Source: Thermodesulfobacteriota bacterium (lineage in GTDB: Bacteria; Desulfobacterota; WTBG01; CAIYCZ01; CAIRTM01). Taken from it: 62,739 nucleotides of DNA. Below are positions 1 to 62,739 of this stretch, piece by piece. Location of the stretch: the NCBI GenBank assembly GCA_028282925.1, contig JANQGV010000158.1:1-62739 (forward strand). The letters run 5' to 3'. How positions within the stretch are numbered: position 1 is the stretch's first letter; each line of letters begins with the position of its first letter. Made by a program: the position numbers and the translations under genes. The notes beneath the pieces were generated by a model, which searched no databases, was not told the DNA's origin, and saw only the letters and a program-made list of their open reading frames with translations.

Positions 1-41
1 TGCTCTTCAAAAACAGTTCCCACTGTAGCACGGATATCTCT

Positions 42-83
42 GGGAGTAAAAGGGTTAATGGTCCGAAAAAGAGCTTTACTCCC
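42..83. repeat. 9-bp inverted repeat upstream of first gene
   Basis: A perfect 9-bp inverted repeat (GGGAGTAAA at 42-50, TTTACTCCC at 75-83) lies about 125 bases before the first gene. No T-run follows it, so it is not an obvious terminator. It could be an operator or a 5'-leader hairpin. Nothing else is recognised in 1-208. Confidence 0.3.
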
Positions 84-208
84 GGGAACAATATACCGAA
101 AGAGTGCAAAGAAACATCCTTGAAATACGGAAATATTCCATCATAATGTTACTGAGGACCGGAAAGCGTCCGGCCGGACCGAACGACAACACTACGAAAA
201 GGGGGCCT

Positions 209-1672
209 ATGGCCTCTGAAACGAAAACCGCCGGTCTCGTAAGAGCCCTGGTTGCCGTAATCGAAGAAAAGGACGTCTACCTGCGCGGCCATTCCGAACG
301 GGTGGCAAACACATGCTCACAGTTTTTAAAAAAAATCTCCCGCCCTCAAAAAGAAATTGAACAGATTACCCTGGCCGCCCTGTTGCACGACATCGGCATG
401 ATTTATCTGCCCCAGGACCTGCTGGAAAAGCCCGGTCGCCTCTCCGAGGATGAACAGGTCCTGGTCCGGAAACACCCTCTGGTTGCCGAAAGAATTCTTG
501 CCCCCATCGATGCCGTTCATGAAGCTGTTCCCATAATCCGTTCCCACCATGAGGCATATGACGGCAGCGGTTACCCGGAGGGACTTTCCGGCGAGACCAT
601 TCCGCTGGGCGCCCGGATACTAAGCCTTGTAGACGCGTATCATGCCATGACCTCCCCTCGCCCCCACCGTCCGGCCCTGAGCATGGAGGAGGCCCTCGAT
701 CTTCTGAAAAAAGAGTCCGGCCTGCGGTACGACCCCGAACTCATCGAGCCCTTCCAGGAGTTCATACGTACAACAATCGGCACAGCAAGAACGGCCCAGG
801 CTGAAAACAGGCATACTATCGCTGCATCAAGCGACAGACTCTCAACCGCCATTACGGAGATCATGCTCCAGTTCCGGGATGAAAACATCGACTTGCCGGT
901 GCTGCCTCAGATAATACAGCAGACTGAAGAAATCTTAAACCGTTCTGATTCCGGAGCCGACGAACTGGCTCATATCATAGAAAACGATGCGGTTATCTCT
1001 TTCAGGCTGCTTGCTGCAGCCAACTCACCCGTCTATCGGGCTTCGGATAAAATCAGTTCTGTTAAGCAGGCCCTGATGCGCATGGGCATGCAGGAGGCCC
1101 GCAACATCATTGCAGCCATTGCCGCAAAAAACATGTACAGTACCGGACACGCAGCATTCAAAATGCTGCTGGAAAAAATCTGGCTGCATTCCCTGGCGTG
1201 TGCCTATGGCTCACGTGCGCTGGCGCGGGTATTACAATGCGAAGACATAGAAACACATTTTCTCATGGGACTGTTGCATGACATCGGCAAACCCCTGATT
1301 ATCAATGCCCTTACCGAACGGCTGGATGCGGTCGACGGCCTTTCCATTGCCGATGTTGTAAAAAACATTCAGGAGGTTCACTGCCGCTTTGGAAGCATCC
1401 TGCTCCTGCGATGGGGATTCGACAGATCTTTTGTAAAAGTTGCCGAACAGCATGAGGACCCGTCTTTTTTTGCATCAACGAAAAAGGAGGTTCTTATCGT
1501 TAATGTTGCGAATAACGTGACCCGCACCCTGGGCTATAGCCAGTTCGAAGACAAAAACCTTGATCTCCTTGCCCTGCCGTCCGTCCGGGAGTTGGGCCTC
1601 GACAAAGACACCATCGATTACCTGCGCAGTGCCGTACAGTTCATGATGCAGGAAACCGCCACGGTCTTCTAG
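209..1672 (+). CDS. HD-GYP-like plus HDOD domain signalling protein
   Basis: Cytoplasmic signalling protein of about 487 residues. The N-terminal half is an HD phosphohydrolase domain of HD-GYP type: His28, the His60-Asp61 pair in LLHDIGMI, and HHEAYDGSGYP near residues 113-123, which is the GYP signature of cyclic-di-GMP phosphodiesterases. The C-terminal half (about 230-430) is an HDOD domain with its own LLHDIGKP motif. HDOD domains are usually regulatory. The ATG at 209 was chosen because AAAAGGGGG lies 3-8 bases upstream; earlier in-frame starts (GTG 104, ATG 146) lack such a site. The TAG stop is formed by the CTAG end of the following repeat element, so the native C-terminus may have been altered. 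Cyclic-di-GMP hydrolysis is inferred from motif conservation. Confidence 0.85.
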   Translation: MASETKTAGLVRALVAVIEEKDVYLRGHSERVANTCSQFLKKISRPQKEIEQITLAALLHDIGMIYLPQDLLEKPGRLSEDEQVLVRKHPLVAERILAPIDAVHEAVPIIRSHHEAYDGSGYPEGLSGETIPLGARILSLVDAYHAMTSPRPHRPALSMEEALDLLKKESGLRYDPELIEPFQEFIRTTIGTARTAQAENRHTIAASSDRLSTAITEIMLQFRDENIDLPVLPQIIQQTEEILNRSDSGADELAHIIENDAVISFRLLAAANSPVYRASDKISSVKQALMRMGMQEARNIIAAIAAKNMYSTGHAAFKMLLEKIWLHSLACAYGSRALARVLQCEDIETHFLMGLLHDIGKPLIINALTERLDAVDGLSIADVVKNIQEVHCRFGSILLLRWGFDRSFVKVAEQHEDPSFFASTKKEVLIVNVANNVTRTLGYSQFEDKNLDLLALPSVRELGLDKDTIDYLRSAVQFMMQETATVF

Positions 1673-1863
1673 AGCATCTTTCTTTTTTCTGTAGCCCTTA
1701 AATAACAGCACAGGCTGATACGGTGAGAGCAGCCGCGGCAGTGCAAGCGGTGGTTTCTCTCTTGCATCTCCCCTTTCCTGCGAGCACATGGCCGCAGGCA
1801 ATCTAACCGTATCAGCCTGTGCTGTTATTCCCCGCGGCTATAGTATTGTGGAATGTGCTCTAG
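1669..1863. repeat. Repeat family A, copy 1 (MITE-like)
   Basis: A 195-bp element bounded by an 8-bp perfect terminal inverted repeat (CTAGAGCA / TGCTCTAG). It contains a second, 24-bp perfect inverted repeat with arms at 1701-1724 and 1806-1829. A near-identical copy lies at about 56441-56636. No protein is encoded. The left CTAG supplies the stop codon of the upstream gene. It fills most of the 310-base gap before the next gene. Confidence 0.85.
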
Positions 1864-1930
1864 TTCTTTCTTTTTACCCGGCGCACATATGAACCGACAG
1901 GGCTGTCCATGCATTTTTCGAAATGCCCTC

Positions 1931-1986
1931 GGATTGTTGGAGAATATTCAGATACAAGGCGCGTGAAACTCTTTAGAACGAGGCTA
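1931..1986. repeat. Repeat family B, truncated left half (copy 1)
   Basis: This matches the left half of the family B palindrome (GTTGGAGAATATTCAGAT followed by ACAAGGCGCG) seen complete at 5383, 41332, 50620 and 58304. The similarity ends at the stop codon of the minus-strand HD-GYP gene, so the gene's last codon sits on the repeat junction. Confidence 0.75.
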
Positions 1987-3441
1987 TTGAAGCAGGAATT
2001 CCGCCGGCTGGATATTATACGTGGAAGGATGCATACTCTTTACAACAGCGCGCACCGGTTTTCCGGTTTCGGGATTTACTTCGGCAAGATTGACGATCAT
2101 GCTTTTTCTGAAACGCCCCTGCTGGTCGGCCACAAGCAATTGCACCTTCGGCAGGGATCCGTCCGTTTTTTCCGGTGGTTCCATCACCAGACCCATCTCA
2201 CCGGTATCCAGGATAAGCAGAGTCCCCACCGGATACAGGCCCAGCATACCCACAAAAACTTTCAACAGTATCGGATCAAAGTACCTGCCGGACCCATGCA
2301 GCATCAACACCAGCGCCCGGTCCGGACTGTAGGGTTCCTGATACGTGCGTGGCGTGGTCATGGCATCAAAAACATCGGCAATGGTGAGAATCTTTCCGAA
2401 AAAGCTCATCGGCTTCTTTCTCTGTGTCTGGGGATATCCGCTCAGGTCTTCACGCACATGGTGCTCGAAGGGAGGAATAATGATTTTCGACTTCAGTTCA
2501 CGCGACGCCTTGAGCCGCAGAATGTGCCTGACGCTGTTGAGGGGGTGATCCTGCATGACGACAAGCTCGTCCCTGTTGAGCCGTGTGGGCTTGTTTAAAA
2601 CGTCCAGGGGCACTTCTATTTTTCCCAGATCATGAAACAGGCCGCAAACCCCCAGCCGCTCAAGAGATTCCCGAGACAGACCTATACGTTTACCCAGGTA
2701 CATTGCCAGGATGGCGACATTCACAGAGTGACTGAAGGTGTAGTCGTCGTAATCGCGGATAGTGCTCAGTCCCAGCAGAACCGGCTCGTCGACCATGACC
2801 ATATCGACCATATTCTGCACAATCCGAACGGTCTTGCGTGCACCGGCCTGTTTTTTCGACCCGATCCGTTCCGCCACATCTTTAATGGAATTCAGGGTGC
2901 AGGCGTAGGTACGGCGGGCCTTCTTCTTGCGCTCGCGCTCACGCCGTTCCTGATCACTGATCTCTTCCTCTTCCTCGGGCAACTCCTCAATCTCCCTGAC
3001 AATCTCCACCCACGTAATACCGTTTTCTTCCAGCTTTGCTGCAAGCCATTCAAGGGGTGTCGGCTGGCGACCGGCAGCATGCAGCCAACGGGCAAACGTC
3101 ACGGCCTGGTTCAGTAATTCGGGTGTGTTTTTGACGGCGGTTGAGAAACGAAGCCCCTCAATCTGCCTGCTCTGGAAAAACTGCAGCATAGCCTGAATAA
3201 TGCCGGCGGTCTCACGGTGATACGACAACTTTTCATGCTGCAGATAGAACCGTCCGTTGATGACCTGAATGGTAACAACAGGCTCCTCTTCAGACAGCCG
3301 GTCCAGCATCGCGATAAAATTTCCGGCGCACTCGACCAGGATCTGGTTATTGTCCTGATGGATTTTGGCCATCTGGATCAGACGGTTGTAGGCGATAAAA
3401 AACTGTTCCCGAATTTTAATCAGTTGGCCTGTATCAGACAT
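1984..3441 (-). CDS. HD-GYP domain phosphodiesterase
   Basis: A 485-residue cytoplasmic protein. Residues 1-215 are a helical region with a charged segment (about 155-175, rich in Glu/Arg/Lys). Residues about 225-420 are an HD-GYP domain with HSVNVA (His238), FHDLGK (His270-Asp271) and HHVREDLSGYP (327-337). Canonical HD-GYP enzymes have HHE and DGSGYP; here the Glu is Val and the Gly before SGYP is Leu, so metal-site geometry or activity could differ. The ATG at 3441 overlaps the stop of the upstream HEAT-repeat gene by 8 bases (ATGTCTGA), which implies translational coupling and a shared signalling job. The stop codon lies on the edge of a truncated repeat B. c-di-GMP is the family substrate; this is not shown for this protein. 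Confidence 0.85.
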   Translation of the reverse strand: MSDTGQLIKIREQFFIAYNRLIQMAKIHQDNNQILVECAGNFIAMLDRLSEEEPVVTIQVINGRFYLQHEKLSYHRETAGIIQAMLQFFQSRQIEGLRFSTAVKNTPELLNQAVTFARWLHAAGRQPTPLEWLAAKLEENGITWVEIVREIEELPEEEEEISDQERRERERKKKARRTYACTLNSIKDVAERIGSKKQAGARKTVRIVQNMVDMVMVDEPVLLGLSTIRDYDDYTFSHSVNVAILAMYLGKRIGLSRESLERLGVCGLFHDLGKIEVPLDVLNKPTRLNRDELVVMQDHPLNSVRHILRLKASRELKSKIIIPPFEHHVREDLSGYPQTQRKKPMSFFGKILTIADVFDAMTTPRTYQEPYSPDRALVLMLHGSGRYFDPILLKVFVGMLGLYPVGTLLILDTGEMGLVMEPPEKTDGSLPKVQLLVADQQGRFRKSMIVNLAEVNPETGKPVRAVVKSMHPSTYNIQPAEFLLQ

Positions 3442-5206
3442 GTTGTTTCCCTGCCGCAGTGACTGTTTTTGTTTTTTCCAAAGCTTTGCGGACCGCCCGC
3501 CGGACCGTTGGATACCAGCTCTTTTCGGCTTTTTCCAGGATCGTCCGGGCACTCTCCTGATTCATGGTATGCATGGCGATCGCTGCGCACTGGCGGGTAA
3601 AAGAGCGTTTATAGCCGAAGTACAGCGGCCTGCCCAACAGCAGCTCCCGCAGGTACGGCAGAGACAGAGAGGAGCCGCACCGGCCCAGGGCCCGGAAGCA
3701 GTCAAGGACATGCTGCCGGCTCTTCACCTTCGTTTTACCCTTTCTGAGGTACTCGAGCAACAATGCTTCGGCATCGGCGTTGCGCTGCTGACTGAAATAA
3801 AGAAGCGTCTGGCGCCGAACAGCTTCTTCCGGATCTTCAATAAGGTGGAACAGCGCCGTGAACATATCCGGCTCACGGTCTGAAAGAACCCTGACCGCAT
3901 CTCTGCGAACCCGTGCCGAACCATGCCCGGTCATACGCATAAGAAGCTGGGATGACCGCTCCCCTTTTATGCGCCCCAGAATCAAAACCAGCCGGTGCAC
4001 CAGTGCTTCATCTTTATTTTCAAGAAGCTGTTCCAGGGGGGTTAAATCCCGTGCGGACAGGGATGCAATCACGTCGATAAGCTGCTCGCGCACCCAGGCC
4101 TCCTCCGCCTGTTGCAGCAAAGGCCCCAGGGCAAGCACGGCTTTGGGGGGCAACAGCACCAGCATACCCCCCAGCACCTTTTTTTGCTCTGCATCTTTCC
4201 CCTTAAGCATATGCCACGAGTGATGCAGTATTTCCAGAAAAGCCGGAGATGCAATGTCATCAAAAAAGCGGTGCAGCAAGGGTACCGCCCAGGGTTTCTG
4301 TATTTCAAATGACAACGACAGTCCATACATACGCTCCAGGAACCGGTATGCCCGCTGAAATTCCCCCTGCTCCAGGATATACCGCAGTTCATCTTCCAGG
4401 TACTCAAGAATAACCGGGGCATCCTCCTCAACCGTCTCTTCCCTGACGACTATCAACATGATGATGTCGATAACATCCATGAAGGCCTCGGGGTCGTCCT
4501 GGTGTTCCGTTTCATATACCATTTTTTGCAGGGTCTTCATTTCCTCATCCGACAATTCCCACAAAGCACGGTCCATTTTCAGGTTCGGCACATTCGGCAT
4601 ATTGTACGTCCTGGCATCTTCGTCGTCCATCGCAGGCTGTTCACCCCCTTCTTCCTGCGCTGTGTCTTCCGCTTTTTCTTCGCCCAAACTCAGGTCCGCA
4701 AAGCTGATAAGCGCTTCGCTGTCTGAAAATCCGTCGTCTGCTTCATACCGGATATGGGGGAAATTGGCTTCCCACAGGGTCGTCACCAGATCGGCGTCGG
4801 CATCTTCATGGGGAGCCCTGAACTCATTCAGTATCTTGAAAAAACCGGAAACCTCCTCTGCCGAAAGATCGTTTTGAAACTCAACCCAGTGCACACCGTC
4901 GCGAAACAGGGTAAAGGGCAGGCTGCCCTCTGCCGGGGGCTCGGAATGCACGACTTCTCCCTGGTACAGCAGTTCGTCCTTTTTAACATCAATCCGAAAA
5001 TTGCCGATGTCGCTCAAAAAGCGGTCCAGGTTGGCTTTCACATTGGAAAGCGTTTTTTTACAGATTTCATGGTGGGAGGGATACAGAGCATAGTTCTTCA
5101 TTGCGATCAAAAATGATGCCAGCACGCTTTTAACCGACAGCAGTTCCTTCGGATCCGGCCCGGTTGTGTCTCTCTGGTCCTGTTTTCCTTGAACAGTAGT
5201 ACTCAT
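3434..5206 (-). CDS. HEAT-repeat protein coupled to HD-GYP gene
   Basis: A 590-residue protein without a signal peptide. The N-terminal about 180 residues form a mixed domain beginning with a helix around SVLASFLIAMKNYALYP. An acidic, low-complexity linker follows (about 175-205). The C-terminal half (about 340-580) consists of short alpha-helical repeats of HEAT/PBS-lyase type, for example LLEYLRKGKTKVKSRQHVLD and RRDAVRVLSDREPDMFTALF. Such scaffolds mediate protein-protein contact. The 8-base overlap with the downstream HD-GYP gene suggests it controls or localises that enzyme; this is an inference from gene order. The start at 5206 has a weak GGAA site upstream. Confidence 0.75.
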   Translation of the reverse strand: MSTTVQGKQDQRDTTGPDPKELLSVKSVLASFLIAMKNYALYPSHHEICKKTLSNVKANLDRFLSDIGNFRIDVKKDELLYQGEVVHSEPPAEGSLPFTLFRDGVHWVEFQNDLSAEEVSGFFKILNEFRAPHEDADADLVTTLWEANFPHIRYEADDGFSDSEALISFADLSLGEEKAEDTAQEEGGEQPAMDDEDARTYNMPNVPNLKMDRALWELSDEEMKTLQKMVYETEHQDDPEAFMDVIDIIMLIVVREETVEEDAPVILEYLEDELRYILEQGEFQRAYRFLERMYGLSLSFEIQKPWAVPLLHRFFDDIASPAFLEILHHSWHMLKGKDAEQKKVLGGMLVLLPPKAVLALGPLLQQAEEAWVREQLIDVIASLSARDLTPLEQLLENKDEALVHRLVLILGRIKGERSSQLLMRMTGHGSARVRRDAVRVLSDREPDMFTALFHLIEDPEEAVRRQTLLYFSQQRNADAEALLLEYLRKGKTKVKSRQHVLDCFRALGRCGSSLSLPYLRELLLGRPLYFGYKRSFTRQCAAIAMHTMNQESARTILEKAEKSWYPTVRRAVRKALEKTKTVTAAGKQHV

Positions 5207-5382
5207 AATTATTCCATGAAGAGATGTGTATGCATTATTATATATTCGCCCATTTGCGGTATTGAATTAAGTAAAAAATTAAAAAAAGGGGGTTCTGGCT
5301 AACTCACTTAAATTGCTTATATATTTCTTTCATCCTCTGGTCTCTTATTGAAGCATCATGTCGGAAAATCCGCGTACCATGA

Positions 5383-5507
5383 GGCTGTTGGAGAATGTTC
5401 AGATACAAGGCACGCGAAAGAAAACCTTTGGAATGAGGCGTACTTGGTTGTACGCCGCAGTGACAAAGGATGAACGCAACGCAGGAGATGGACGTTCTCC
5501 GACAGCC
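5383..5507. repeat. Repeat family B, full copy 2
   Basis: A 125-bp palindromic element. Its left end GGCTGTTGGAGAATGTTC pairs with the right end GACGTTCTCCGACAGCC, and an inner hairpin GCGTAC-ttggtt-GTACGC sits between. It lies in the 372-base gap between the divergent HEAT-repeat and recC genes. The rest of that gap is AT-rich with no recognised feature. Confidence 0.85.
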
Positions 5508-5578
5508 CCCTAGAATCTTGACCAGAGGGCCGCAATAGTATAAAACTGTACTTCTTGTTACCTTTTGAGCGCACATCG

Positions 5579-8500
5579 ATGACTTTACAACTCCATACCA
5601 GCAACCGCCTTGAACTGCTGGCTGAAAAGCTGGCGGAAAGCATCAGCACGGATCCTCTCCCGCCCCTGCAGCCCGAAACCATCGTGGTTCAGAGCAAAGG
5701 TATGGAACACTGGCTGAAACTGGAAATTGCCCGCCAAAACGGTATTTGCGCCAACATAGACTTCCCCTTTCCACGGTCGTTTACCTACAGGATGTTCGGC
5801 ACGGTATTGGATCTGCCGGAGGAAACGCCTTTCTCGCCCGAAGACATGACCTGGCAGGTCATGCAGGCCCTGCCCGAACTCTTGAACACCTCCCCGTTTG
5901 CAATGCTCAAGCACTACCTCTCGGATGATAATTCTGAAGAAAAGCGATACCGGCTTGCCGAAAAAATCGCCCGGGCCTTTGATCAATATCTGGTATACCG
6001 GCCCGACATTATCAACGACTGGGACCGTGGTAAAAACACCATTGCTGAAAAAATCCCCCACAGTCAATGGCAGTTCATCCTGTGGCAACGAATAACGGAG
6101 GGAACGTCCCCTGCCTTGCACCATGCCGCCGTAAAAGAGTCTTTCATCTCCTGCCTGCGTGATAACGATTTTCGCGGCACCGTGCCGCGCCGCATTTTCG
6201 TGTTCGGCATCCCCACCCTGCCGCCGTTTTATATCGATGTTCTTATGGCCCTGGCGGAAATAAGCGACATACACTTCTTCTACCTCAATCCCTGCCGGGA
6301 GTACTGGGAATACGCGTATACCGAAAAAGAGATCGAACGCTTCAAACGCACCGGTCTTTCTGCTGAGGACCTCTACTTCGAATCGGGAAACCCCTTGCTT
6401 GCATCCATGGGAACCTGCGGACGCGAGTTTTTCAGCCTGATACTCAGTACTGCGGGTGATACCGGAACGAACCTGTTCCAGGACCCCGGACAGCACAGCC
6501 TGCTTGCCCGCCTGCAATCCGATATACTGAACATGACTTCCCGCACAGCGACGGACCCCGGCAACACGCCTCTGCCTCAAACCGACCGTTCTTTCCAGAT
6601 GCATGCCTGTCACAGCCCCATGCGCGAAGTTGAGGTGCTGTACGACAACCTGCTGCGCTTTTTCGACGACATACCGGGACTGCTCCCAAAAGACATTCTC
6701 GTCATGACTCCCGACATCGCCACCTATGCCCCCCTGGTCCAGGCGGTCTTCGACGCCCCTGACCATGAGGAGACCCACATCCCGTATTCCATTACCGACA
6801 AAAGCCTGCGCCGCAACAGTTCCATTGCCGATACCTTTCTGTCGGTTGTAACCCTTGACCGGCAGCGCTTTACCTCAACCGCGGTATTGGACATACTGGA
6901 AAATGGGGCGGTCTACCAAAAATTCGGACTGGCCGAAAGCGACCTCGAATTGATTCGCCACTGGGTTAGGGAAACCGGTATATGCTGGGGTATCGACGGT
7001 GAATACCGTCGAGGGCTTGGTCTGCCCCCGTTTCGGGATAATACCTGGCAGTCCGGCCGCGAGCGGCTCCTGCTCGGATACACCCTGCCGGAAACGGAAC
7101 AGAAAACGCTTTTTGCCGGAAGACTGCCCTTCGGCGAAATAGAGGGCGGCCATGCCGCGATACTGGGCGCCTTTTCGCGTTTTCTGGATGTACTCTTCAC
7201 ATGCACTGCGGCTCTGCAAAAGAGACAATCACTTACCGCCTGGAGCCGGGAACTCCGGAATATGCTCGATTCACTTTTCTACTGCGACGAGCACACAGAG
7301 CACGAACTAAAAACCGTTCGTGACGTTCTCTGCGACAAGGGGCTGGCTGCCGTTGCCGCCCGCACAGGATACAGCGACGACGTTTCCCCCGCCGTTGTTC
7401 AGCGGTATCTTACCTCAAAGCTCGAACACGACAGTATATCACATGGTTTTATCAGCTCAGGGGTCACGTTTTGCACCATGCTGCCCATGCGCAGCATTCC
7501 ATTCAGAGTGATCTATATGCTGGGCATGAACGACGGCGATTATCCCCGAACCGCCTCCGCCCCTGGTTTCGACCTGATACAACAGCAGCGCCGGCTGTGC
7601 GACCGCTCAAAACGCTACGAAGACCGCTATCTGTTTCTTGAAACCGTACTGTCGGCCCGAGACTGCCTGATAATCAGTTACATAGGACAAAGCAGCAAGG
7701 ACAACACCGAACTGCCTCCTTCTGTGCTCGTCAGCGAGTTGTGCGACTACTGCGATCAGTCTTTCAGCGTGGAAGGGTCCGCCGCATGCCGCGACCATAT
7801 CGTGCACAGACACCCGCTGCAGCCTTTCAGCAGTTCATATTTCAAGGCCGGCTCGCACCTTCTCAGCTATTCGGAAGAAAACTGTCTGGCATGTACCGCT
7901 GCTTTGAAAGCCGGACCGCCGGAACCTTTTATCAACACGCCGCTTCCCCCCGTGCCGCCGCAGACCGTACAAAATATCGGTATTGCGGATCTCCTTATGT
8001 TTTTTTCCAATCCGTGTGCCTTTCTGCTGCAGCACAGGCTCTCTCTTTTTCTCGGCGGCGAAGGTACGATTACCACCGAGGAGCGGGAGCCTTTCACACT
8101 GGACCGGCTGCAGCAGTATCAACTCAGGCAACAACTGACCAAGGCGAGCCTGCACAAAACTCATACAGAATCCTGGGCCGAAGCACTCCAGGCCGCGGGC
8201 AAACTGCCCCACGGACCGGGCGGGGCTGCTGCATTCGGAGCATGCAGTCATGAGGCCGCTCTATTCTCGGAAACGGTTTTACAGCATACCGGTGGAGCCG
8301 CCCCGGACACCACCGACGTACACATATCGCTTGATAGCCCGAAAATCGGTTTGTGCGGTATTCTTGACAACCTGTTTCCTACCGGCCAGATTTTTTTCAG
8401 GAGCGCGGCCGTCAAAACCCGCGACATCTTAAAGGCCTGGATCAGGCACCTCCTCCTGAACGCATCGGACATCCCCGGTACCCCGGCCACCACCACTGTG

Positions 8501-8869
8501 CTCGGCACCGATACGGTCTGGGCGTTCAACGCAATACCGCTCCGGGAATCACGCCGCCTGCTCGGTGACCTTGCCGGCCTGTACCTGAGGGGATTAACGG
8601 AACCGCTCTGCTTTTTTCCCGATACCTCCTGTACCTATGCTGAGCTCGTTCTACGGAACGGCAACGCCGACACAGCTCTGAAAGCCGCCCGGGACCGCGC
8701 CTGGCATAATACCTTTTTTGGCAACGGTGAATCCCGAGACAGCTATGTCCGCCTCTGTTTTGGCGGCGAGTTACCCGAATCCGATGACTTTAAAACAACA
8801 GCCCTTACCGTTTTTGAGCCGCTGTTTAACCATACAGCCGGAGAGGAGCAGCCGAATGCAGCCACTTGA
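5579..8869 (+). CDS. recC: Exodeoxyribonuclease V subunit gamma (RecC)
   Basis: About 1096 residues, the usual RecC length. RecC recognises Chi and splits the duplex in the RecBCD helicase-nuclease that processes double-strand ends. The N-terminus (VVQSKGMEHWLKLEIARQNG, then DFPFPRSFTYRMFG) is typical of RecC, as is the central block VIYMLGMNDGDYPR near residue 645. The degenerate helicase fold lacks a Walker A motif, as expected. The ATG at 5579 was chosen over the upstream TTG because the family starts with this segment. The gene overlaps recB by 14 bases, so the two are translationally coupled. recD follows after a repeat. Confidence 0.93.
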   Translation: MTLQLHTSNRLELLAEKLAESISTDPLPPLQPETIVVQSKGMEHWLKLEIARQNGICANIDFPFPRSFTYRMFGTVLDLPEETPFSPEDMTWQVMQALPELLNTSPFAMLKHYLSDDNSEEKRYRLAEKIARAFDQYLVYRPDIINDWDRGKNTIAEKIPHSQWQFILWQRITEGTSPALHHAAVKESFISCLRDNDFRGTVPRRIFVFGIPTLPPFYIDVLMALAEISDIHFFYLNPCREYWEYAYTEKEIERFKRTGLSAEDLYFESGNPLLASMGTCGREFFSLILSTAGDTGTNLFQDPGQHSLLARLQSDILNMTSRTATDPGNTPLPQTDRSFQMHACHSPMREVEVLYDNLLRFFDDIPGLLPKDILVMTPDIATYAPLVQAVFDAPDHEETHIPYSITDKSLRRNSSIADTFLSVVTLDRQRFTSTAVLDILENGAVYQKFGLAESDLELIRHWVRETGICWGIDGEYRRGLGLPPFRDNTWQSGRERLLLGYTLPETEQKTLFAGRLPFGEIEGGHAAILGAFSRFLDVLFTCTAALQKRQSLTAWSRELRNMLDSLFYCDEHTEHELKTVRDVLCDKGLAAVAARTGYSDDVSPAVVQRYLTSKLEHDSISHGFISSGVTFCTMLPMRSIPFRVIYMLGMNDGDYPRTASAPGFDLIQQQRRLCDRSKRYEDRYLFLETVLSARDCLIISYIGQSSKDNTELPPSVLVSELCDYCDQSFSVEGSAACRDHIVHRHPLQPFSSSYFKAGSHLLSYSEENCLACTAALKAGPPEPFINTPLPPVPPQTVQNIGIADLLMFFSNPCAFLLQHRLSLFLGGEGTITTEEREPFTLDRLQQYQLRQQLTKASLHKTHTESWAEALQAAGKLPHGPGGAAAFGACSHEAALFSETVLQHTGGAAPDTTDVHISLDSPKIGLCGILDNLFPTGQIFFRSAAVKTRDILKAWIRHLLLNASDIPGTPATTTVLGTDTVWAFNAIPLRESRRLLGDLAGLYLRGLTEPLCFFPDTSCTYAELVLRNGNADTALKAARDRAWHNTFFGNGESRDSYVRLCFGGELPESDDFKTTALTVFEPLFNHTAGEEQPNAAT

Positions 8870-11800
8870 AATCACTAAAGTTCCCCTGGATGGAACGGTG
8901 CTCATCGAGGCCGGGGCCGGCACCGGCAAGACCTTTACCATTGAGCATCTCTTTCTGAGGTTTATCCTTGAACGCAGGCTTGACGTTACAGGCATTCTGG
9001 TTGTTACCTTTACTGAGGCCGCTACAAAGGAGTTGCGCGACCGTATACGCAATCGGCTCACCGAGGCGTACGGTTATGTAACGGGCTCCTGTCCCTGCAT
9101 AGGCGACACGCTTCTTGATATCATCACGTCCTGCCGAAAAAACTCTTCCGATGATGAACTACGGTCGCTGCTGAGAAAAGCCGTTATTGCCTTTGACGAG
9201 GCCGCTGTTTTTACCATTCACGGTTTTTGTCGCAAAATGCTGGCCGACAATTCGTTTGAAAGCGCCCTCCCCTTTGACGCCGAACTCCTCAAAGACCAGG
9301 CACCTGTCATCCAGGAAATTGCCGACGATTTCTGGCGCACACGTTTCAGCACGGAAAATGCTCTGTTCGGGGCTGTAGCCCTGAAGAATCATCTTGGGCC
9401 CGACGGTCTCGCGCGCTTTGCCGGCGAATGTGTCACACGCCCCACTGCCCGGCTTGTACCCGACCGGGCTTCTGCAGCGCCGGAAACACTTATGGATGTT
9501 TTCGAACACCTTTGCACAACCTGGCAAGAATCTCGGGAGGAGATCAAGCAACTGCTCTACAACGACAAGGGCCTGAAGCGGTCAGAAAAATTCTTTCGGG
9601 AGGACATGCTCGACCACGCCTGCACACATCTGGACCTTCTGTGCAGCGGCACGGCCACACCCGATTCTCTGCGCTCCCTGGAAAAATTTACGGCAACAGC
9701 CGTCGGCGAAGCAACAAAGAAAAAAGCGGAACCGCCCGGGCATGCTTTCTTTGACCTGTGCGATTCTTTTATCGGCAGTGAACAGGATTTTATCCTTTCA
9801 GTCAAACTGACGTTTGCCGAATTCGTCAAAAGAGAACTCCGCCTGCGTAAAGCAGCCGGCAACGTCCTGTCCTTTGACGACCTGCTCATTAATCTGCGCA
9901 ACGCCCTGCTGGCCCCTTCGGGCGTGCTGCTTCGGCAGGCCGTCCGCAGAACGTTTTCGGCCGCCCTGATAGATGAGTTTCAGGATACCGATCCCGTGCA
10001 ATATGATATTTTCACCACCCTGTTCAGCGGCAACAGTCACAGTTTGTTTCTTATCGGCGATCCAAAACAGTCCATATACCGCTTTCGCGGTGCCGATATT
10101 TTTGCCTATATGCAAGCAGCAGAAGCCGCTTCATCAAAAAAATTCACCCTTGAAACAAACTATCGTTCGGAGCAGCCGCTGGTGGACGCCGTCAACTCTC
10201 TGTTCTCATTTCCAGAAAACCCTTTCGTACTGGGTACGACTATCGACTTTCAACCAATGCGAACCGCACCGGGCAGCAAGGGTAATGAAGAACCACTGTT
10301 GATTAATAGGGAGCCCGGTTCCGGCTGTGTGCTCTGGTTTTTGAAGCGGGCCGTGCCCGACAAAAAAGGCAGCGGACCCTCCAAGGCCGAAGCGCGCGAA
10401 GCGGCCCTGCGTGCAACGGTTGCTGAAATTGCCCGGCTGTTGCGGCTTGCAGACGATTCCAGGGCCTGCCTCGGCCCGCGCCCCATCACCCCTGCCGACA
10501 TTGCCGTGCTGGTTACCTGGAACGAGGATGCCCGGCGTTGCAGGGAAGCCCTTTCACGGGCTGGTATTCCCGCCGTTGTCAGTAAAACCGGCAATGTGTT
10601 TACGACGGATGAGGCCGACGAGTTTGAGTTGCTTTTGCGTGCCGTTGCCGCCCCGGGGATACCCGGCAGGCTCAATGCCGCCCTGGCTACACCCCAGATC
10701 GGCTGCAAAGGTACCGATATCCTTGAATTCATTGAAAGCGACGAAAGAATTCAGGAATATGACCGGCACCTTGAACACTTTTTTCTTTTCAACGAGTTAT
10801 GGCATTCCAAAGGCTTTATTCGAATGTTCAGGGAATTGATGTCCACGTACCGTGTTCGCCGGCACTTACTGTCCAGAGAGGGAGGCGACAGGAAACTTAC
10901 CAATTTCCTGCACCTCGCCGAACTGACTCACACCGCCTCACTTGAAAGGCGCCTTGGTATTTCCGGCGTTCTCTCCTGGTTGTCTGAGCAAAGAGCCGCC
11001 GTTCATGAGGCGGAAGAGCATGAGCTCCGGCTTGAACGCGATGATGCCGCCGTTCAGATCATGACCGTACACAAAAGCAAGGGTCTCGAATTTCCTGTTG
11101 TCTTTTGCCCCTTCATGTGGCAGGGAAGCGCTGAACCTTCAGGCGAGCTTATTACCTTTCACCGGAATGGAGAAGCCTGCCTTGCACTCAGCCCGGACGC
11201 CTGCGACACGGCGGACATTGATCAGGCCGGACGTGAAAACATGGCGGAACTTATGCGGCTACTCTATGTTGCTCTTACCCGGGCCCGCAATCGCTGCTAT
11301 GTAACCTGTGGTAAAATCGGCGTTAAAGGCGCATCCAGCCTTGATTACCTGTTCGGCGGAGGTCTGGCGGATTACACAGACGACCTTGCTGCACTGCAGG
11401 ATAAACACAAGGGATTGAAAGAAGAGGTTCTGTTCGAAACGATTAAAGACTATACCACATCATCAGGAAACAGCCTGATGCTGTGCGAACCGCCGCAAGA
11501 AATTCCGGAGCGCTACAGTCCGCATGACCGCGAGTCGGAAACCGATTTTTCTTTTCAGCGTCTCAGCAATCCCATATGCACCGATTGGGGCATAGCAAGC
11601 TATTCTCTGCTGACGTCCGGCGAACGCCATGCCACTGCTCACGCCCACCCGGAAGCCATCCTGCGGGACGAACCTGTTCACGGGCCGGGGCAGCTTTCGG
11701 AATATGCGTCTCCGGGCTTTTTCAGATTCCCCCGCGGTACGGTTGCCGGATCATGTGTACACTCGATTTTTGAACAACTGGATTTCTCACTGTGCGACAC

Positions 11801-12470
11801 ATCAGCCGTCAAATCCCTTATTGATTCAACCCTTGCAACCTTCGGCCTCAGGGAAAACACCGATACCGGTCCACAAAACCGAACCGACGCCGTTTATGAT
11901 ATGCTGACCAGGGTAATGACCACTCCGTTGAATACCGACAACGAACGTTTCTCCCTGTCCGGCATTCCTGCCCGAAACCGCCTGACTGAAATGAGCTTCT
12001 TCTATCCCCTGCGACGAATCTCCCCGGACGACCTTGCATCCTACAGCACCCGACACGGCGTGCATGCGGACCCCATGGCGGAACAGACCGGCCGCCTCGT
12101 TTTCAAGCCCGTTCAGGGGTACATGCAGGGATTTATCGACCTTGTTTTTCTCCAGAACGGAAAATACTACCTGCTCGACTGGAAGACCAATCATCTTGGC
12201 GACCATTTCGACGATTACACCGGCGACAACCTGAAACAGTGCATGTCCGCTTCGCACTATACGCTGCAATACTATATTTATACCGTAGCACTGCACAAAT
12301 ACCTTGCCGCACGTATTGAGGACTACAGCTACGCCGATCATTTCGGCGGCGTTTTCTATCTGTTCGTACGCGGCATATCTCCGGACCATCCGGACCGCGG
12401 CATATTTTACGACCGCCCCCGGCCCGATGCAATTGCGGAGCTGACGGCATTGTTGTGTGAGGGTATATAA
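8856..12470 (+). CDS. recB: Exodeoxyribonuclease V subunit beta (RecB)
   Basis: About 1204 residues: a 3'-5' SF1A helicase and nuclease of RecBCD. Visible motifs in order are Walker A AGAGTGKT (about 19-26), IDEFQDTDPVQYDIF (Walker B), GDPKQSIYRFRGADIFAY, LETNYRSEQPL, VHKSKGLEFPVVF, LLYVALTRARNRCY, and a C-terminal RecB nuclease domain with GFIDLVF and LDWKTN (the Asp...Asp-x-Lys metal centre). The ATG at 8856 is preceded by GAGAGGAG and overlaps the end of recC. All catalytic motifs appear intact, so the enzyme is predicted to be functional. Confidence 0.95.
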   Translation: MQPLEITKVPLDGTVLIEAGAGTGKTFTIEHLFLRFILERRLDVTGILVVTFTEAATKELRDRIRNRLTEAYGYVTGSCPCIGDTLLDIITSCRKNSSDDELRSLLRKAVIAFDEAAVFTIHGFCRKMLADNSFESALPFDAELLKDQAPVIQEIADDFWRTRFSTENALFGAVALKNHLGPDGLARFAGECVTRPTARLVPDRASAAPETLMDVFEHLCTTWQESREEIKQLLYNDKGLKRSEKFFREDMLDHACTHLDLLCSGTATPDSLRSLEKFTATAVGEATKKKAEPPGHAFFDLCDSFIGSEQDFILSVKLTFAEFVKRELRLRKAAGNVLSFDDLLINLRNALLAPSGVLLRQAVRRTFSAALIDEFQDTDPVQYDIFTTLFSGNSHSLFLIGDPKQSIYRFRGADIFAYMQAAEAASSKKFTLETNYRSEQPLVDAVNSLFSFPENPFVLGTTIDFQPMRTAPGSKGNEEPLLINREPGSGCVLWFLKRAVPDKKGSGPSKAEAREAALRATVAEIARLLRLADDSRACLGPRPITPADIAVLVTWNEDARRCREALSRAGIPAVVSKTGNVFTTDEADEFELLLRAVAAPGIPGRLNAALATPQIGCKGTDILEFIESDERIQEYDRHLEHFFLFNELWHSKGFIRMFRELMSTYRVRRHLLSREGGDRKLTNFLHLAELTHTASLERRLGISGVLSWLSEQRAAVHEAEEHELRLERDDAAVQIMTVHKSKGLEFPVVFCPFMWQGSAEPSGELITFHRNGEACLALSPDACDTADIDQAGRENMAELMRLLYVALTRARNRCYVTCGKIGVKGASSLDYLFGGGLADYTDDLAALQDKHKGLKEEVLFETIKDYTTSSGNSLMLCEPPQEIPERYSPHDRESETDFSFQRLSNPICTDWGIASYSLLTSGERHATAHAHPEAILRDEPVHGPGQLSEYASPGFFRFPRGTVAGSCVHSIFEQLDFSLCDTSAVKSLIDSTLATFGLRENTDTGPQNRTDAVYDMLTRVMTTPLNTDNERFSLSGIPARNRLTEMSFFYPLRRISPDDLASYSTRHGVHADPMAEQTGRLVFKPVQGYMQGFIDLVFLQNGKYYLLDWKTNHLGDHFDDYTGDNLKQCMSASHYTLQYYIYTVALHKYLAARIEDYSYADHFGGVFYLFVRGISPDHPDRGIFYDRPRPDAIAELTALLCEGI

Positions 12471-12557
12471 TCAAGTGATTTTCCTCGCCCATAGGCGAGA
12501 CTTAAGGAAGCACTCTCCATAAAGGGTGCGTGAAAAAATCTACAACAGTACCAGCAG

Positions 12558-12845
12558 CATTGGTTACTAGAAGCATTTAACCTTTGATTAGTTACGGGAT
12601 TTCTTAATCCCATTGCAGCGCAGCCGAGTGCAACGATTTCAGGAGGAGATAAGGGTCGACATGTTTGAGCCCCGCTCTTCAGGGGCGAGTTTGTTGACCC
12701 GCCGACTGAAATCGTGCCGCGAGGGTATCCCGCCTGTTAAGGCGGGACAAGGTGCAGGGCGCCTTTTCTTTTGCCTCCTTTTCTTTGGGGCGAACGAAGA
12801 AAAGGGGGAGAAGACGCGTAGCGTCTTATAAACGTATTCTGCCCT
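12558..12845. repeat. Repeat family C, copy 1
   Basis: About 285 bp with a homologous copy at about 24841-25130, roughly 85-90% alike by eye. It is rich in nested hairpins (GAGCCCCGCTCTTCAGGGGC; CCCGCCTgttaAGGCGGG). A longer inverted pair is ACGATTTCAG with CTGAAATCGT. A strong Shine-Dalgarno-like AGGAGGAG precedes an ATG at 12661 opening a small frame (MFEPRSSGASLLTRRL). That frame also opens in copy 2, but the two frames diverge after about 45 codons, so a real protein is doubtful. The element separates recB from recD and fills that 441-base gap. Confidence 0.8.
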
Positions 12846-12911
12846 AAGCGCCAAAAGTTATTCGGGTATCCCGGCTCTAAACCGTGGCTTTATCAACTTA
12901 CTAAAAAAACT

Positions 12912-14771
12912 ATGAACATCCAAGACATGTATCAACTTCATCGCCTCGGCATCTTGAACGACATCGATATTCAGTGTGCCGCATTCCTCAACAGCCTGGC
13001 AGGCGACTCGGGCAGTGATGCAGTGTTTATCGCCGCCGCCTTGACCAGCAACACCACCACCGATGCAAAGCATACCTGCCTCGACCTGGCCGGTGCAGCC
13101 GACAAGACCGTTTTACAACTTTTTCCGGATATTCCCGAGAGTGAGCAAAAACAACTCAACGTGCAAAAAACCCCGCTGCTCTCCGATTGGATTTCCCGCC
13201 TGCAGTCAAGCACTGTTGTCGGACTGCCGGGGTCCTATACCCCTCTCATACTTGATGAAGGCAACCGCCTGTACTTCTATCGTTTCTGGCAGTATGAGCA
13301 GCAGCTTGCCTGCGCAATCAGACAGCGGCTTTCACAAAAGCCGCTGGAACTCGACAACCAGGTACTGACCGACGGCCTGAGGAGATATTTCATCGAGTCT
13401 CCCACGGACCCGGACTGGCAGCAGGTGGCTGCCTTTACGGCCCTTGGCCGGCATTTCACGGTTATAACCGGCGGACCCGGCACCGGCAAAACCTATACGG
13501 TTACGACGATCATGGCTTTACTGCTGGAACAAAAGCCCGATGCCGCTGTTCGGTTGTGCGCTCCGACCGGCAAAGCAGCCGCCCGCCTGCAGGATTCGGT
13601 TCGTTCCACTGTTCTCAACATGCCCTGCAGCGATACAATCCGCAGCCTTATTCCTGAGACTGCCTCCACAATCCACCGCCTGTTGGGGTCGCGTCCGCTG
13701 GCCGGTTCGTTCGTTCACAACCGCGGCAACCCGGTCGCCGTTGACCTGCTTATTGTAGATGAGGCATCCATGGTACCACTGAACCTTATGGCAAAGCTGC
13801 TTGAAGCTGTGCCTGAAACCGCTTCCGTAATACTACTGGGAGACAAGGACCAGTTGGCATCGGTTGAAGCAGGCGCAATTCTCAGCGACATATGCGACGC
13901 AGCCGGGGCTAACCGCTTTTCACCGGACTTCCGTTCACGCTATCAAAGCCTGACCGGCACGGAGATTCCCGCACAAAACCGTATCGAACAGCCCCACCTT
14001 CTGACGGACTGTACTGTTGAACTGCAACACAGCTATCGTTTTGACTCTGACCGCAATATCGGCCGGCTCAGCCGTGAAATCAACAGCGGCAATGACGAGA
14101 CCGTCAGGGACCTGCTGTCGAGCGGAACTTCGGCCCCGCTTACGTTTTCTCCGTTGCCGACGCCGGAAACCGTTCAAAAAAATCTCCGGCAACGAATCAG
14201 CAACTGGTATGCCGAAATCATTGCTTCCCCCGACGTGCAGACGGCTTTTGAGGCGTATAACCGGTTCCGTTTATTATGCTCGCACCGTACGGGCCGTTAT
14301 GGAGCAGAGATGGCAAACAAGCTGGCTGAAACGACTCTCTCCATCCGGCACACTGTGACACCACAGGGCCTGCAGTATCACGGACGCCCAATAATAATTA
14401 CCGAAAACGATTATACCAACCAGTTGTTTAACGGAGATACCGGCCTTATCTGGAACAGCGGAACCCGCGACATACAGGCATTTTTTCCGGCCCCAGGCAA
14501 TACTGTACGCTCAATCGCCCTCAGCCGCCTGCCCCGCCACCAGACGGCCTTTGCCATGACTATTCATAAATCCCAGGGTTCGGAGTTCGACGACATTTTG
14601 ATCATTCTTCCCGACCATGACTCATTGCTTTTGACCCGCGAATTGCTTTACACCGGTATCACCCGCGCCCGTTCAACCGTTGAACTGTGGGCCGACATCG
14701 ATATCATTGCTGCAGCTGTTCAGCGCCGTACACATCGAACCTCCGGGTTACGGGATGCACTAACTGCATAA
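12912..14771 (+). CDS. recD: Exodeoxyribonuclease V subunit alpha (RecD)
   Basis: 619 residues, the standard RecD size; the 5'-3' SF1B helicase of RecBCD. Motifs: Walker A GGPGTGKT (about 187-194), DLLIVDEASMV (Walker B), VILLGDKDQLASVEAGAIL, LQHSYRFD, and the C-terminal TIHKSQGSEFDDI and LLYTGITRARSTVEL. No Shine-Dalgarno is obvious before the ATG at 12912. With the 0.4 kb repeat between recB and recD, its expression may be partly uncoupled from recCB. It differs from the RecD2-type helicase at 38.2-40.4 kb. Confidence 0.94.
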   Translation: MNIQDMYQLHRLGILNDIDIQCAAFLNSLAGDSGSDAVFIAAALTSNTTTDAKHTCLDLAGAADKTVLQLFPDIPESEQKQLNVQKTPLLSDWISRLQSSTVVGLPGSYTPLILDEGNRLYFYRFWQYEQQLACAIRQRLSQKPLELDNQVLTDGLRRYFIESPTDPDWQQVAAFTALGRHFTVITGGPGTGKTYTVTTIMALLLEQKPDAAVRLCAPTGKAAARLQDSVRSTVLNMPCSDTIRSLIPETASTIHRLLGSRPLAGSFVHNRGNPVAVDLLIVDEASMVPLNLMAKLLEAVPETASVILLGDKDQLASVEAGAILSDICDAAGANRFSPDFRSRYQSLTGTEIPAQNRIEQPHLLTDCTVELQHSYRFDSDRNIGRLSREINSGNDETVRDLLSSGTSAPLTFSPLPTPETVQKNLRQRISNWYAEIIASPDVQTAFEAYNRFRLLCSHRTGRYGAEMANKLAETTLSIRHTVTPQGLQYHGRPIIITENDYTNQLFNGDTGLIWNSGTRDIQAFFPAPGNTVRSIALSRLPRHQTAFAMTIHKSQGSEFDDILIILPDHDSLLLTRELLYTGITRARSTVELWADIDIIAAAVQRRTHRTSGLRDALTA

Positions 14772-14943
14772 CAAGGCCCTCACTGTTAAGATCTCCATCC
14801 TGCAGGGCCTTTGCAAACCGCTGGTCCGACGACACGTACCCGCTTGGCCTGACAATGTTGCTTTGGTGCAGATCCATATAATGCCTTGCGGAACCAACCG
14901 AAACTGGTAAAATAGTCAGATCGTCGAGGGGATTCACATTGCG

Positions 14944-14969
14944 GTTTTAGTGATACCATGCGCTAAAAC
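14944..14969. promoter_or_regulatory. Inverted repeat before aldo/keto reductase
   Basis: GTTTTAG at 14944-14950 and CTAAAAC at 14963-14969 form a 7-bp inverted repeat with a 12-base spacer, centred about 43 bases before the reductase start. This is an operator-like arrangement. No regulator is known, and a leader hairpin is equally possible. Confidence 0.35.
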
Positions 14970-14999
14970 AATACCACTAATCATACTGAAAGAAAAATC

Positions 15000-16040
15000 A
15001 TGAAAAAGATTCGACTCGGCAAAACCGACCTTATGGTACCCCAAATTGGTTTCGGCGGCATTCCGATTCAGACCCCTCCCGAAGAAACGGCCATAAGCCT
15101 TGTACGTGATTCCCTTGACCTGGGTATTAACTTCATCGATACTTCGCGCATGTACACCAACAGCGAGGAACGTATCGGCAAGGCGATACAGGGACGTCGT
15201 CAGGACGTTTACCTGGCAAGCAAGTCCGCTTCCCGAACAACAGATGCCGTAGAAGCCGACCTTGAAACCAGTTTAGGGAACCTGCAGACCGATTACATCG
15301 ACCTCTACCAGTTTCACAATGTGAGCACATCCGAAGACTTACAGGCGGTGCTTGCCCCGGGCGGCCCGCTGGATGTTGTGCGCACAGCCCGCGATAAAGG
15401 CCGCATACGTCACATCGGCATAACATCACACCGTCTCTCGGTGGCAAAAGAGGCCATACTGACCGGTCATTTCGAAACCGTTATGGTGGCGCTCAACTTT
15501 GTCAACACCGAAGCGGCCGATGAACTGTTGCCCCTGGCGAAAGATCGTGATGTGGGTGTAATCATCATGAAGCCTATGGCCGGGGGCATGCTGGAAAACC
15601 CGGCGCTGTCTTTCAAGTACCTTCGACGGTTCCCGGACGTGCTGACCCTGATCGGCATTGCCCGCCGGGGTGAAATGAAAGAAATACTCGATATTGTGCA
15701 GGCCACCGACCCGATCACACCGGAAGAAGAAAAGGAGATGGACCGCATCCGCGATGAGTTGGGAACCGGATTTTGCCGCATGTGCAACTACTGCCAGCCC
15801 TGCCCCCAAAAAATCATGATATCAGCCATTATGTATACCCAGGTTGCCCTTAAACGCTTTGACCCCGAGCGTATCTTCACCGGCGAATGGGACTCGTTTA
15901 TGAACAAAATAGAGGACTGTGTCGACTGTGGTAAATGCGAAGAGCGTTGCCCGTATCAACTGCCCATACGGGAACGCATACGTGAACTGGGCACCCGGTA
16001 CTTCGCCGCCCGTGACGCGTATATGGCGCAATCAAAATGA
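15000..16040 (+). CDS. Aldo/keto reductase with C-terminal 4Fe-4S domain
   Basis: 346 residues. The N-terminal about 250 residues are an aldo/keto reductase TIM barrel: GFGGIPI, LGINFIDTSRMYTNSEERIG (the catalytic Asp/Tyr region), LASKSA (Lys), LDLYQFH-like DYIDLYQFHN, then IMKPMAGG. The C-terminus carries two cysteine clusters, CRMCNYCQPCP (about 257) and CVDCGKCEERCP (about 309), consistent with 4Fe-4S binding. This fused subtype is common in anaerobes and probably couples carbonyl reduction to ferredoxin-like electron transfer; the substrate is unknown. An FAD oxidoreductase starts 9 bases after the stop, so the two likely form an operon. Confidence 0.88.
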   Translation: MKKIRLGKTDLMVPQIGFGGIPIQTPPEETAISLVRDSLDLGINFIDTSRMYTNSEERIGKAIQGRRQDVYLASKSASRTTDAVEADLETSLGNLQTDYIDLYQFHNVSTSEDLQAVLAPGGPLDVVRTARDKGRIRHIGITSHRLSVAKEAILTGHFETVMVALNFVNTEAADELLPLAKDRDVGVIIMKPMAGGMLENPALSFKYLRRFPDVLTLIGIARRGEMKEILDIVQATDPITPEEEKEMDRIRDELGTGFCRMCNYCQPCPQKIMISAIMYTQVALKRFDPERIFTGEWDSFMNKIEDCVDCGKCEERCPYQLPIRERIRELGTRYFAARDAYMAQSK

Positions 16041-16049
16041 CCGTGTACA

Positions 16050-17363
16050 ATGAAACAGTTTGACCTCATCATAGTCGGCGCCGGACCCGGCGGGCTCGGT
16101 GCCTGCTTGCAGGCCGCAACGCGCGGCCTTAAAACCGCGCTGATAGAACGCCGTTCAATCCTGTCCCCCCTTACGCGCTCCTGTTCTGAAGGCATTCTCT
16201 ACGAGGAAGAATACGGCGGTGATGCCGTTGATATCGACAGGGAGCAGAGACGGATCCGTTTTCGATCTGCCGACTTCTCCCTGCAGTATAGCGGTCCGGT
16301 CCGGTATGCCCCGGCATTCATAAACTTGTCTCCCGCCGGCAAGCCGATGCGTATTGTACGCTTCGACGGCAAGCCCGTTCATATTGTTGTCGACAAGGCC
16401 ATGATGCTTGAAGAGAATTTGGCAGCCGTTTGTACCGCAGGTGTTGATTTCTTTCCCGGCCATACCGTTCTCTCCGTTGAAAACGAACCTGACGCAGTCA
16501 CTGTGCACACCGACCGGCAATCCTTTTCCGGCCGCTTCCTGATCGCCTCCGACGGGCATAATTCACTCTGCGCCCGCAGCATCGATCTCAACCGGGACAG
16601 AACCTTTTACGGTACCATGATGACCGCCTGCTGGCATATAGAAGGCTTCGAACCCCCTGAGCCCTGCCACATGCATCTGCTTGAAGGGGCCGGCGGCCCG
16701 GCCATGATCTGCTTCTGTCCCCGTGTGTACGACGGCCAGTACAATGTCGTTCTTGGAGATTTCAATCCCGCAACCGACTTTGACGCTCTTTTCAGCAGGA
16801 TACAATCATCGTCCTATCTTTCGCGTTTTTTTACCGGCAGTTTTGCAGTGCGTCATAAACTCGCCTGCATCCTGAACTTGTTCAGCCCCCTCACCGACCC
16901 CTGCAGAGGATCCACCTTTGTCATCGGTGATGCGGCCTGGATGGGTCAGACCAGCAACACCCATGCAGCCCTGTGCGGATATCATGCAGTTGAGGCAATC
17001 CACACCGCTTTGCAGAACGGTCTAACCGGCGACGCCGTTTTTGTACCGTACCGCACGTGGTGGCAGAAAAGCTATGTGAATCACATGATGATTCCCGGAG
17101 CCAATATGTTTGAACTGCTCAACGGCAGCGAACTCGATACCCTGTTTGCTGCCTTGCCGGATTCCATTTCCGGATCCCTGGAGCCCCACGCCGCCCGAGA
17201 CTATATGGGTCGCTTTTTCCAGCAGTTTCTACCCAAACTGGGCATAACCCACCCCGCGCTTGTCCAGAAAATAGCCGCCATCCAGCAACTTGACAAAGAA
17301 AGCGCCTGGGAGGACAAAAGAAAGCTCGGATTTCCTGTACGCAAAACGGTCCCCCTGGACTAA
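16050..17363 (+). CDS. FAD-dependent oxidoreductase, geranylgeranyl reductase/FixC type
   Basis: 437 residues. The N-terminal Rossmann motif is DLIIVGAGPGGLGACLQAA (residues 4-22). A second FAD-contact block is LIASDGHNSLCAR (about 162-174), and a third is FVIGDAAWMGQ (about 290-300). This order is typical of the GGR/FixC/para-hydroxybenzoate hydroxylase superfamily. The substrate could be an isoprenoid lipid or quinone but cannot be fixed from sequence. It is co-oriented and closely spaced with the preceding ferredoxin-tailed reductase, which may be its redox partner. No clear ribosome binding site is seen before the ATG. Confidence 0.75.
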   Translation: MKQFDLIIVGAGPGGLGACLQAATRGLKTALIERRSILSPLTRSCSEGILYEEEYGGDAVDIDREQRRIRFRSADFSLQYSGPVRYAPAFINLSPAGKPMRIVRFDGKPVHIVVDKAMMLEENLAAVCTAGVDFFPGHTVLSVENEPDAVTVHTDRQSFSGRFLIASDGHNSLCARSIDLNRDRTFYGTMMTACWHIEGFEPPEPCHMHLLEGAGGPAMICFCPRVYDGQYNVVLGDFNPATDFDALFSRIQSSSYLSRFFTGSFAVRHKLACILNLFSPLTDPCRGSTFVIGDAAWMGQTSNTHAALCGYHAVEAIHTALQNGLTGDAVFVPYRTWWQKSYVNHMMIPGANMFELLNGSELDTLFAALPDSISGSLEPHAARDYMGRFFQQFLPKLGITHPALVQKIAAIQQLDKESAWEDKRKLGFPVRKTVPLD

Positions 17364-17439
17364 TCGTGTTGTCGAGAATACCGGACACCTCCAATTTATT
17401 TCCCGCACTGCTGAGTAATAATACCTAGATTATTTAGTC

Positions 17440-17468
17440 TTGACGCCCCTGCCGCCACCATTTATATT
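17440..17468 (+). promoter_or_regulatory. Predicted sigma70 promoter for FapA-like gene
   Basis: TTGACG at 17440-17445, a 17-base spacer, then TATATT at 17463-17468. This places a start site about 50 bases before the FapA-like gene. Confidence 0.5.
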
Positions 17469-17525
17469 TTTTATAGACCGTTAGTATAACATCCCGTTTT
17501 TCTGGCATAAGATGATCATTGAACT

Positions 17526-19583
17526 ATGTCGTTAACTGACAAAAACAATCAAAATAGCGATACCTCCGTGCAAACCGAAGCCGCTGAAAATCACGCTGGG
17601 CAAGAGGTGGGGTCGCTTCCCGGTAATGCACCGTCCTTTCCGGCCGGAACCCGTGTAATCTTCGACAATGAAGAGCCGAAAGGCCGCATTATTATTGCCG
17701 AAACAGCAGACAGGTGCGCCGCCTACATCCTGATTACCCGCGTATCTGATACAGAGGTCTACGAGGTCGAAGAAATCTGCGCGATTATTCTCGGCATTGA
17801 TATCAAAACCGACATAAATACGTCGTCCCTGACCGGCGCTCTCGAGGGCCTTTCCGCTGCCGGTGACTCTGCGGGCCCCATACTCATAACCGAAGGCGTC
17901 CGCCCGGTAGCCGACACAGACGGTAGAGTGGAAGTGCTTTTCAGCAAAGAGAAGCCGTATGTAGAAAAGGACACCCTTCTGCTGCGCCGGATAAAACCCA
18001 TAGCGGGCAAAGCGGGACGTACTATTTACGGCGACACCATCGAGCCGGCCCCGGGAGAAACGCCCGAAATCGATCCAGGTCTCAATATCAGACAGGCCGG
18101 TAATGAATTTTACAGCAAGGTATATGGAAAAGCTCTTTTTGAAAAGCAGTTCCTGGCCGTACACAAGGCCATTACCGCAACCATCAGTTCCGACACTATG
18201 GAGGTCTGCATCTCATATGCCGAAAAACATGCTTTAACGGCCCGGCACATACTGGCCGAACTTGCGGATTTGAAAATTACTCACGGCATAGACAACAAAG
18301 CCATTGACTATATCGTTGCAACCTATGAGAAAAAGCGGACACCTATTAAAGATTTTGTTGTGGCCCGTGGAACACCGCCCGAGCATGGCCGCGACGGTGA
18401 AATTCTTTTCTACTTCCCCACGAAAACCAGGCCTCGTTTTTTAGAAAAAGAAGACGGCAGCATTGATCTGCGGGAAACTCACATGGTGCAGTCTGTTGAA
18501 AAGGACAGCGAACTGGCCCTCCTTGTTCCCCATGTCGATCCCGCGCCGGGCAAAGATGTCCTGGGGAAAATCATCCCGGTGCAGCCGATAAAAAAAGTTG
18601 CTCTGCGGCCTGGAAAAAATGTCTATGTTTCCGAAGACGGCATGCGTTTTTTCGCCGCTGAAAGCGGACGCCCCGTCCTTGACCGCGAGACCATTTGCGT
18701 CAGCGAAATATTCAGCGTATACGGCAACCTGGACATGTCGGTGGGCAATGTTGATTTTGACGGCGAGGTGGAAGTACACGGCAGTGTGGAAGACGGCTAT
18801 ACCGTGAAAGCCTCAAAGTCGATCACCATCCACGGCTTTGTAGGGGCCAGCAACATCGAGGCCGGCCTGGACATCACTATTGCCGGGGGGTGCAACGGCA
18901 ACGGCAAATCAAGACTCCTGTCCGGCCGGGACATTACCGCCAAATACATTGATGAAGCCTATATCAAAGCCACAGGCGATGTTACCGTTAAAAACGAGAT
19001 CATCAATTCCATAATCATGAGCCTCGGCAGGGTTACCGTCCAGAACGGCAAGATATGCGGCGGCGTGATTACCGCCAAAAAGGGCATCGAAACCTATGAC
19101 GCCGGGTCCCAGGCCGGAATCAAAACCGTCCTCATTCCCGGCGAGGATTACAACCTGAACGACCAGTGTTCCGCCATAGATTCCAGCATCAGCGATAAAA
19201 GCCGTGAACATGAAAAAATAGCCAAAATGCTGACCCCGCTCCTCGACAACGATGAGGTTCTTTCCTCGATGAAGCCGGAAAAGCAGAGTAAGCTGGCCGA
19301 CACTATTTCCTACCTGGACACCCTGGTCGATGATATCAAAACCCTGTCTGACTGTAAAACCGAGTTGATCGCCGCCTCAAAAAAAGAATCCGTACCGGAA
19401 GCCATCGTGCAGCATACCTTGTTCCCGGGCACTATCGTAAAAATAGAACCCGACCGGCGGGAAATTACCGCCACGAGAAAAGGTCCGATTCGTTTATTCA
19501 AGGCTGCCGATGAACGAGTAACGGTGGAACCGTTCGTTGATACCGACAAGAAAGAGCCGGAAACGCAAAAATTCAAAGCCTAG
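17526..19583 (+). CDS. FapA/DUF342 family polymer-forming-like protein
   Basis: 685 residues, cytoplasmic. The central part (about 195-560) matches the FapA (DUF342) family: LLVPHVDPAPGKDVLGK, LRPGKNVYVSEDG, then a glycine/valine-rich beta-helix stretch (VYGNLDMSVGNVDFDGEVEV, VEDGYTVKASKSITIHGFVG, ISGL-like repeats). A C-terminal coiled-coil region follows (about 570-640). The family includes the Vibrio flagellar assembly protein FapA, but most bacterial members have no proven function. No flagellar genes are nearby, so a flagellar role is not supported here. It has its own predicted promoter. Confidence 0.8.
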   Translation: MSLTDKNNQNSDTSVQTEAAENHAGQEVGSLPGNAPSFPAGTRVIFDNEEPKGRIIIAETADRCAAYILITRVSDTEVYEVEEICAIILGIDIKTDINTSSLTGALEGLSAAGDSAGPILITEGVRPVADTDGRVEVLFSKEKPYVEKDTLLLRRIKPIAGKAGRTIYGDTIEPAPGETPEIDPGLNIRQAGNEFYSKVYGKALFEKQFLAVHKAITATISSDTMEVCISYAEKHALTARHILAELADLKITHGIDNKAIDYIVATYEKKRTPIKDFVVARGTPPEHGRDGEILFYFPTKTRPRFLEKEDGSIDLRETHMVQSVEKDSELALLVPHVDPAPGKDVLGKIIPVQPIKKVALRPGKNVYVSEDGMRFFAAESGRPVLDRETICVSEIFSVYGNLDMSVGNVDFDGEVEVHGSVEDGYTVKASKSITIHGFVGASNIEAGLDITIAGGCNGNGKSRLLSGRDITAKYIDEAYIKATGDVTVKNEIINSIIMSLGRVTVQNGKICGGVITAKKGIETYDAGSQAGIKTVLIPGEDYNLNDQCSAIDSSISDKSREHEKIAKMLTPLLDNDEVLSSMKPEKQSKLADTISYLDTLVDDIKTLSDCKTELIAASKKESVPEAIVQHTLFPGTIVKIEPDRREITATRKGPIRLFKAADERVTVEPFVDTDKKEPETQKFKA

Positions 19584-19769
19584 GAGTCTGTCGGACATGT
19601 TCGACTGAATCGAACCCCCGGCCGACCCACATCGAACGCTCTGGGTAAATATTAACCATATTTTCACTTGACCGGTAGCCCCGTTGTACTGCATTATAGT
19701 TTATTGAAACTATAGGAGTGTCATTGTCCAAAATAGATAACCTCACAATACACGGAAAGGATTTCTCAC

Positions 19770-20078
19770 ATGAAAAAAGTTATTATCGCTATCGCATTAC
19801 TGGGATTTATTATCGGCGGGTGCGCCTCATATATGCCCATGGGCGTCATTTATACCAAGGTAGATGGTCCCATGGCAGCAGCATCGGGCCCGGTCAAATA
19901 CTCCAAGGTCGGCAAAGCCGAAGCCCAGTCGATTCTGGGACTGCTTGCCACCGGCGACTGCAGCATCAAAACGGCCGCTCAGAACGGCGGCATTAAAAAA
20001 ATCAAGTATGTCGACTGGCATGTGGAAAACATACTGGGAATCATCGGCCGCTATACCACAACCGTCTACGGCGACTAA
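19770..20078 (+). CDS. TRL-like family lipoprotein
   Basis: 102 residues. A lysine-started signal peptide ends in the lipobox FIIGGC (Cys18), predicting an outer- or inner-membrane lipoprotein. The mature part resembles the small TRL-like family: YTKVDGP near the N-terminus, then SKVGKAEAQSILGLLATGDCSI, AAQNGGIKKI and a C-terminal TTVYGD. The function of the family is unknown. AGGA at 19757 provides a reasonable ribosome binding site. Confidence 0.75.
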   Translation: MKKVIIAIALLGFIIGGCASYMPMGVIYTKVDGPMAAASGPVKYSKVGKAEAQSILGLLATGDCSIKTAAQNGGIKKIKYVDWHVENILGIIGRYTTTVYGD

Positions 20079-20189
20079 TACCAGGCATACCGGGGTGTGC
20101 GCTGAATGTGCCGCCCCGGTTGTTTTACACCACCGGCCACTGCATCATTCCCTGTCTTCTGAACCGGCTCAGGACCAAATAGATAGTAC

Positions 20190-20217
20190 TTGACCCGTAA
20201 TACGGTCAGGGTATATG
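20190..20217 (+). promoter_or_regulatory. Predicted promoter for subtilase gene
   Basis: TTGACC at 20190-20195, 16-base spacer, TATATG at 20212-20217. The near-palindrome TGACCCGTAATACGGTCA overlaps the -35 region and spacer and could be an operator. The remaining 150 bases before the gene show no further signal. Confidence 0.4.
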
Positions 20218-20369
20218 TTTTCAACACACAACCTCATTTCACACACGCGTTCAATACACCAGGCTCGTGAACACAGCGCGAACAGTGGCTCATCGCTGAA
20301 AAAAGGAGGCTCAAACGAGGGACGGGAAACCAGCCGTATCTTTCAACACCTTACAATGTGGAGGGCACC

Positions 20370-22355
20370 ATGAAACTGTCAATGTGCATGGTTATTCTGA
20401 TAACCTTTTTATTTTCTCTCCTGTTTCCGGGATGCGATACGCTCTTTCCCGGCGGCATCGGCTGGGAAACCACCCCGCCACCGACCATATTTACCAAACC
20501 GGCCGATCCCGAAAAAATCGTTTCCGTTAAGGAAGACAATGAAACCCTGTACAGTTTTCCCGTTGACCAGATACTGGTTAAAATGGATAATGCCTCCACG
20601 GAAAGCGATGCCAGATCCCTGGCCCGCAGTCTTTCGGGCTCCATCGTCGGGCAAATCCCGGATGTCGGTATCTACCAGTTGGAGGTTTCCACTTCAAGCA
20701 AAACAGAACTCGACTCACGTATTACGCAGGCTCAACAGTATGAGGGAGTAACCTATGCCGCCTACAATCTCATCCCCGACTTCCAGGATGTGGGCTCTTC
20801 GGCCGAATACTGCCGCCATGACGATGACAATGAACAGCTCGACCTGACTACTCAGAAATGCCCCCATCTCGACATCCATTACTCCTCGATCGTTCCCATC
20901 ATGGGAAAAGTAAAAGAAAACATGAATCTCAGCACCGTCAGGGTCGGCATTATCGACTCCGGGTTCAACGTGCACGTGGGCCAGTTTGACGACATCAAGT
21001 ACTTCAACATGAACGATCCCTTTTCCACGCCCGTTGACACCAGAGGTCACGGGACCGAAGTTGCCTCCATTATTGCCGCCGACAACGGCGACGGTGTTAT
21101 CAACGGCATTGCTTCGCGCGTTCTGGGCAGCAAGCTCGAACTGGTGGTCGGCGGGCAGCCCTCAACAACCACCAGCGAAATCCTTATGTTCATGTTCATG
21201 GCCTCACACTTCGCCGGGGCCGATATCGTGAACATGAGCCTCAGCTATGGCGAGATATTCGACGCCTACGATATCAACCTGATCCAGGGCATGTACAAAC
21301 CCGTTATTGAACAATGCCCCAACACTCTTTTTGTTGTGGCCGCATCAAACAAACCCTTCACCCTGACGCGGAAAAACGACTGTCCGGCCGGCATGCTTCT
21401 GCCCAACCTGATTACCGTGGGCGGCACCTCATTCTGCGATCCGGACCAGCCCTGGTACGAAAGCGCTACATCGGGCAGTGCCCAGGGGCCTCTTATCGAC
21501 ATCGCGGCCCCGGCCCAGCACGTTCCCGTGGCAAACCCGTTCCTTCCCGGCCAGATCAAGCAATCTACCGGCAACTCCTTTGCCGCTCCCCAGGTAACGG
21601 CCCTGGCCGCCATTTTGAAATCCATCAGCCCTAGTCTGAAGCCGGATGAAATCAAGGGCTATATCATGGACTTCTGTTATCCAGCCTCATCAAAAGTTGG
21701 CAGCCGCCGCCTGATCCTGCCCCTGCCCATTGAGCAGTTACTCATTGAAATAAACGCTCCCCAGGAGGTTCTCGATGTTATAGATGCCGACGAAAATCCC
21801 GGACAGTGGGACGTACCCGGTATTGTGGAGCACCGTATCTGCGGCGGCACTATTATCGACGTTTCAAATGAAGGAACCTTTACCTTTCCACCCGACAACG
21901 ATACTGTCAGCGGTTTTTTGAATGCCATGGGATTCGGCATTACAGCCTCCGATGAAATCGTCACGTTTACCCTGCATATCTATGAGGAACACAAAATCAT
22001 TAACGAATACAGTATCAGCAGTATGTACGGTGACCCCAATGCTCCCGGCGTGGCCCACATAACGTTCAGTAGAATGGTTGACGACATTGTTCACGGCGGA
22101 TCAAGCGCCGGGGGCAAGGTCACGTTTTCAAAGTGCACCGTCACTGAACGCGACGGCATCATGGACTGGCCTCTTTCCGTAGAGCTTGAGGGAACTCTTG
22201 ATGGAAGCATCACCTGGATGGCACCACCTGACCCTGCTGTCGGCGGCCGAACCGTCACAGCCATGTTCAAAATTCCTGTTGTTATTATGCCCACCGATGA
22301 TATCGTAACCTATCTTGAAGAAACCTGCGAAGGAGGCCGGAACAATACAGAGTAA
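20370..22355 (+). CDS. Subtilisin-like (S8) serine protease lipoprotein
   Basis: 661 residues from the ATG at 20370, which has GTGGAGG 7 bases upstream; the GTG at 20358 is inside that site and is unlikely. The signal peptide ends in the lipobox LLFPGC (Cys22). A propeptide-like segment (about 45-125) contains VDQILVKMDN and GSIVGQIPDVGIYQLEV. The catalytic triad is Asp196 (VGIIDSGFN), His227 (RGHGTEVASII) and Ser403 (TGNSFAAPQVTALAA). The C-terminal 200 residues form a beta-rich domain of unknown type. Predicted as a cell-surface or periplasmic protease anchored by lipid. The substrate is unknown. Confidence 0.9.
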   Translation: MKLSMCMVILITFLFSLLFPGCDTLFPGGIGWETTPPPTIFTKPADPEKIVSVKEDNETLYSFPVDQILVKMDNASTESDARSLARSLSGSIVGQIPDVGIYQLEVSTSSKTELDSRITQAQQYEGVTYAAYNLIPDFQDVGSSAEYCRHDDDNEQLDLTTQKCPHLDIHYSSIVPIMGKVKENMNLSTVRVGIIDSGFNVHVGQFDDIKYFNMNDPFSTPVDTRGHGTEVASIIAADNGDGVINGIASRVLGSKLELVVGGQPSTTTSEILMFMFMASHFAGADIVNMSLSYGEIFDAYDINLIQGMYKPVIEQCPNTLFVVAASNKPFTLTRKNDCPAGMLLPNLITVGGTSFCDPDQPWYESATSGSAQGPLIDIAAPAQHVPVANPFLPGQIKQSTGNSFAAPQVTALAAILKSISPSLKPDEIKGYIMDFCYPASSKVGSRRLILPLPIEQLLIEINAPQEVLDVIDADENPGQWDVPGIVEHRICGGTIIDVSNEGTFTFPPDNDTVSGFLNAMGFGITASDEIVTFTLHIYEEHKIINEYSISSMYGDPNAPGVAHITFSRMVDDIVHGGSSAGGKVTFSKCTVTERDGIMDWPLSVELEGTLDGSITWMAPPDPAVGGRTVTAMFKIPVVIMPTDDIVTYLEETCEGGRNNTE

Positions 22356-22469
22356 CATCAACGCATCACCCTCCCCTCTTTGTTGCAACACGGTGTATTA
22401 AAAAGAGGGGGCCACGTGCGGCGGATTGATGCTACCGGTATATACAGATAAAAAAACACACGATCCTCA

Positions 22470-22664
22470 ATAAAAAACAACAAACGGTTTTTGCTTTCTG
22501 CAGCACTTCTGACGTTGATCACCTGGGGTACGGCATGCACTGAACAGCCTGAAAATCCCGGCTCCGACAATGCAACGGGCAAGGCCAGCGTTGTCGCCCG
22601 GGGTGACCGGATTCTTGCAATCGATATCACCGAAGCAGAAAACACCGATCAAAAAGATCTATGA
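22470..22664 (+). CDS. Small lipoprotein with no canonical start codon
   Basis: An open frame of 64 codons reads (I)KNNKRFLLSAALLTLI followed by the lipobox TWGTAC (Cys23), a textbook lipoprotein signal peptide, then about 40 polar residues. Upstream in frame there is a TAA at 22449 and no ATG/GTG/TTG before the basic N-region. The codon where Met would be expected is ATA (22470). A TTG at 22491 would remove the positive charges. The stop overlaps the next gene's ATG (ATGA), implying coupling. Either ATA is used, or the ATG was lost by mutation or sequence error. The gene is easily missed by length and start rules. Confidence 0.5.
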   Translation: MKNNKRFLLSAALLTLITWGTACTEQPENPGSDNATGKASVVARGDRILAIDITEAENTDQKDL

Positions 22665-22858
22665 AAAAATTCGGAGAAAGAAAGAAGCGCAGACTTCCAT
22701 CACTGCTCATGCTGAGCGGCTTTGCACTTCTCATACTCTGCGGAATTGCCCTGCCCTCGGCAGACGAGTCGTCAAGGGGTGTAGTGCTCCTGCTGGGTGC
22801 CGGCAGCCTGACGTTGATACTGGCCGGTATTGCGCTTGGTATCCGAAAACCCCGGTGA
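22661..22858 (+). CDS. Small two-helix membrane protein
   Basis: 65 residues. A basic N-terminus (KKFGERKKRR) is followed by two hydrophobic helices, SLLMLSGFALLILCGIAL and GVVLLLGAGSLTLILAGIAL, separated by a short polar turn (PSADESSRG). This predicts an inner-membrane hairpin with both ends cytoplasmic. It overlaps the preceding lipoprotein frame by 4 bases (ATGA), so the two are probably expressed as a unit. No family recognised. Confidence 0.6.
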   Translation: MKKFGERKKRRLPSLLMLSGFALLILCGIALPSADESSRGVVLLLGAGSLTLILAGIALGIRKPR

Positions 22859-22900
22859 GCAAAAACAAAAACGTACTTGCGGCGATTTGCCGGACAGCCT

Positions 22901-23075
22901 TCTAGACCCAAATCAAACGAAGATTCGTCGCGAGGGTGGCAAAATGTCCGTAGACAGCGGCTGCACGGACTGGAAGCCGAAGAGTCGTACTTGCTGTACG
23001 TCGATGAGGCTGGAGGGAGTACAGGCGGTAGATGCGGGCATTTCGGCAGCCGCAGTCGTTTGTTTTGGGTCTAGA
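22901..23075. repeat. Repeat D, MITE-like element with 20-bp terminal repeats
   Basis: A 175-bp element. Its ends TCTAGACCCAAATCAAACGA and (reverse complement) TCTAGACCCAAAACAAACGA match at 19 of 20 positions. An inner GTAC-ttgct-GTAC palindrome resembles the core of repeat family B. The right-hand TCTAGA supplies the TAG stop of the minus-strand TPR lipoprotein gene. It is a single copy in this window and carries no protein. Confidence 0.8.
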
Positions 23076-23943
23076 GTTCTCCACGGGCCATCCTACGCAC
23101 ATACTCGGCCATCATTTTTCTGAAAGGTGAAAACGGTACAATCTGTGCTCGTTTCGACAGATGTTTTTCCAGCTCTTCCGGTGTGCTGATTTTGATCTGC
23201 TTCTCCTCAAGATTCTTTGCCGCTTTCTCAAGCAGTGCCTTGCAGAGGATAAGCCTCACGGCCCTGTCCAGCTTTGAATAATCAAGCAGCGTAGCTTTTG
23301 AGAAGTCAAAAGGTTGCTGGACTACCATGCCGTAGCTCTTGGGATAGAGCCATCTCTTGAGGGTAAAAATTGAGTACGCATTGATGTCGATGATGTTTTC
23401 CCGGAATTCGCTGCTTTCCGGATACAGCTCATAGGCCTTAATGTAGTGATCTATAGCCTCTTTGTACTTTTTCGCCTCAATGAGCGTGCTGCCCCACCGG
23501 GCATAGGTTGCTGCAATGCGGGCTGTGACCTCCTTTTCTTCCATCCCCAGAGATTGCGCCTGCGCGTAATATTCCAATGCGACGTTAAAAGCTTTTTGCG
23601 TAGCGGCGGCTTCGGCAGCGCCTTTACATGCCAGGGCCGTTTTTTCCCTGAGCACGGCATTGTCCGGGGCACGGCTGCTTGCCGCCTCAAAACTGCCGAT
23701 TGCCTCAACGTAGCGCCCTGCGTCAAGCAGCATCATACCCAGCAACTCATGGGCGGACACAAGATCAGGACACTGTTTGAGGACGTTTTGGCAGTCTCTC
23801 AACACTGCCCGGTCAAAGGAGGTATTGTTATCGGCCAGCATTTTTTTAAAGTGCTTATCATGCTTCTTGCATTCATCGAACAGCGAGCAGGCCGAAAAAC
23901 AAAGCAATATACAGAGCATACAACAAAATACATTTTTTTTCAT
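23071..23943 (-). CDS. TPR-containing lipoprotein
   Basis: 290 residues from ATG 23943. The signal peptide ends in the lipobox LLCFSAC (Cys19). Residues about 45-200 contain three to four tetratricopeptide repeats (LVSAHELLGMMLLDAGRYVE, ALEYYAQAQSLGMEEKEV, YKEAIDHYIKAYELYPESSE), a protein-binding scaffold. The C-terminal 90 residues are basic and helical without a recognised domain. The TAG stop comes from the end of repeat D, so the C-terminus may have been reshaped. Function unknown; an envelope assembly or chaperone role would be typical. Confidence 0.75.
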   Translation of the reverse strand: MKKNVFCCMLCILLCFSACSLFDECKKHDKHFKKMLADNNTSFDRAVLRDCQNVLKQCPDLVSAHELLGMMLLDAGRYVEAIGSFEAASSRAPDNAVLREKTALACKGAAEAAATQKAFNVALEYYAQAQSLGMEEKEVTARIAATYARWGSTLIEAKKYKEAIDHYIKAYELYPESSEFRENIIDINAYSIFTLKRWLYPKSYGMVVQQPFDFSKATLLDYSKLDRAVRLILCKALLEKAAKNLEEKQIKISTPEELEKHLSKRAQIVPFSPFRKMMAEYVRRMARGEL

Positions 23944-24104
23944 AATCAACACCAAAAATAACGTCTGGAAATTCCTTCAAAATCATTCACATCCTGATTA
24001 TTAATCGGCACTAAATATACTAAAGATGAGTACTTTATTGTGGTAATAATTCAGATGCCTGCAGTAAAAAATTACAGGCGGAAACCATCGGTGCTTTTCT
24101 ACTG

Positions 24105-24133
24105 TTTACATCAAAAAAACTTTTTCCTATACT
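24105..24133 (+). promoter_or_regulatory. Predicted sigma70 promoter
   Basis: TTTACA at 24105-24110, exactly 17 bases, TATACT at 24128-24133, about 100 bases before the ATC-hydrolase-like gene. It implies a roughly 100-base 5' leader. Confidence 0.55.
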
Positions 24134-24241
24134 GAACGCATGATGTACTCCGGGCTGTAAGAAACAACGGCGATACACCGAAATACCTCAGACCATACAG
24201 AAACAGATGCATAACCATTCACCTTTAAGGAGAATAGAACC

Positions 24242-24721
24242 ATGACAAAAGTTACCGGACAAGGAATTGATGCAGAAAAACAGAAAAGCATGCTGATTGA
24301 GGCCGTAGCCTTAAAGCTTCCCCTGTTGTATCAGGCCCTGAAAGAGACCTATGGCGAAGAAAAGGGCCGGCAGGTATACGACGAAATATTTGAAACCAAT
24401 TTCAAAAAACGGGCAGCGCAGTTCAAGGATAAAAGTATCGTGGACATCATGATGGCCGAAATTGAAGTCTTTCCGACCTTCGGCTGGGAAATAGCAATTG
24501 AAAAGCTTGAAGAAAACGGTAACACCGTATGCTATGAACATCTGGGAAGGTGCCCCCACCTCGACGCAACCCGCAAATACAAACTGCCCGATCCCTGCGA
24601 TATCATTTGCGATATGGATTGCCGTATGGGAGAAAAATACAAGGTAGGAAAATGGGAACGCATGAAACATATGCCCTCCGGCGACCCGGAGTGCTGCTTT
24701 AAAATTACACCCTATTCCTGA
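24242..24721 (+). CDS. L-2-amino-thiazoline-4-carboxylate hydrolase-like protein
   Basis: 159 residues, cytoplasmic. A helical N-terminal half (ALKETYGEEKGRQVYDEIFE) precedes a cysteine-rich C-terminal half: CYEHLGRCPHLDATRKY, CDIICDMDCRMGEKY, then the terminal GDPECCFKI. The ending G-D-x-x-C-x-F-x-I and the conserved Cys/His pattern resemble the ATC hydrolase family (PF14196-type). That family includes enzymes opening thiazoline rings and many uncharacterised anaerobe proteins. AAGGAG is 9 bases upstream of the ATG. It stands alone with its own promoter. The actual substrate is unknown. Confidence 0.6.
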   Translation: MTKVTGQGIDAEKQKSMLIEAVALKLPLLYQALKETYGEEKGRQVYDEIFETNFKKRAAQFKDKSIVDIMMAEIEVFPTFGWEIAIEKLEENGNTVCYEHLGRCPHLDATRKYKLPDPCDIICDMDCRMGEKYKVGKWERMKHMPSGDPECCFKITPYS

Positions 24722-24840
24722 CAGACATGGCAAGGGGCGCGCAATCCGCAACAACCGGGGGATGAGCCTCTTGCCAATAACGACTCACGCCTGAAAGGCG
24801 GGGTTTTATGAAGGCCTAATAATCATTACAGAATTATATG

Positions 24841-25130
24841 CAGCATTTATTATTAAAAGTATTTACCGTTTGATTAGTTACGGGCTTTCTTAATCCCATT
24901 GCAACGCAGCTGAGTGCAACGATTTCAGGAGGAAAAAGGGTCGACATGTTTGAGCCCCGTTCTTCAGGGGCGAGTTTGTTGACCCGCCGACTGAAATTGT
25001 GCCGCGAGGGTATCCCGCCAAGGGCGGGACAAGTTGCAGGGCGCCCTTTCTTTTCCCCCTTTTCTTTGGGGCGAACAAAGAAAAGGGGTGGAAGGCGCGT
25101 AGCGTCTTATAAATACATTCTACCCGGAAC
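24841..25130. repeat. Repeat family C, copy 2
   Basis: Homologous to 12558-12845, including the conserved core GATTAGTTACGGG, the hairpin loops and the AGGAGG plus ATG small frame (from 24946). A 3-base deletion in the CCCGCC hairpin and later indels shift the reading frame relative to copy 1. It occupies the 464-base gap between two convergent genes. Confidence 0.8.
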
Positions 25131-25185
25131 GCGCAAATGAAAGCAGGGGTTTTAAAAATTTTACCCTGAAACGAATCAGGCAGGC

Positions 25186-25572
25186 TCAGTTGTCACTTTT
25201 GCGCTTACGGCTGTACGCCTGCCTAAGCTTCTCCTCCTGCTCCGGGGTAATATTTTCAAAAGCGTCCCTGACGCTGCCGGCAAACACTTCTATTTTCTCC
25301 AGAAACTGCTTGAGAAACATGGTCTGTTCCATTTCCGACAGTTTGTGAAAGTCGATTCCGTCGGCACACGCCGTATTGGCGGCATATACGCTCAGATTAT
25401 GAATATTGCTGATAATATCGCTCAGCATTCCCGGGTATTCCTTCTCAAGCGTCTGGCGCGCCTCACCTGCATGTGTAATAAAATACTCCTTAAACACATC
25501 ATAAAAAAACGCTATCAAATCGGTATGTTCCACCGGCTGCTTTGTGGGATCGGTATCATTGTTTGTTGCCAT
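25186..25572 (-). CDS. Conserved-looking hypothetical helical protein
   Basis: 128 residues, no signal peptide or membrane helix. It is predicted almost entirely alpha-helical (DLIAFFYDVFKEYF; EMEQTMFLKQFLEKIEVFAG; PEQEEKLRQAYSRKRK). AAGGAG lies 9 bases before the ATG at 25572, which supports translation. No family recognised. It has no co-directional partner: it converges with the gene at 24242 and diverges from the rhodanese gene. Confidence 0.6.
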   Translation of the reverse strand: MATNNDTDPTKQPVEHTDLIAFFYDVFKEYFITHAGEARQTLEKEYPGMLSDIISNIHNLSVYAANTACADGIDFHKLSEMEQTMFLKQFLEKIEVFAGSVRDAFENITPEQEEKLRQAYSRKRKSDN

Positions 25573-25854
25573 GGGTGCTGACTCCTTTTCTCATGTATGG
25601 TAACCGCTGAACGGTCGAAACCCTGCTTCTAACGAAACTTTAATAATAACACAGTGAAGGATTTCGTCAAGAAGCCGGCGTCGACGATATGCAAGTCGAT
25701 TTTGTCACACATTCCCGCAGAGTTGTTTTTCCCTATACAGTAACCATCCCCCTATTTGCATTATCAATTTGCCCGATAGGAAAAACCTATTTAATCTATC
25801 GCTTTATACCCAACAATCAATGTGTACTGCCGATACACGGAAGGGAGGTGATTA

Positions 25855-26028
25855 TTGCTCTATCAGCAGGCACTAAACCGATTAAAAAAACGCTGTAAAA
25901 AATACAATGAAGGAGAAACCTGCTATGAAGAAGCATGCATCAAGCTTACTCGTCTTTGCCCTTGTGCTCATACTGCAGGGCTGCACAGTGCCGGATCCGT
26001 TCAACGGGCTGTTGATTTCCGGCAGTGA
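25855..26028 (+). other. Possible cysteine-rich upstream/overlapping frame
   Basis: A near-perfect Shine-Dalgarno GGGAGGTGATT at 25843-25853 precedes TTG 25855 and a 57-codon frame with five Cys. The frame overlaps the start of the sulfurtransferase gene in another phase. It could be a leader peptide, but most of the Cys codons lie in the overlapped signal-peptide region. The rest of 25573-25924 is AT-rich with no further feature. Confidence 0.2.
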
Positions 26029-27697
26029 TCTGGAGCATCAACTCGGCCTTGACAATCTTATTATTATCGATGCCCGGACATCCGGCTACGAGTCCGGACA
26101 TATTCCCGGCGCCGTCAACCTCAAGTGGCCCGATCACGTTGATGACGCGAAAAACCTATTATCCATATCAGAACTGGAGGCCAAACTCGGCGCCGCCGGC
26201 CTGACACGCACCGCCACCTATGTTATCTATGATGATACAACAGCGTCCTGGGGAGCATCGGGCCGTGTATTCTGGATGCTTGAGTACCTGGGCTGCCCCA
26301 ATGTCCACGTACTCAACGGCGGCTGGGACAAATGGTCTGCCGATGGGCGGCAGACCGAAACCAGCTCCAACACCCTGCCGGCGGCAACTTTTACCGCAAC
26401 GGAAAACAGCAGCATTGTCATGGATAAGGACACCCTTGCCGCTAAAATGGATAATGATGATTTCATAATTATCGACTCACGCACCGATGCCGAATATAAC
26501 GGATGGACCTTCCACAGTGAACCCCGCGGCGGCCACATCCCCGGCGCCGTGCAGATTCCCTATGCCCGCTTTTTTCAAAGCGATAAAACAATACTTGAGC
26601 TTGCCGATCTGAAAGCGCTGTTCGAATCGTATAACATTACCCCCGACAAGGAGGTAACGTCCTACTGCACCGCAGGAATCCGCAGCGCTTTTGTCTATTT
26701 CTGCCTGCGTGTCCTGGGATACCCTGCCGCATCAAACTACGACGGCTCCATCAGGGAATGGGGTGCCGACTCCTCTCTTGCCATGGATTCCCTTACCAAT
26801 TATCAGACCCTGGTTACCGCCGGATGGGTGCAGGATCTGATTGACGGCAACAGCCCCGCGACCTATGACGGCAACGACTATGTCATACTTGAATGCAGCT
26901 ATGATAAAGACAACGGCACCGGCTTCATTCCCGGCGCCGTCAGTATCCATCCCTGCTACATGGAATCAAAAAACAACTCTGCCATATACTATCCCAGCTA
27001 TTCCACCCCGGACGACGGCAACCTGCTGCCCGGCGATGAACTGCAGGCGGCCCTGGCCGATCTCGGCATCACCAGTGATACACTGGTCATTGTATACGGC
27101 AATGGACGTATTATCCCCATGACATCCTGCCGGGTTGCCTGGTCGCTGATGTATGCCGGTGTTAAGGACGTGCGGATTCTCAACGGCGGGTTTACCGCCT
27201 GGACCGGAAACGGCGGCACCATCGTTGACGAACCCGCCGAACCGGCTCCCGCAGCCGCATTCGGCGACGTGCCGACGCGACCCGAGCTTCTGGCGTCCAC
27301 CGCCTATGTTGAAGACATCTCCGAAGGCACCAATACGGACAGCGTACTGGTGGACGTACGCGGCCTGGATGAATACACCGGTACCAAGCAGGACCTTTAC
27401 CCGTTTTTTCTTGAAACCGGACATATCCCCGGCGCTATCTGGAACGACAACTGGACCGTTCTGGTTGATATGGATGACGATACCATGCGCTGCTACACCG
27501 AAGTAGCTGCGCATTGGGAAGACCTTGACATCACGTCCGCAGTTGAGCCCATATTTTATTGCGGTACCGGCTGGCGCTCAACAATCGGTTTTTTCCACGC
27601 CTATCTCATGGGCTATCCGGCCATGCGCAACTACGACGGAAGCCTGTACGAATGGAGCTTCGACGGAACCCGCCCCATTTCCGCGGACCAGCCGTAA
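25925..27697 (+). CDS. Lipoprotein with four rhodanese domains (tandem sulfurtransferase)
   Basis: 590 residues from ATG 25925; AAGGAG at 25910 is the ribosome binding site and rules out the ATG at 25907. The signal peptide ends in LILQGC (Cys20). Four rhodanese folds follow, arranged as two copies of an inactive-active pair. Domains 1 (about 35-145) and 3 (about 305-415) lack the catalytic Cys. Domain 2 has YCTAGIRSA (Cys248) and domain 4 has YCGTGWRST (Cys546), the persulfide-carrying residues. Each pair resembles a thiosulfate:cyanide or mercaptopyruvate sulfurtransferase of normal size (about 280 residues). The protein is predicted on the periplasmic side of a membrane, handling thiosulfate, polysulfide or cyanide sulfur. 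A terminator follows. Confidence 0.9.
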   Translation: MKKHASSLLVFALVLILQGCTVPDPFNGLLISGSDLEHQLGLDNLIIIDARTSGYESGHIPGAVNLKWPDHVDDAKNLLSISELEAKLGAAGLTRTATYVIYDDTTASWGASGRVFWMLEYLGCPNVHVLNGGWDKWSADGRQTETSSNTLPAATFTATENSSIVMDKDTLAAKMDNDDFIIIDSRTDAEYNGWTFHSEPRGGHIPGAVQIPYARFFQSDKTILELADLKALFESYNITPDKEVTSYCTAGIRSAFVYFCLRVLGYPAASNYDGSIREWGADSSLAMDSLTNYQTLVTAGWVQDLIDGNSPATYDGNDYVILECSYDKDNGTGFIPGAVSIHPCYMESKNNSAIYYPSYSTPDDGNLLPGDELQAALADLGITSDTLVIVYGNGRIIPMTSCRVAWSLMYAGVKDVRILNGGFTAWTGNGGTIVDEPAEPAPAAAFGDVPTRPELLASTAYVEDISEGTNTDSVLVDVRGLDEYTGTKQDLYPFFLETGHIPGAIWNDNWTVLVDMDDDTMRCYTEVAAHWEDLDITSAVEPIFYCGTGWRSTIGFFHAYLMGYPAMRNYDGSLYEWSFDGTRPISADQP

Positions 27698-27718
27698 GCA
27701 TTCCTCTGGTTATTCCGG

Positions 27719-27747
27719 GCCGCCTGATTTTTTCAGGCGGCTTTTTT
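27719..27747 (+). terminator. Intrinsic terminator after rhodanese gene
   Basis: A perfect 9-bp stem (GCCGCCTGA / TCAGGCGGC) with a 5-base loop is followed by six T's, 20 bases after the stop. Confidence 0.9.
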
Positions 27748-27867
27748 AATCCGGGGGCAGACAACATACGGCCGCCTTTCTCCCCTCGTTGACTTAAAAG
27801 CTTGAATTATCATTCAATATACAATACGATAGCACCTGCGAACCAACACTTTTGTGGGATCTGCGCT

Positions 27868-28836
27868 ATGAATACCGCAACCAGGAAAATCATGCAGTGG
27901 ATTATGCCCTTGGCCGCCCTGGGCGAGCGGGAGAAAAGCGTATTTGCTCGTGACGACTGCATCCGGCCCCTTGATTCCGCCCCGATCCAGTTCAGCTTCT
28001 CCGGCGGTTCTCATCGGCAGAGTTCCGGCATGGAACGTCTGAAACGCATGGTGCGAATGTTTCCGACCATGCGCCGCATAGGCAAGGACATCCTGCTGGC
28101 CCTGGACTCCCTCGACCAAAACCCCGTTGAACCTCAAACAGCCATCGACGACGCTTGTTTACAGGAATTTGAAGGCTATGCCCGCGCCCTGGGTGTCGGC
28201 ACGCTGGGCTATACCCGCCTGCCCCGGGAAGCGCTTTTCAAAGGCAAAGCAATTTTTTTCAACAATGTCATTATGCTGGCCATGGAAATGGACAGGGATA
28301 AAATCAATGCCGCTCCCAGCGACGAAACCCTCCGAATGACCATGGACACCTACTACCGCCTGGGGCAGGCCGTAAACAGCCTGGTGGATTTTCTCAGGAG
28401 CAAAGGCTTTGCCGCCCAGGCCGGACATCCCCTTGGAGGACAGGCTCTCTACCCGCTCATGGCGGAGATAAGCGGCATGGGCCTGCACGGACGGCACGGC
28501 ATGCTCATTACGCCCCGGTTCGGCCCTCGCCAGCGCCTGGCGGCCATCTACTGCAGCATAACAAACCTTCCCACCTCGGCACAGGAGCATACCTGGATTG
28601 CCGACTTCTGCCGAAAATGCGGGCGCTGTATCCGGACCTGTCCCCCACGGGCTATTTGCGAAAAAGCCGTCTCCAATGTGCCCGGCATTATCAGCCATAT
28701 CGATTCTGCAAAATGCTTCTCCTATTTCAGCAAGAACCATGGCTGTTCACTCTGCATTAAAGAATGTGCTTTCAACAAACACGCCTATGCCGATCTGAAA
28801 AAGAACTTTACCGCCGGGCATACCGCGCCCGAATGA
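27868..28836 (+). CDS. 4Fe-4S protein related to reductive dehalogenase/QueG-like oxidoreductases
   Basis: 322 residues from ATG 27868 (TGTGGGAT upstream). The central part includes LGVGTLGYTRLPREALFKGK and NVIMLAMEMDRDKINAAPS. The C-terminus has two ferredoxin motifs: CRKCGRCIRTCPPRAIC (about 250-266) and CFSYFSKNHGCSLCIKECAF (about 284-303). The arrangement resembles the double-cluster domain of epoxyqueuosine reductase and reductive dehalogenase relatives. No Tat signal is present and cobamide binding cannot be judged. Probably a cytoplasmic electron-transfer or corrinoid-linked reductase of unknown substrate. Confidence 0.65.
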   Translation: MNTATRKIMQWIMPLAALGEREKSVFARDDCIRPLDSAPIQFSFSGGSHRQSSGMERLKRMVRMFPTMRRIGKDILLALDSLDQNPVEPQTAIDDACLQEFEGYARALGVGTLGYTRLPREALFKGKAIFFNNVIMLAMEMDRDKINAAPSDETLRMTMDTYYRLGQAVNSLVDFLRSKGFAAQAGHPLGGQALYPLMAEISGMGLHGRHGMLITPRFGPRQRLAAIYCSITNLPTSAQEHTWIADFCRKCGRCIRTCPPRAICEKAVSNVPGIISHIDSAKCFSYFSKNHGCSLCIKECAFNKHAYADLKKNFTAGHTAPE

Positions 28837-28842
28837 CAAAAA

Positions 28843-28887
28843 AGGGCGGCCCGCTCCAGACCGCCCTCAGACATTAAAAAAATGTCT
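28843..28887. terminator. Two hairpins between convergent genes
   Basis: Hairpin 1: AGGGCGG (28843-28849) pairs with CCGCCCT (28861-28867). Hairpin 2: AGACATT-aaaaa-AATGTCT (28869-28887). They lie between the plus-strand 4Fe-4S gene and the minus-strand chelatase-like gene and probably end transcription from both sides. No long T-run is present. Confidence 0.5.
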
Positions 28888-28989
28888 CTACGCTGCCGCC
28901 GGGCATAAATCAATGCACCCGCCGCACACAAAACAGATCTCGACATCTACTGTAATCAGAGCACCTTCCCCTTTCCTTTGAGCAGAATC
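28888..28989 (-). other. In-frame 4Fe-4S tail beyond the UGA stop of the chelatase-like gene
   Basis: Directly after the UGA (28990-28992), the same frame continues for 33 codons to a TAG at 28888. It encodes a single ferredoxin motif, CFVCGGCIDLCPAAA (CxxCxxCxxxCP), preceded by ALITVDVEI, a typical ferredoxin lead-in. Options: readthrough or Sec insertion giving a ferredoxin-tailed protein; a recent nonsense mutation; or a separate mini-gene starting at ATT 28956, with the strong site AAGGGGAAGG 7 bases upstream. No clear SECIS hairpin was found after this UGA. Confidence 0.55.
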
Positions 28990-30816
28990 TCACGTTAATG
29001 ATGATATTTTTTTTGTAATCGTTTCCGCCATGCACTTTTTAAGATGTCCGTAGGCTTTCTGCACCAGTTCAAGGGTACCGTCTTTTTCATACCGGCCCAG
29101 GAGAGATCCGGTTATGATAATCCGCGTCCCTCTGAAATCAAAGTCGCTTCTGTAATTTTGCTCGATACAATGCCCCCCATGAAATTCTTTTTCATAATCG
29201 ATCCCGTCGACCTCAAACGCCCAGTGCCGCAAATGCTCAAAAAGATCTATGGTCTCATAGGTAAAATAATAGGGCTGAAAGATAATAACATCAAAGCCGC
29301 GGTGCAGGAAATCGATCATGCATTCCATCGACGAAAGCTGCCAGGAGTCGGGATGATTATTAAACTCATTCATACCCAGCCGGTATTCCGTTACGCCCGG
29401 CCTGAGTTTTGAGAGGCGGCTGTCATAGGTGCTGTGAATGAGCCCTCGAACCCGTTCCATATTAAAATCAATAATATCGTCTTCACCATTGCCCGGCGGA
29501 AACCCGTGCTCTCCAAGGATAATACCCACCTTGGCATCATCAGGAATATCGCAGGTGCGTATTTCGTTCTCGGTAAGCGCAAAAACCGATTCGGCAAAGT
29601 CGGGGTGGTCGCCCATCAGATCCCCATCCGTGGTATGCACGGCGGTCAGGGGCAGCCGTACCCCGGTTTCATTTTCAAGCGCGTCGATTGCCTCCTGAAC
29701 ATCCTCCCAGATACCCTTTGTATCTTCAAAGTCCGACAGGTCGGTGAGAAAATCATAGAGCACTATGCCGGTTATCCCATCATCCTCTACGTGTTTCTTA
29801 AGCATTTCTTTCAAGTATTCCGGTTTTTCTCCGATCAGGAGGGAATGGACATTCCAGGGCAGGCTCGGGCCTTGCCGCCCAAGGTCCTGCATAACATCCT
29901 TGAACAGCATTTGGGTCTGGTCCCAGGCACGCATTCCGCCCAGAGAATCAAACTTCCAGTAGTTACCGATAACATGCGCGGCGAACACCTCAAAAATATT
30001 AGGGATTCCGTTCGGCAGACCCATTTCGGGAAAATGATACCCCCGTAATACCGTGCCCAGCTTCGTTTTAGTGGGTTCCATCCACTGCGCCCCCTTAATA
30101 AATTCGCTGTAAGTCTTGCCGTCGCAGCCCGGACCGGTCTCTCTCCCCAGCACATCTACAAATTTTTTGGGCCGGTATTCCTCCAGCCCTTTGTCAAGCT
30201 GATCCGGATCTATCAGCACCGCATACTGGTCGACCTCCATCAAAAAATCGGGTACGTAACCGTAGTGCATCAAATGTGTCATGATATTCTTGGCAAAAAC
30301 AAAAGCAGCTTGAAACATTTCAGGGGTCCATGTGCCGCGCCGGTTCTCGATCTTCGGCTCAAACACTCCGGCATACAAGACAAGCGGCTTTGTCGCGTCA
30401 AAGTCTCCGTTTTCAGCCATGACATTAACATACCAGGAAGCCAGCACCCCTTCTTCACCCTCTTCCCCCGTACCGATGGCTTCGGCCTTTATGGTAAGAA
30501 GTCGATGATGAATATGAGATGTGTCAAAAGACAGCACACAGGGTGTCCGGTCGAATTCAAATATTTTACCGTCAATGGTGATAACGATTTTTTTAATATT
30601 TTTTTCCAGTTCGTCATTGTCTTCCCGTATTACCAGTTCGACATCCATCACGCCCGATACCCGTGAACCGCTCAGCGGTGTTACCAGGTGCAAAGGGTTT
30701 GGCTTCCAGATGGTTACCGGTGCAATAACACCGGGGTGCTTGCCTATCAGTTCAGGTATGCGTGACAAAGCAGCGTCGTAATCGGCGTTGGCTATATCTA
30801 TATTTGTACGAAACAT
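28990..30816 (-). CDS. Ig-like plus ferrochelatase/CbiX-like protein of unknown function
   Basis: 608 residues from ATG 30816 (AAAGGA 8 bases upstream). No signal peptide. Residues about 40-130 look like an Ig-like beta-sandwich (TPLSGSRVSGVMDVELVIRE; FDTSHIHHRLLTIKAEAIG). The C-terminal part resembles the tetrapyrrole chelatase superfamily. It has KVGIILGEHGFPPG (His437, like the SxHG motif of ferrochelatase), and later FQPYYFTYETIDLFEHLR, like the FxxDxxET metal-site region. Whether it inserts metal is unknown. An exported flavodoxin gene lies 44 bases upstream on the same strand, and a 4Fe-4S tail lies in frame after its stop, so a redox role is plausible. Confidence 0.5.
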   Translation of the reverse strand: MFRTNIDIANADYDAALSRIPELIGKHPGVIAPVTIWKPNPLHLVTPLSGSRVSGVMDVELVIREDNDELEKNIKKIVITIDGKIFEFDRTPCVLSFDTSHIHHRLLTIKAEAIGTGEEGEEGVLASWYVNVMAENGDFDATKPLVLYAGVFEPKIENRRGTWTPEMFQAAFVFAKNIMTHLMHYGYVPDFLMEVDQYAVLIDPDQLDKGLEEYRPKKFVDVLGRETGPGCDGKTYSEFIKGAQWMEPTKTKLGTVLRGYHFPEMGLPNGIPNIFEVFAAHVIGNYWKFDSLGGMRAWDQTQMLFKDVMQDLGRQGPSLPWNVHSLLIGEKPEYLKEMLKKHVEDDGITGIVLYDFLTDLSDFEDTKGIWEDVQEAIDALENETGVRLPLTAVHTTDGDLMGDHPDFAESVFALTENEIRTCDIPDDAKVGIILGEHGFPPGNGEDDIIDFNMERVRGLIHSTYDSRLSKLRPGVTEYRLGMNEFNNHPDSWQLSSMECMIDFLHRGFDVIIFQPYYFTYETIDLFEHLRHWAFEVDGIDYEKEFHGGHCIEQNYRSDFDFRGTRIIITGSLLGRYEKDGTLELVQKAYGHLKKCMAETITKKISSLT

Positions 30817-30860
30817 ATTCCCGTCCTTTCTCTTGTTGCCAAGCATTGATTAAAAGGTAC

Positions 30861-31571
30861 TTATTGACCGGCGTCCTCTCGATGTTTCGCCATGGAAACC
30901 GGCAAGCGGGTGTCTAACCTCTGTTTGATGGCTGCCGCATGCTTTTGAATATCCAGTTCAATGTCCTGTAGAGTCCGGTTTTTGGTTGCCACATGATAGT
31001 ATCCTGCAATACTGCCCCCGGTCGTCTGCACGAACAGTTTTGTTGCTTCACATTTTTTTCTCAGGTAGTCGCGCAGATACCGTTTAAGAAAAGGGGCGTT
31101 ATCGTCGTACTTTTCATATTTCATTACTTCATTATTACCGGTAGTAAAAAATATCAGATCCCTTCCGTCAAATCGGTTCCCATGCATCAGGGTGCGGATA
31201 GGAACACTCAATTTCCAATTCCAGACCGGTGAAACAATGATAAAGGTTTTATAAGAGTCAAGATCAGGCCGGCTCGGCTCAATATCCGTATAGCGATTCA
31301 GCATCGAGTCGAGACCGGCGGTAAAATAACCCCATCTGCCCGAACGGTCTTTTTGGTCAAAGACCTCCAGCACATCGGCATCCAGGCTTTGCTTAAGCAT
31401 ATCACTTACTATACGGCAGGTACCGGTACGGGAATAATAGATGATAAGGGTTGTCTGATCCTCAGCGACGGCATTAACCCGTTCTGCTGATACCGTAAAC
31501 GGACATACGAGTAAGAACACCGGCAGTGCAGCGATAGTACATAATAGTTTTTTCGATGTATACGTTCCCAT
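30861..31571 (-). CDS. Exported flavodoxin-like protein
   Basis: 236 residues from ATG 31571, preceded by AAGGAGGGAG. A Sec-type signal peptide (KKLLCTIAALPVFLLVCPFT, cleavage after VSA) is followed by a flavodoxin fold: TTLIIYYSRTGTCRIVSDML (FMN-phosphate loop SRTGT), then FIIVSPVWNWKLSVPIRTLM and DLIFFTTGNNE. Flavodoxins are normally cytoplasmic, so export is unusual. It may be a periplasmic FMN electron carrier. It shares strand and close spacing (44 bases) with the chelatase-like gene. Confidence 0.75.
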   Translation of the reverse strand: MGTYTSKKLLCTIAALPVFLLVCPFTVSAERVNAVAEDQTTLIIYYSRTGTCRIVSDMLKQSLDADVLEVFDQKDRSGRWGYFTAGLDSMLNRYTDIEPSRPDLDSYKTFIIVSPVWNWKLSVPIRTLMHGNRFDGRDLIFFTTGNNEVMKYEKYDDNAPFLKRYLRDYLRKKCEATKLFVQTTGGSIAGYYHVATKNRTLQDIELDIQKHAAAIKQRLDTRLPVSMAKHREDAGQ

Positions 31572-31754
31572 GGCTCCCTCCTTTATGAACGGCCTGACGG
31601 CTTGTTCATTTGAGAACAATGCACGCACTCCTTATCTTCCGGTTCAAAACCAAACAGCCGTGAAATCCGCACAGAAGAGTACCGTTGAAATTCCACTTAT
31701 TGAGGAGTGCTGTTTTTCAACCAGATAGGCAAGGTTATTCTATCTTTGAGGTGC

Positions 31755-32183
31755 TCATAGGATAAGGCGGGTTGTTGCAATACCGGCCCTGTTGGCACAC
31801 AGCACCGGCGGATACTGGTATGAAACGAGGTGAGATATTTTCGTATGCATCAGAGCTCCGGGCATGCTGAACAATTGATCTACATGGTGCCCTGAGCGGC
31901 TGATGTTTTTGGTGTCTTTGCTGATTATCTTATACAGATTAACGCGATACGTAATAACCGCATGGTCCAGAAATCCATTGCCGATTTCATGCACCACCGG
32001 ACACATGGTGAGATAGACGAATGCACAGATGAAGAGACTATGATGAATACACTTCAAAACACTTTTCAGCAGGGAATTTTTCCTGCGGATTCTTGTAAGA
32101 AGTCGAATCATACTTACTAGTATACTGACGCCCCAATAAGAAATCAAACAAAAACAGATAATGCTCCCGCTTTCCGAGAGCAC
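31755..32183 (-). CDS. Hypothetical small membrane protein
   Basis: 142 codons. Two hydrophobic segments near the N-terminus (ICFCLISYWGVSILVSMI; SLFICAFVYLTMCPVV) suggest an inner-membrane anchor. The rest is polar, His-containing and unfamiliar (VVHEIGNGFLDHAV). Codon use is less GC-biased than in neighbouring genes, and no good ribosome binding site is seen. It could be a real, horizontally acquired gene or a chance frame. Confidence 0.35.
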   Translation of the reverse strand: MLSESGSIICFCLISYWGVSILVSMIRLLTRIRRKNSLLKSVLKCIHHSLFICAFVYLTMCPVVHEIGNGFLDHAVITYRVNLYKIISKDTKNISRSGHHVDQLFSMPGALMHTKISHLVSYQYPPVLCANRAGIATTRLIL

Positions 32184-32502
32184 ATGTATGCTACGGCTTT
32201 TTTACGGTTTCCCCTTAAATCAAGCTGTCGACAAGCACCACCAACAGTCGTAACCAATTAAAATAACATCATATATTTTCAGTTTCCTTAACTGCTTCAT
32301 CTGACGGCATATACACTACGCGTGCAGCAATCCCAAAGCACATTGATGAAGAACCCATGATTATTACACCTCGGGCACCGCACGGAATTGCGCATGCTGC
32401 TTTATGAGCGACACTGCCGCAACAGTCGCATAAAACGGAAGTGAAGAATTCCAGAGAAAAACATGTTTGTTTTTTTTAGCATGCAGCATACGCCCCCCCG
32501 GC
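32184..32502. other. AT-rich intergenic region
   Basis: About 320 bases between the hypothetical membrane protein and the cytochrome promoter. No open frame, repeat family or RNA was recognised. Confidence 0.5.
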
Positions 32503-32532
32503 TTGACACTCTACACCACCCTGAAGTATACT
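32503..32532 (+). promoter_or_regulatory. Predicted sigma70 promoter for cytochrome gene
   Basis: TTGACA (32503-32508), 18-base spacer, TATACT (32527-32532), 50 bases before the ATG. Confidence 0.65.
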
Positions 32533-32581
32533 TGCAGGGAGTCAGAGAAGGTCGTACCCGTTGCCAGGAGCCCGTCAAATC

Positions 32582-34408
32582 ATGAACATACCCAAAAGAG
32601 TTTCCGCCGCGCTTATACTGTTTGCCGTTTTCGCACTTGCCCCCAAAAGCTATGGCAGTCTGAACAGTGAACAGAACCTGGATATCAACCGTTACAAGGG
32701 CCAAAAAGTAGCCCTGGTTTTCTATTCGATTGATGATCCCCGGGCGCCGGAAGCGCTTGCCCTGATGAACGAGTTGTATGCAATCCGGGGCGAATATAAC
32801 TTCGCCGTTGTCGGGCTGTGTGTTTCAAACAGCAAACCTGATGCGGTTGAGCAGTTTAATCGCGAGAACAACGTGGCTTTCCCGGCGTTCCTTGATCACG
32901 ACCAAAAAATGTCAATGGAACTCCGGATGCGCGGCACCATCGGGCTGTGTATTTTCAACAAAAAAGGAAAACGCATGTCCTGCAAGTGGGGGGCCTTTAT
33001 CCCACCCCAGCCCGACCTTACCCGTATCTGGCGCACGGTTGCCGCCCGCTTTCTCGGCATCGGCCATGTGCCCGAAGACATGCCCGTGCTGGGCATACTG
33101 CCCCGGGTGCCTCACTTCAGCGGAACCACCATTGACGGTCGCACCGTCGACATCCGTAAGGCATACAACGACAAGCCGGTTATCATTGTCATCTTCTCCC
33201 CCAAGTGCTCGCATTGCCGCAAGGAGCTTGCATTTTTAAACACCCTGTACACCGGCGGAGACCTGCACCGGAAGTTTGAAATTATCGCCGTCAGCCGTGG
33301 TTCAAAAAAAATGACCTCTGAATTTATTACGAAAAAGAAGTACACCTTTCCTGTACTGCTTGACGCCGGACACAGGATAACGTCCCGCTTTCCTTCGTTT
33401 ACCGGATCGATACCCCTGAGTTATTTCATAAACCGCTCCGGCGAGATCACCTCCATACAAGCAGGCTTCGGCATGGACAAAGCACAGCTCTATATAATGC
33501 GGCTACGCAAGCTTGCCGGTCTGAAAAATCCGCCGCTGCTGTCTCCTTCCGGGTATTCGGGTGAGCGGGCATGCATAATCTGTCATGAAAAGGAACATAT
33601 TCAGTGGAGCCTGACCCGACATGCCGATGCATTTGCCTCCCTGGTCCGTAAAGGACAGGACGACGACCCTGCCTGCGTCAATTGTCATGTTACCGGGTTC
33701 GGCCGGGAGGGCGGCTACAGTATAGAAAACAGAAAAACAAAACACCTCACCGAAGTGCAGTGTGAATCGTGTCACGGTCCCGGCTACGAATCCTGCAGCG
33801 CTTTTACCGACACACCGCGAAAAATGAAGCTGGGCGACTGGAAAAAGGTGTGCGCAACCTGTCATACGGAAAAAGAGTCGATTAATTTTGTTTTTTCCAA
33901 ACGCTACAAGCGCATACTGCATAGAAATGCACCCGACCTCTCTTCCATGGATCGAGATGAGCGTCTGGCCTTTGTCAGAAAATTTCGTGAAAAGAAAAAC
34001 CTGTTCGACAATCCGGCCCACTATACAGGAGCTGAATCCTGCCGGGAATGTCACCGGCAGCAATACAGCCACTGGAAAGACACTACCCATGCCGCCACAC
34101 ACCAGTCACCTTCCGCCTCCTCCGCAAAGGACGACACCCTCTATCGCTACCATACCGGCGTTAACATGCCCGGCGGCTACCCGGAGCCGGGGATGGAGGG
34201 CGTGCAGTGTGAAGCCTGCCACGGTCCCGGTGAAAAACATATCAAGAACCCCGATGCCCGCGGGCAGGAATATATCATCGGACTCGGCAGCCAGTGTTCC
34301 AGTTGCGTTGTTGAACAAATCTGTCGCACGTGCCACAGCCCCCAGGACGATCCTGACTTTGTTTTTGAAGACGCTTTAAAAAAAGTCGGCCACCCTAACA
34401 AAAAATAA
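32582..34408 (+). CDS. Thioredoxin-fold / heptaheme cytochrome c fusion
   Basis: 608 residues from ATG 32582 (AGGAG upstream). The N-terminal signal peptide is RVSAALILFAVFALAPKSYG. Two peroxiredoxin/thioredoxin-like folds follow. The first (about 25-150) has no redox cysteines. The second (about 165-310) has VIFSPKCSHCRKELAF, with the CxxC pair Cys209/Cys212. From about residue 330 there are seven CxxCH heme motifs: CIICH, CVNCH, CESCH, CATCH, CRECH, CEACH and CRTCH, spaced like the cytochrome c554 family (paired CHGPG sites). Predicted periplasmic redox protein passing electrons between hemes and a thiol/disulfide. The partner is unknown; the fusion is unusual. Confidence 0.88.
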   Translation: MNIPKRVSAALILFAVFALAPKSYGSLNSEQNLDINRYKGQKVALVFYSIDDPRAPEALALMNELYAIRGEYNFAVVGLCVSNSKPDAVEQFNRENNVAFPAFLDHDQKMSMELRMRGTIGLCIFNKKGKRMSCKWGAFIPPQPDLTRIWRTVAARFLGIGHVPEDMPVLGILPRVPHFSGTTIDGRTVDIRKAYNDKPVIIVIFSPKCSHCRKELAFLNTLYTGGDLHRKFEIIAVSRGSKKMTSEFITKKKYTFPVLLDAGHRITSRFPSFTGSIPLSYFINRSGEITSIQAGFGMDKAQLYIMRLRKLAGLKNPPLLSPSGYSGERACIICHEKEHIQWSLTRHADAFASLVRKGQDDDPACVNCHVTGFGREGGYSIENRKTKHLTEVQCESCHGPGYESCSAFTDTPRKMKLGDWKKVCATCHTEKESINFVFSKRYKRILHRNAPDLSSMDRDERLAFVRKFREKKNLFDNPAHYTGAESCRECHRQQYSHWKDTTHAATHQSPSASSAKDDTLYRYHTGVNMPGGYPEPGMEGVQCEACHGPGEKHIKNPDARGQEYIIGLGSQCSSCVVEQICRTCHSPQDDPDFVFEDALKKVGHPNKK

Positions 34409-34426
34409 TTTTTTGAGCCTAAGCAA

Positions 34427-34442
34427 TAGGTAATTATACCTA
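34427..34442. promoter_or_regulatory. Palindromic operator-like site TAGGTA-ATTA-TACCTA
   Basis: A 16-bp palindrome with 6-bp arms upstream of the CruF/CrtC-like pair. A half-site version (GGTAATTATAC) occurs at 34511-34521. A 15/16 match (TAAGTAATTATACCTA) sits at 53841-53856 before the PAS histidine kinase gene. Candidate binding site for an unknown regulator. Confidence 0.35.
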
Positions 34443-34460
34443 TCCACTTCAAAACATTAC

Positions 34461-34487
34461 CCATCCCATCGAACCGGGATGGGTATC
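34461..34487 (+). terminator. Hairpin downstream of cytochrome gene
   Basis: A 9-bp perfect stem, ACCCATCCC / GGGATGGGT, with a 9-base loop, 53 bases after the cytochrome stop. There is no T-run, so it is a weak or rho-assisted terminator at best. The remainder of the 318-base gap holds only the palindromic site described separately. Confidence 0.35.
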
Positions 34488-34726
34488 CGTGCATGTAATT
34501 ATCAGCAACCGGTAATTATACTTAACTGCATCATTCCCCACGAAAGCTTTCTAAAGTGAAAGATAAAAACCACCGATAGTACTCTTGAAATAAAGGAAGA
34601 AGCGCGGGCATCGTATGCATTTCTTCCTTTCCAGGCGGCTGAATGCCGTTCGGTTTACACGGCACATGCCGTGACGCTATAACAACACTCACGAAACATC
34701 AAACCAACTTACAATGGAGGATATTT

Positions 34727-35689
34727 ATGGACCCCGTACAGACCTCCCCACCGCTGTCATTTATTTTGATTCAGGTCGGCAACTACCTTATCACGCTGGT
34801 GTGCCTGTGGCACTGCTGGAGAAAAGAACGCGCCCTGGCATTCACCATGGCATCGGCCATTGTGTTCGGGTACATGGTCGAGTATTCCCAGGTGACCCAG
34901 TGCGTCGCTAAAATCCTTTTTCCACACCAGCCGGTTGTCATCCCCTACGACTATCCCTATGCACTGGTCATGCTCCCGGGTCCGGTACCCCTGGGTATCT
35001 GCCTCAGTTGGGGAATCATTATTTCGGCGGTTATGCAAACGGCGAAATACCTTCTGCCTGATACGCATCCGGAGGGTTTGCTGAACAAATTCCTGATCAG
35101 ATCATTTATCGGCGGGTTCCTGGCCATCAGCATCGACTTTGCCCTGGATCCGTCGCTGGTCAAGATGGGTTTCTGGGTCTGGAACATTGAGCCCCGGCTG
35201 TGGTACGGCATTCCCTGGAGCAATTTTATCGGCTGGTTTGTTATCGTGGGCTGTTTTTCAACAACAATACAACTGGGGTACCACTGGTTTAAACCCGGCA
35301 CAAAAGGCACCCTGGTCGATTTTCTGGTGGCCTTCGGCGCCCTTATCCCGGCCTTTATCCTGTTCGTAATTATTATGATCGGCTGGCTGGCCGTTACCAA
35401 CTTCAACCCTCAGAAATACCCTGAGACGCTGCTGGTGGCCGTCTTTTACGGTATCTGTGTAATCCCGGTAATATTCCGCCTGTTCAAATATAAAAGTGAT
35501 AACAAGTTCGACCTGTTTGTGATACTCGGTCCGTTTTATCTCTATATATGGTCGCTCATTGCCCTCTTTATTACCGGGCTCTACCTCGATTACCCCACGC
35601 TGGTTGTTGTTGCACCGGTCATGTGCGGACTGGGGGCCATCGGGTTTCTGTGGACCTATCGAGATACATTGACCAAAAAATATTCATAA
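34727..35689 (+). CDS. CruF-like carotenoid biosynthesis membrane protein (DUF422 family)
   Basis: 320 residues from ATG 34727 (TGGAGG 7 bases upstream). About eight hydrophobic helices. The hallmark block FALDPSLVKMGFWVWN...YGIPWSNFIGWFV (about 140-180) matches the CruF/DUF422 family of carotenoid 1',2'-hydratases and relatives. It acts in the cytoplasmic membrane on an isoprenoid-type lipid. No phytoene synthase or desaturase is in the window, so the true substrate is uncertain. A CrtC/AttH-like gene follows 77 bases downstream, another family linked to carotenoid hydration. Confidence 0.7.
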   Translation: MDPVQTSPPLSFILIQVGNYLITLVCLWHCWRKERALAFTMASAIVFGYMVEYSQVTQCVAKILFPHQPVVIPYDYPYALVMLPGPVPLGICLSWGIIISAVMQTAKYLLPDTHPEGLLNKFLIRSFIGGFLAISIDFALDPSLVKMGFWVWNIEPRLWYGIPWSNFIGWFVIVGCFSTTIQLGYHWFKPGTKGTLVDFLVAFGALIPAFILFVIIMIGWLAVTNFNPQKYPETLLVAVFYGICVIPVIFRLFKYKSDNKFDLFVILGPFYLYIWSLIALFITGLYLDYPTLVVVAPVMCGLGAIGFLWTYRDTLTKKYS

Positions 35690-35766
35690 CAGGCGCTTCA
35701 GAGGATCGAAATACACTGAAAAGGCAAAACAACACTAACAGTATTTACACAGGGAGGAGAATCGTT

Positions 35767-36816
35767 ATGCGCAAACATGTACTATGGATACCGGTACTAC
35801 TGATAACCGTGTTTTTCACCGCCTGTCTGCTGCCGCCGAACAAGGGCCTGATCGGACCGATTAAACTGCCGGAAAGCGACGCCTATCTGCCCACCGAAAA
35901 GGTCCAGTGGTGGTATTGGACCGGCCACCTGAACGATGAGGAGGGCCGACATTACGGATTCGAAGTCTGTTTCTTTGCGTTTCCCGACCTGGGCTCCCAA
36001 CTCTGCCAGGTAGCCGTAACCGATGTTGCCGAAAACCGCTTCGACTTTAAGGAGTACATTATCGATTTCAAGCTGCCCGACAAACTCACCAACCGGTTCA
36101 ACCTCCATACCAAAAAGAAGGAAGTTATCGCCAAAGGTCACGCGGACCCCGACACTGCCTACGGCAAGGACTATATCTATGCCACGATAAAGGACGACCT
36201 TGTGCTGGAGCTTGACATCACGTCAAACGCACCGGCGGTACTGCACTACGGGGCCAATGCACACCCGTATCGTTTCGGTGGCTATACCTACTATTATTCC
36301 CGGGAGGACATGACCGCCACCGGTACCCTTATGAAGGGCGACAAATCCTACACGGTCAGCGGAACCGCCTGGTTCGACCGGCAGTACGGGGCCCTGTACC
36401 GCGCGATCGACTACGGCTGGCAATGGTTTGCCATCCGTCTTGACGACGGCCGTCGCATCATGCTGTTTGATTTCCGCGGTAAATATGCAGACATTGAGCG
36501 CTACGGCTCAATTACCGACACCAACAACATGACCCGCGACCTGACCCCCGATGATTACACCGTCACCATCAAGGACCACTGGAAAAGCCCCCATACCGGC
36601 TGTAAATATCCCATGGGCTGGGATGTGGCCATTGGCGACCTGCGTTTCACCGTGGAACCAATGGTCATCGATCAGGAGTTGCGGGCCACCCACGGCTACT
36701 GGGCCGGGCCGGAATACTGGGAGGGTGCCTGCTCGGTCAGTGGAGATGTTACCGGCACCGCCTATGTTGAACTGAACGGCTATTGCCGGGGTATGGCAGG
36801 AACGTTTAGACCCTGA
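35767..36816 (+). CDS. CrtC/AttH-like lipocalin-fold lipoprotein
   Basis: 349 residues from ATG 35767 (GGGAGGAG upstream). The signal peptide ends in FFTAC (Cys20). The mature protein has features of the carotenoid 1,2-hydratase (CrtC)/AttH family: VQWWYWTGHLNDEEGRHYGF near the N-terminus, SGTAWFDRQYG, and YGWQWFAIRLDDGRRIMLFD. The paired lipocalin-like beta-barrels bind hydrophobic ligands. With the CruF-like gene directly upstream, the two probably act on the same membrane lipid or isoprenoid; this is an inference. A strong terminator follows. Confidence 0.75.
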   Translation: MRKHVLWIPVLLITVFFTACLLPPNKGLIGPIKLPESDAYLPTEKVQWWYWTGHLNDEEGRHYGFEVCFFAFPDLGSQLCQVAVTDVAENRFDFKEYIIDFKLPDKLTNRFNLHTKKKEVIAKGHADPDTAYGKDYIYATIKDDLVLELDITSNAPAVLHYGANAHPYRFGGYTYYYSREDMTATGTLMKGDKSYTVSGTAWFDRQYGALYRAIDYGWQWFAIRLDDGRRIMLFDFRGKYADIERYGSITDTNNMTRDLTPDDYTVTIKDHWKSPHTGCKYPMGWDVAIGDLRFTVEPMVIDQELRATHGYWAGPEYWEGACSVSGDVTGTAYVELNGYCRGMAGTFRP

Positions 36817-36879
36817 GACCATTGAGGTAAAAAAATCAAAACGCTGTGCAGATACAGCCTGCAACCGACACACAAAAGT

Positions 36880-36916
36880 AAGGGCGGATAGTAACCCGGT
36901 TACATCCGCCCTTTTT
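36880..36916 (+). terminator. Intrinsic terminator after CrtC-like gene
   Basis: A 10-bp stem, AAGGGCGGAT / ATCCGCCCTT, with a 14-base loop is followed by TTT. Confidence 0.85.
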
Positions 36917-36957
36917 ACAACAGTTGTCGGGCAGCCTTTGCAGGCAGGTGGTGCTCA

Positions 36958-37503
36958 TTATGACCGGAGTATCTCAAGCGCCTTTTCAATCCGGGTGTGC
37001 ATATCCAGACCCGAAATTTCCAGAATTTTTTCGACCCGGTCGCATTTCTGCTGAACGTGCCGCGCAGCTTCGGTCACCGTCCGGATGTTCTGTTCAATAT
37101 CCCGAACCGTCGTCTCCAGCGGATTGGCTGCCTCATCGCCGTTTTTGAACCGCTCCAGGATCGACAACAGCTCCTCGTACTCAAACGGTTTGCACAAAAA
37201 GGCATCGGCGCCCTTGTGCAGGGCGGCAACAGCATCATCACCGCTGGCAAACCCCGTCATCATAACGACCCGGGCTGTTTCCTGTTTTTGTTTGACCGCT
37301 TCCAGCACTGCCATACCGTCAAGGGTTCCCGGCATCATTAAATCCGTAATCACTACGCCATATGAATCCTGGGAGATCCTGCGGCATGCTTCATCACCGT
37401 TGTCAACGGTGTCAACGTCATAACCGCACATCTCCAGCCTTTTTCTGCACGATTCTCTCACAAACAGTTCATCCTCAACCACCAGAACTTTAGTTTTATC
37501 CAT
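36958..37503 (-). CDS. Single-domain response regulator with helical tail
   Basis: 181 residues from ATG 37503 (GGGAGA 10 bases upstream). Residues 1-120 are a receiver domain: acidic pocket VVEDE, phospho-acceptor Asp54 in VVITDLMMPG, Thr in MMTGF and Lys in LCKPF. The remaining 60 residues are a coiled-coil-like tail (TVRDIEQNIRTVTEAARHVQ) with no DNA-binding domain. It probably signals by protein contact. No histidine kinase is adjacent; the kinase partner is unknown. Confidence 0.85.
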   Translation of the reverse strand: MDKTKVLVVEDELFVRESCRKRLEMCGYDVDTVDNGDEACRRISQDSYGVVITDLMMPGTLDGMAVLEAVKQKQETARVVMMTGFASGDDAVAALHKGADAFLCKPFEYEELLSILERFKNGDEAANPLETTVRDIEQNIRTVTEAARHVQQKCDRVEKILEISGLDMHTRIEKALEILRS

Positions 37504-37746
37504 AGATGTGTTCTCCCGGAGTAAAAAGGTTACCGTAGTCATCGCACAACCGTTTACGTTGAACCGGCAAGCGGTATAGTATTCATATAGCATATATTTT
37601 TACACCTGCCAAAAAAGCTTTACAGGAAGGGAAAAACGGCGTTACTGCGGCGGCACAAGGGGACTGATCATGCATGATTATAAAAGACGGCACCTATGGG
37701 GTCCGGGAAGAAATCACATAAGGAAGCCGGTTCGACACACGGGCGG

Positions 37747-38121
37747 TTACGCCGTTCTGAACCAGTTGTTGTAGGCATGTTCCAGTAAGGTACGTTTTAC
37801 TTTTGGATTGATGGAGTTGAACTGCATACCGATAAAAAGAGCCCCGTCCTTTTTTTCGCCCGGCACCGGCTGAACCCATTTCAGGTCCGATAGAGAACTG
37901 ATTTCGCCGTCGTTACCATCAAAGGCAATCCTGACAACGATCTGTTGTCCGACTATCGCATCGGTAAGACAGGATAATTTGACGGCCATGCCTTCCTGGC
38001 TGATATCGGCAATACTGCACGATATGCCTTCCGGATCGCCGTTGGAATACATGCGTGCCTCCAAATCAAGAGGATAGCGCGCACATCTCCTCTTGTCGGC
38101 ATTTCTGTTTCTCCTGAACAT
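37747..38121 (-). CDS. PilZ domain protein (cyclic-di-GMP receptor)
   Basis: 124 residues from ATG 38121 (AGGGGGAG 4 bases upstream). The N-terminal RRCARYPLDLEARM contains the RxxxR arginine motif, and CSIADISQEGMAVKL contains D-x-S-x-x-G; both bind cyclic di-GMP in PilZ domains. It is a stand-alone effector, plausibly served by the HD-GYP enzymes in this region. Confidence 0.88.
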   Translation of the reverse strand: MFRRNRNADKRRCARYPLDLEARMYSNGDPEGISCSIADISQEGMAVKLSCLTDAIVGQQIVVRIAFDGNDGEISSLSDLKWVQPVPGEKKDGALFIGMQFNSINPKVKRTLLEHAYNNWFRTA

Positions 38122-38200
38122 ACATCTCCCCCTGGATGCAGTATCCACTCCACAGGACCAAGCATATAAATATCTATGGAATTAGTCAATGGATAAATGG

Positions 38201-40390
38201 CTATCTGTTGAGAATATCTTGCAATCGCTGCCGCAAAAAAGCATACCGCCTTCTGGTTTTGTCGTTTTTGACCCCGATCGTCAGCGCTTTCCTGGTTCCT
38301 ACCAGAATAACAAGCTTCCGGCCCCGCGTTATCCCCGTATAGATCAGGTTGCGCTGTAACAGCATGTAATGCTGCGTCAAAACCGGCATAATAACGGCCG
38401 GAAATTCAGACCCCTGCGACTTGTGAACCGAAACGGCATAGGCAAGCGCCAGTTCGTCCAGATCGGCGTATTCATAGACAACGTGACGGGCGTCGAACGA
38501 AACGGTCACTTTCCTGCTCTCCGAATCAATGGCCGCAATGCGCCCGATATCGCCGTTGAAAACTTCCCGGTCATAGTTATTGCGTACCTGCATAACCTTG
38601 TCGTACACGCACAGGCGCTGGCTGCCGCGGGTAAGTGACGCCCGGTCGGGGTTGAGCGCTTCCTGCAGGCTCCGGTTAAGATTCTCCGTGCCGACGGTTC
38701 CCTTGTGCATGGGGGTTATGACCTGGATATCGTCAATGGGGGACAACCCAAAGCGTTTCGGGATACGCTCCTTTACCAGATCGACAATAAGACGCAGCAC
38801 CGCTTCCGGGTCTTCACGGTCGATAAAATAGAAGTCTTCAAGGTCGTCGCGGGAGTTTTCGAGTTCCGGAACCAGCCCGCTGTTTATCATATGCGCATTG
38901 ACAATAATCTTGCTCGTGCGGGCTTGCCGGAAAATCTCGTCCAATTCAACCACCGGCACCGCCCCCGATGCAATAATATCCTGCAATACGCTTCCCGCCC
39001 CCACCGAGGGCAGTTGGTTGGCATCGCCCACCAGTACAAGGGTCGTCTCCCGCGGAACGGCGCGCAGCAAATGATACATAAGCAGCGTGTCGACCATCGA
39101 CACTTCATCAATAATCAACAGATCGCAGGCCAGCGGGTTCTGTTCGTTCTTTTCAAAATCGCCGCTGCGGACATTGTATTTCAGCATGCGGTGGATGGTC
39201 ATTGCTTCATGACCGGTCGTCTCACTCATGCGCTTGGCGGCCCGGCCGGTGGGGGCAGCCAGTAAAACCCTGTTACGCTTGTCCGCAAAGACCTGCAAAA
39301 TAGCATTGATAATGGTTGTTTTGCCGGTGCCGGGCCCCCCGGTAAGCACAAACACTTTTTCCTCTATGGCACGGCGCACCGCTTCCACCTGCTTTTCGGC
39401 CAGGGTAATGCCGAGCTGTTTCTGCACCCATGGAATCGCTTTGTCAGCCGGCCGGCTCTTAATATGTGCGGGAGCGCTGACGAGCATGTGCATATGGTGG
39501 GCTATGCCGGTTTCACAATAATGAAACCGTGCAAGGTATACCGCCTTGTTGTTCTCAATAAACTCTTCGGCCGATTCATTGATGTCTTCAACCACTATCT
39601 GTTTTGCAAGGTTCGCCCGGCTGATGGCCTGCACAACATGGTCGCGCTCAACACCAAGAACCTCGCGGCATTTTTCCACAAGCGGTTCATAGGGATAAAA
39701 GACATGCCCCTCATCACTCACCTGCTGCATCACGTACAGCAGCCCCGCCTCGATGCGCCGGGCCGACTGTTTGTCTATACCGATCTTCTCGGCGATACGA
39801 TCGGCAATAACAAATCCGATGCCGAAGATATCCTCCGCCAGCTTATAGGGATTCTCCTTTACCACCTGGATAGAGGCTTTGCCGTATTTCTTATATATTT
39901 TTGTCGCATACCCCGTGCTGACATCATGGGCCTGCAGAAACAGCATGACATCCCGTACTTCTTTCTGGGATTCCCAGGCCTGCCCGATCATCTCGACCCG
40001 GGCCTGCCCGATTCCTTCGATTTCGGCCAGCCGGTCGACATTGTTTTCAATGATATCCAGGGTGTCGGTCCCGAACGCATCCACTATGCGCTTTGCCATC
40101 ACCGGCCCGATTCCTGAAATCAGGCCGGAGCCGAGATACTTCTCGATGCCGTGCAGGGTTGCCGGTATGATGGTTTCATAGGATGCTATTTTGAATTGCC
40201 GACCGAATCGCGGGTGGGTGGTCCACTCCCCCTGCATCGCAAGGGTCTCACCGGGCTTGAGCGACAGCAGATTCCCAACAACGGTCACAATGTCCTTGCT
40301 GCCGGGCACCACTGCCCGGGCAACCGTATACCCGTTTTCCTCGTTGCTGTAGACAATCTGCTCTATCTGGGCCTTAAACTTTTCCGACAT
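38201..40390 (-). CDS. recD2: RecD2-type ATP-dependent DNA helicase
   Basis: 729 residues, the size of RecD2 rather than RecD. The N-terminal OB-like region is followed by helix-hairpin-helix repeats (GLISGIGPVMAKRIVDAFG, IEGIGQARVEMIG). The helicase motifs are Walker A VLTGGPGTGKTT (about 350), LLIIDEVSMVDTLL, LVLVGDANQLPSVGAGSVL, and the C-terminal SVHKSQGSEFPAVI and YTGITRGRKLVIL. RecD2 proteins unwind 5'-3' and act outside RecBCD in repair. Its presence beside a complete recBCD shows two separate RecD families in one genome. Confidence 0.92.
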   Translation of the reverse strand: MSEKFKAQIEQIVYSNEENGYTVARAVVPGSKDIVTVVGNLLSLKPGETLAMQGEWTTHPRFGRQFKIASYETIIPATLHGIEKYLGSGLISGIGPVMAKRIVDAFGTDTLDIIENNVDRLAEIEGIGQARVEMIGQAWESQKEVRDVMLFLQAHDVSTGYATKIYKKYGKASIQVVKENPYKLAEDIFGIGFVIADRIAEKIGIDKQSARRIEAGLLYVMQQVSDEGHVFYPYEPLVEKCREVLGVERDHVVQAISRANLAKQIVVEDINESAEEFIENNKAVYLARFHYCETGIAHHMHMLVSAPAHIKSRPADKAIPWVQKQLGITLAEKQVEAVRRAIEEKVFVLTGGPGTGKTTIINAILQVFADKRNRVLLAAPTGRAAKRMSETTGHEAMTIHRMLKYNVRSGDFEKNEQNPLACDLLIIDEVSMVDTLLMYHLLRAVPRETTLVLVGDANQLPSVGAGSVLQDIIASGAVPVVELDEIFRQARTSKIIVNAHMINSGLVPELENSRDDLEDFYFIDREDPEAVLRLIVDLVKERIPKRFGLSPIDDIQVITPMHKGTVGTENLNRSLQEALNPDRASLTRGSQRLCVYDKVMQVRNNYDREVFNGDIGRIAAIDSESRKVTVSFDARHVVYEYADLDELALAYAVSVHKSQGSEFPAVIMPVLTQHYMLLQRNLIYTGITRGRKLVILVGTRKALTIGVKNDKTRRRYAFLRQRLQDILNR

Positions 40391-40626
40391 GTATGTACCC
40401 TGTTGAGATATGGCAAGGATGAGAAAAAAATATACATTTTTAAAAATAATTCACTTAAAACGGCTGGATGAAACACAATTTTCACCAGGAAGCCTGAAGG
40501 ATAATAGTATTACACCTCTTCGTCGTTTTTTCAACGCCCTTTCTTGCGGGCTGCACAGTCATTAAAACATCTTTGTTCACGACCATTGCTTTGCAGATCC
40601 GTGTTTCGGATAACAAAATCCTTGTT

Positions 40627-40655
40627 TTGACAGAAAAACGGTTTTCATGTATTCT
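40627..40655 (+). promoter_or_regulatory. Predicted sigma70 promoter of selenoprotein gene
   Basis: TTGACA (40627-40632), 17-base spacer, TATTCT (40650-40655), 43 bases before the ATG at 40699. The rest of the 308-base gap shows nothing recognisable. Confidence 0.65.
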
Positions 40656-40698
40656 TAATGGCTTAAAGAATCGCAAAAACACTTAGAGGAATACAAAA

Positions 40699-41304
40699 AT
40701 GAGCATTTTGATTCAGATCTACTCCGATTACATATGACCCTTTTGCTATGTCGGCAAGGGTCTTGTCGATGAATTGAGCCGGGAATTCGATATTGAGGAA
40801 GAATGGCTGTCCTTTGAAATTCACCCGGAAACACCTGCGGCAGGGGTGCTGCTGACTGAACACCTGCCCCATATTGACTGGGACGACCTGTACCGCAATC
40901 TCAAACAGCAGGGGGCCCGGTACGACATCATTTTTAATGATGTGACCATTTTGGCCAATTCCCGCAAGGTGCTGGAAGCCAGCGAATTTGCCCGCGACAA
41001 CGGGAAATATGACACATTTCACGAAGCGGTCTTTAAAGCCTACTTTACCGACCTGAAGGATATCGGCCGGCTTGATGTTATTTACAGTGTTGCAGATGAG
41101 GTGGGGCTCGACACTGCCGGGCTGCAGCAGGCCCTGGAGCAGGACACCTACTATCCACGTCTGCAGCAGACCACTGCCATGGCCCACAGCATGGGCATCA
41201 ACAGTGCCCCGACCTTTATTATCAATAAAAAATATTCTGTTGTCGGCGCACAGCCCACTGATGCGTTCCGGGACATTTTACAAAAAGCCGCCTCCGAAGG
41301 CTAA
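40699..41304 (+). CDS. FrnE/DsbA-family selenoprotein (UGA = selenocysteine 13)
   Basis: 201 residues if the in-frame UGA at 40735-40737 is read as Sec. The frame opens at ATG 40699 with AGAGGA 8 bases upstream. It reads MSILIQIYSDYI-U-PFCYVGKG, so U13-P-F-C16 replaces the C-P-x-C active site of FrnE-type DsbA proteins. The rest fits the family: a helical insert, then the cis-Pro loop INSAPTFIINKKYSVVGAQP. A SECIS-like hairpin lies just downstream of the UGA. Starting after the UGA would discard the catalytic site and the first beta strand. Predicted cytoplasmic thiol/disulfide oxidoreductase, with no signal peptide. It has its own promoter and ends against a family B repeat. FrnE-like proteins are among known bacterial selenoprotein families. 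Confidence 0.85.
40749..40771 (+). promoter_or_regulatory. Bacterial SECIS element
   Basis: A 10-bp stem (TGTCGGCAAG core pairing with CTTGTCGATG, with G-U pairs) closes on the loop GGT at 40759-40761. The loop lies about 21 bases after the UGA. The apical sequence CAAGGGTCTTG resembles the GCAGGTCTGC loop of the E. coli fdhF SECIS, with G and U in the SelB-contact positions. Position and shape fit the bacterial SECIS rules. Confidence 0.75.
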
Positions 41305-41331
41305 AAGCCTGTCGCTCCAACCGAAACGGGA

Positions 41332-41453
41332 GGCTGCTGAAGAATGTTCAGATTCAAGGCGCGCGAACCCCTGAGAAACGAGGTGTACTGTTTTGTACAT
41401 CGCAGTGACGAAGGGGGAGCGCAACACAGAAGATGGACGTTCTCCGGCAGCCT
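41332..41453. repeat. Repeat family B, full copy 3
   Basis: A 122-bp palindrome (GGCTGCTGAAGAATGTTC...TTCTCCGGCAGCC) with the inner GTGTACTG...TGTACATCGC hairpin. It sits between the convergent selenoprotein and thioesterase genes, where it could act as a two-way terminator. Confidence 0.85.
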
Positions 41454-41463
41454 CTTCACGGCA

Positions 41464-41871
41464 TTACTTGTGATACGCAACCCCTTCCCCTGAAGCCACA
41501 ACCGCTTTATTCTTTCCGGTAACGGCAATTTTCCAAACACTGATTTTCCGGCCCATTGAAACCGCCGAGGCTTCTGCGACAATGGTCTCGCCGGATGCCG
41601 CTGCTGCGACAAAATTGATATTCACGTTCAACGCAAAGGCCATTGTGCCGGTTGCGTTTGCTGCAACTGCCAGGGCCTGATCAGCAACGGCATACACTGT
41701 TGTGCCATGGGCCCTGTCGACCGCATTACAATATTCGGGCTTGACTACCAAAGCACAGCGGGCATATCCGTGTTGTACCTCCTCTACGGTAATGCCCAAA
41801 AAAGTGGCCATGGGGTCTTTTCCCACGGTTTCGGCAGCATAGGTCAGCGGGTTCTCGATTGTTCCAGACAT
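41464..41871 (-). CDS. Hotdog-fold thioesterase, PaaI type
   Basis: 135 residues from ATG 41871 (AGAGAGA upstream). It shows the hotdog pattern MATFLGITVEEVQHGYARCA, then AVDRAHGTTVYAVADQALAV (corresponding to the HGG...ADxA catalytic helix of PaaI thioesterases) and LNVNINFVAAAASGETIVAE. It hydrolyses acyl-CoA thioesters in the cytoplasm; the acyl group is unknown. The second Gly of HGG is Thr here, as in some family members. Confidence 0.85.
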   Translation of the reverse strand: MSGTIENPLTYAAETVGKDPMATFLGITVEEVQHGYARCALVVKPEYCNAVDRAHGTTVYAVADQALAVAANATGTMAFALNVNINFVAAAASGETIVAEASAVSMGRKISVWKIAVTGKNKAVVASGEGVAYHK

Positions 41872-41931
41872 ATAAGCATCTCTCTTTCTACAATCCATTT
41901 TTCACGGCATTATAGCATGTTCCCGTTCGCA

Positions 41932-42393
41932 TTAATATATTTCGGCCACACATCCGGCGGCAATGGTTTGACCGGCTTCCACACAGCGCTCCAAATCAGC
42001 CTCCTGAATGTCGCCGGTAACAATTATGGGCTCAAATACTTTCTTCAATGAATAACCACGGCATATCCGCTCTATACTGGTAAGCGCACCGGTACCGTCA
42101 TTTCCAGCACTGATAAACAGGGTAAACGGCTTACGGAATACCCGTTTGTCCGTATGTCCTTTCTCATAGGTGCGGTCAAAAAAATCTTTTATCGCCCCGG
42201 CCATATACCCGAAATACTCCGGCGAGCCTATGAGCATGCCGTCGCAGGAAAGAAGATCCTCCAGGGTTGCCTCCCCTGCCGAACGCATTTTCGCGCAGGC
42301 TCCTTCAATCCGGCCCACACCATCGGCCGCCGCCTGGGCCATTTTTCGGGTATTCCCGCCCATCGAGTGATAAATAACTAATATTTCTTTCAT
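41932..42393 (-). CDS. Flavodoxin / FMN-dependent NAD(P)H reductase-like protein
   Basis: 153 residues, cytoplasmic. The N-terminal ILVIYHSMGGNTRKMAQAAA forms the FMN-phosphate loop. GMLIGSPEYFGYMAGAIKDF is the second FMN-binding loop, and LFISAGNDGTGALTSIERIC the third. It resembles flavodoxin-family reductases of the WrbA/NADPH-FMN type. No ribosome binding site stronger than GAAA is seen. The gene may be co-transcribed with the thioesterase 60 bases downstream. Confidence 0.8.
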   Translation of the reverse strand: MKEILVIYHSMGGNTRKMAQAAADGVGRIEGACAKMRSAGEATLEDLLSCDGMLIGSPEYFGYMAGAIKDFFDRTYEKGHTDKRVFRKPFTLFISAGNDGTGALTSIERICRGYSLKKVFEPIIVTGDIQEADLERCVEAGQTIAAGCVAEIY

Positions 42394-42464
42394 TTCTAAA
42401 ATCAGCCCTCTGTGTGAAAAAAAACAATATTTACAAATTATTTACATTTTCCTAATAACTTATT

Positions 42465-42601
42465 AACGATTCTGGACGATACTATCAGTAACAACAACAC
42501 GGGAATGTAGTTTGTGTCCTTGTGGGTTGAGGGCATTTTACATATAAGGCAGAAAGAGTTTTAACCCCTCCTTTTTTTCTCTTTCTGCCTTTTATTTTTT
42601 T
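42465..42601 (+). ncRNA. Candidate small RNA with strong terminator and CCCCTCC loop
   Basis: A promoter-like TTTACA (42430-42435), 17-base spacer, TAATAA (42453-42458) is followed by about 80 bases. A perfect 13-bp hairpin comes next (AAGGCAGAAAGAG 42546-42558 / CTCTTTCTGCCTT 42579-42591), ending in a T-rich run on this strand. No protein gene on the plus strand uses this terminator. The 20-base loop contains CCCCTCC, complementary to Shine-Dalgarno sequences, as in C-rich-loop regulatory RNAs. Confidence 0.35.
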
Positions 42602-42623
42602 CTCTTCCCACATCCTGTGCATC

Positions 42624-43691
42624 TCAGGCAGCCCCCAAAAGAGCCACTCCCTGCTTGTATCCAAGGCCCCCGTTGCCGTGAACCGCACCCAGAGACGTCT
42701 TGCCGCTGCGGATTTTCTCATACATGCATATCAGCCCGTTCAATGCCGGATTGTTCCAGGGAGCCCTTGCAACATTCATCCCGCCGGTAATGGTAACGGC
42801 ATGTTCGTCCAGAACAGGGGCAATATCCTCAAATGAGGGCGCTATGCCGCTTGCCAGCAGGAAAGCCATGGGCACCACCGGAAAACAGGAATAGACCTCA
42901 AGCAGGGCCTGCCCCTGCAGAAACAGATCGGCAAAAGGGACGCCTGCCCGGTCACAGGCATAATCATAGGCCTGCCGTAAATGGTCGTAGGTTGCAATTT
43001 CTGCTACATGAGCCGGACCGTCTCCGTATAGTTCAGCGGTTGCCACTCCCAGTACTGCTACCCGGTCGTGGGCGGCTATGTCAAGGCGATCCGCCAGTGC
43101 GACTGAGGCTACGATGAGCGCTCCGCTGAAATCGATGACCGGATTTGCACAATCCACTCCGCGAAAAAGGTCGGTGATATAGGCAAACCATTTGTCGGAA
43201 GGTGCTTCATAGGAACCGTTTTCCAGTGCTGTGCGCGCGTAGTTGCCATACAGCATCCCGGCCGCCTGCTTGAACAACTCCGGGCGTATACCGGCTTGCT
43301 CAATAAAAGCATGCGCGAGAAGAGTATACGCTTCCGGCAGCGGACAATTCTCTCCGTAAATATTCATAAGACTTCGCCGGTCGGCCGTTCTGTTACTGAA
43401 ATCGGAAATCAGCCGATCGGTTCCTTCTATTACGACTGCGAGGCCGGGATGCTGCACAATCAGATCAACGGCGCGACTCAGCGCTTCCAGCGGAGCGCAG
43501 CCGCTCCTGAAATGGTTTTCCTCAAGCGGAGACTTCCAGCCTTTTTCAAGTGGATCGATTTCCAAACGAACCGTTTCTTCAGCAAAGCGGCAAAGCGCAT
43601 CTTCAAGGCCGGGGGCCATGGCCGGACCGTTGCGACCGTCGATGGTTCGCTGGGCGGCAATAATAAGGGGTTTGTTTGCTTGACTGTTCAT
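42624..43691 (-). CDS. Thiolase-superfamily acyltransferase-like protein
   Basis: 355 residues from ATG 43691 (start uncertain; ATG 43706 is an alternative). The fold resembles acetyl-CoA acetyltransferase/SCP-2-type thiolases. It has NPVIDFSGALIVASVALADR, AYDYACDRAGVPFADLFL, ITGGMNVARAPWNNPALNGL, and the terminal GAVHGNGGLGYKQGVALLG, like the xNGG...KHAxGVY ending of thiolases. The usual nucleophilic Cys motif is not evident, so it may not be a classical thiolase. It converges on nothing; the two-component genes lie upstream on the same strand. Confidence 0.55.
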   Translation of the reverse strand: MNSQANKPLIIAAQRTIDGRNGPAMAPGLEDALCRFAEETVRLEIDPLEKGWKSPLEENHFRSGCAPLEALSRAVDLIVQHPGLAVVIEGTDRLISDFSNRTADRRSLMNIYGENCPLPEAYTLLAHAFIEQAGIRPELFKQAAGMLYGNYARTALENGSYEAPSDKWFAYITDLFRGVDCANPVIDFSGALIVASVALADRLDIAAHDRVAVLGVATAELYGDGPAHVAEIATYDHLRQAYDYACDRAGVPFADLFLQGQALLEVYSCFPVVPMAFLLASGIAPSFEDIAPVLDEHAVTITGGMNVARAPWNNPALNGLICMYEKIRSGKTSLGAVHGNGGLGYKQGVALLGAA

Positions 43692-43775
43692 AACATTTCT
43701 GCACATACGGTATACTGGACGTGTCCGGGGAACAAAAGGCGCTCCGGCAGAAGCACGGCATCCTTTCAGCAACAG

Positions 43776-45155
43776 CTATTCCTTATAAACAGATATGTGA
43801 TACTCGTCAATTTTCGAGAGCAGTGCCGGATAGCTGATCTCAAGCAGTTTTGCAGCCTGGCTTTTGTTGCCGCCGGTCTTGTGCAGGGCCTTGATAATGA
43901 GCTGTGCTTCCAGCTTGCGATGCATTCTTTTTACGGAAAGATCCTCCTCTTCCTGAACTTCGGGAACATCTTCACGAGCATTTTTAACGCTGTCGGGGAT
44001 ATCGTCCACATCAACACGGGACGCCTCGGTCAGCACCATGGCCCGTTCGATAATATTTTCAAGCTCCCGTATATTCCCGGGCCAGTGATAGTCCAGCAGT
44101 GATTTCATTGCGGATGCGGCTACGCCTTCAACGGCCAGGCTGTGGGCGGCATTGTATTTCCCGATGAAGTGGTCTACAAGCGAAGGTATATCCTCCTTCC
44201 TCTCCCGTAGCGGCGGGATGTTCACCGGCAGCACATTGAGGCGGTAGAAAAGGTCCTCCCGGAACGCTCCCCGGGACACTTCCTGCAGCAGGTCTTTGGC
44301 CGTGGCGGCAATCACTCGTACATCCACCGGACGAGAGCGTTCTTCGCCTACCCGGCGGATTTCACTCTCCTGCAGCACCCGCAAAAGCTTCACCTGCAGG
44401 TTAATCGGAATATCACCTATTTCGTCCAGGAACAACGTGCCGGAATCGGCCTCCTCAAAAAAGCCCTTCCGGTCCTGGGAGGCACCGGTGAATGAGCCTT
44501 TTTTGTGCCCGAACAGCTCGCTTTCAAGCAGCGTTTCCGGAATAGCACCACAGTTGATCGCCAGGAAGTCCCTGTCTTTGCGGGGGCTGTTATAGTGAAT
44601 CGCCTTTGCTACCAGTTCCTTACCTGTTCCGCTTTCGCCGGTTATGAGCACGGAACTTTTCACGTGGGCGACCTTTTTGATAAGCTCGAAAATGGCCTGC
44701 ATTGCCGGGCTTTTCCCGATAATATTGCCGAAGCTGTACTTCTCCTCAATCTCCCGGCGCAGCACAACGTTTTCCTGCTTCAGCCGCTCCCGCTCTTCGG
44801 CTTTCTTGAGAGCCAGTATGATTTCGGCCGGTTTGAAGGGCTTTGATATATAATCATAGGCGCCCAACTGCATGGTTTTTACGGCCAGGTCGATGGTGCC
44901 GTAGGCCGACATGGTGATCACCGTGGGCATCGGTTCCCGCTGGGCGACACGCTGCAGAAACCCTATGCCGTCCATTCCCGGCATGCGCACATCACACAGG
45001 ATTGCGTCGAAATCATGCTTCTCAACCAGCTTTAGGCCTTCCTGCCCGTCGCCCGCCTCGCGTACTTCATATCCCTCGTTTTCCAGCAGGGACATCAGAT
45101 AGTGCCGCATATTTTCTTCATCATCGATAACCAGCAGTTTTTTTACTTCACCCAT
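43776..45155 (-). CDS. NtrC-family sigma54-dependent response regulator (PilR-like)
   Basis: 459 residues. Residues 1-120 are a receiver domain (Asp55 in LCDVRMPG, Lys in SKPFKP). Residues about 145-370 are an AAA+ domain with GESGTGKE Walker A, LFLDEIGD Walker B and GSFTGA, a one-residue variant of the GAFTGA loop that contacts sigma54. The C-terminus is a Fis-type helix-turn-helix ([20 protein letters not shown]). It lies 11 bases after the sensor kinase gene and is co-oriented with prepilin peptidase, a layout like pilSR, so control of type IV pilus genes is a reasonable guess. Confidence 0.9.
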
Positions 45156-45166
45156 GTCTATCCAAT

Positions 45167-46672
45167 CTATGTCTCTTGTCCGGGCAGGGGGAAACGTAAC
45201 GTAAAAGAGGTACCTTTACCGGGAACGCTTGAGCAGTCTATGGACCCGCCGGCCATCTCGGTTATACGGTACACATTGGACAGCCCCAGTCCGGTCCCCT
45301 TACCCTGTTCTTTTGTGGTAAAAAAGGGATCAAATATTTTCTTCTGAATATCGGGGGTCATACCCTCCCCCGTATCCGTAAGTGTAAAAAAGATTGTATC
45401 GCTTTCACCGTCACTGTCAATACCCGTCACAAGCGTTAGAGAACCGCCGCCGGACATGGCATCCCGTGCGTTCAGCATCAGATTGACAATGGCCTGCCGG
45501 ATCTGTTGCGCATGGGCCTTGATTTGCGGAAGGTCCGGCGTCAGATGAAAGTCGGGGGTAATGGCAGCAAAATCCTTCTGACAGGCAACCATCGACCAGG
45601 CATCCCTGATCAGTTCGTTGAGGTCGATACGTTCCGGCTCACGGGCGGCAGGTTGGGCATAGTCCAGCAGATCCCTGATGGTTGTATTGACACGCTCGGT
45701 CTCGGCCTCCATCCGGCCAAGATAATCTTCGCGTTTTTTCTCCTCAAGGCTGCTGTTTCTCAGCATGTGGATATACCCGAGGATGATGCCGATCGGGTTG
45801 CCGATCTCATGTGCGATACCTGCGGCAAGCCTGCCCACCGATGCCAGTTTTTCACTCTGTATAATCTCGTTATGGGCCTGCTGCAGCTCAAGATTTTTTT
45901 GCTCCAGGTCTTTCAACTGGGCTTCAATCGTGGCGCGCTCTTTTTTAAGGTTTTCCGACATGGTTTTCAAGGCACTCGAAAGCTTGCCGATTTCATTACG
46001 GTCGGAAAAATAGAGCGGCACGTCAAAATGCCCTTCCGATATATCTTCGGTCATCCGTATGACCTTATTGACCGGGCGCACAATATAGCGGGACAGCAGA
46101 AACGTTCCGAAAGCAATAAGTATAACGGTATCAAACAGGATATAGAGAAAAATGATCTTTGATGCCTTTCGGATATGCAACTGCACATCATGCAGAGAAA
46201 AAACCGCTTTTAATGCCCCGGCTTTTCGGCCCTGCACAACCAGCGGCCCCACCACCGTCAACGCGCTGTCTGAGATGGATGTCAGCGGCCCTGGTTCGTC
46301 TTTCCCCAAAACAGAGCGCACGTCCCTGTCCGCCACTCCCGCACCGCCCGCCTTATTTCCGGCCCGGGCAACCGGCATGCCTTTTCGGTCGTAAAAAACG
46401 ATTTCACGGCACAACCCCTTATCGATACAGCTCTGAAAAAACCGCTGGACGCGTTTGGCTGTGGCGGATTCTCCGGCCTGTTGCGGCTTGCCGGCGGCAA
46501 AGCCCGATATCCCGGCCTCCAGGGAGGCAAAGACCATTTTTCCGGCCAGCTCACGCTGTTTGATCATTTCACGCTGTGTAACGCGAAATACAACGATACT
46601 GATCAGGCCGATGGCGATGATCATCAGCAGAAAAATATTCCAGAATATTGTTGTTCTCAGCCCGATATTCAT
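45167..46672 (-). CDS. Membrane sensor histidine kinase (PilS-like)
   Basis: 501 residues. TM1 (FWNIFLLMIIAIGLISIVVF), a periplasmic sensor of about 130 residues, TM2 (IIFLYILFDTVILIAFGTFL), a HAMP domain (VRPVNKVIRMTEDISEGHFD), a coiled coil, HisKA (GIAHEIGNPIGI, phospho-His) and HATPase (N-box VNLMLNARDAM, DTGEGM, FTTKEQGKGTGLGLSN). It is followed directly by its likely partner, the sigma54 regulator. The periplasmic signal is unknown. Confidence 0.9.
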   Translation of the reverse strand: MNIGLRTTIFWNIFLLMIIAIGLISIVVFRVTQREMIKQRELAGKMVFASLEAGISGFAAGKPQQAGESATAKRVQRFFQSCIDKGLCREIVFYDRKGMPVARAGNKAGGAGVADRDVRSVLGKDEPGPLTSISDSALTVVGPLVVQGRKAGALKAVFSLHDVQLHIRKASKIIFLYILFDTVILIAFGTFLLSRYIVRPVNKVIRMTEDISEGHFDVPLYFSDRNEIGKLSSALKTMSENLKKERATIEAQLKDLEQKNLELQQAHNEIIQSEKLASVGRLAAGIAHEIGNPIGIILGYIHMLRNSSLEEKKREDYLGRMEAETERVNTTIRDLLDYAQPAAREPERIDLNELIRDAWSMVACQKDFAAITPDFHLTPDLPQIKAHAQQIRQAIVNLMLNARDAMSGGGSLTLVTGIDSDGESDTIFFTLTDTGEGMTPDIQKKIFDPFFTTKEQGKGTGLGLSNVYRITEMAGGSIDCSSVPGKGTSFTLRFPLPGQET

Positions 46673-46729
46673 ACAGCCTCTCAGAACAGCTCCTCTGCTT
46701 GTCTTTTTACACCTGCACCGGCCTGGGAC

Positions 46730-47506
46730 TTACCGCGCTCCGACGGTCAGGTAGAAGTGGATCAGTTGCTCCCCGTACACCAGGGCACATAATGCCCCGG
46801 CCGCCAGGAAGGGCCCGAAAGGCACTGCGTATTTAAAGTTTTTCCCTTTAATCACGATAAGCGCAATGCCGACGAAGCTGCCGGCAAATGCCGCCAGCAC
46901 CAGGGTCGCCAGGGCCCCTTTCCACCCTAGGAAAGCCCCTATCATGGCCAGCAGCTTGATATCGCCGCCCCCCATGCCCTCCTTGCCGGTGAGCAGGTGA
47001 TAACCCAGGGCAAACCCGTACAGCACCCCGCCCCCTGCAGCTATGCCGATGAGCGAGTCCAGGGGCGTCACCCAGGGCACCACAAATGAACTTACAAAGC
47101 ACAGCGGGATGCCGGGCAGGCTGATAACATCGGGGATAATCTGAAGCTCGAGATCGATAAAGGTTATAACGATCAGGGCAAACGCAAACACACAGGCAAT
47201 GACAAACGGCCATGAAATCCCAAAGTAATAAAACAGCCACAGAGTCACAAGCGGCGTGATCAGCTCGACCAGAAAATACTGCAAAGAAATGGGGGCCCGG
47301 CAGTATCTGCACTTCCCGCCCAGCACGATATAACTGAGTATGGGAAGGTTATAATAAAAAGGTATGGCATGCTTGCAGGCCGGACAATGCGAAGCCGGCC
47401 ACACAATGGATATTTTTTTCGGAATCCGCACGATACATACATTTAAAAAACTGCCGATACAACAACCGAACAGCAGCACTGCGATAGAAAAAAAGGTATC
47501 AGGCAT
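46730..47506 (-). CDS. pilD: Prepilin peptidase / N-methyltransferase (PilD)
   Basis: 258 residues and eight membrane helices. The N-terminal GCCIGSFLNVCIVRIP is followed by the zinc-type cysteine pairs CPAC and CRYC. The aspartyl protease residues lie in TFIDLELQIIPD and GGGDIKLL. It cleaves leader peptides of type IV pilins and type II pseudopilins in the inner membrane and methylates the new N-terminus. Gene order pilD - sensor kinase - sigma54 regulator supports a pilus regulatory locus. Confidence 0.93.
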   Translation of the reverse strand: MPDTFFSIAVLLFGCCIGSFLNVCIVRIPKKISIVWPASHCPACKHAIPFYYNLPILSYIVLGGKCRYCRAPISLQYFLVELITPLVTLWLFYYFGISWPFVIACVFAFALIVITFIDLELQIIPDVISLPGIPLCFVSSFVVPWVTPLDSLIGIAAGGGVLYGFALGYHLLTGKEGMGGGDIKLLAMIGAFLGWKGALATLVLAAFAGSFVGIALIVIKGKNFKYAVPFGPFLAAGALCALVYGEQLIHFYLTVGAR

Positions 47507-47558
47507 ATTCGTTCACCCTTTCATAAGAGGAGGCCCCTGAGGAGGTTCAGGAAACGCA

Positions 47559-50249
47559 TCAGAGTTTATTCTGCAATCGCTGAAAATTCTTGGCAAGCCA
47601 GATCATACTTCCCACAATACCCGAAAACATTCCGGCAAAAACACCGAACTTTGCAAAGCCCAGTATTTTAACGCTTGAAAGCGCGTTGAACGACGTTTCA
47701 TATCCTTCGTAGCAGGTCAGCACAACCGTAAAAAACAGGGCCGTCAACGTTGCAATAACCGTAAACACACCCACCATTTTGCTTGTGCACTCGGCTGCAA
47801 AAATCATTTTTTTCAAAATCTCCAGCCGAAAGAGATGCGAGTCCAGCCGCCCGGCTTCACGGGAAAGATTTTCGAGCAGTTGCTGGGCATCCTGCGGGCT
47901 GGGCGGCGGCACGGTGTCGGCGGTTTTGCGGGCCTCTTCCAGCACCTGCTTAAAATGCTCCGTAACCTTATGGTCTTTATCCGATAAAACGTTTTTATAG
48001 GGAAATCGCTTCAGGTACTGTTCATGGTTTTCTATATGTTTCTTGAAACCGGAAATTTTCTTGCGCAGGTTTACCTGCCGGTACTGAAGGGCCCGCCTGA
48101 TTAAAATGTCGACGTTCATTTCAAGCCCGGGAATATCGATAAGCCCGGCAATGCTTTCGCTGCGAAAGATATCCGAAGCCCGTTGATACAATTCAATGGC
48201 GGCCTGAAAGTCTGCATCGTCCTTGTGAAACCAGCTTTGATGCTCCTCGATAGTTTTCTGCATGCTTGTAAAACTTTTTTGACTGCGAGCCCGTAACGAT
48301 ATCAACTCGCGGTTGAGAAACGCAACAATTTCTTTTTTGGCAACGTTCAACTGGGGATTCAGCGCCACCATGAAATAGTAACGCGGCGACTGGTAAATCA
48401 GTTTTTTGAATATCTCAAGGGCCTGCTTGATTTTACCGGCCTTTACCAGCAGCACTGCATAATAGTAGCGCCCGTCGTTCCATTCGTGGCTGGTCCCCAG
48501 GATTTTCTGCAGCTCCTGCTGGGCTTCGGGAATCGCGTTAATAACATCATATACCCGGGCCAGCAGCAAATAGATCTGCCGCTTCTGCATATTGTTCAGC
48601 GAGAAAGACAGCGCCTTATTAAAGTGGAACACCGCCTTCTCCGGGTTGTTCTTCTCCATGGAAAGGATGCCCAGGGCCACATGGGGGCGGTAGTCGTTGG
48701 GTTGCTCGGCAACGGCCTTTTCAAACCAGTCACCCGCCTCTTCATAACGTGACACCCGCAGGCAGTCTTCGCCCATCAGGACCGAACCCGACTTTTTAGC
48801 CGGATGCTCCTTGTTTGCCGCCGTTTCCTGGTACAACTGTTTAAGCGCCCGAAGCTGGAAATGGGACGATATCTCGTAAAACGCAAAAAAACAAAGCGTG
48901 TAAGGGTCTTTTTTGTTTTCACGAAACAGCAGCTCAAAGCGCTCCTCCTCGGCCCCGCTTTTCAGGGGCCGCACAATATCGGCGAAGCTTTCCTGGAAAG
49001 ACTGCCGCATCTTCTGCATCGGCAAGTACCCCAATGCATCGAGATACTGTGTCGGCTTGCCGATAGGCTTCGAAGGGCACTTGCTTGTTGCGTGCTGGGT
49101 GCAGCCGCAATAAAAACAGGCCGTAGCACCCGGCCGGGCGGCGGCTTCGGCCGGCAGTATCGCCGTAAAGATGGTTTTTTCCCGGTCCTGATCACCTCCT
49201 TGCAGCACGTAGAGCGGTCGGCTGCTGTCCTGCCGGTTTTTCACCGGAACACAGGTGGCTTTACAGTCTTCCGGTATAGCTTCATACATATGGGAGCTCA
49301 GCATAATTTCATAGGGATCGGCATGGTCGCGGGCATTGACCGCACCGTCAAAATACGGCAGCACATTTCCGTCGCCCACTTTTTTTGCATCAACGGCATG
49401 TAGTCCGATCCGGACCACCTGGGGCAAATCGCTTTCCTCCGCCGAAGAGTCCAGGTATTGCTGCAGCGACTTCCGGGCCGTTTCAAGGCAGGCGCGGCCG
49501 TCGCGGAAATACACATTTACCTCGTGTTCGTCCGTTGTCACGGTTTTATCCGAGCGGTGCTCGATGAAAAAGGCGACTTTGTCTATGCCCCCCGTCGATT
49601 CTACTTCCAGGGAGGCGGCCTCGATCCGGAGAGACAGGAGATACAACGTATTCTCATCGGCCTCGCTGAGCTTTTTCCATTCGACCTGGTAGATCTGTAC
49701 GGAACCCAGAGGACCACGGCTGCTGATATCATGTTTTGCAAAGCCGACCTCGGCCGTATTTGCCACCTCCTGATAGAGCGCCTCGGTAATGAGAATCTGT
49801 TGCGCCTCGCATTGAGAAATAAGCTTTCCGGCAACATTCACCACATCGCCGAAAACATCCCGCTCTTCAACGATTCCAAAACCGTAATTCATGGCTACGC
49901 GGATCAGCAACTGGTCTTCCGGCTTGTCATGTTCGCGGTTGTGGGCCTGCAGCCGCTTCTGCATGGAAATGCCGGCCCAGAGTGCATCCTTGGCCGAAAA
50001 GAAATAGGCCATGATCGAATCGCCGATGGTTTTGACGATCGTACCCTTATACGCCCGCACAATCGGAAACAGCATATCGTTGAGCTTCTGGATCATAATG
50101 CGGCCGGCAATATTGCCGTGGTCTTTATAAAAGGCCGACGATCCTTTTACATCCGTAAACAGGATGGCAAACTGCTTGTTTCCGCCCTGGCCATGCTTAC
50201 CGGAAGAAGTGTTTTGAGCAGAAACGTTCGTATCTTTCGCCTGAGCCAT
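47559..50249 (-). CDS. Class III adenylate/guanylate cyclase with zinc knuckle, TPRs and C-terminal membrane anchor
   Basis: 896 residues from ATG 50249 (AAAAGG 7 bases upstream). Residues about 30-190 are a class III cyclase domain: AILFTDVKGSSAF and KTIGDSIMAYFF give the two metal Asp residues, and VFGDVVNVAGKL is the conserved dimer loop. A second, degenerate cyclase-like domain follows (about 230-355). At 378-391, CFYCGCTQHATSKC fits the CX2CX4HX4C zinc knuckle. Residues about 490-680 hold TPRs (VALGILSMEKNNPEKAVFHF). Two membrane helices lie at the C-terminus. Nucleotide preference cannot be read. Confidence 0.85.
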   Translation of the reverse strand: MAQAKDTNVSAQNTSSGKHGQGGNKQFAILFTDVKGSSAFYKDHGNIAGRIMIQKLNDMLFPIVRAYKGTIVKTIGDSIMAYFFSAKDALWAGISMQKRLQAHNREHDKPEDQLLIRVAMNYGFGIVEERDVFGDVVNVAGKLISQCEAQQILITEALYQEVANTAEVGFAKHDISSRGPLGSVQIYQVEWKKLSEADENTLYLLSLRIEAASLEVESTGGIDKVAFFIEHRSDKTVTTDEHEVNVYFRDGRACLETARKSLQQYLDSSAEESDLPQVVRIGLHAVDAKKVGDGNVLPYFDGAVNARDHADPYEIMLSSHMYEAIPEDCKATCVPVKNRQDSSRPLYVLQGGDQDREKTIFTAILPAEAAARPGATACFYCGCTQHATSKCPSKPIGKPTQYLDALGYLPMQKMRQSFQESFADIVRPLKSGAEEERFELLFRENKKDPYTLCFFAFYEISSHFQLRALKQLYQETAANKEHPAKKSGSVLMGEDCLRVSRYEEAGDWFEKAVAEQPNDYRPHVALGILSMEKNNPEKAVFHFNKALSFSLNNMQKRQIYLLLARVYDVINAIPEAQQELQKILGTSHEWNDGRYYYAVLLVKAGKIKQALEIFKKLIYQSPRYYFMVALNPQLNVAKKEIVAFLNRELISLRARSQKSFTSMQKTIEEHQSWFHKDDADFQAAIELYQRASDIFRSESIAGLIDIPGLEMNVDILIRRALQYRQVNLRKKISGFKKHIENHEQYLKRFPYKNVLSDKDHKVTEHFKQVLEEARKTADTVPPPSPQDAQQLLENLSREAGRLDSHLFRLEILKKMIFAAECTSKMVGVFTVIATLTALFFTVVLTCYEGYETSFNALSSVKILGFAKFGVFAGMFSGIVGSMIWLAKNFQRLQNKL

Positions 50250-50619
50250 GCGGATACCTTTTAGAACACGCAGCCGCCCCATGGTGGAAACGGCTCTTTC
50301 TGATGCAACCCGGCACGGCCGGGGTGCTGCAACCTCATAATGTATGTAACTTTTTTATATATCTTTATATTTTTCGGAATTTCTTTGGTTTATCTTTACC
50401 TATTTCGGCTACCCGGCCGTAAAAAGAACCTGCGCACTCACTTCGGGTCACATGAGTCAAAATAAAGTTTTTTCATATACTTAAAGCATTATGGGGCAGT
50501 GCATACATACTCATACAAAGTGCAAATAGAACAGTATTTCAGCCATTTCCGGTCCTGTGAGGAAAATTGCGCAATAATGACTCTATGCGAGAAGCCTGTT
50601 GGAATACGCTGAAAAGGAA
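50250..50619. other. Intergenic region before repeat B copy 4
   Basis: About 370 bases between the cyclase start and the repeat. AT-rich with no recognised gene, RNA or repeat; the cyclase promoter must lie here on the minus strand. Confidence 0.4.
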
Positions 50620-50844
50620 GGCTGTTGGAGAATATTCAGATACAAGGCGAAACCTTGCGGTGGCAACATGCAACCGCGTAGCGGTTGACCTGTTTGCCCT
50701 GAAAGGGAAAACAGGTAGCACGAAAGTGCATAGTTTCCTTCAACAGGAAAACACTTTTTCCTGTTGATCATTTGGCATACTTGTCTGTACGCCGCAGTGA
50801 CGAAAGGTGAGTGCAACACAGAAGATGGGTGTTCCCCAACAGCC
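50620..50844. repeat. Repeat family B, copy 4, carrying an inserted hairpin cluster
   Basis: The ends match other B copies (GGCTGTTGGAGAATATTC...GTTCCCCAACAGCC), but the middle is expanded by about 100 bases holding four consecutive hairpins. They are CAACCGC-gta-GCGGTTG (50671-50687); CCTGTTT..CCCT/AGGG..AAACAGG (50689-50715); GCAC-gaaa-GTGC with a GNRA loop (50718-50729); and CAACAGGAAAA/TTTTCCTGTTG (50741-50766). Confidence 0.8.
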
Positions 50845-50910
50845 TTTTGGAACTCCCCATAAAAAAAGAGGCAATCCGGAGATTACCTCTTTTTACAGGT
50901 GTAAGCTGTA

Positions 50911-51003
50911 TGGCGGAGAGAGAGGGATTCGAACCCTCGGTACACTTTTGAGTGTACACTCGCTTAGCAGGCGAGCGCCTTCAGCCGACTCGGCCATCTC
51001 TCC
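50911..51003 (-). tRNA. tRNA-Ser (anticodon GCU)
   Basis: 93 bases including an encoded CCA. Acceptor stem GGAGAGA / TCTCTCC, anticodon loop CTGCTAA (GCU, reading AGC/AGU), a long class II variable arm (GTGTACACT...AGTGTAC), and T loop TTCGAAT. Confidence 0.97.
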
Positions 51004-51018
51004 GTATTGAATATATTG

Positions 51019-51110
51019 TGGCGGAGGGAGTAGGATTCGAACCCACGGACCCGCTTCCACGGGTCAACGGTTTTCAAGACCGCCGCCTTCAACCACTCGG
51101 CCATCCCTCC
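51019..51110 (-). tRNA. tRNA-Ser (anticodon UGA)
   Basis: 92 bases including an encoded CCA. Acceptor stem GGAGGGA / TCCCTCC, anticodon loop CTTGAAA (UGA, reading UCA), a class II variable arm (CCCGTGGAAGCGGG-like), and T loop TTCGAAT. It lies 48 bases downstream of serS on the same strand. Confidence 0.97.
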
Positions 51111-51158
51111 ATGAACTGTAAAGAATATCACCATTGCCAAAACGAGTCAAGACCCGTT

Positions 51159-52442
<1,284 letters not shown>

Positions 52443-52498
52443 TTAACTGATACACAGGTTGTTGTGAATATCAAAACCGGCAATACATCAGATGCATG

Positions 52499-53008
52499 CT
52501 ACTTGCTTTGCAGCCACTTCTGAAACCGGGGATACCCGGTCGTCTTCCAGTTCTTGCCGTTGACCGATTCGATAAACTGCTCGTAGCAGGCATCCAGCAG
52601 CGATTGCAGTGTTTCAATGCTGTATATCCTGCCGTAGAACTTCTCGTCAAGATCCTGCACCGCCGGCATATCGATTTTCAACCCCGATATCTCAAAACGG
52701 TCGGCCTTCAAAGTGAACACCCAGGTATTTTCACCTTTGTCGATGCGGAACCGCGCTTCGCGGACCTTCTTTCTGGAGCGGATAGCCTGCTTCAAATCCT
52801 TTTCGGTGAAATCGTCGCCGGAATAGGTCACGGTGTTAGGGGGGACCTCCTGGTCGTCTTCCAGTGCAATTTTTCGGTCGAGAAAAAGCACAAACTGCTC
52901 ACCGGAACCGGGCAATTCAAACTGCCCTCCGTTGTCGTCGCTTTTGTAACAAAGATAGGTGAGAAAATCCCGGCCGAGACTCCCCTGTTTCTGCTGCTCG
53001 TTATCCAT
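52499..53008 (-). CDS. RdgC-like protein, C-terminal half
   Basis: 169 residues from ATG 53008, overlapping the upstream frame by 8 bases (ATGGATAA). It aligns by eye with the C-terminal half of E. coli RdgC: DFLTYLCYKSDDNG, FTEKDLKQAIRSRKKVREAR (like [20 protein letters not shown]) and RFEISGLKI. RdgC is a ring-forming DNA-binding protein that modulates RecA. Here the family appears encoded by two coupled genes; together they total about 373 residues against about 300 for RdgC. Confidence 0.65.
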   Translation of the reverse strand: MDNEQQKQGSLGRDFLTYLCYKSDDNGGQFELPGSGEQFVLFLDRKIALEDDQEVPPNTVTYSGDDFTEKDLKQAIRSRKKVREARFRIDKGENTWVFTLKADRFEISGLKIDMPAVQDLDEKFYGRIYSIETLQSLLDACYEQFIESVNGKNWKTTGYPRFQKWLQSK

Positions 53009-53615
53009 GTGCAAACTGTAGTTCCGTTTCTGATACGTCAAAAAATTTATTATTCTTTTCACCCAGATGCGTTGCCAGGGCCTGGGGCATCAGCGGCAGC
53101 AGCTTCACATCAAAGGACCGGTGAAAAAACGCCATGAACTCCTCATTGGCTTTTCTGCTGGTTGAGAAAAAAAGAACAATACCGGTCTGGAAATTCCAGC
53201 ACACATCATACACCGACGGAGTTGGCAGGGTTTTTTTGGTAAGGGCCTGCCACACTTCGTCTTTCAGCATGTCCTTGTCCTTTTTCCTGAGCCGCTCCTG
53301 ACCGGTTGTCTCTTTATACTTCATTTCCTCCCGCAGAAGGGCCGCTTTCATGGTCATCCCCGGAATCTTGCGCACGTCTATGCGCAACGAAAAAACCAGG
53401 TACGGGTCCTTGGCAAAATGCAAATCATCAAACCGGGTCAGGGCCATATTTTCGGCTGAAACCCAGCCGATTGTTTTCTCGCTGAGCGTGCCCGGATCTA
53501 TCTCCTTAAAGGCATACCCTTTCAGTTTCTCCAGCACAAAATCCTTAACAGGTTCGGGCACGTCTCCCTGAACCTGGTAGCGCACGTAACTTGCCGATCC
53601 GGAAAAAACACCCAT
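53001..53615 (-). CDS. RdgC-like protein, N-terminal half
   Basis: 204 residues from ATG 53615 (GGAGAGG 2-8 bases upstream). It matches the N-terminal half of RdgC: KTIGWVSAENM (GWV motif), LRKKDKDMLKDEVWQALTKK (E. coli [20 protein letters not shown]) and the strand IVLFFSTSRKANEEFMAFFH. It ends where the RdgC linker to the C-terminal domain would be, and the next gene supplies that domain. Both halves look intact, so this may be a stable split and not decay. Confidence 0.7.
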   Translation of the reverse strand: MGVFSGSASYVRYQVQGDVPEPVKDFVLEKLKGYAFKEIDPGTLSEKTIGWVSAENMALTRFDDLHFAKDPYLVFSLRIDVRKIPGMTMKAALLREEMKYKETTGQERLRKKDKDMLKDEVWQALTKKTLPTPSVYDVCWNFQTGIVLFFSTSRKANEEFMAFFHRSFDVKLLPLMPQALATHLGEKNNKFFDVSETELQFAHG

Positions 53616-53840
53616 GGCCTCTCCAATGACTGTAATGTTGCTTGTTGAAATGAAAGAGATAATATTACCCTTACCCTTCAAAAATAGCAAGTCAGAATAC
53701 AGTATCCGTTTTCAAAGCACATGAGGCCAAAGATCAAACAAAACGATTTTCGATTATTTTGATTTAAAAAAAACTCATTCTTTTTAAACAAAATCCGATT
53801 TATATTGAACATAACAAAAAACTACCAAATTAATTCTATT

Positions 53841-53856
53841 TAAGTAATTATACCTA
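53841..53856. promoter_or_regulatory. Palindromic operator-like site, second occurrence
   Basis: TAAGTAATTATACCTA differs at one base from the palindrome at 34427. It lies 122 bases before the PAS hybrid kinase gene. The rest of 53616-53977 is AT-rich; no riboswitch could be recognised. Confidence 0.35.
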
Positions 53857-53977
53857 CTCCATTTATAGCGATTCATCTCCCGGTTTTGGCTACTACCGGC
53901 GAAAAGCGGGTGATTGCTTTACAGGCAGATATATCATTCAGCTTGGCTCCATACTTAAAAGCAGCGAGGGGAATACA

Positions 53978-56362
53978 ATGCACAACCGCAACAAAGCCAC
54001 TGCAAAACCTGCTGAAGCACCGCAACGGAAAACAGATGAAACCATCACTCTTAACCTGCTGTACAAAAAAACAAAAAAAAGCAGCGATGTTTTACTTCAG
54101 GCCGACAACCTGTTTGAAAACATCTTTAATGCTACCGGCGACGGCTGTATCGTCACCGACGACTCCGGATACATAATCAAAGCCAACCGTAAAACCTACT
54201 CCCTGCTCGGGTACGATGAACACACGCTCCTGGGAAAGCACATTACGGAACTCTCGCCCGATGAATACACCATAGGGGAAAACCCCTCACTTATTATAAG
54301 GCTACTCGATCACGGTTTTGTTGAAAAGCATGAGACGGTCTTTCTGCGTGGAGACGGCACCCCGGCAGACATTGAGATCAATCTTTCCCTGCTCAAAGAC
54401 CATCGGCAAAACACTATCGGCGCCTTTTCATCATTTCGGGACATTACCGACAAAAAGCGCGCCGAGGAAGAACTGCGCGCAACAAAAGACCAACTGCAAG
54501 AAATATTCAATACCACCCGTGATGGAGTAATCCTTACCGACGAGTGCGGAAGTATCATCAAAGTCAACAAAGCCATGGAAAGCATACTCGGTTTTCAGGA
54601 GGAGGAACTTTTGGGGCGCTATACCATAGAACTTTCCGTGGAGGAAGACGCCTACATCTATGCCGGAGTAGGCGCCTTTCGGGAGGCCCTTGATAACGGC
54701 AGTTCCAGCCACTATGAATCGTTGTGGCTGAGAAAAGACGGGACCACCTGCCCGGTGGAACTGAACCTGACCATTAGTAAGGACGCCCAGGACAATGCCC
54801 GGGGCATTGTCTGGGCGGTCCGGGACATAAGCGGACGCAAGCTGGCGCAGCAGGGGCTTACCATGCTGGGCCTTGCCGTGGAACAGGCTGCCGAGACCAT
54901 CCTTATTATGGACAAAAACGGGGCCGTCGAATATATCAATGCCGCAGCGGAAAGAATGTTCGGTTACAGCTTGAGTGATGCCGGCGGTCTGAATCCGTTT
55001 CAGGCCCGAAGCGACCTCTACGATCTGGAATTCTATATGGAAATATGGGACACCATCACTGCCGGCGATGTCTGGAAAGGCCGTATGAAAAACAGGCGGT
55101 CCGACGGCAACATCATCGAAATCGAGGTTGCCATTTCCCCGGTCCGGGACGACACGGGACAGATTAGAAATTACGTCGCTATCTGCCGTGATATAACCCA
55201 GGAGATCCTGTTTGAAAAACAACTCCAGCAGGCCCATAAGATGGAGGCCATCGGTACCCTGGCGGGCGGCATCGCCCACGACTTCAACAACATCCTGACC
55301 GTTATTTCCGGCTTTACCGAAATTGCTTACGATGCCGGTGACAAAGGAAGCGTTATACATAACAGCCTGACGGAAGTGTTGAAGGCCTCCGAGCGCGCAA
55401 CCGATCTGGTCAAACAGATATTGACGTTCAGCCGCCAGACCGAAAGCATAACCAGGCCGGTTCGAATCAAGCCTATTATCAAGGAAGCCCATACCTTCCT
55501 CAGGGCCTCGCTGCCCACAACCATAACAATCAGCCTGAACCTTCAGGCCCCAAACGACATAGTGATGTCAGACCCGACAAAAATCCATCAGGTACTGATG
55601 AACCTGTGCACCAACGCAAAGAATGCCATGCAGGAAACCGGTGGCGAGTTGACAATCGGCCTCTTCGAGGAACAGCTTATTCCGGACATGATGGATGGCC
55701 GCCTGGATCTCAGTCCCGGGCCGTATTTAAAATTGACCGTGGAAGATACAGGCTGCGGCATGGAGCCGGGCGTTCAGGAAAGGATCTTCGACCCCTTTTT
55801 CTCCACCAGGCAACAGGGCGGTGGTACCGGCCTCGGACTTTCGGTGGTGCACGGCATTATCAAAAGTTGCTCCGGCGATATTACGGTCGGCAGCGTACCC
55901 GGCAAAGGTACCGTATTCAACGTATACCTGCCCCTTGTCGAAGAACAGGCTCCCCCACAAAAAGCCCTTGACAATACTCCCATCGTCGGGGGTACGGAGC
56001 ACGCTCTTGTTGTTGACGATGAACAACAAATAGCGGAAATGATCAAAAAGTTTCTGGAAAATCTCGGATACCGGGTCACAACACGCACCAGCAGCCTTGA
56101 AGCGCTGGAAGCCTTCCGCTACGACCCCGAAAAATTCGATTTTGTGATCACTGATCAGACCATGCCCAATCTAACCGGCGCCGAACTTTCACGCGAAGTA
56201 TTAAAAATAAAAAAGGATATCCCCATCATTCTCTGCACCGGCTTCAGCGAAACAATTACTGAAGAAAAAGCAAAAAGTATCGGGATTAGGGCCTTCATTA
56301 TGAAACCCATTGTCTTCACTAAACTTGCCGATACGATCCGGAATCTCCTTGCTCCGGCATAA
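53978..56362 (+). CDS. PAS-domain hybrid histidine kinase with receiver
   Basis: 794 residues, no membrane helices, so a cytoplasmic sensor. Three PAS domains (about 40-160, 165-290, 295-420), HisKA with GGIAHDFNNILT (His434), HATPase with NLCTNAKNAM, DTGCGMEPG and FSTRQQGGGTGLGLSVVHG, then a C-terminal receiver with Asp726 in VITDQTMPN and Lys in FIMKP. AGGGGAATACA precedes the ATG. The ligand or cofactor of the PAS domains is unknown. No output regulator is adjacent, so it likely feeds a phosphorelay elsewhere. Confidence 0.92.
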   Translation: MHNRNKATAKPAEAPQRKTDETITLNLLYKKTKKSSDVLLQADNLFENIFNATGDGCIVTDDSGYIIKANRKTYSLLGYDEHTLLGKHITELSPDEYTIGENPSLIIRLLDHGFVEKHETVFLRGDGTPADIEINLSLLKDHRQNTIGAFSSFRDITDKKRAEEELRATKDQLQEIFNTTRDGVILTDECGSIIKVNKAMESILGFQEEELLGRYTIELSVEEDAYIYAGVGAFREALDNGSSSHYESLWLRKDGTTCPVELNLTISKDAQDNARGIVWAVRDISGRKLAQQGLTMLGLAVEQAAETILIMDKNGAVEYINAAAERMFGYSLSDAGGLNPFQARSDLYDLEFYMEIWDTITAGDVWKGRMKNRRSDGNIIEIEVAISPVRDDTGQIRNYVAICRDITQEILFEKQLQQAHKMEAIGTLAGGIAHDFNNILTVISGFTEIAYDAGDKGSVIHNSLTEVLKASERATDLVKQILTFSRQTESITRPVRIKPIIKEAHTFLRASLPTTITISLNLQAPNDIVMSDPTKIHQVLMNLCTNAKNAMQETGGELTIGLFEEQLIPDMMDGRLDLSPGPYLKLTVEDTGCGMEPGVQERIFDPFFSTRQQGGGTGLGLSVVHGIIKSCSGDITVGSVPGKGTVFNVYLPLVEEQAPPQKALDNTPIVGGTEHALVVDDEQQIAEMIKKFLENLGYRVTTRTSSLEALEAFRYDPEKFDFVITDQTMPNLTGAELSREVLKIKKDIPIILCTGFSETITEEKAKSIGIRAFIMKPIVFTKLADTIRNLLAPA

Positions 56363-56440
56363 TTCTGCGGCACACCGCTTTTCCGGCTCCCGTGAGAAAT
56401 CCTGCCGCGCGAGGAAATCACGCCTTTGGCGGGAAAGATT

Positions 56441-56636
56441 GCAGAGCGTCTTTCTTTTTTCTGTAGCCCTTAAATTGATAGCACAGGCTGAGACGGTGAG
56501 AGCAGCCGCGGCGGTGCGAGCGGTGCTTTCTCTCTTGTATCTCCCTTTTCCTGCGAGCACATGGCCGCAGGCAATCTAACCGTATCAGCCTGTGCTGTTA
56601 TTCCCCGTGGCTATAGTATTGTGGAATGTGCTCTAG
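56441..56636. repeat. Repeat family A, copy 2
   Basis: Nearly identical to 1669-1863, ending in TGTGCTCTAG. The left inner arm carries changes that weaken the 24-bp palindrome, while the right arm is unchanged. It is preceded by a short stretch (56395-56445) resembling the GCGAGGGTATC and GGCGGGA part of repeat C. Confidence 0.85.
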
Positions 56637-56744
56637 GTTTTATAAAACGTCCCTCAACCCCTTAAAAACTCTTCACGAAGCACTGCAAGTCAATCATTGT
56701 AAATTTTTCACAGAAAAACCACAATATATTGTGCCCCACAACCA

Positions 56745-56772
56745 TTGACATACTACATTTTCCTACTATAAT
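56745..56772 (+). promoter_or_regulatory. Consensus sigma70 promoter
   Basis: TTGACA (56745-56750), 16-base spacer, TATAAT (56767-56772): both hexamers are perfect consensus. The start site would be about 35 bases before the TPR gene. Confidence 0.85.
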
Positions 56773-56812
56773 TTAAATAGATAGGAACAGGAACTATAAA
56801 GCGGTTGAAGCT

Positions 56813-58216
56813 ATGCACTCTAACACCTACACAATACGCCGAAAAAGCCTGGATTCTTATTACCGCTATCTATCATCACTGGAGTATACCTGCGTTGTAG
56901 AATCGGGAATTACCGAAACAGCCCTTCCCGATGAACCGGATTCCGGCAGCAAAAACGCCCAAAACCACTGCCCCGAGCACCAGTCACTTTCAGGGGTGCC
57001 ATCCAAACAATTTGACCGGGAAATGCTCGGTGGCGGCATCTGCACCCTCGGGCCCGATTTTTCTCCGGCAATGGGCGGCGTGCTCGTGCTCTATGAATTG
57101 CTGCGCGAGGATATGCAGCCGGGCATCAAACTGGTGCAGACATCTGTGAGCAACCGGATAAACGCCTCCAAGCACTTCTCCGAAGCCCTGAACAGGTACC
57201 GGCAGGCCTGCCGTGAACCACATTCCCGCGAAGCAATAACCGAGGCGGCAGAGCACCTGCAACTCTCCATCCGGATATTCGATCTCAATCCCGTTGCACA
57301 CCTGCTCCTGGGGCACATCTTTCACTACCGGGAAGAGTTCCGTAATACAAAAAGGGCCCTGGACCATTATCGCCGCTGCTACACATTTTGCGAAGCGTGG
57401 GACGAATTGAAGCCCCTTGGCGCCCAGGCCTATTTTTATGCCGGCTGGCTGCAGGCGGTGGCTCTGCAGGATATTGAGGAGGCGATCCGCCTGACCCGGC
57501 GCGCCCTGGAACTGGACCCCGCTCTGGGCGAAGCCCTCTACCATCTGGCTAAATTGTATGCAGCCGACCAGGCTGCGGAAAAAGCGGCCGCCTGCCTCCA
57601 GAAAGCCATCATGGCACATGACCGCCGCTACGCCGTAAAAGCCGCAGCAGATGCCGACTTTGACGAAATGCGGGAGCATGTACGGTCGCTCTACCGCGAC
57701 TGCATCAGAACCGATATACAGTCCCTGCAGGCCACCCTGAAAAAATACAAAACCGTGCTTCGCGATGACGGTGTATGGAGCAGCGAAAAAGAGCTGGCCA
57801 GAACCTTAAAGCTCATCACCTCCGGCGAGCCCGTTCAATATGAAAAGCTGCTGACCTACCATACCGTCCTGGAAGGAACCCTTGAAAATGAATATGCCAA
57901 GCGCCTGGCAGCCTCACGATCTGCCACGGCTTCCCGGCCGAATACGGCACAACCAGCCGGAAACGAAACGGATTGCCGGGCTGAAAAGCAGGCTACTCCT
58001 CCGTGTACCGGTGCGCCCCGCCCGCTTCCCGGCAGCCATGACGGCAATACATTTTATGTTCGGTTGATAGTGGGGGGTATCCTCCTGTGGCTTTCGGTGC
58101 TGGCTGTTTTCTGTATGCCCGGCCCCGCCTGTGTCGTGACGATGCTGCTGTCGATTTTTACGCTGCCGAAGCGGGGATACGGCCTGCTGTTCCTGCGGCA
58201 TGACTCACAGCAGTGA
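56813..58216 (+). CDS. TPR protein with C-terminal membrane anchor
   Basis: 467 residues. The N-terminal 60 residues are unusual, followed by TPR-like helices (about 105-285: EAIRLTRRALELDPALGEAL, YHLAKLYAADQAAEKAAACL). A proline/alanine-rich linker (about 365-405) leads to one or two hydrophobic helices (LIVGGILLWLSVLAVFCM, CVVTMLLSIFTL). No signal peptide, so it is probably tail-anchored with the TPRs in the cytoplasm. The TGA stop lies inside a partial family B repeat. Function unknown. A consensus promoter drives it. Confidence 0.7.
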   Translation: MHSNTYTIRRKSLDSYYRYLSSLEYTCVVESGITETALPDEPDSGSKNAQNHCPEHQSLSGVPSKQFDREMLGGGICTLGPDFSPAMGGVLVLYELLREDMQPGIKLVQTSVSNRINASKHFSEALNRYRQACREPHSREAITEAAEHLQLSIRIFDLNPVAHLLLGHIFHYREEFRNTKRALDHYRRCYTFCEAWDELKPLGAQAYFYAGWLQAVALQDIEEAIRLTRRALELDPALGEALYHLAKLYAADQAAEKAAACLQKAIMAHDRRYAVKAAADADFDEMREHVRSLYRDCIRTDIQSLQATLKKYKTVLRDDGVWSSEKELARTLKLITSGEPVQYEKLLTYHTVLEGTLENEYAKRLAASRSATASRPNTAQPAGNETDCRAEKQATPPCTGAPRPLPGSHDGNTFYVRLIVGGILLWLSVLAVFCMPGPACVVTMLLSIFTLPKRGYGLLFLRHDSQQ

Positions 58217-58269
58217 CGAAAGGTGAGTGTAATCCCGATATGATCGGGATAGATGGACGTTATCCAACA
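58209..58269. repeat. Repeat family B, right-half fragment with hairpin insert
   Basis: GCAGTGACGAAAGGTGAGTG and AGATGGACGTTATCCAACA match the right half of family B. The segment between is replaced by the perfect hairpin TCCCGAT-atg-ATCGGGA. It supplies the stop codon (58214-58216) of the TPR gene. Confidence 0.75.
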
Positions 58270-58303
58270 TGTCCTCTGATGTTCATCTTTACACCCCTCA
58301 CTC

Positions 58304-58430
58304 GGGGGCTGGTGGAGAATGTTCAGATACAAGGCGCACGCTCTCTTGAGGAATGAGGCGTACTTTTCCGTACGTCGCAGTGACGAAAGAGACGTGCAAC
58401 GCCGTAGATGGACGTTATCCAACAGCCCCC
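58304..58430. repeat. Repeat family B, full copy 5
   Basis: A 127-bp palindrome with ends GGGGGCTGGTGGAGAATGTT and GACGTTATCCAACAGCCCCC, and inner GCGTAC-ttttcc-GTACGT. Its right arm overlaps the 3' end of trmFO. Confidence 0.85.
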
Positions 58431-59731
58431 CCGATTTTTTCCCACCATGCTGTTAGCTCATTGAGGGCGCGTTCCCCCAAAAGCTTCTTACGGATTTTCT
58501 TGGGAACCTTTTTCTCAAGCGGAGGCAAAAGGCCGAAGTTGGCATTCATGGGTTGAAAGCCCGTAACGGAAGGGTCGGTTATGTAGGCCAGCAACCCGCC
58601 GAGCACTGAGGACTTCGGCGGTGATACGGGATTCTGTCCCCGCACATATCGTGCGGCCTGAATGCCTGCAACCAGCCCCATGGCGGCGGACTCGATATAG
58701 CCCTCAACACCGGTTATCTGACCGGCGAAGAATATGCGCGGGTCTTTCTTGAATTGCAACGTGGCAAACAGCAACAGCGGCGAGTGAATATAGGTGTTAC
58801 GGTGCAGGCTGCCGTAGCGGGCAAAAGACGCCTGCTCAAGACCGGGAAGCATTGAAAAAATCCGCTTCTGTTCCGGCCACTTGAGACGGGTTTGAAATCC
58901 GACCATATTGTACAGCGTGGCCTCCTGGTTTTCCTGCCTGAGCTGCAAAACGGCATAGGGCTGTCCACCGGTATGAGGGTCGACAAGCCCGACCGGCTTC
59001 ATGGGCCCGAAGGCAAGGGTCTCGACTCCCCGCTGGGCCATTATTTCAATCGGCATGCACCCCTCAAAGGGCGTCAGGGTTTCAAATTCCCTCAGCGGCA
59101 CCTTTTCCGCCTTGATGATTTCATCGACGAATCGGTAGTATGTTTCCTGGTTGAGCGGAACGTTGATATAATCCGCCGTTCCCTTATTGTAGCGCGACGC
59201 CTTGAACGTTTTTGTGGTGTCGATGGAATCGGCTTCAATAATAGGAGATATGGCATCGTGAAAATACAAAAAATCGTTCCCGATAATCTTCTGCAGACTT
59301 TGTGAAAGGGCGCCGGAGGTGAGGGGCCCCGATGCAATCACCACAACGCCGGTTTCGGGGATGTCGCGCACCTCTTCCCGTACAACGGTGATGGCGGGAT
59401 GCTCCTCTACGGCATCGGTTATACTGCATGAAAACCGGTGCCGGTCGACGGCCAGCGCCGAACCGGCCGGCACGGTCGTGTTATCGGCATGCTGTAAAAT
59501 AAGTGAACCGCAGCGGCGAAGCTCTTCTTTCAGCACGCCGGCGGCGTTTTCCAGGCTGTTCGAACGCAGCGAATTGCTGCACACCAGTTCTGCCAGGCCG
59601 GGGCAGGTATGAGCCGGAGAATAGAGCCCCGGCTTCATTTCATACAGCGCCACCCGGCATCCGGCCCGGGCCGCCTGCCAGGCCGCTTCACAACCGGCAA
59701 GACCCCCGCCGATAATATGTATGTCCGCCAT
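58415..59731 (-). CDS. trmFO: Folate-dependent tRNA m5U54 methyltransferase
   Basis: 438 residues from ATG 59731 (AAGGAA 5 bases upstream, which rules out the earlier ATG). FAD-binding [19 protein letters not shown] at the N-terminus; [20 protein letters not shown] and [11 protein letters not shown] hold conserved cysteines; [20 protein letters not shown] and [17 protein letters not shown] are TrmFO signatures. It makes ribothymidine at position 54 of the T loop using methylene-tetrahydrofolate. The last codons (GAVG, TAA) are encoded by a repeat B arm, so the extreme C-terminus is repeat-derived. Order dprA-topA-trmFO is conserved in several phyla. Confidence 0.95.
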
Positions 59732-59861
59732 TGTTTCCTTCATAGGTGATTATCAATAATGCAGCCGGTAAAAACCGGAAGAGGTCTACATGAAGGGAAT
59801 GCAGCACACCGCTTCGATATGTTCAGGCAGGTCGATTCAGTTGCCTGCCACACGTTACGCC

Positions 59862-62168
59862 TCACTCATCCTCTACTTCTGCCACCTGCCGTTTATATTT
59901 ACAGCTTCGCTGCGGGCACTTGATCACGTGACCGGCTTTTTTTGTAATTTTCTCAACCAGGTAGGCCGATCCGCAATCGGGGCACTTCTCATCAAGTGGC
60001 TTGTCCCAGGATGCAAATTCGCATTTGGGGTAATTCGAGCAGCTGTAAAAAATCTTCCCTCTGCGCGATTTCTTTTCCTGGACCTGTCCGTCCGCACAGT
60101 CCGGGCATTTCACTCCCACGTCGACCGGCTTGTTCAGCGACTGCACATACGTACAGTCCGGATAGGTGGTGCACCCCAGGAATTTGCCGTATTTCCCCTG
60201 GCGTAACATCATGGGACTGCCGCATTTTTCGCACTTCTCATCCAGAGCTGCGGCTTCTGCGCCGTCCTCGTCGTTGCTCTCAAGCGGCCGCACGAACCTG
60301 CAGTCCGGAAAGCCGCTGCAGGCATAAAACCGACCGTATTTACCAAGCTTGATAACCAGTTGCTTGCCGCAGTCCGGACAGTTTTCATCGGTTTTTTCGG
60401 TTGTCACGTCGGACTTTTGCACTTCCTCATCCTTTTGTTTAATGAGCCCGATAAAGGGCTTCCAGAACTGTTTAATGGCGGGCTTCCATTCCGACTCTCC
60501 GCGCGCTATGGAGTCGAGCCGATCTTCCATCCGTGAGGTGAAATCATAGTCCACATAGCGGGAAAAATGGTTGACCAGCAGATCACTGACAACCATGCCG
60601 ATGTCCTCGGGAAAAAAACGTTTTTTGACCAGCTTGACGTAGTCGCGGTCCTGCAGAATACTGATAATGCTGGCATAGGTCGACGGCCGGCCGATACCGT
60701 ACTCTTCCAGGGCCTTGACCAGGGACGCTTCGGTATAGCGCGGAGGGGGCTGTGTAAAGTGCTGTTCCGGCAGCAGCTTCAGCAGCTTCAGCACCTGGTT
60801 TTTGTCGAGCGGCGGCAGCATGCCCTCTTCCTTTTTCTCGTCCTCGGTATCGTCGCCGCCCTCAATATACAACTGCATAAAGCCGGGAAACCGAATTGTT
60901 GAACCGGTGGCCCTGAACAGATACCGCTCGGCAGCCTCAATATCAACCGACACCGAATCAAGTATGGCCCGGGCCATCTGGCTCGCAACCGCTCGCTTCC
61001 AGATAAGGCTGTAAAGCTTGAACTGCTCCTTGCTCAGGGCACCCTGGATCTCGTCGGGCAACAGTGTCACGTCGGTCGGGCGTATGGCTTCGTGGGCCTC
61101 CTGGATATTCTTGGATTTTTTGGTAAATACCCGGGGTTTGTCAAGGGCATAGTCCTTGCCGTATGTATCGACGATAACACCGTGGATCTCCTGCAGGGCG
61201 CTTTCCGCCAGGTTGACACTGTCGGTTCGCATGTAGGTAATGAGGCCCATGGTGCCTTTTCCCACGTCGATACCTTCGTACAGCTTCTGGGCGATCGACA
61301 TGGTTCTCTTGGCGGAAAATCCCAGCTTGCGGGAGGCCTCCTGCTGCAGGGTACTTGTGATAAACGGCGGCGGCGGATTGCGTTTAATCTCCCGTTTCTT
61401 GACATTTGCAACCGTATAGGTTGCGCCTTCGAGCTTGCCGACAATGTCGCCTGCCTCAGCTTCATTCTTTACAGCAAGCTTATCAAGTTTGTTGCCGTCC
61501 ACCTGAACAAGCTGGGCACCAAAGGGAGAGCGGACGTCGGTGGGAGTGAGATTGGCCTTGATGGTCCAGTACTCCTCTTCCTGGAAAGCCCTGATCTCTT
61601 TCTCGCGTTCGCAGATCACCCGCAGCGCAACCGACTGCACCCGGCCGGCCGACAGCCCGTAGCGGATTTTTTTCCATAAAAACGGGCTCAGATTAAACCC
61701 GACCAGGTAATCCAGCACAACCCTGGCCTGCTGGGCATTGACCAACTCGAGGGAAATATCACCGGCCTCTTTAAGGGCGGCCTGGATGGCTTCCTTGGTA
61801 ATTTCGTGAAAGGTAATTCTTTTTACAGCATAGCCCTTGGTTCTCTTTTTACCGGCAGTATCGGGCTTGAGATTCAGGGCGGCCACCAGGTGCCAAGCAA
61901 TGGCTTCACCTTCCCGGTCAAGGTCTGTCGCCAGATAGACGGTCTCACAGCCTTTCAGCGCCGATTTGATTTCCTTGAGATACCGTTTGCTGGCCGGAAT
62001 AATATCATATTTCGGCACGATATCGTCACCGACCTCTACCGAACCCTGTTTGCTCGGCAAAGCCCGCACATGGCCTTTGCAGGCCAGCACCTGGTATCCC
62101 TTGCCTAAAAACTTGGATATGGTTTTTGCTTTAGCGGGAGACTCAACAATTACAAGAGACTTGGACAT
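59862..62168 (-). CDS. topA: DNA topoisomerase I
   Basis: 768 residues. The N-terminal TOPRIM domain has LVIVESPAKAKTISKFLG and ATDLDREGEAI (metal-binding Asp residues). The active-site Tyr lies in MGLITYMRTDSVNL (about 305). The C-terminus has four zinc ribbons starting CPDCGKQ, CEKCGSP, CPDCADG and CPDCGSA, each with a second Cys pair or equivalent. It relaxes negative supercoils during transcription and replication. Its position between dprA and trmFO is typical. Confidence 0.96.
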   Translation of the reverse strand: MSKSLVIVESPAKAKTISKFLGKGYQVLACKGHVRALPSKQGSVEVGDDIVPKYDIIPASKRYLKEIKSALKGCETVYLATDLDREGEAIAWHLVAALNLKPDTAGKKRTKGYAVKRITFHEITKEAIQAALKEAGDISLELVNAQQARVVLDYLVGFNLSPFLWKKIRYGLSAGRVQSVALRVICEREKEIRAFQEEEYWTIKANLTPTDVRSPFGAQLVQVDGNKLDKLAVKNEAEAGDIVGKLEGATYTVANVKKREIKRNPPPPFITSTLQQEASRKLGFSAKRTMSIAQKLYEGIDVGKGTMGLITYMRTDSVNLAESALQEIHGVIVDTYGKDYALDKPRVFTKKSKNIQEAHEAIRPTDVTLLPDEIQGALSKEQFKLYSLIWKRAVASQMARAILDSVSVDIEAAERYLFRATGSTIRFPGFMQLYIEGGDDTEDEKKEEGMLPPLDKNQVLKLLKLLPEQHFTQPPPRYTEASLVKALEEYGIGRPSTYASIISILQDRDYVKLVKKRFFPEDIGMVVSDLLVNHFSRYVDYDFTSRMEDRLDSIARGESEWKPAIKQFWKPFIGLIKQKDEEVQKSDVTTEKTDENCPDCGKQLVIKLGKYGRFYACSGFPDCRFVRPLESNDEDGAEAAALDEKCEKCGSPMMLRQGKYGKFLGCTTYPDCTYVQSLNKPVDVGVKCPDCADGQVQEKKSRRGKIFYSCSNYPKCEFASWDKPLDEKCPDCGSAYLVEKITKKAGHVIKCPQRSCKYKRQVAEVEDE

Positions 62169-62293
62169 ATGTTCTACCTGCTGATATACAGTGTCTGTTT
62201 CATCGTGCCGGGTCGGGCATATAATGCCGACAGTATATTATTTAATTACTATAAGCGATTTTCAGTTGACATCAAGTACCCGGCACGTATACC

Positions 62294-62739
62294 TCAACAC
62301 CTGACAAACCGCTTTCCGGGAAGCTGCTTTATATAACCGTTCAACTCAAGATCCAGCAAAATAGCCGACAGTCTGCCGCTTGAACATTCCGACTTGAGCA
62401 GCAAATCATCAATATGCACAGGGTCGGCTTTCAGGAAGCCGTACACCTGCTGAACTTCGGGCGCAAGCGCTTCTATGTCCGGATTAGAGACCTCCACTTC
62501 AACGTGCTCCGGATTAAAAGGCAATTCCTCCAGTATGTCCCCGGCGTTTTCTACCAGCTTGGCGCCGCTACGCAGCAGGCTGTTTGTTCCCTTGCTTTTG
62601 AAAGAAAAAACATTTCCCGGCACGGCGAAAACGTCTCTTCCCTGCTCAAGGGCCAGACGGGCCGTAATCAGGGACCCGCTTTTGGGGCTGGCCTCCGCCA
62701 CAAGAACCCCGGTTGCCAGTGCACTGATTATTCTGTTCC
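62294..62739 (-). CDS. dprA: DNA processing protein DprA, 3' part (runs off the window)
   Basis: The frame is open to the window edge, so only the C-terminal about 147 residues are present. NRIISALATG leads to EASPKSGSLITARLALEQGR and FAVPGN, the conserved Rossmann-like DprA core. A C-terminal winged-helix domain follows (VYGFLKADPVHIDDLLLKSE). DprA loads RecA on incoming single-stranded DNA in transformation. It is the upstream partner of topA; the gap is 125 bases. Confidence 0.92.
   Translation of the reverse strand, partial: NRIISALATGVLVAEASPKSGSLITARLALEQGRDVFAVPGNVFSFKSKGTNSLLRSGAKLVENAGDILEELPFNPEHVEVEVSNPDIEALAPEVQQVYGFLKADPVHIDDLLLKSECSSGRLSAILLDLELNGYIKQLPGKRFVRC

Follow-up and report, generated by a model that had tools for sequence, protein, structure and literature searches.

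A FrnE/DsbA-type gene of a Thermodesulfobacteriota bacterium with an in-frame UGA codon that is very probably read as selenocysteine

Our work describes a gene of a Thermodesulfobacteriota bacterium in which an in-frame UGA codon is, on strong comparative support, very likely to be recoded as selenocysteine (Sec). The gene lies at positions 40699 to 41304 on the forward strand of the window, i. e. the whole stretch of 62,739 nucleotides that was analysed, and would encode a FrnE/DsbA-type selenoprotein of 201 amino acids with Sec as residue 13. From the ATG at 40699, the frame contains two stop codons only, the TGA at 40735 to 40737 (codon 13) and the TAA at 41302 to 41304, and a single in-frame TGA in an otherwise open family sequence argues for recoding. 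If the UGA is read as Sec, the product begins with MSILIQIYSDYI-U-PFC, and U13 replaces the first cysteine of a CPFC motif; this agrees base for base with the initial annotation, which had placed the UGA where the first catalytic cysteine is expected. The start codon proposed there is present as well, with a Shine-Dalgarno-like AGAGGA at 40685 to 40690 of the same strand, 8 nucleotides ahead of the ATG as read from the sequence. The promoter that had also been claimed fared less well: A TTGACA-17-TATTCT sequence is indeed seen at 40627 to 40655 (+), but it is a consensus match at 10 of 12 positions and suggestive only, since the consensus scan finds four such sites in the stretch as compared to 1.6 expected, a mild enrichment.

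Sequence and predicted fold both support the assignment of the encoded protein to the FrnE/DsbA family (COG2761-like; we take COG2761 to be the FrnE COG). The sequence downstream of the UGA is unbroken family sequence up to the TAA, as had been proposed, and the DSBA domain PF01323 spans residues 5 to 195 of the 201 (Pfam, E=1.9e-28). The closest sequence match in the PDB is D. radiodurans FrnE (DR_0659; PDB 5cnw, 5co3, 5coh, 5cp1, 5xwh), with E=5e-21 for 5cnw, and an AlphaFold2 model calculated from a 10-sequence alignment (pLDDT 86.9) has structures of this same protein as all of its top five fold matches (TM 0.84-0.87; 5coh, E=3.7e-15). Next in rank among the solved structures, both by sequence and by fold, is SCO1869 of Streptomyces coelicolor (3gl5), which is more distant (E=1.2e-10) and differs in having a cysteine active site. 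Like D. radiodurans FrnE, the predicted protein has a CPxC-type active site close to the N-terminus, U13-P14-F15-C16, although here Sec stands for the first cysteine. Residues D10, Y11, P14, C16 and P171 are invariant in our alignment A1; P171, in the cis-Pro region SAPT, is the proline that faces the active site, and Cys16 (codon 40744 to 40746, forward strand) is the presumed resolving residue. The proposed identity with FrnE thus holds for sequence and predicted fold, but not for the C-terminal CXXXXC regeneration motif of D. radiodurans FrnE: This motif is absent, as Cys16 is the sole cysteine encoded in the whole frame. The protein is therefore to be regarded as a member of the FrnE family rather than of the motif-bearing D. 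radiodurans subtype. The CXXXXC motif has been reported to be absent from some FrnE proteins (PMC8945050).

The part of the protein that precedes the UGA is informative in two respects. The strand formed by residues 3 to 9 is part of the predicted fold, and close relatives carry it as well. Since both the alignment and the model place this first strand from residue 3 onwards, there would be no space for a signal peptide, and the selenoprotein is presumably cytoplasmic, like FrnE. The same residues bear on the idea that the TGA is an ordinary stop codon that ends a frame of 12 codons, leaving either a truncated DsbA-like protein made from a downstream start such as the TTG at 40774, or a pseudogene. 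Standard ORF calling does yield only a 176-aa ORF from this TTG, in line with the earlier statement that standard annotation truncates such genes. However, a conserved stretch ahead of the UGA, with D10 and Y11 invariant and the strand 3-9 belonging to the predicted fold, is at odds with an ordinary stop.

A further line of evidence comes from the RNA downstream of the UGA. The SECIS-like hairpin that had been noticed with a GGU loop about 21 bases after the UGA was recovered at 40750 to 40770 (+): The sequence GTCGGCAAG-GGT-CTTGTCGAT is predicted to form a 9-bp stem with a 3-nt apical loop (GGU, 40759 to 40761) that begins 21 nt after the UGA, at -9.4 kcal/mol. Bacterial SECIS elements have been defined by a loop of 3-9 nt with a G in its first two positions, an upper stem of 4-16 bp, a location 16-37 nt after the UGA and an energy of at most -7.5 kcal/mol (PMC13188914), and the hairpin lies within these limits on all four counts. 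Rfam at gathering thresholds returned no SECIS match in the whole window, only two tRNA-Ser genes. An equally stable hairpin of the bSECIS type arose in 72 of 5000 synonymous-codon shuffles that preserve the protein (1.4%); chance formation is therefore unlikely even from the single gene, and in view of the comparative evidence it can be neglected. As the coding sequences align without gaps from the UGA onward, pairs could be counted directly: With positions numbered from 0 after the UGA, eight pairs connect 12-19 to 25-32, and in 79 distinct Sec genes these are formed to 85%, whereas pairs in slid control registers are formed to 25-51% and the same eight pairs in 70 Cys genes to 51%. Compensatory changes are found at pair 15/29 (G-C in 36, A-T in 31 and T-A in 5 of the 79 Sec genes), at pair 17/27 (T-A in 39, C-G in 34) and at pair 19/25 (C-G in 52, A-T in 22), the counts being per sequence and not per evolutionary event, with slid registers and Cys genes as controls. 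Loop position 21 is a G in 74 of the 79 Sec genes. A hairpin was scored in 74 Sec genes, 72 of which have a loop distance of 19-22 nt; in the Cys genes this distance is scattered. Thus, Sec genes preserve the hairpin in a single register, with compensatory changes, and Cys genes do not, which supports the recoding of the UGA as Sec. A point against this explanation is that a few Sec homologues, e. g. L018 and L151, have a mismatch within the stem; a strict scan left 12 Sec genes without a contiguous stem, mostly owing to one such mismatch.

Recoding of the UGA as Sec requires that the cell possesses a Sec system; the initial annotation had presumed that it does, with the genes outside the window. 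In the source genome (G000; 96% complete, 324 contigs) all four genes were found: selC, a tRNA-Sec with the anticodon TCA, at C284:1752-1843 (79 bits), selA directly after it on the same contig (C284:1938-3269), selB on C221 (345 bits), and selD, with one in-frame TGA of its own, on C9. The presence of selA, selB, selC and selD in the same genome supports the Sec reading. In the selC-selA locus (L199, G000:C284:1752-3269), selA scores 456 bits and is clearly more divergent than in most relatives, where 560-650 bits are reached; the selA genes of G001 and G007 are divergent likewise.

The codon itself was followed across homologues. A strong homologue (at least 164 bits) was found in 78 of the 395 phylum genomes; its frame holds a TGA in 65 of them and none in the other 13. 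A selA over the cut-off is present in 64 of the 65 genomes with the Sec form, again in favour of Sec recoding, as compared to 10 of the 13 without TGA (Fisher p=0.014). In 156 distinct sequences, comprising the phylum homologues and those from named genome contigs, the catalytic codon is TGA in 86 and otherwise only TGC or TGT (70), which is exactly the alternation of Sec and Cys at position 13 that had been anticipated, and an argument for Sec at this position. Records with Sec forms are assigned by name to Thermodesulfobacteriota, Nitrospirota, Bacillota, Actinomycetota, Rokuibacteriota, Chloroflexota and Pseudomonadota, although they are mostly metagenome bins in which single phylum assignments may be wrong. 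On two Bathyarchaeota contigs (L083, L085), a Cys FrnE groups with bacterial Sec forms, which suggests either transfer between domains or misbinned contigs. Since 86 distinct homologues have a UGA where the catalytic Cys is otherwise encoded, and a covarying RNA structure follows it, an ordinary stop codon at 40735 is very improbable; it is refuted in effect by the conservation ahead of the codon together with the covariation of the SECIS. It is also conceivable that the UGA is recoded mainly to something other than Sec: It might be read as tryptophan by a variant code, as cysteine by the Sec machinery, or by near-cognate read-through. The tRNA-Sec machinery is able to insert cysteine under some conditions, which speaks for the second of these options. 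Against them stand the alternation of the codon with Cys codons only and the full Sec system of the genome with its tRNA-Sec of anticodon TCA; moreover, tryptophan insertion or unspecific read-through needs no SECIS. We regard recoding to anything other than mainly Sec as extremely improbable.

Relatives of the same family and order that have the FrnE gene all carry TGA, with the exception of G002. This genome belongs to the same bacterial family and is 97% complete, and its FrnE gene (L202, G002:C160, 6569-7243; protein L015, 56% identical to the Sec protein by BLAST) has TGC at position 13. It differs from the Sec gene not only in this codon: no SECIS-type hairpin is predicted in it, and selA, selB, selD and tRNA-Sec are all absent from the G002 genome at the cut-offs used. 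The coincidence of a Cys form with the lack of sel genes is a further argument for Sec in the TGA form. In a FastTree phylogeny, the G002 protein is nested among Sec forms of the same family, with support of 81-87 for the enclosing forks, and this position suggests that Sec reverted to Cys as the Sec system was lost. G230 and G272 likewise have a Cys FrnE and lack selA, but they sit within an all-Cys branch. The TGC of G002 could also be taken as a hint that the TGA at 40735 is a sequencing or assembly error for TGC or TGT: A single base separates these codons, and the assembly is in 324 contigs. Yet TGA is found in all the other relatives of the family and order that have the gene and in 86 distinct homologues from several phyla, and the SECIS present here is not predicted in the Cys gene of G002. 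There is next to no probability left for such an error. A second observation against recoding as Sec comes from G208, the genome of which is given as 100% complete: It carries a TGA FrnE with a SECIS (L186, G208:C37:23561-29127), but selA, selB and tRNA-Sec are not found over the cut-off. Since the protein groups with Rokuibacteriota, the contig may be foreign; alternatively, the Sec system may have been lost recently.

For the gene studied here, we propose that SelB and Sec-tRNA(Sec) would recode the UGA at 40735 under guidance of the SECIS at 40750-40770, with translation running on to the TAA at 41302. The selenolate of Sec13 would most likely attack the disulfide of a client protein or of a small thiol, Cys16 would resolve the mixed selenenylsulfide, and thioredoxin, glutathione or another such donor may then re-reduce the oxidised U13-C16 pair. 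The lack of the CXXXXC regeneration motif counts against the proposal. D. radiodurans FrnE is cytoplasmic and is the one protein for which disulfide reductase or isomerase activity is known (PMC8945050), and by analogy with this family a role as a cytosolic disulfide reductase or isomerase seems reasonably probable for the selenoprotein. It is tempting to speculate that the Sec FrnE is the older form in this bacterial family, the cysteine of G002 being a reversion that came with the loss of the whole Sec system in its lineage, and that Sec enzymes with a single cysteine are re-reduced externally and hence do without the CXXXXC motif; we consider this a tentative picture, with slightly less than even chances of being right.

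The neighbourhood adds little. The gene is flanked by opposite-strand genes for a RecD2-like helicase, a thioesterase and a flavodoxin-like reductase, which provide no clear functional lead. A RecD-like helicase adjoins the gene in one relative (L011), and a conserved neighbourhood was otherwise not found in the relatives' loci, the shortness of which makes this a weak test. In the absence of such conservation, gene context yields no functional clue. When 20 frames of the window that are interrupted by a single TGA were read through and compared with Pfam, no domain extended across the TGA. One of these codons, the TGA at 16038, was rejected as a Sec codon: It splits an aldo-keto reductase/ferredoxin frame from an FAD-dependent oxidoreductase frame at 14967-17363 (+), and as no domain spans it and the two adjacent open frames merely abut, the region is probably two genes. 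An open frame of 382 aa without a Pfam match lies at 42624-43772 (-) between two-component regulator and flavodoxin-like genes.

By its sequence, the gene is very probably a real selenoprotein gene of a family known since 2005, and a well-supported addition to it. DsbA-like UXXC selenoproteins were reported in that year from the Sargasso Sea, in Table 1 under COG2761 (PMC1088965), and subsequently from bacterial genomes and ocean metagenomes (PMC1794560, PMC2398784), where the label 'DsbA 1' was used (PMC2398784); a catalogue of 2026 lists 'DsbA-like protein form 1' (PMC13188914). That such selenoproteins are already known in bacteria had been stated correctly at the outset. We found no bacterial paper under 'FrnE selenoprotein', the literature filing the family as 'DsbA-like'. 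The published proteins (COG2761/PF01323) share with the gene the Pfam domain, a UxxC motif with Sec first, and an in-frame UGA followed by a bSECIS; compared by domain, motif and SECIS description, the gene differs from them as a new sequence only. The known picture of bacterial selenoproteins is thus unchanged. The example illustrates that gene finders that treat UGA as a stop codon miss the catalytic residue of the enzyme. Moreover, the survey (65 of 78 strong matches) points to Sec as the form that this FrnE branch usually takes in the phylum, and the pair of the source genome, with Sec and the full machinery, and G002, with Cys and none, offers a natural comparison of the benefit of Sec in a disulfide reductase.
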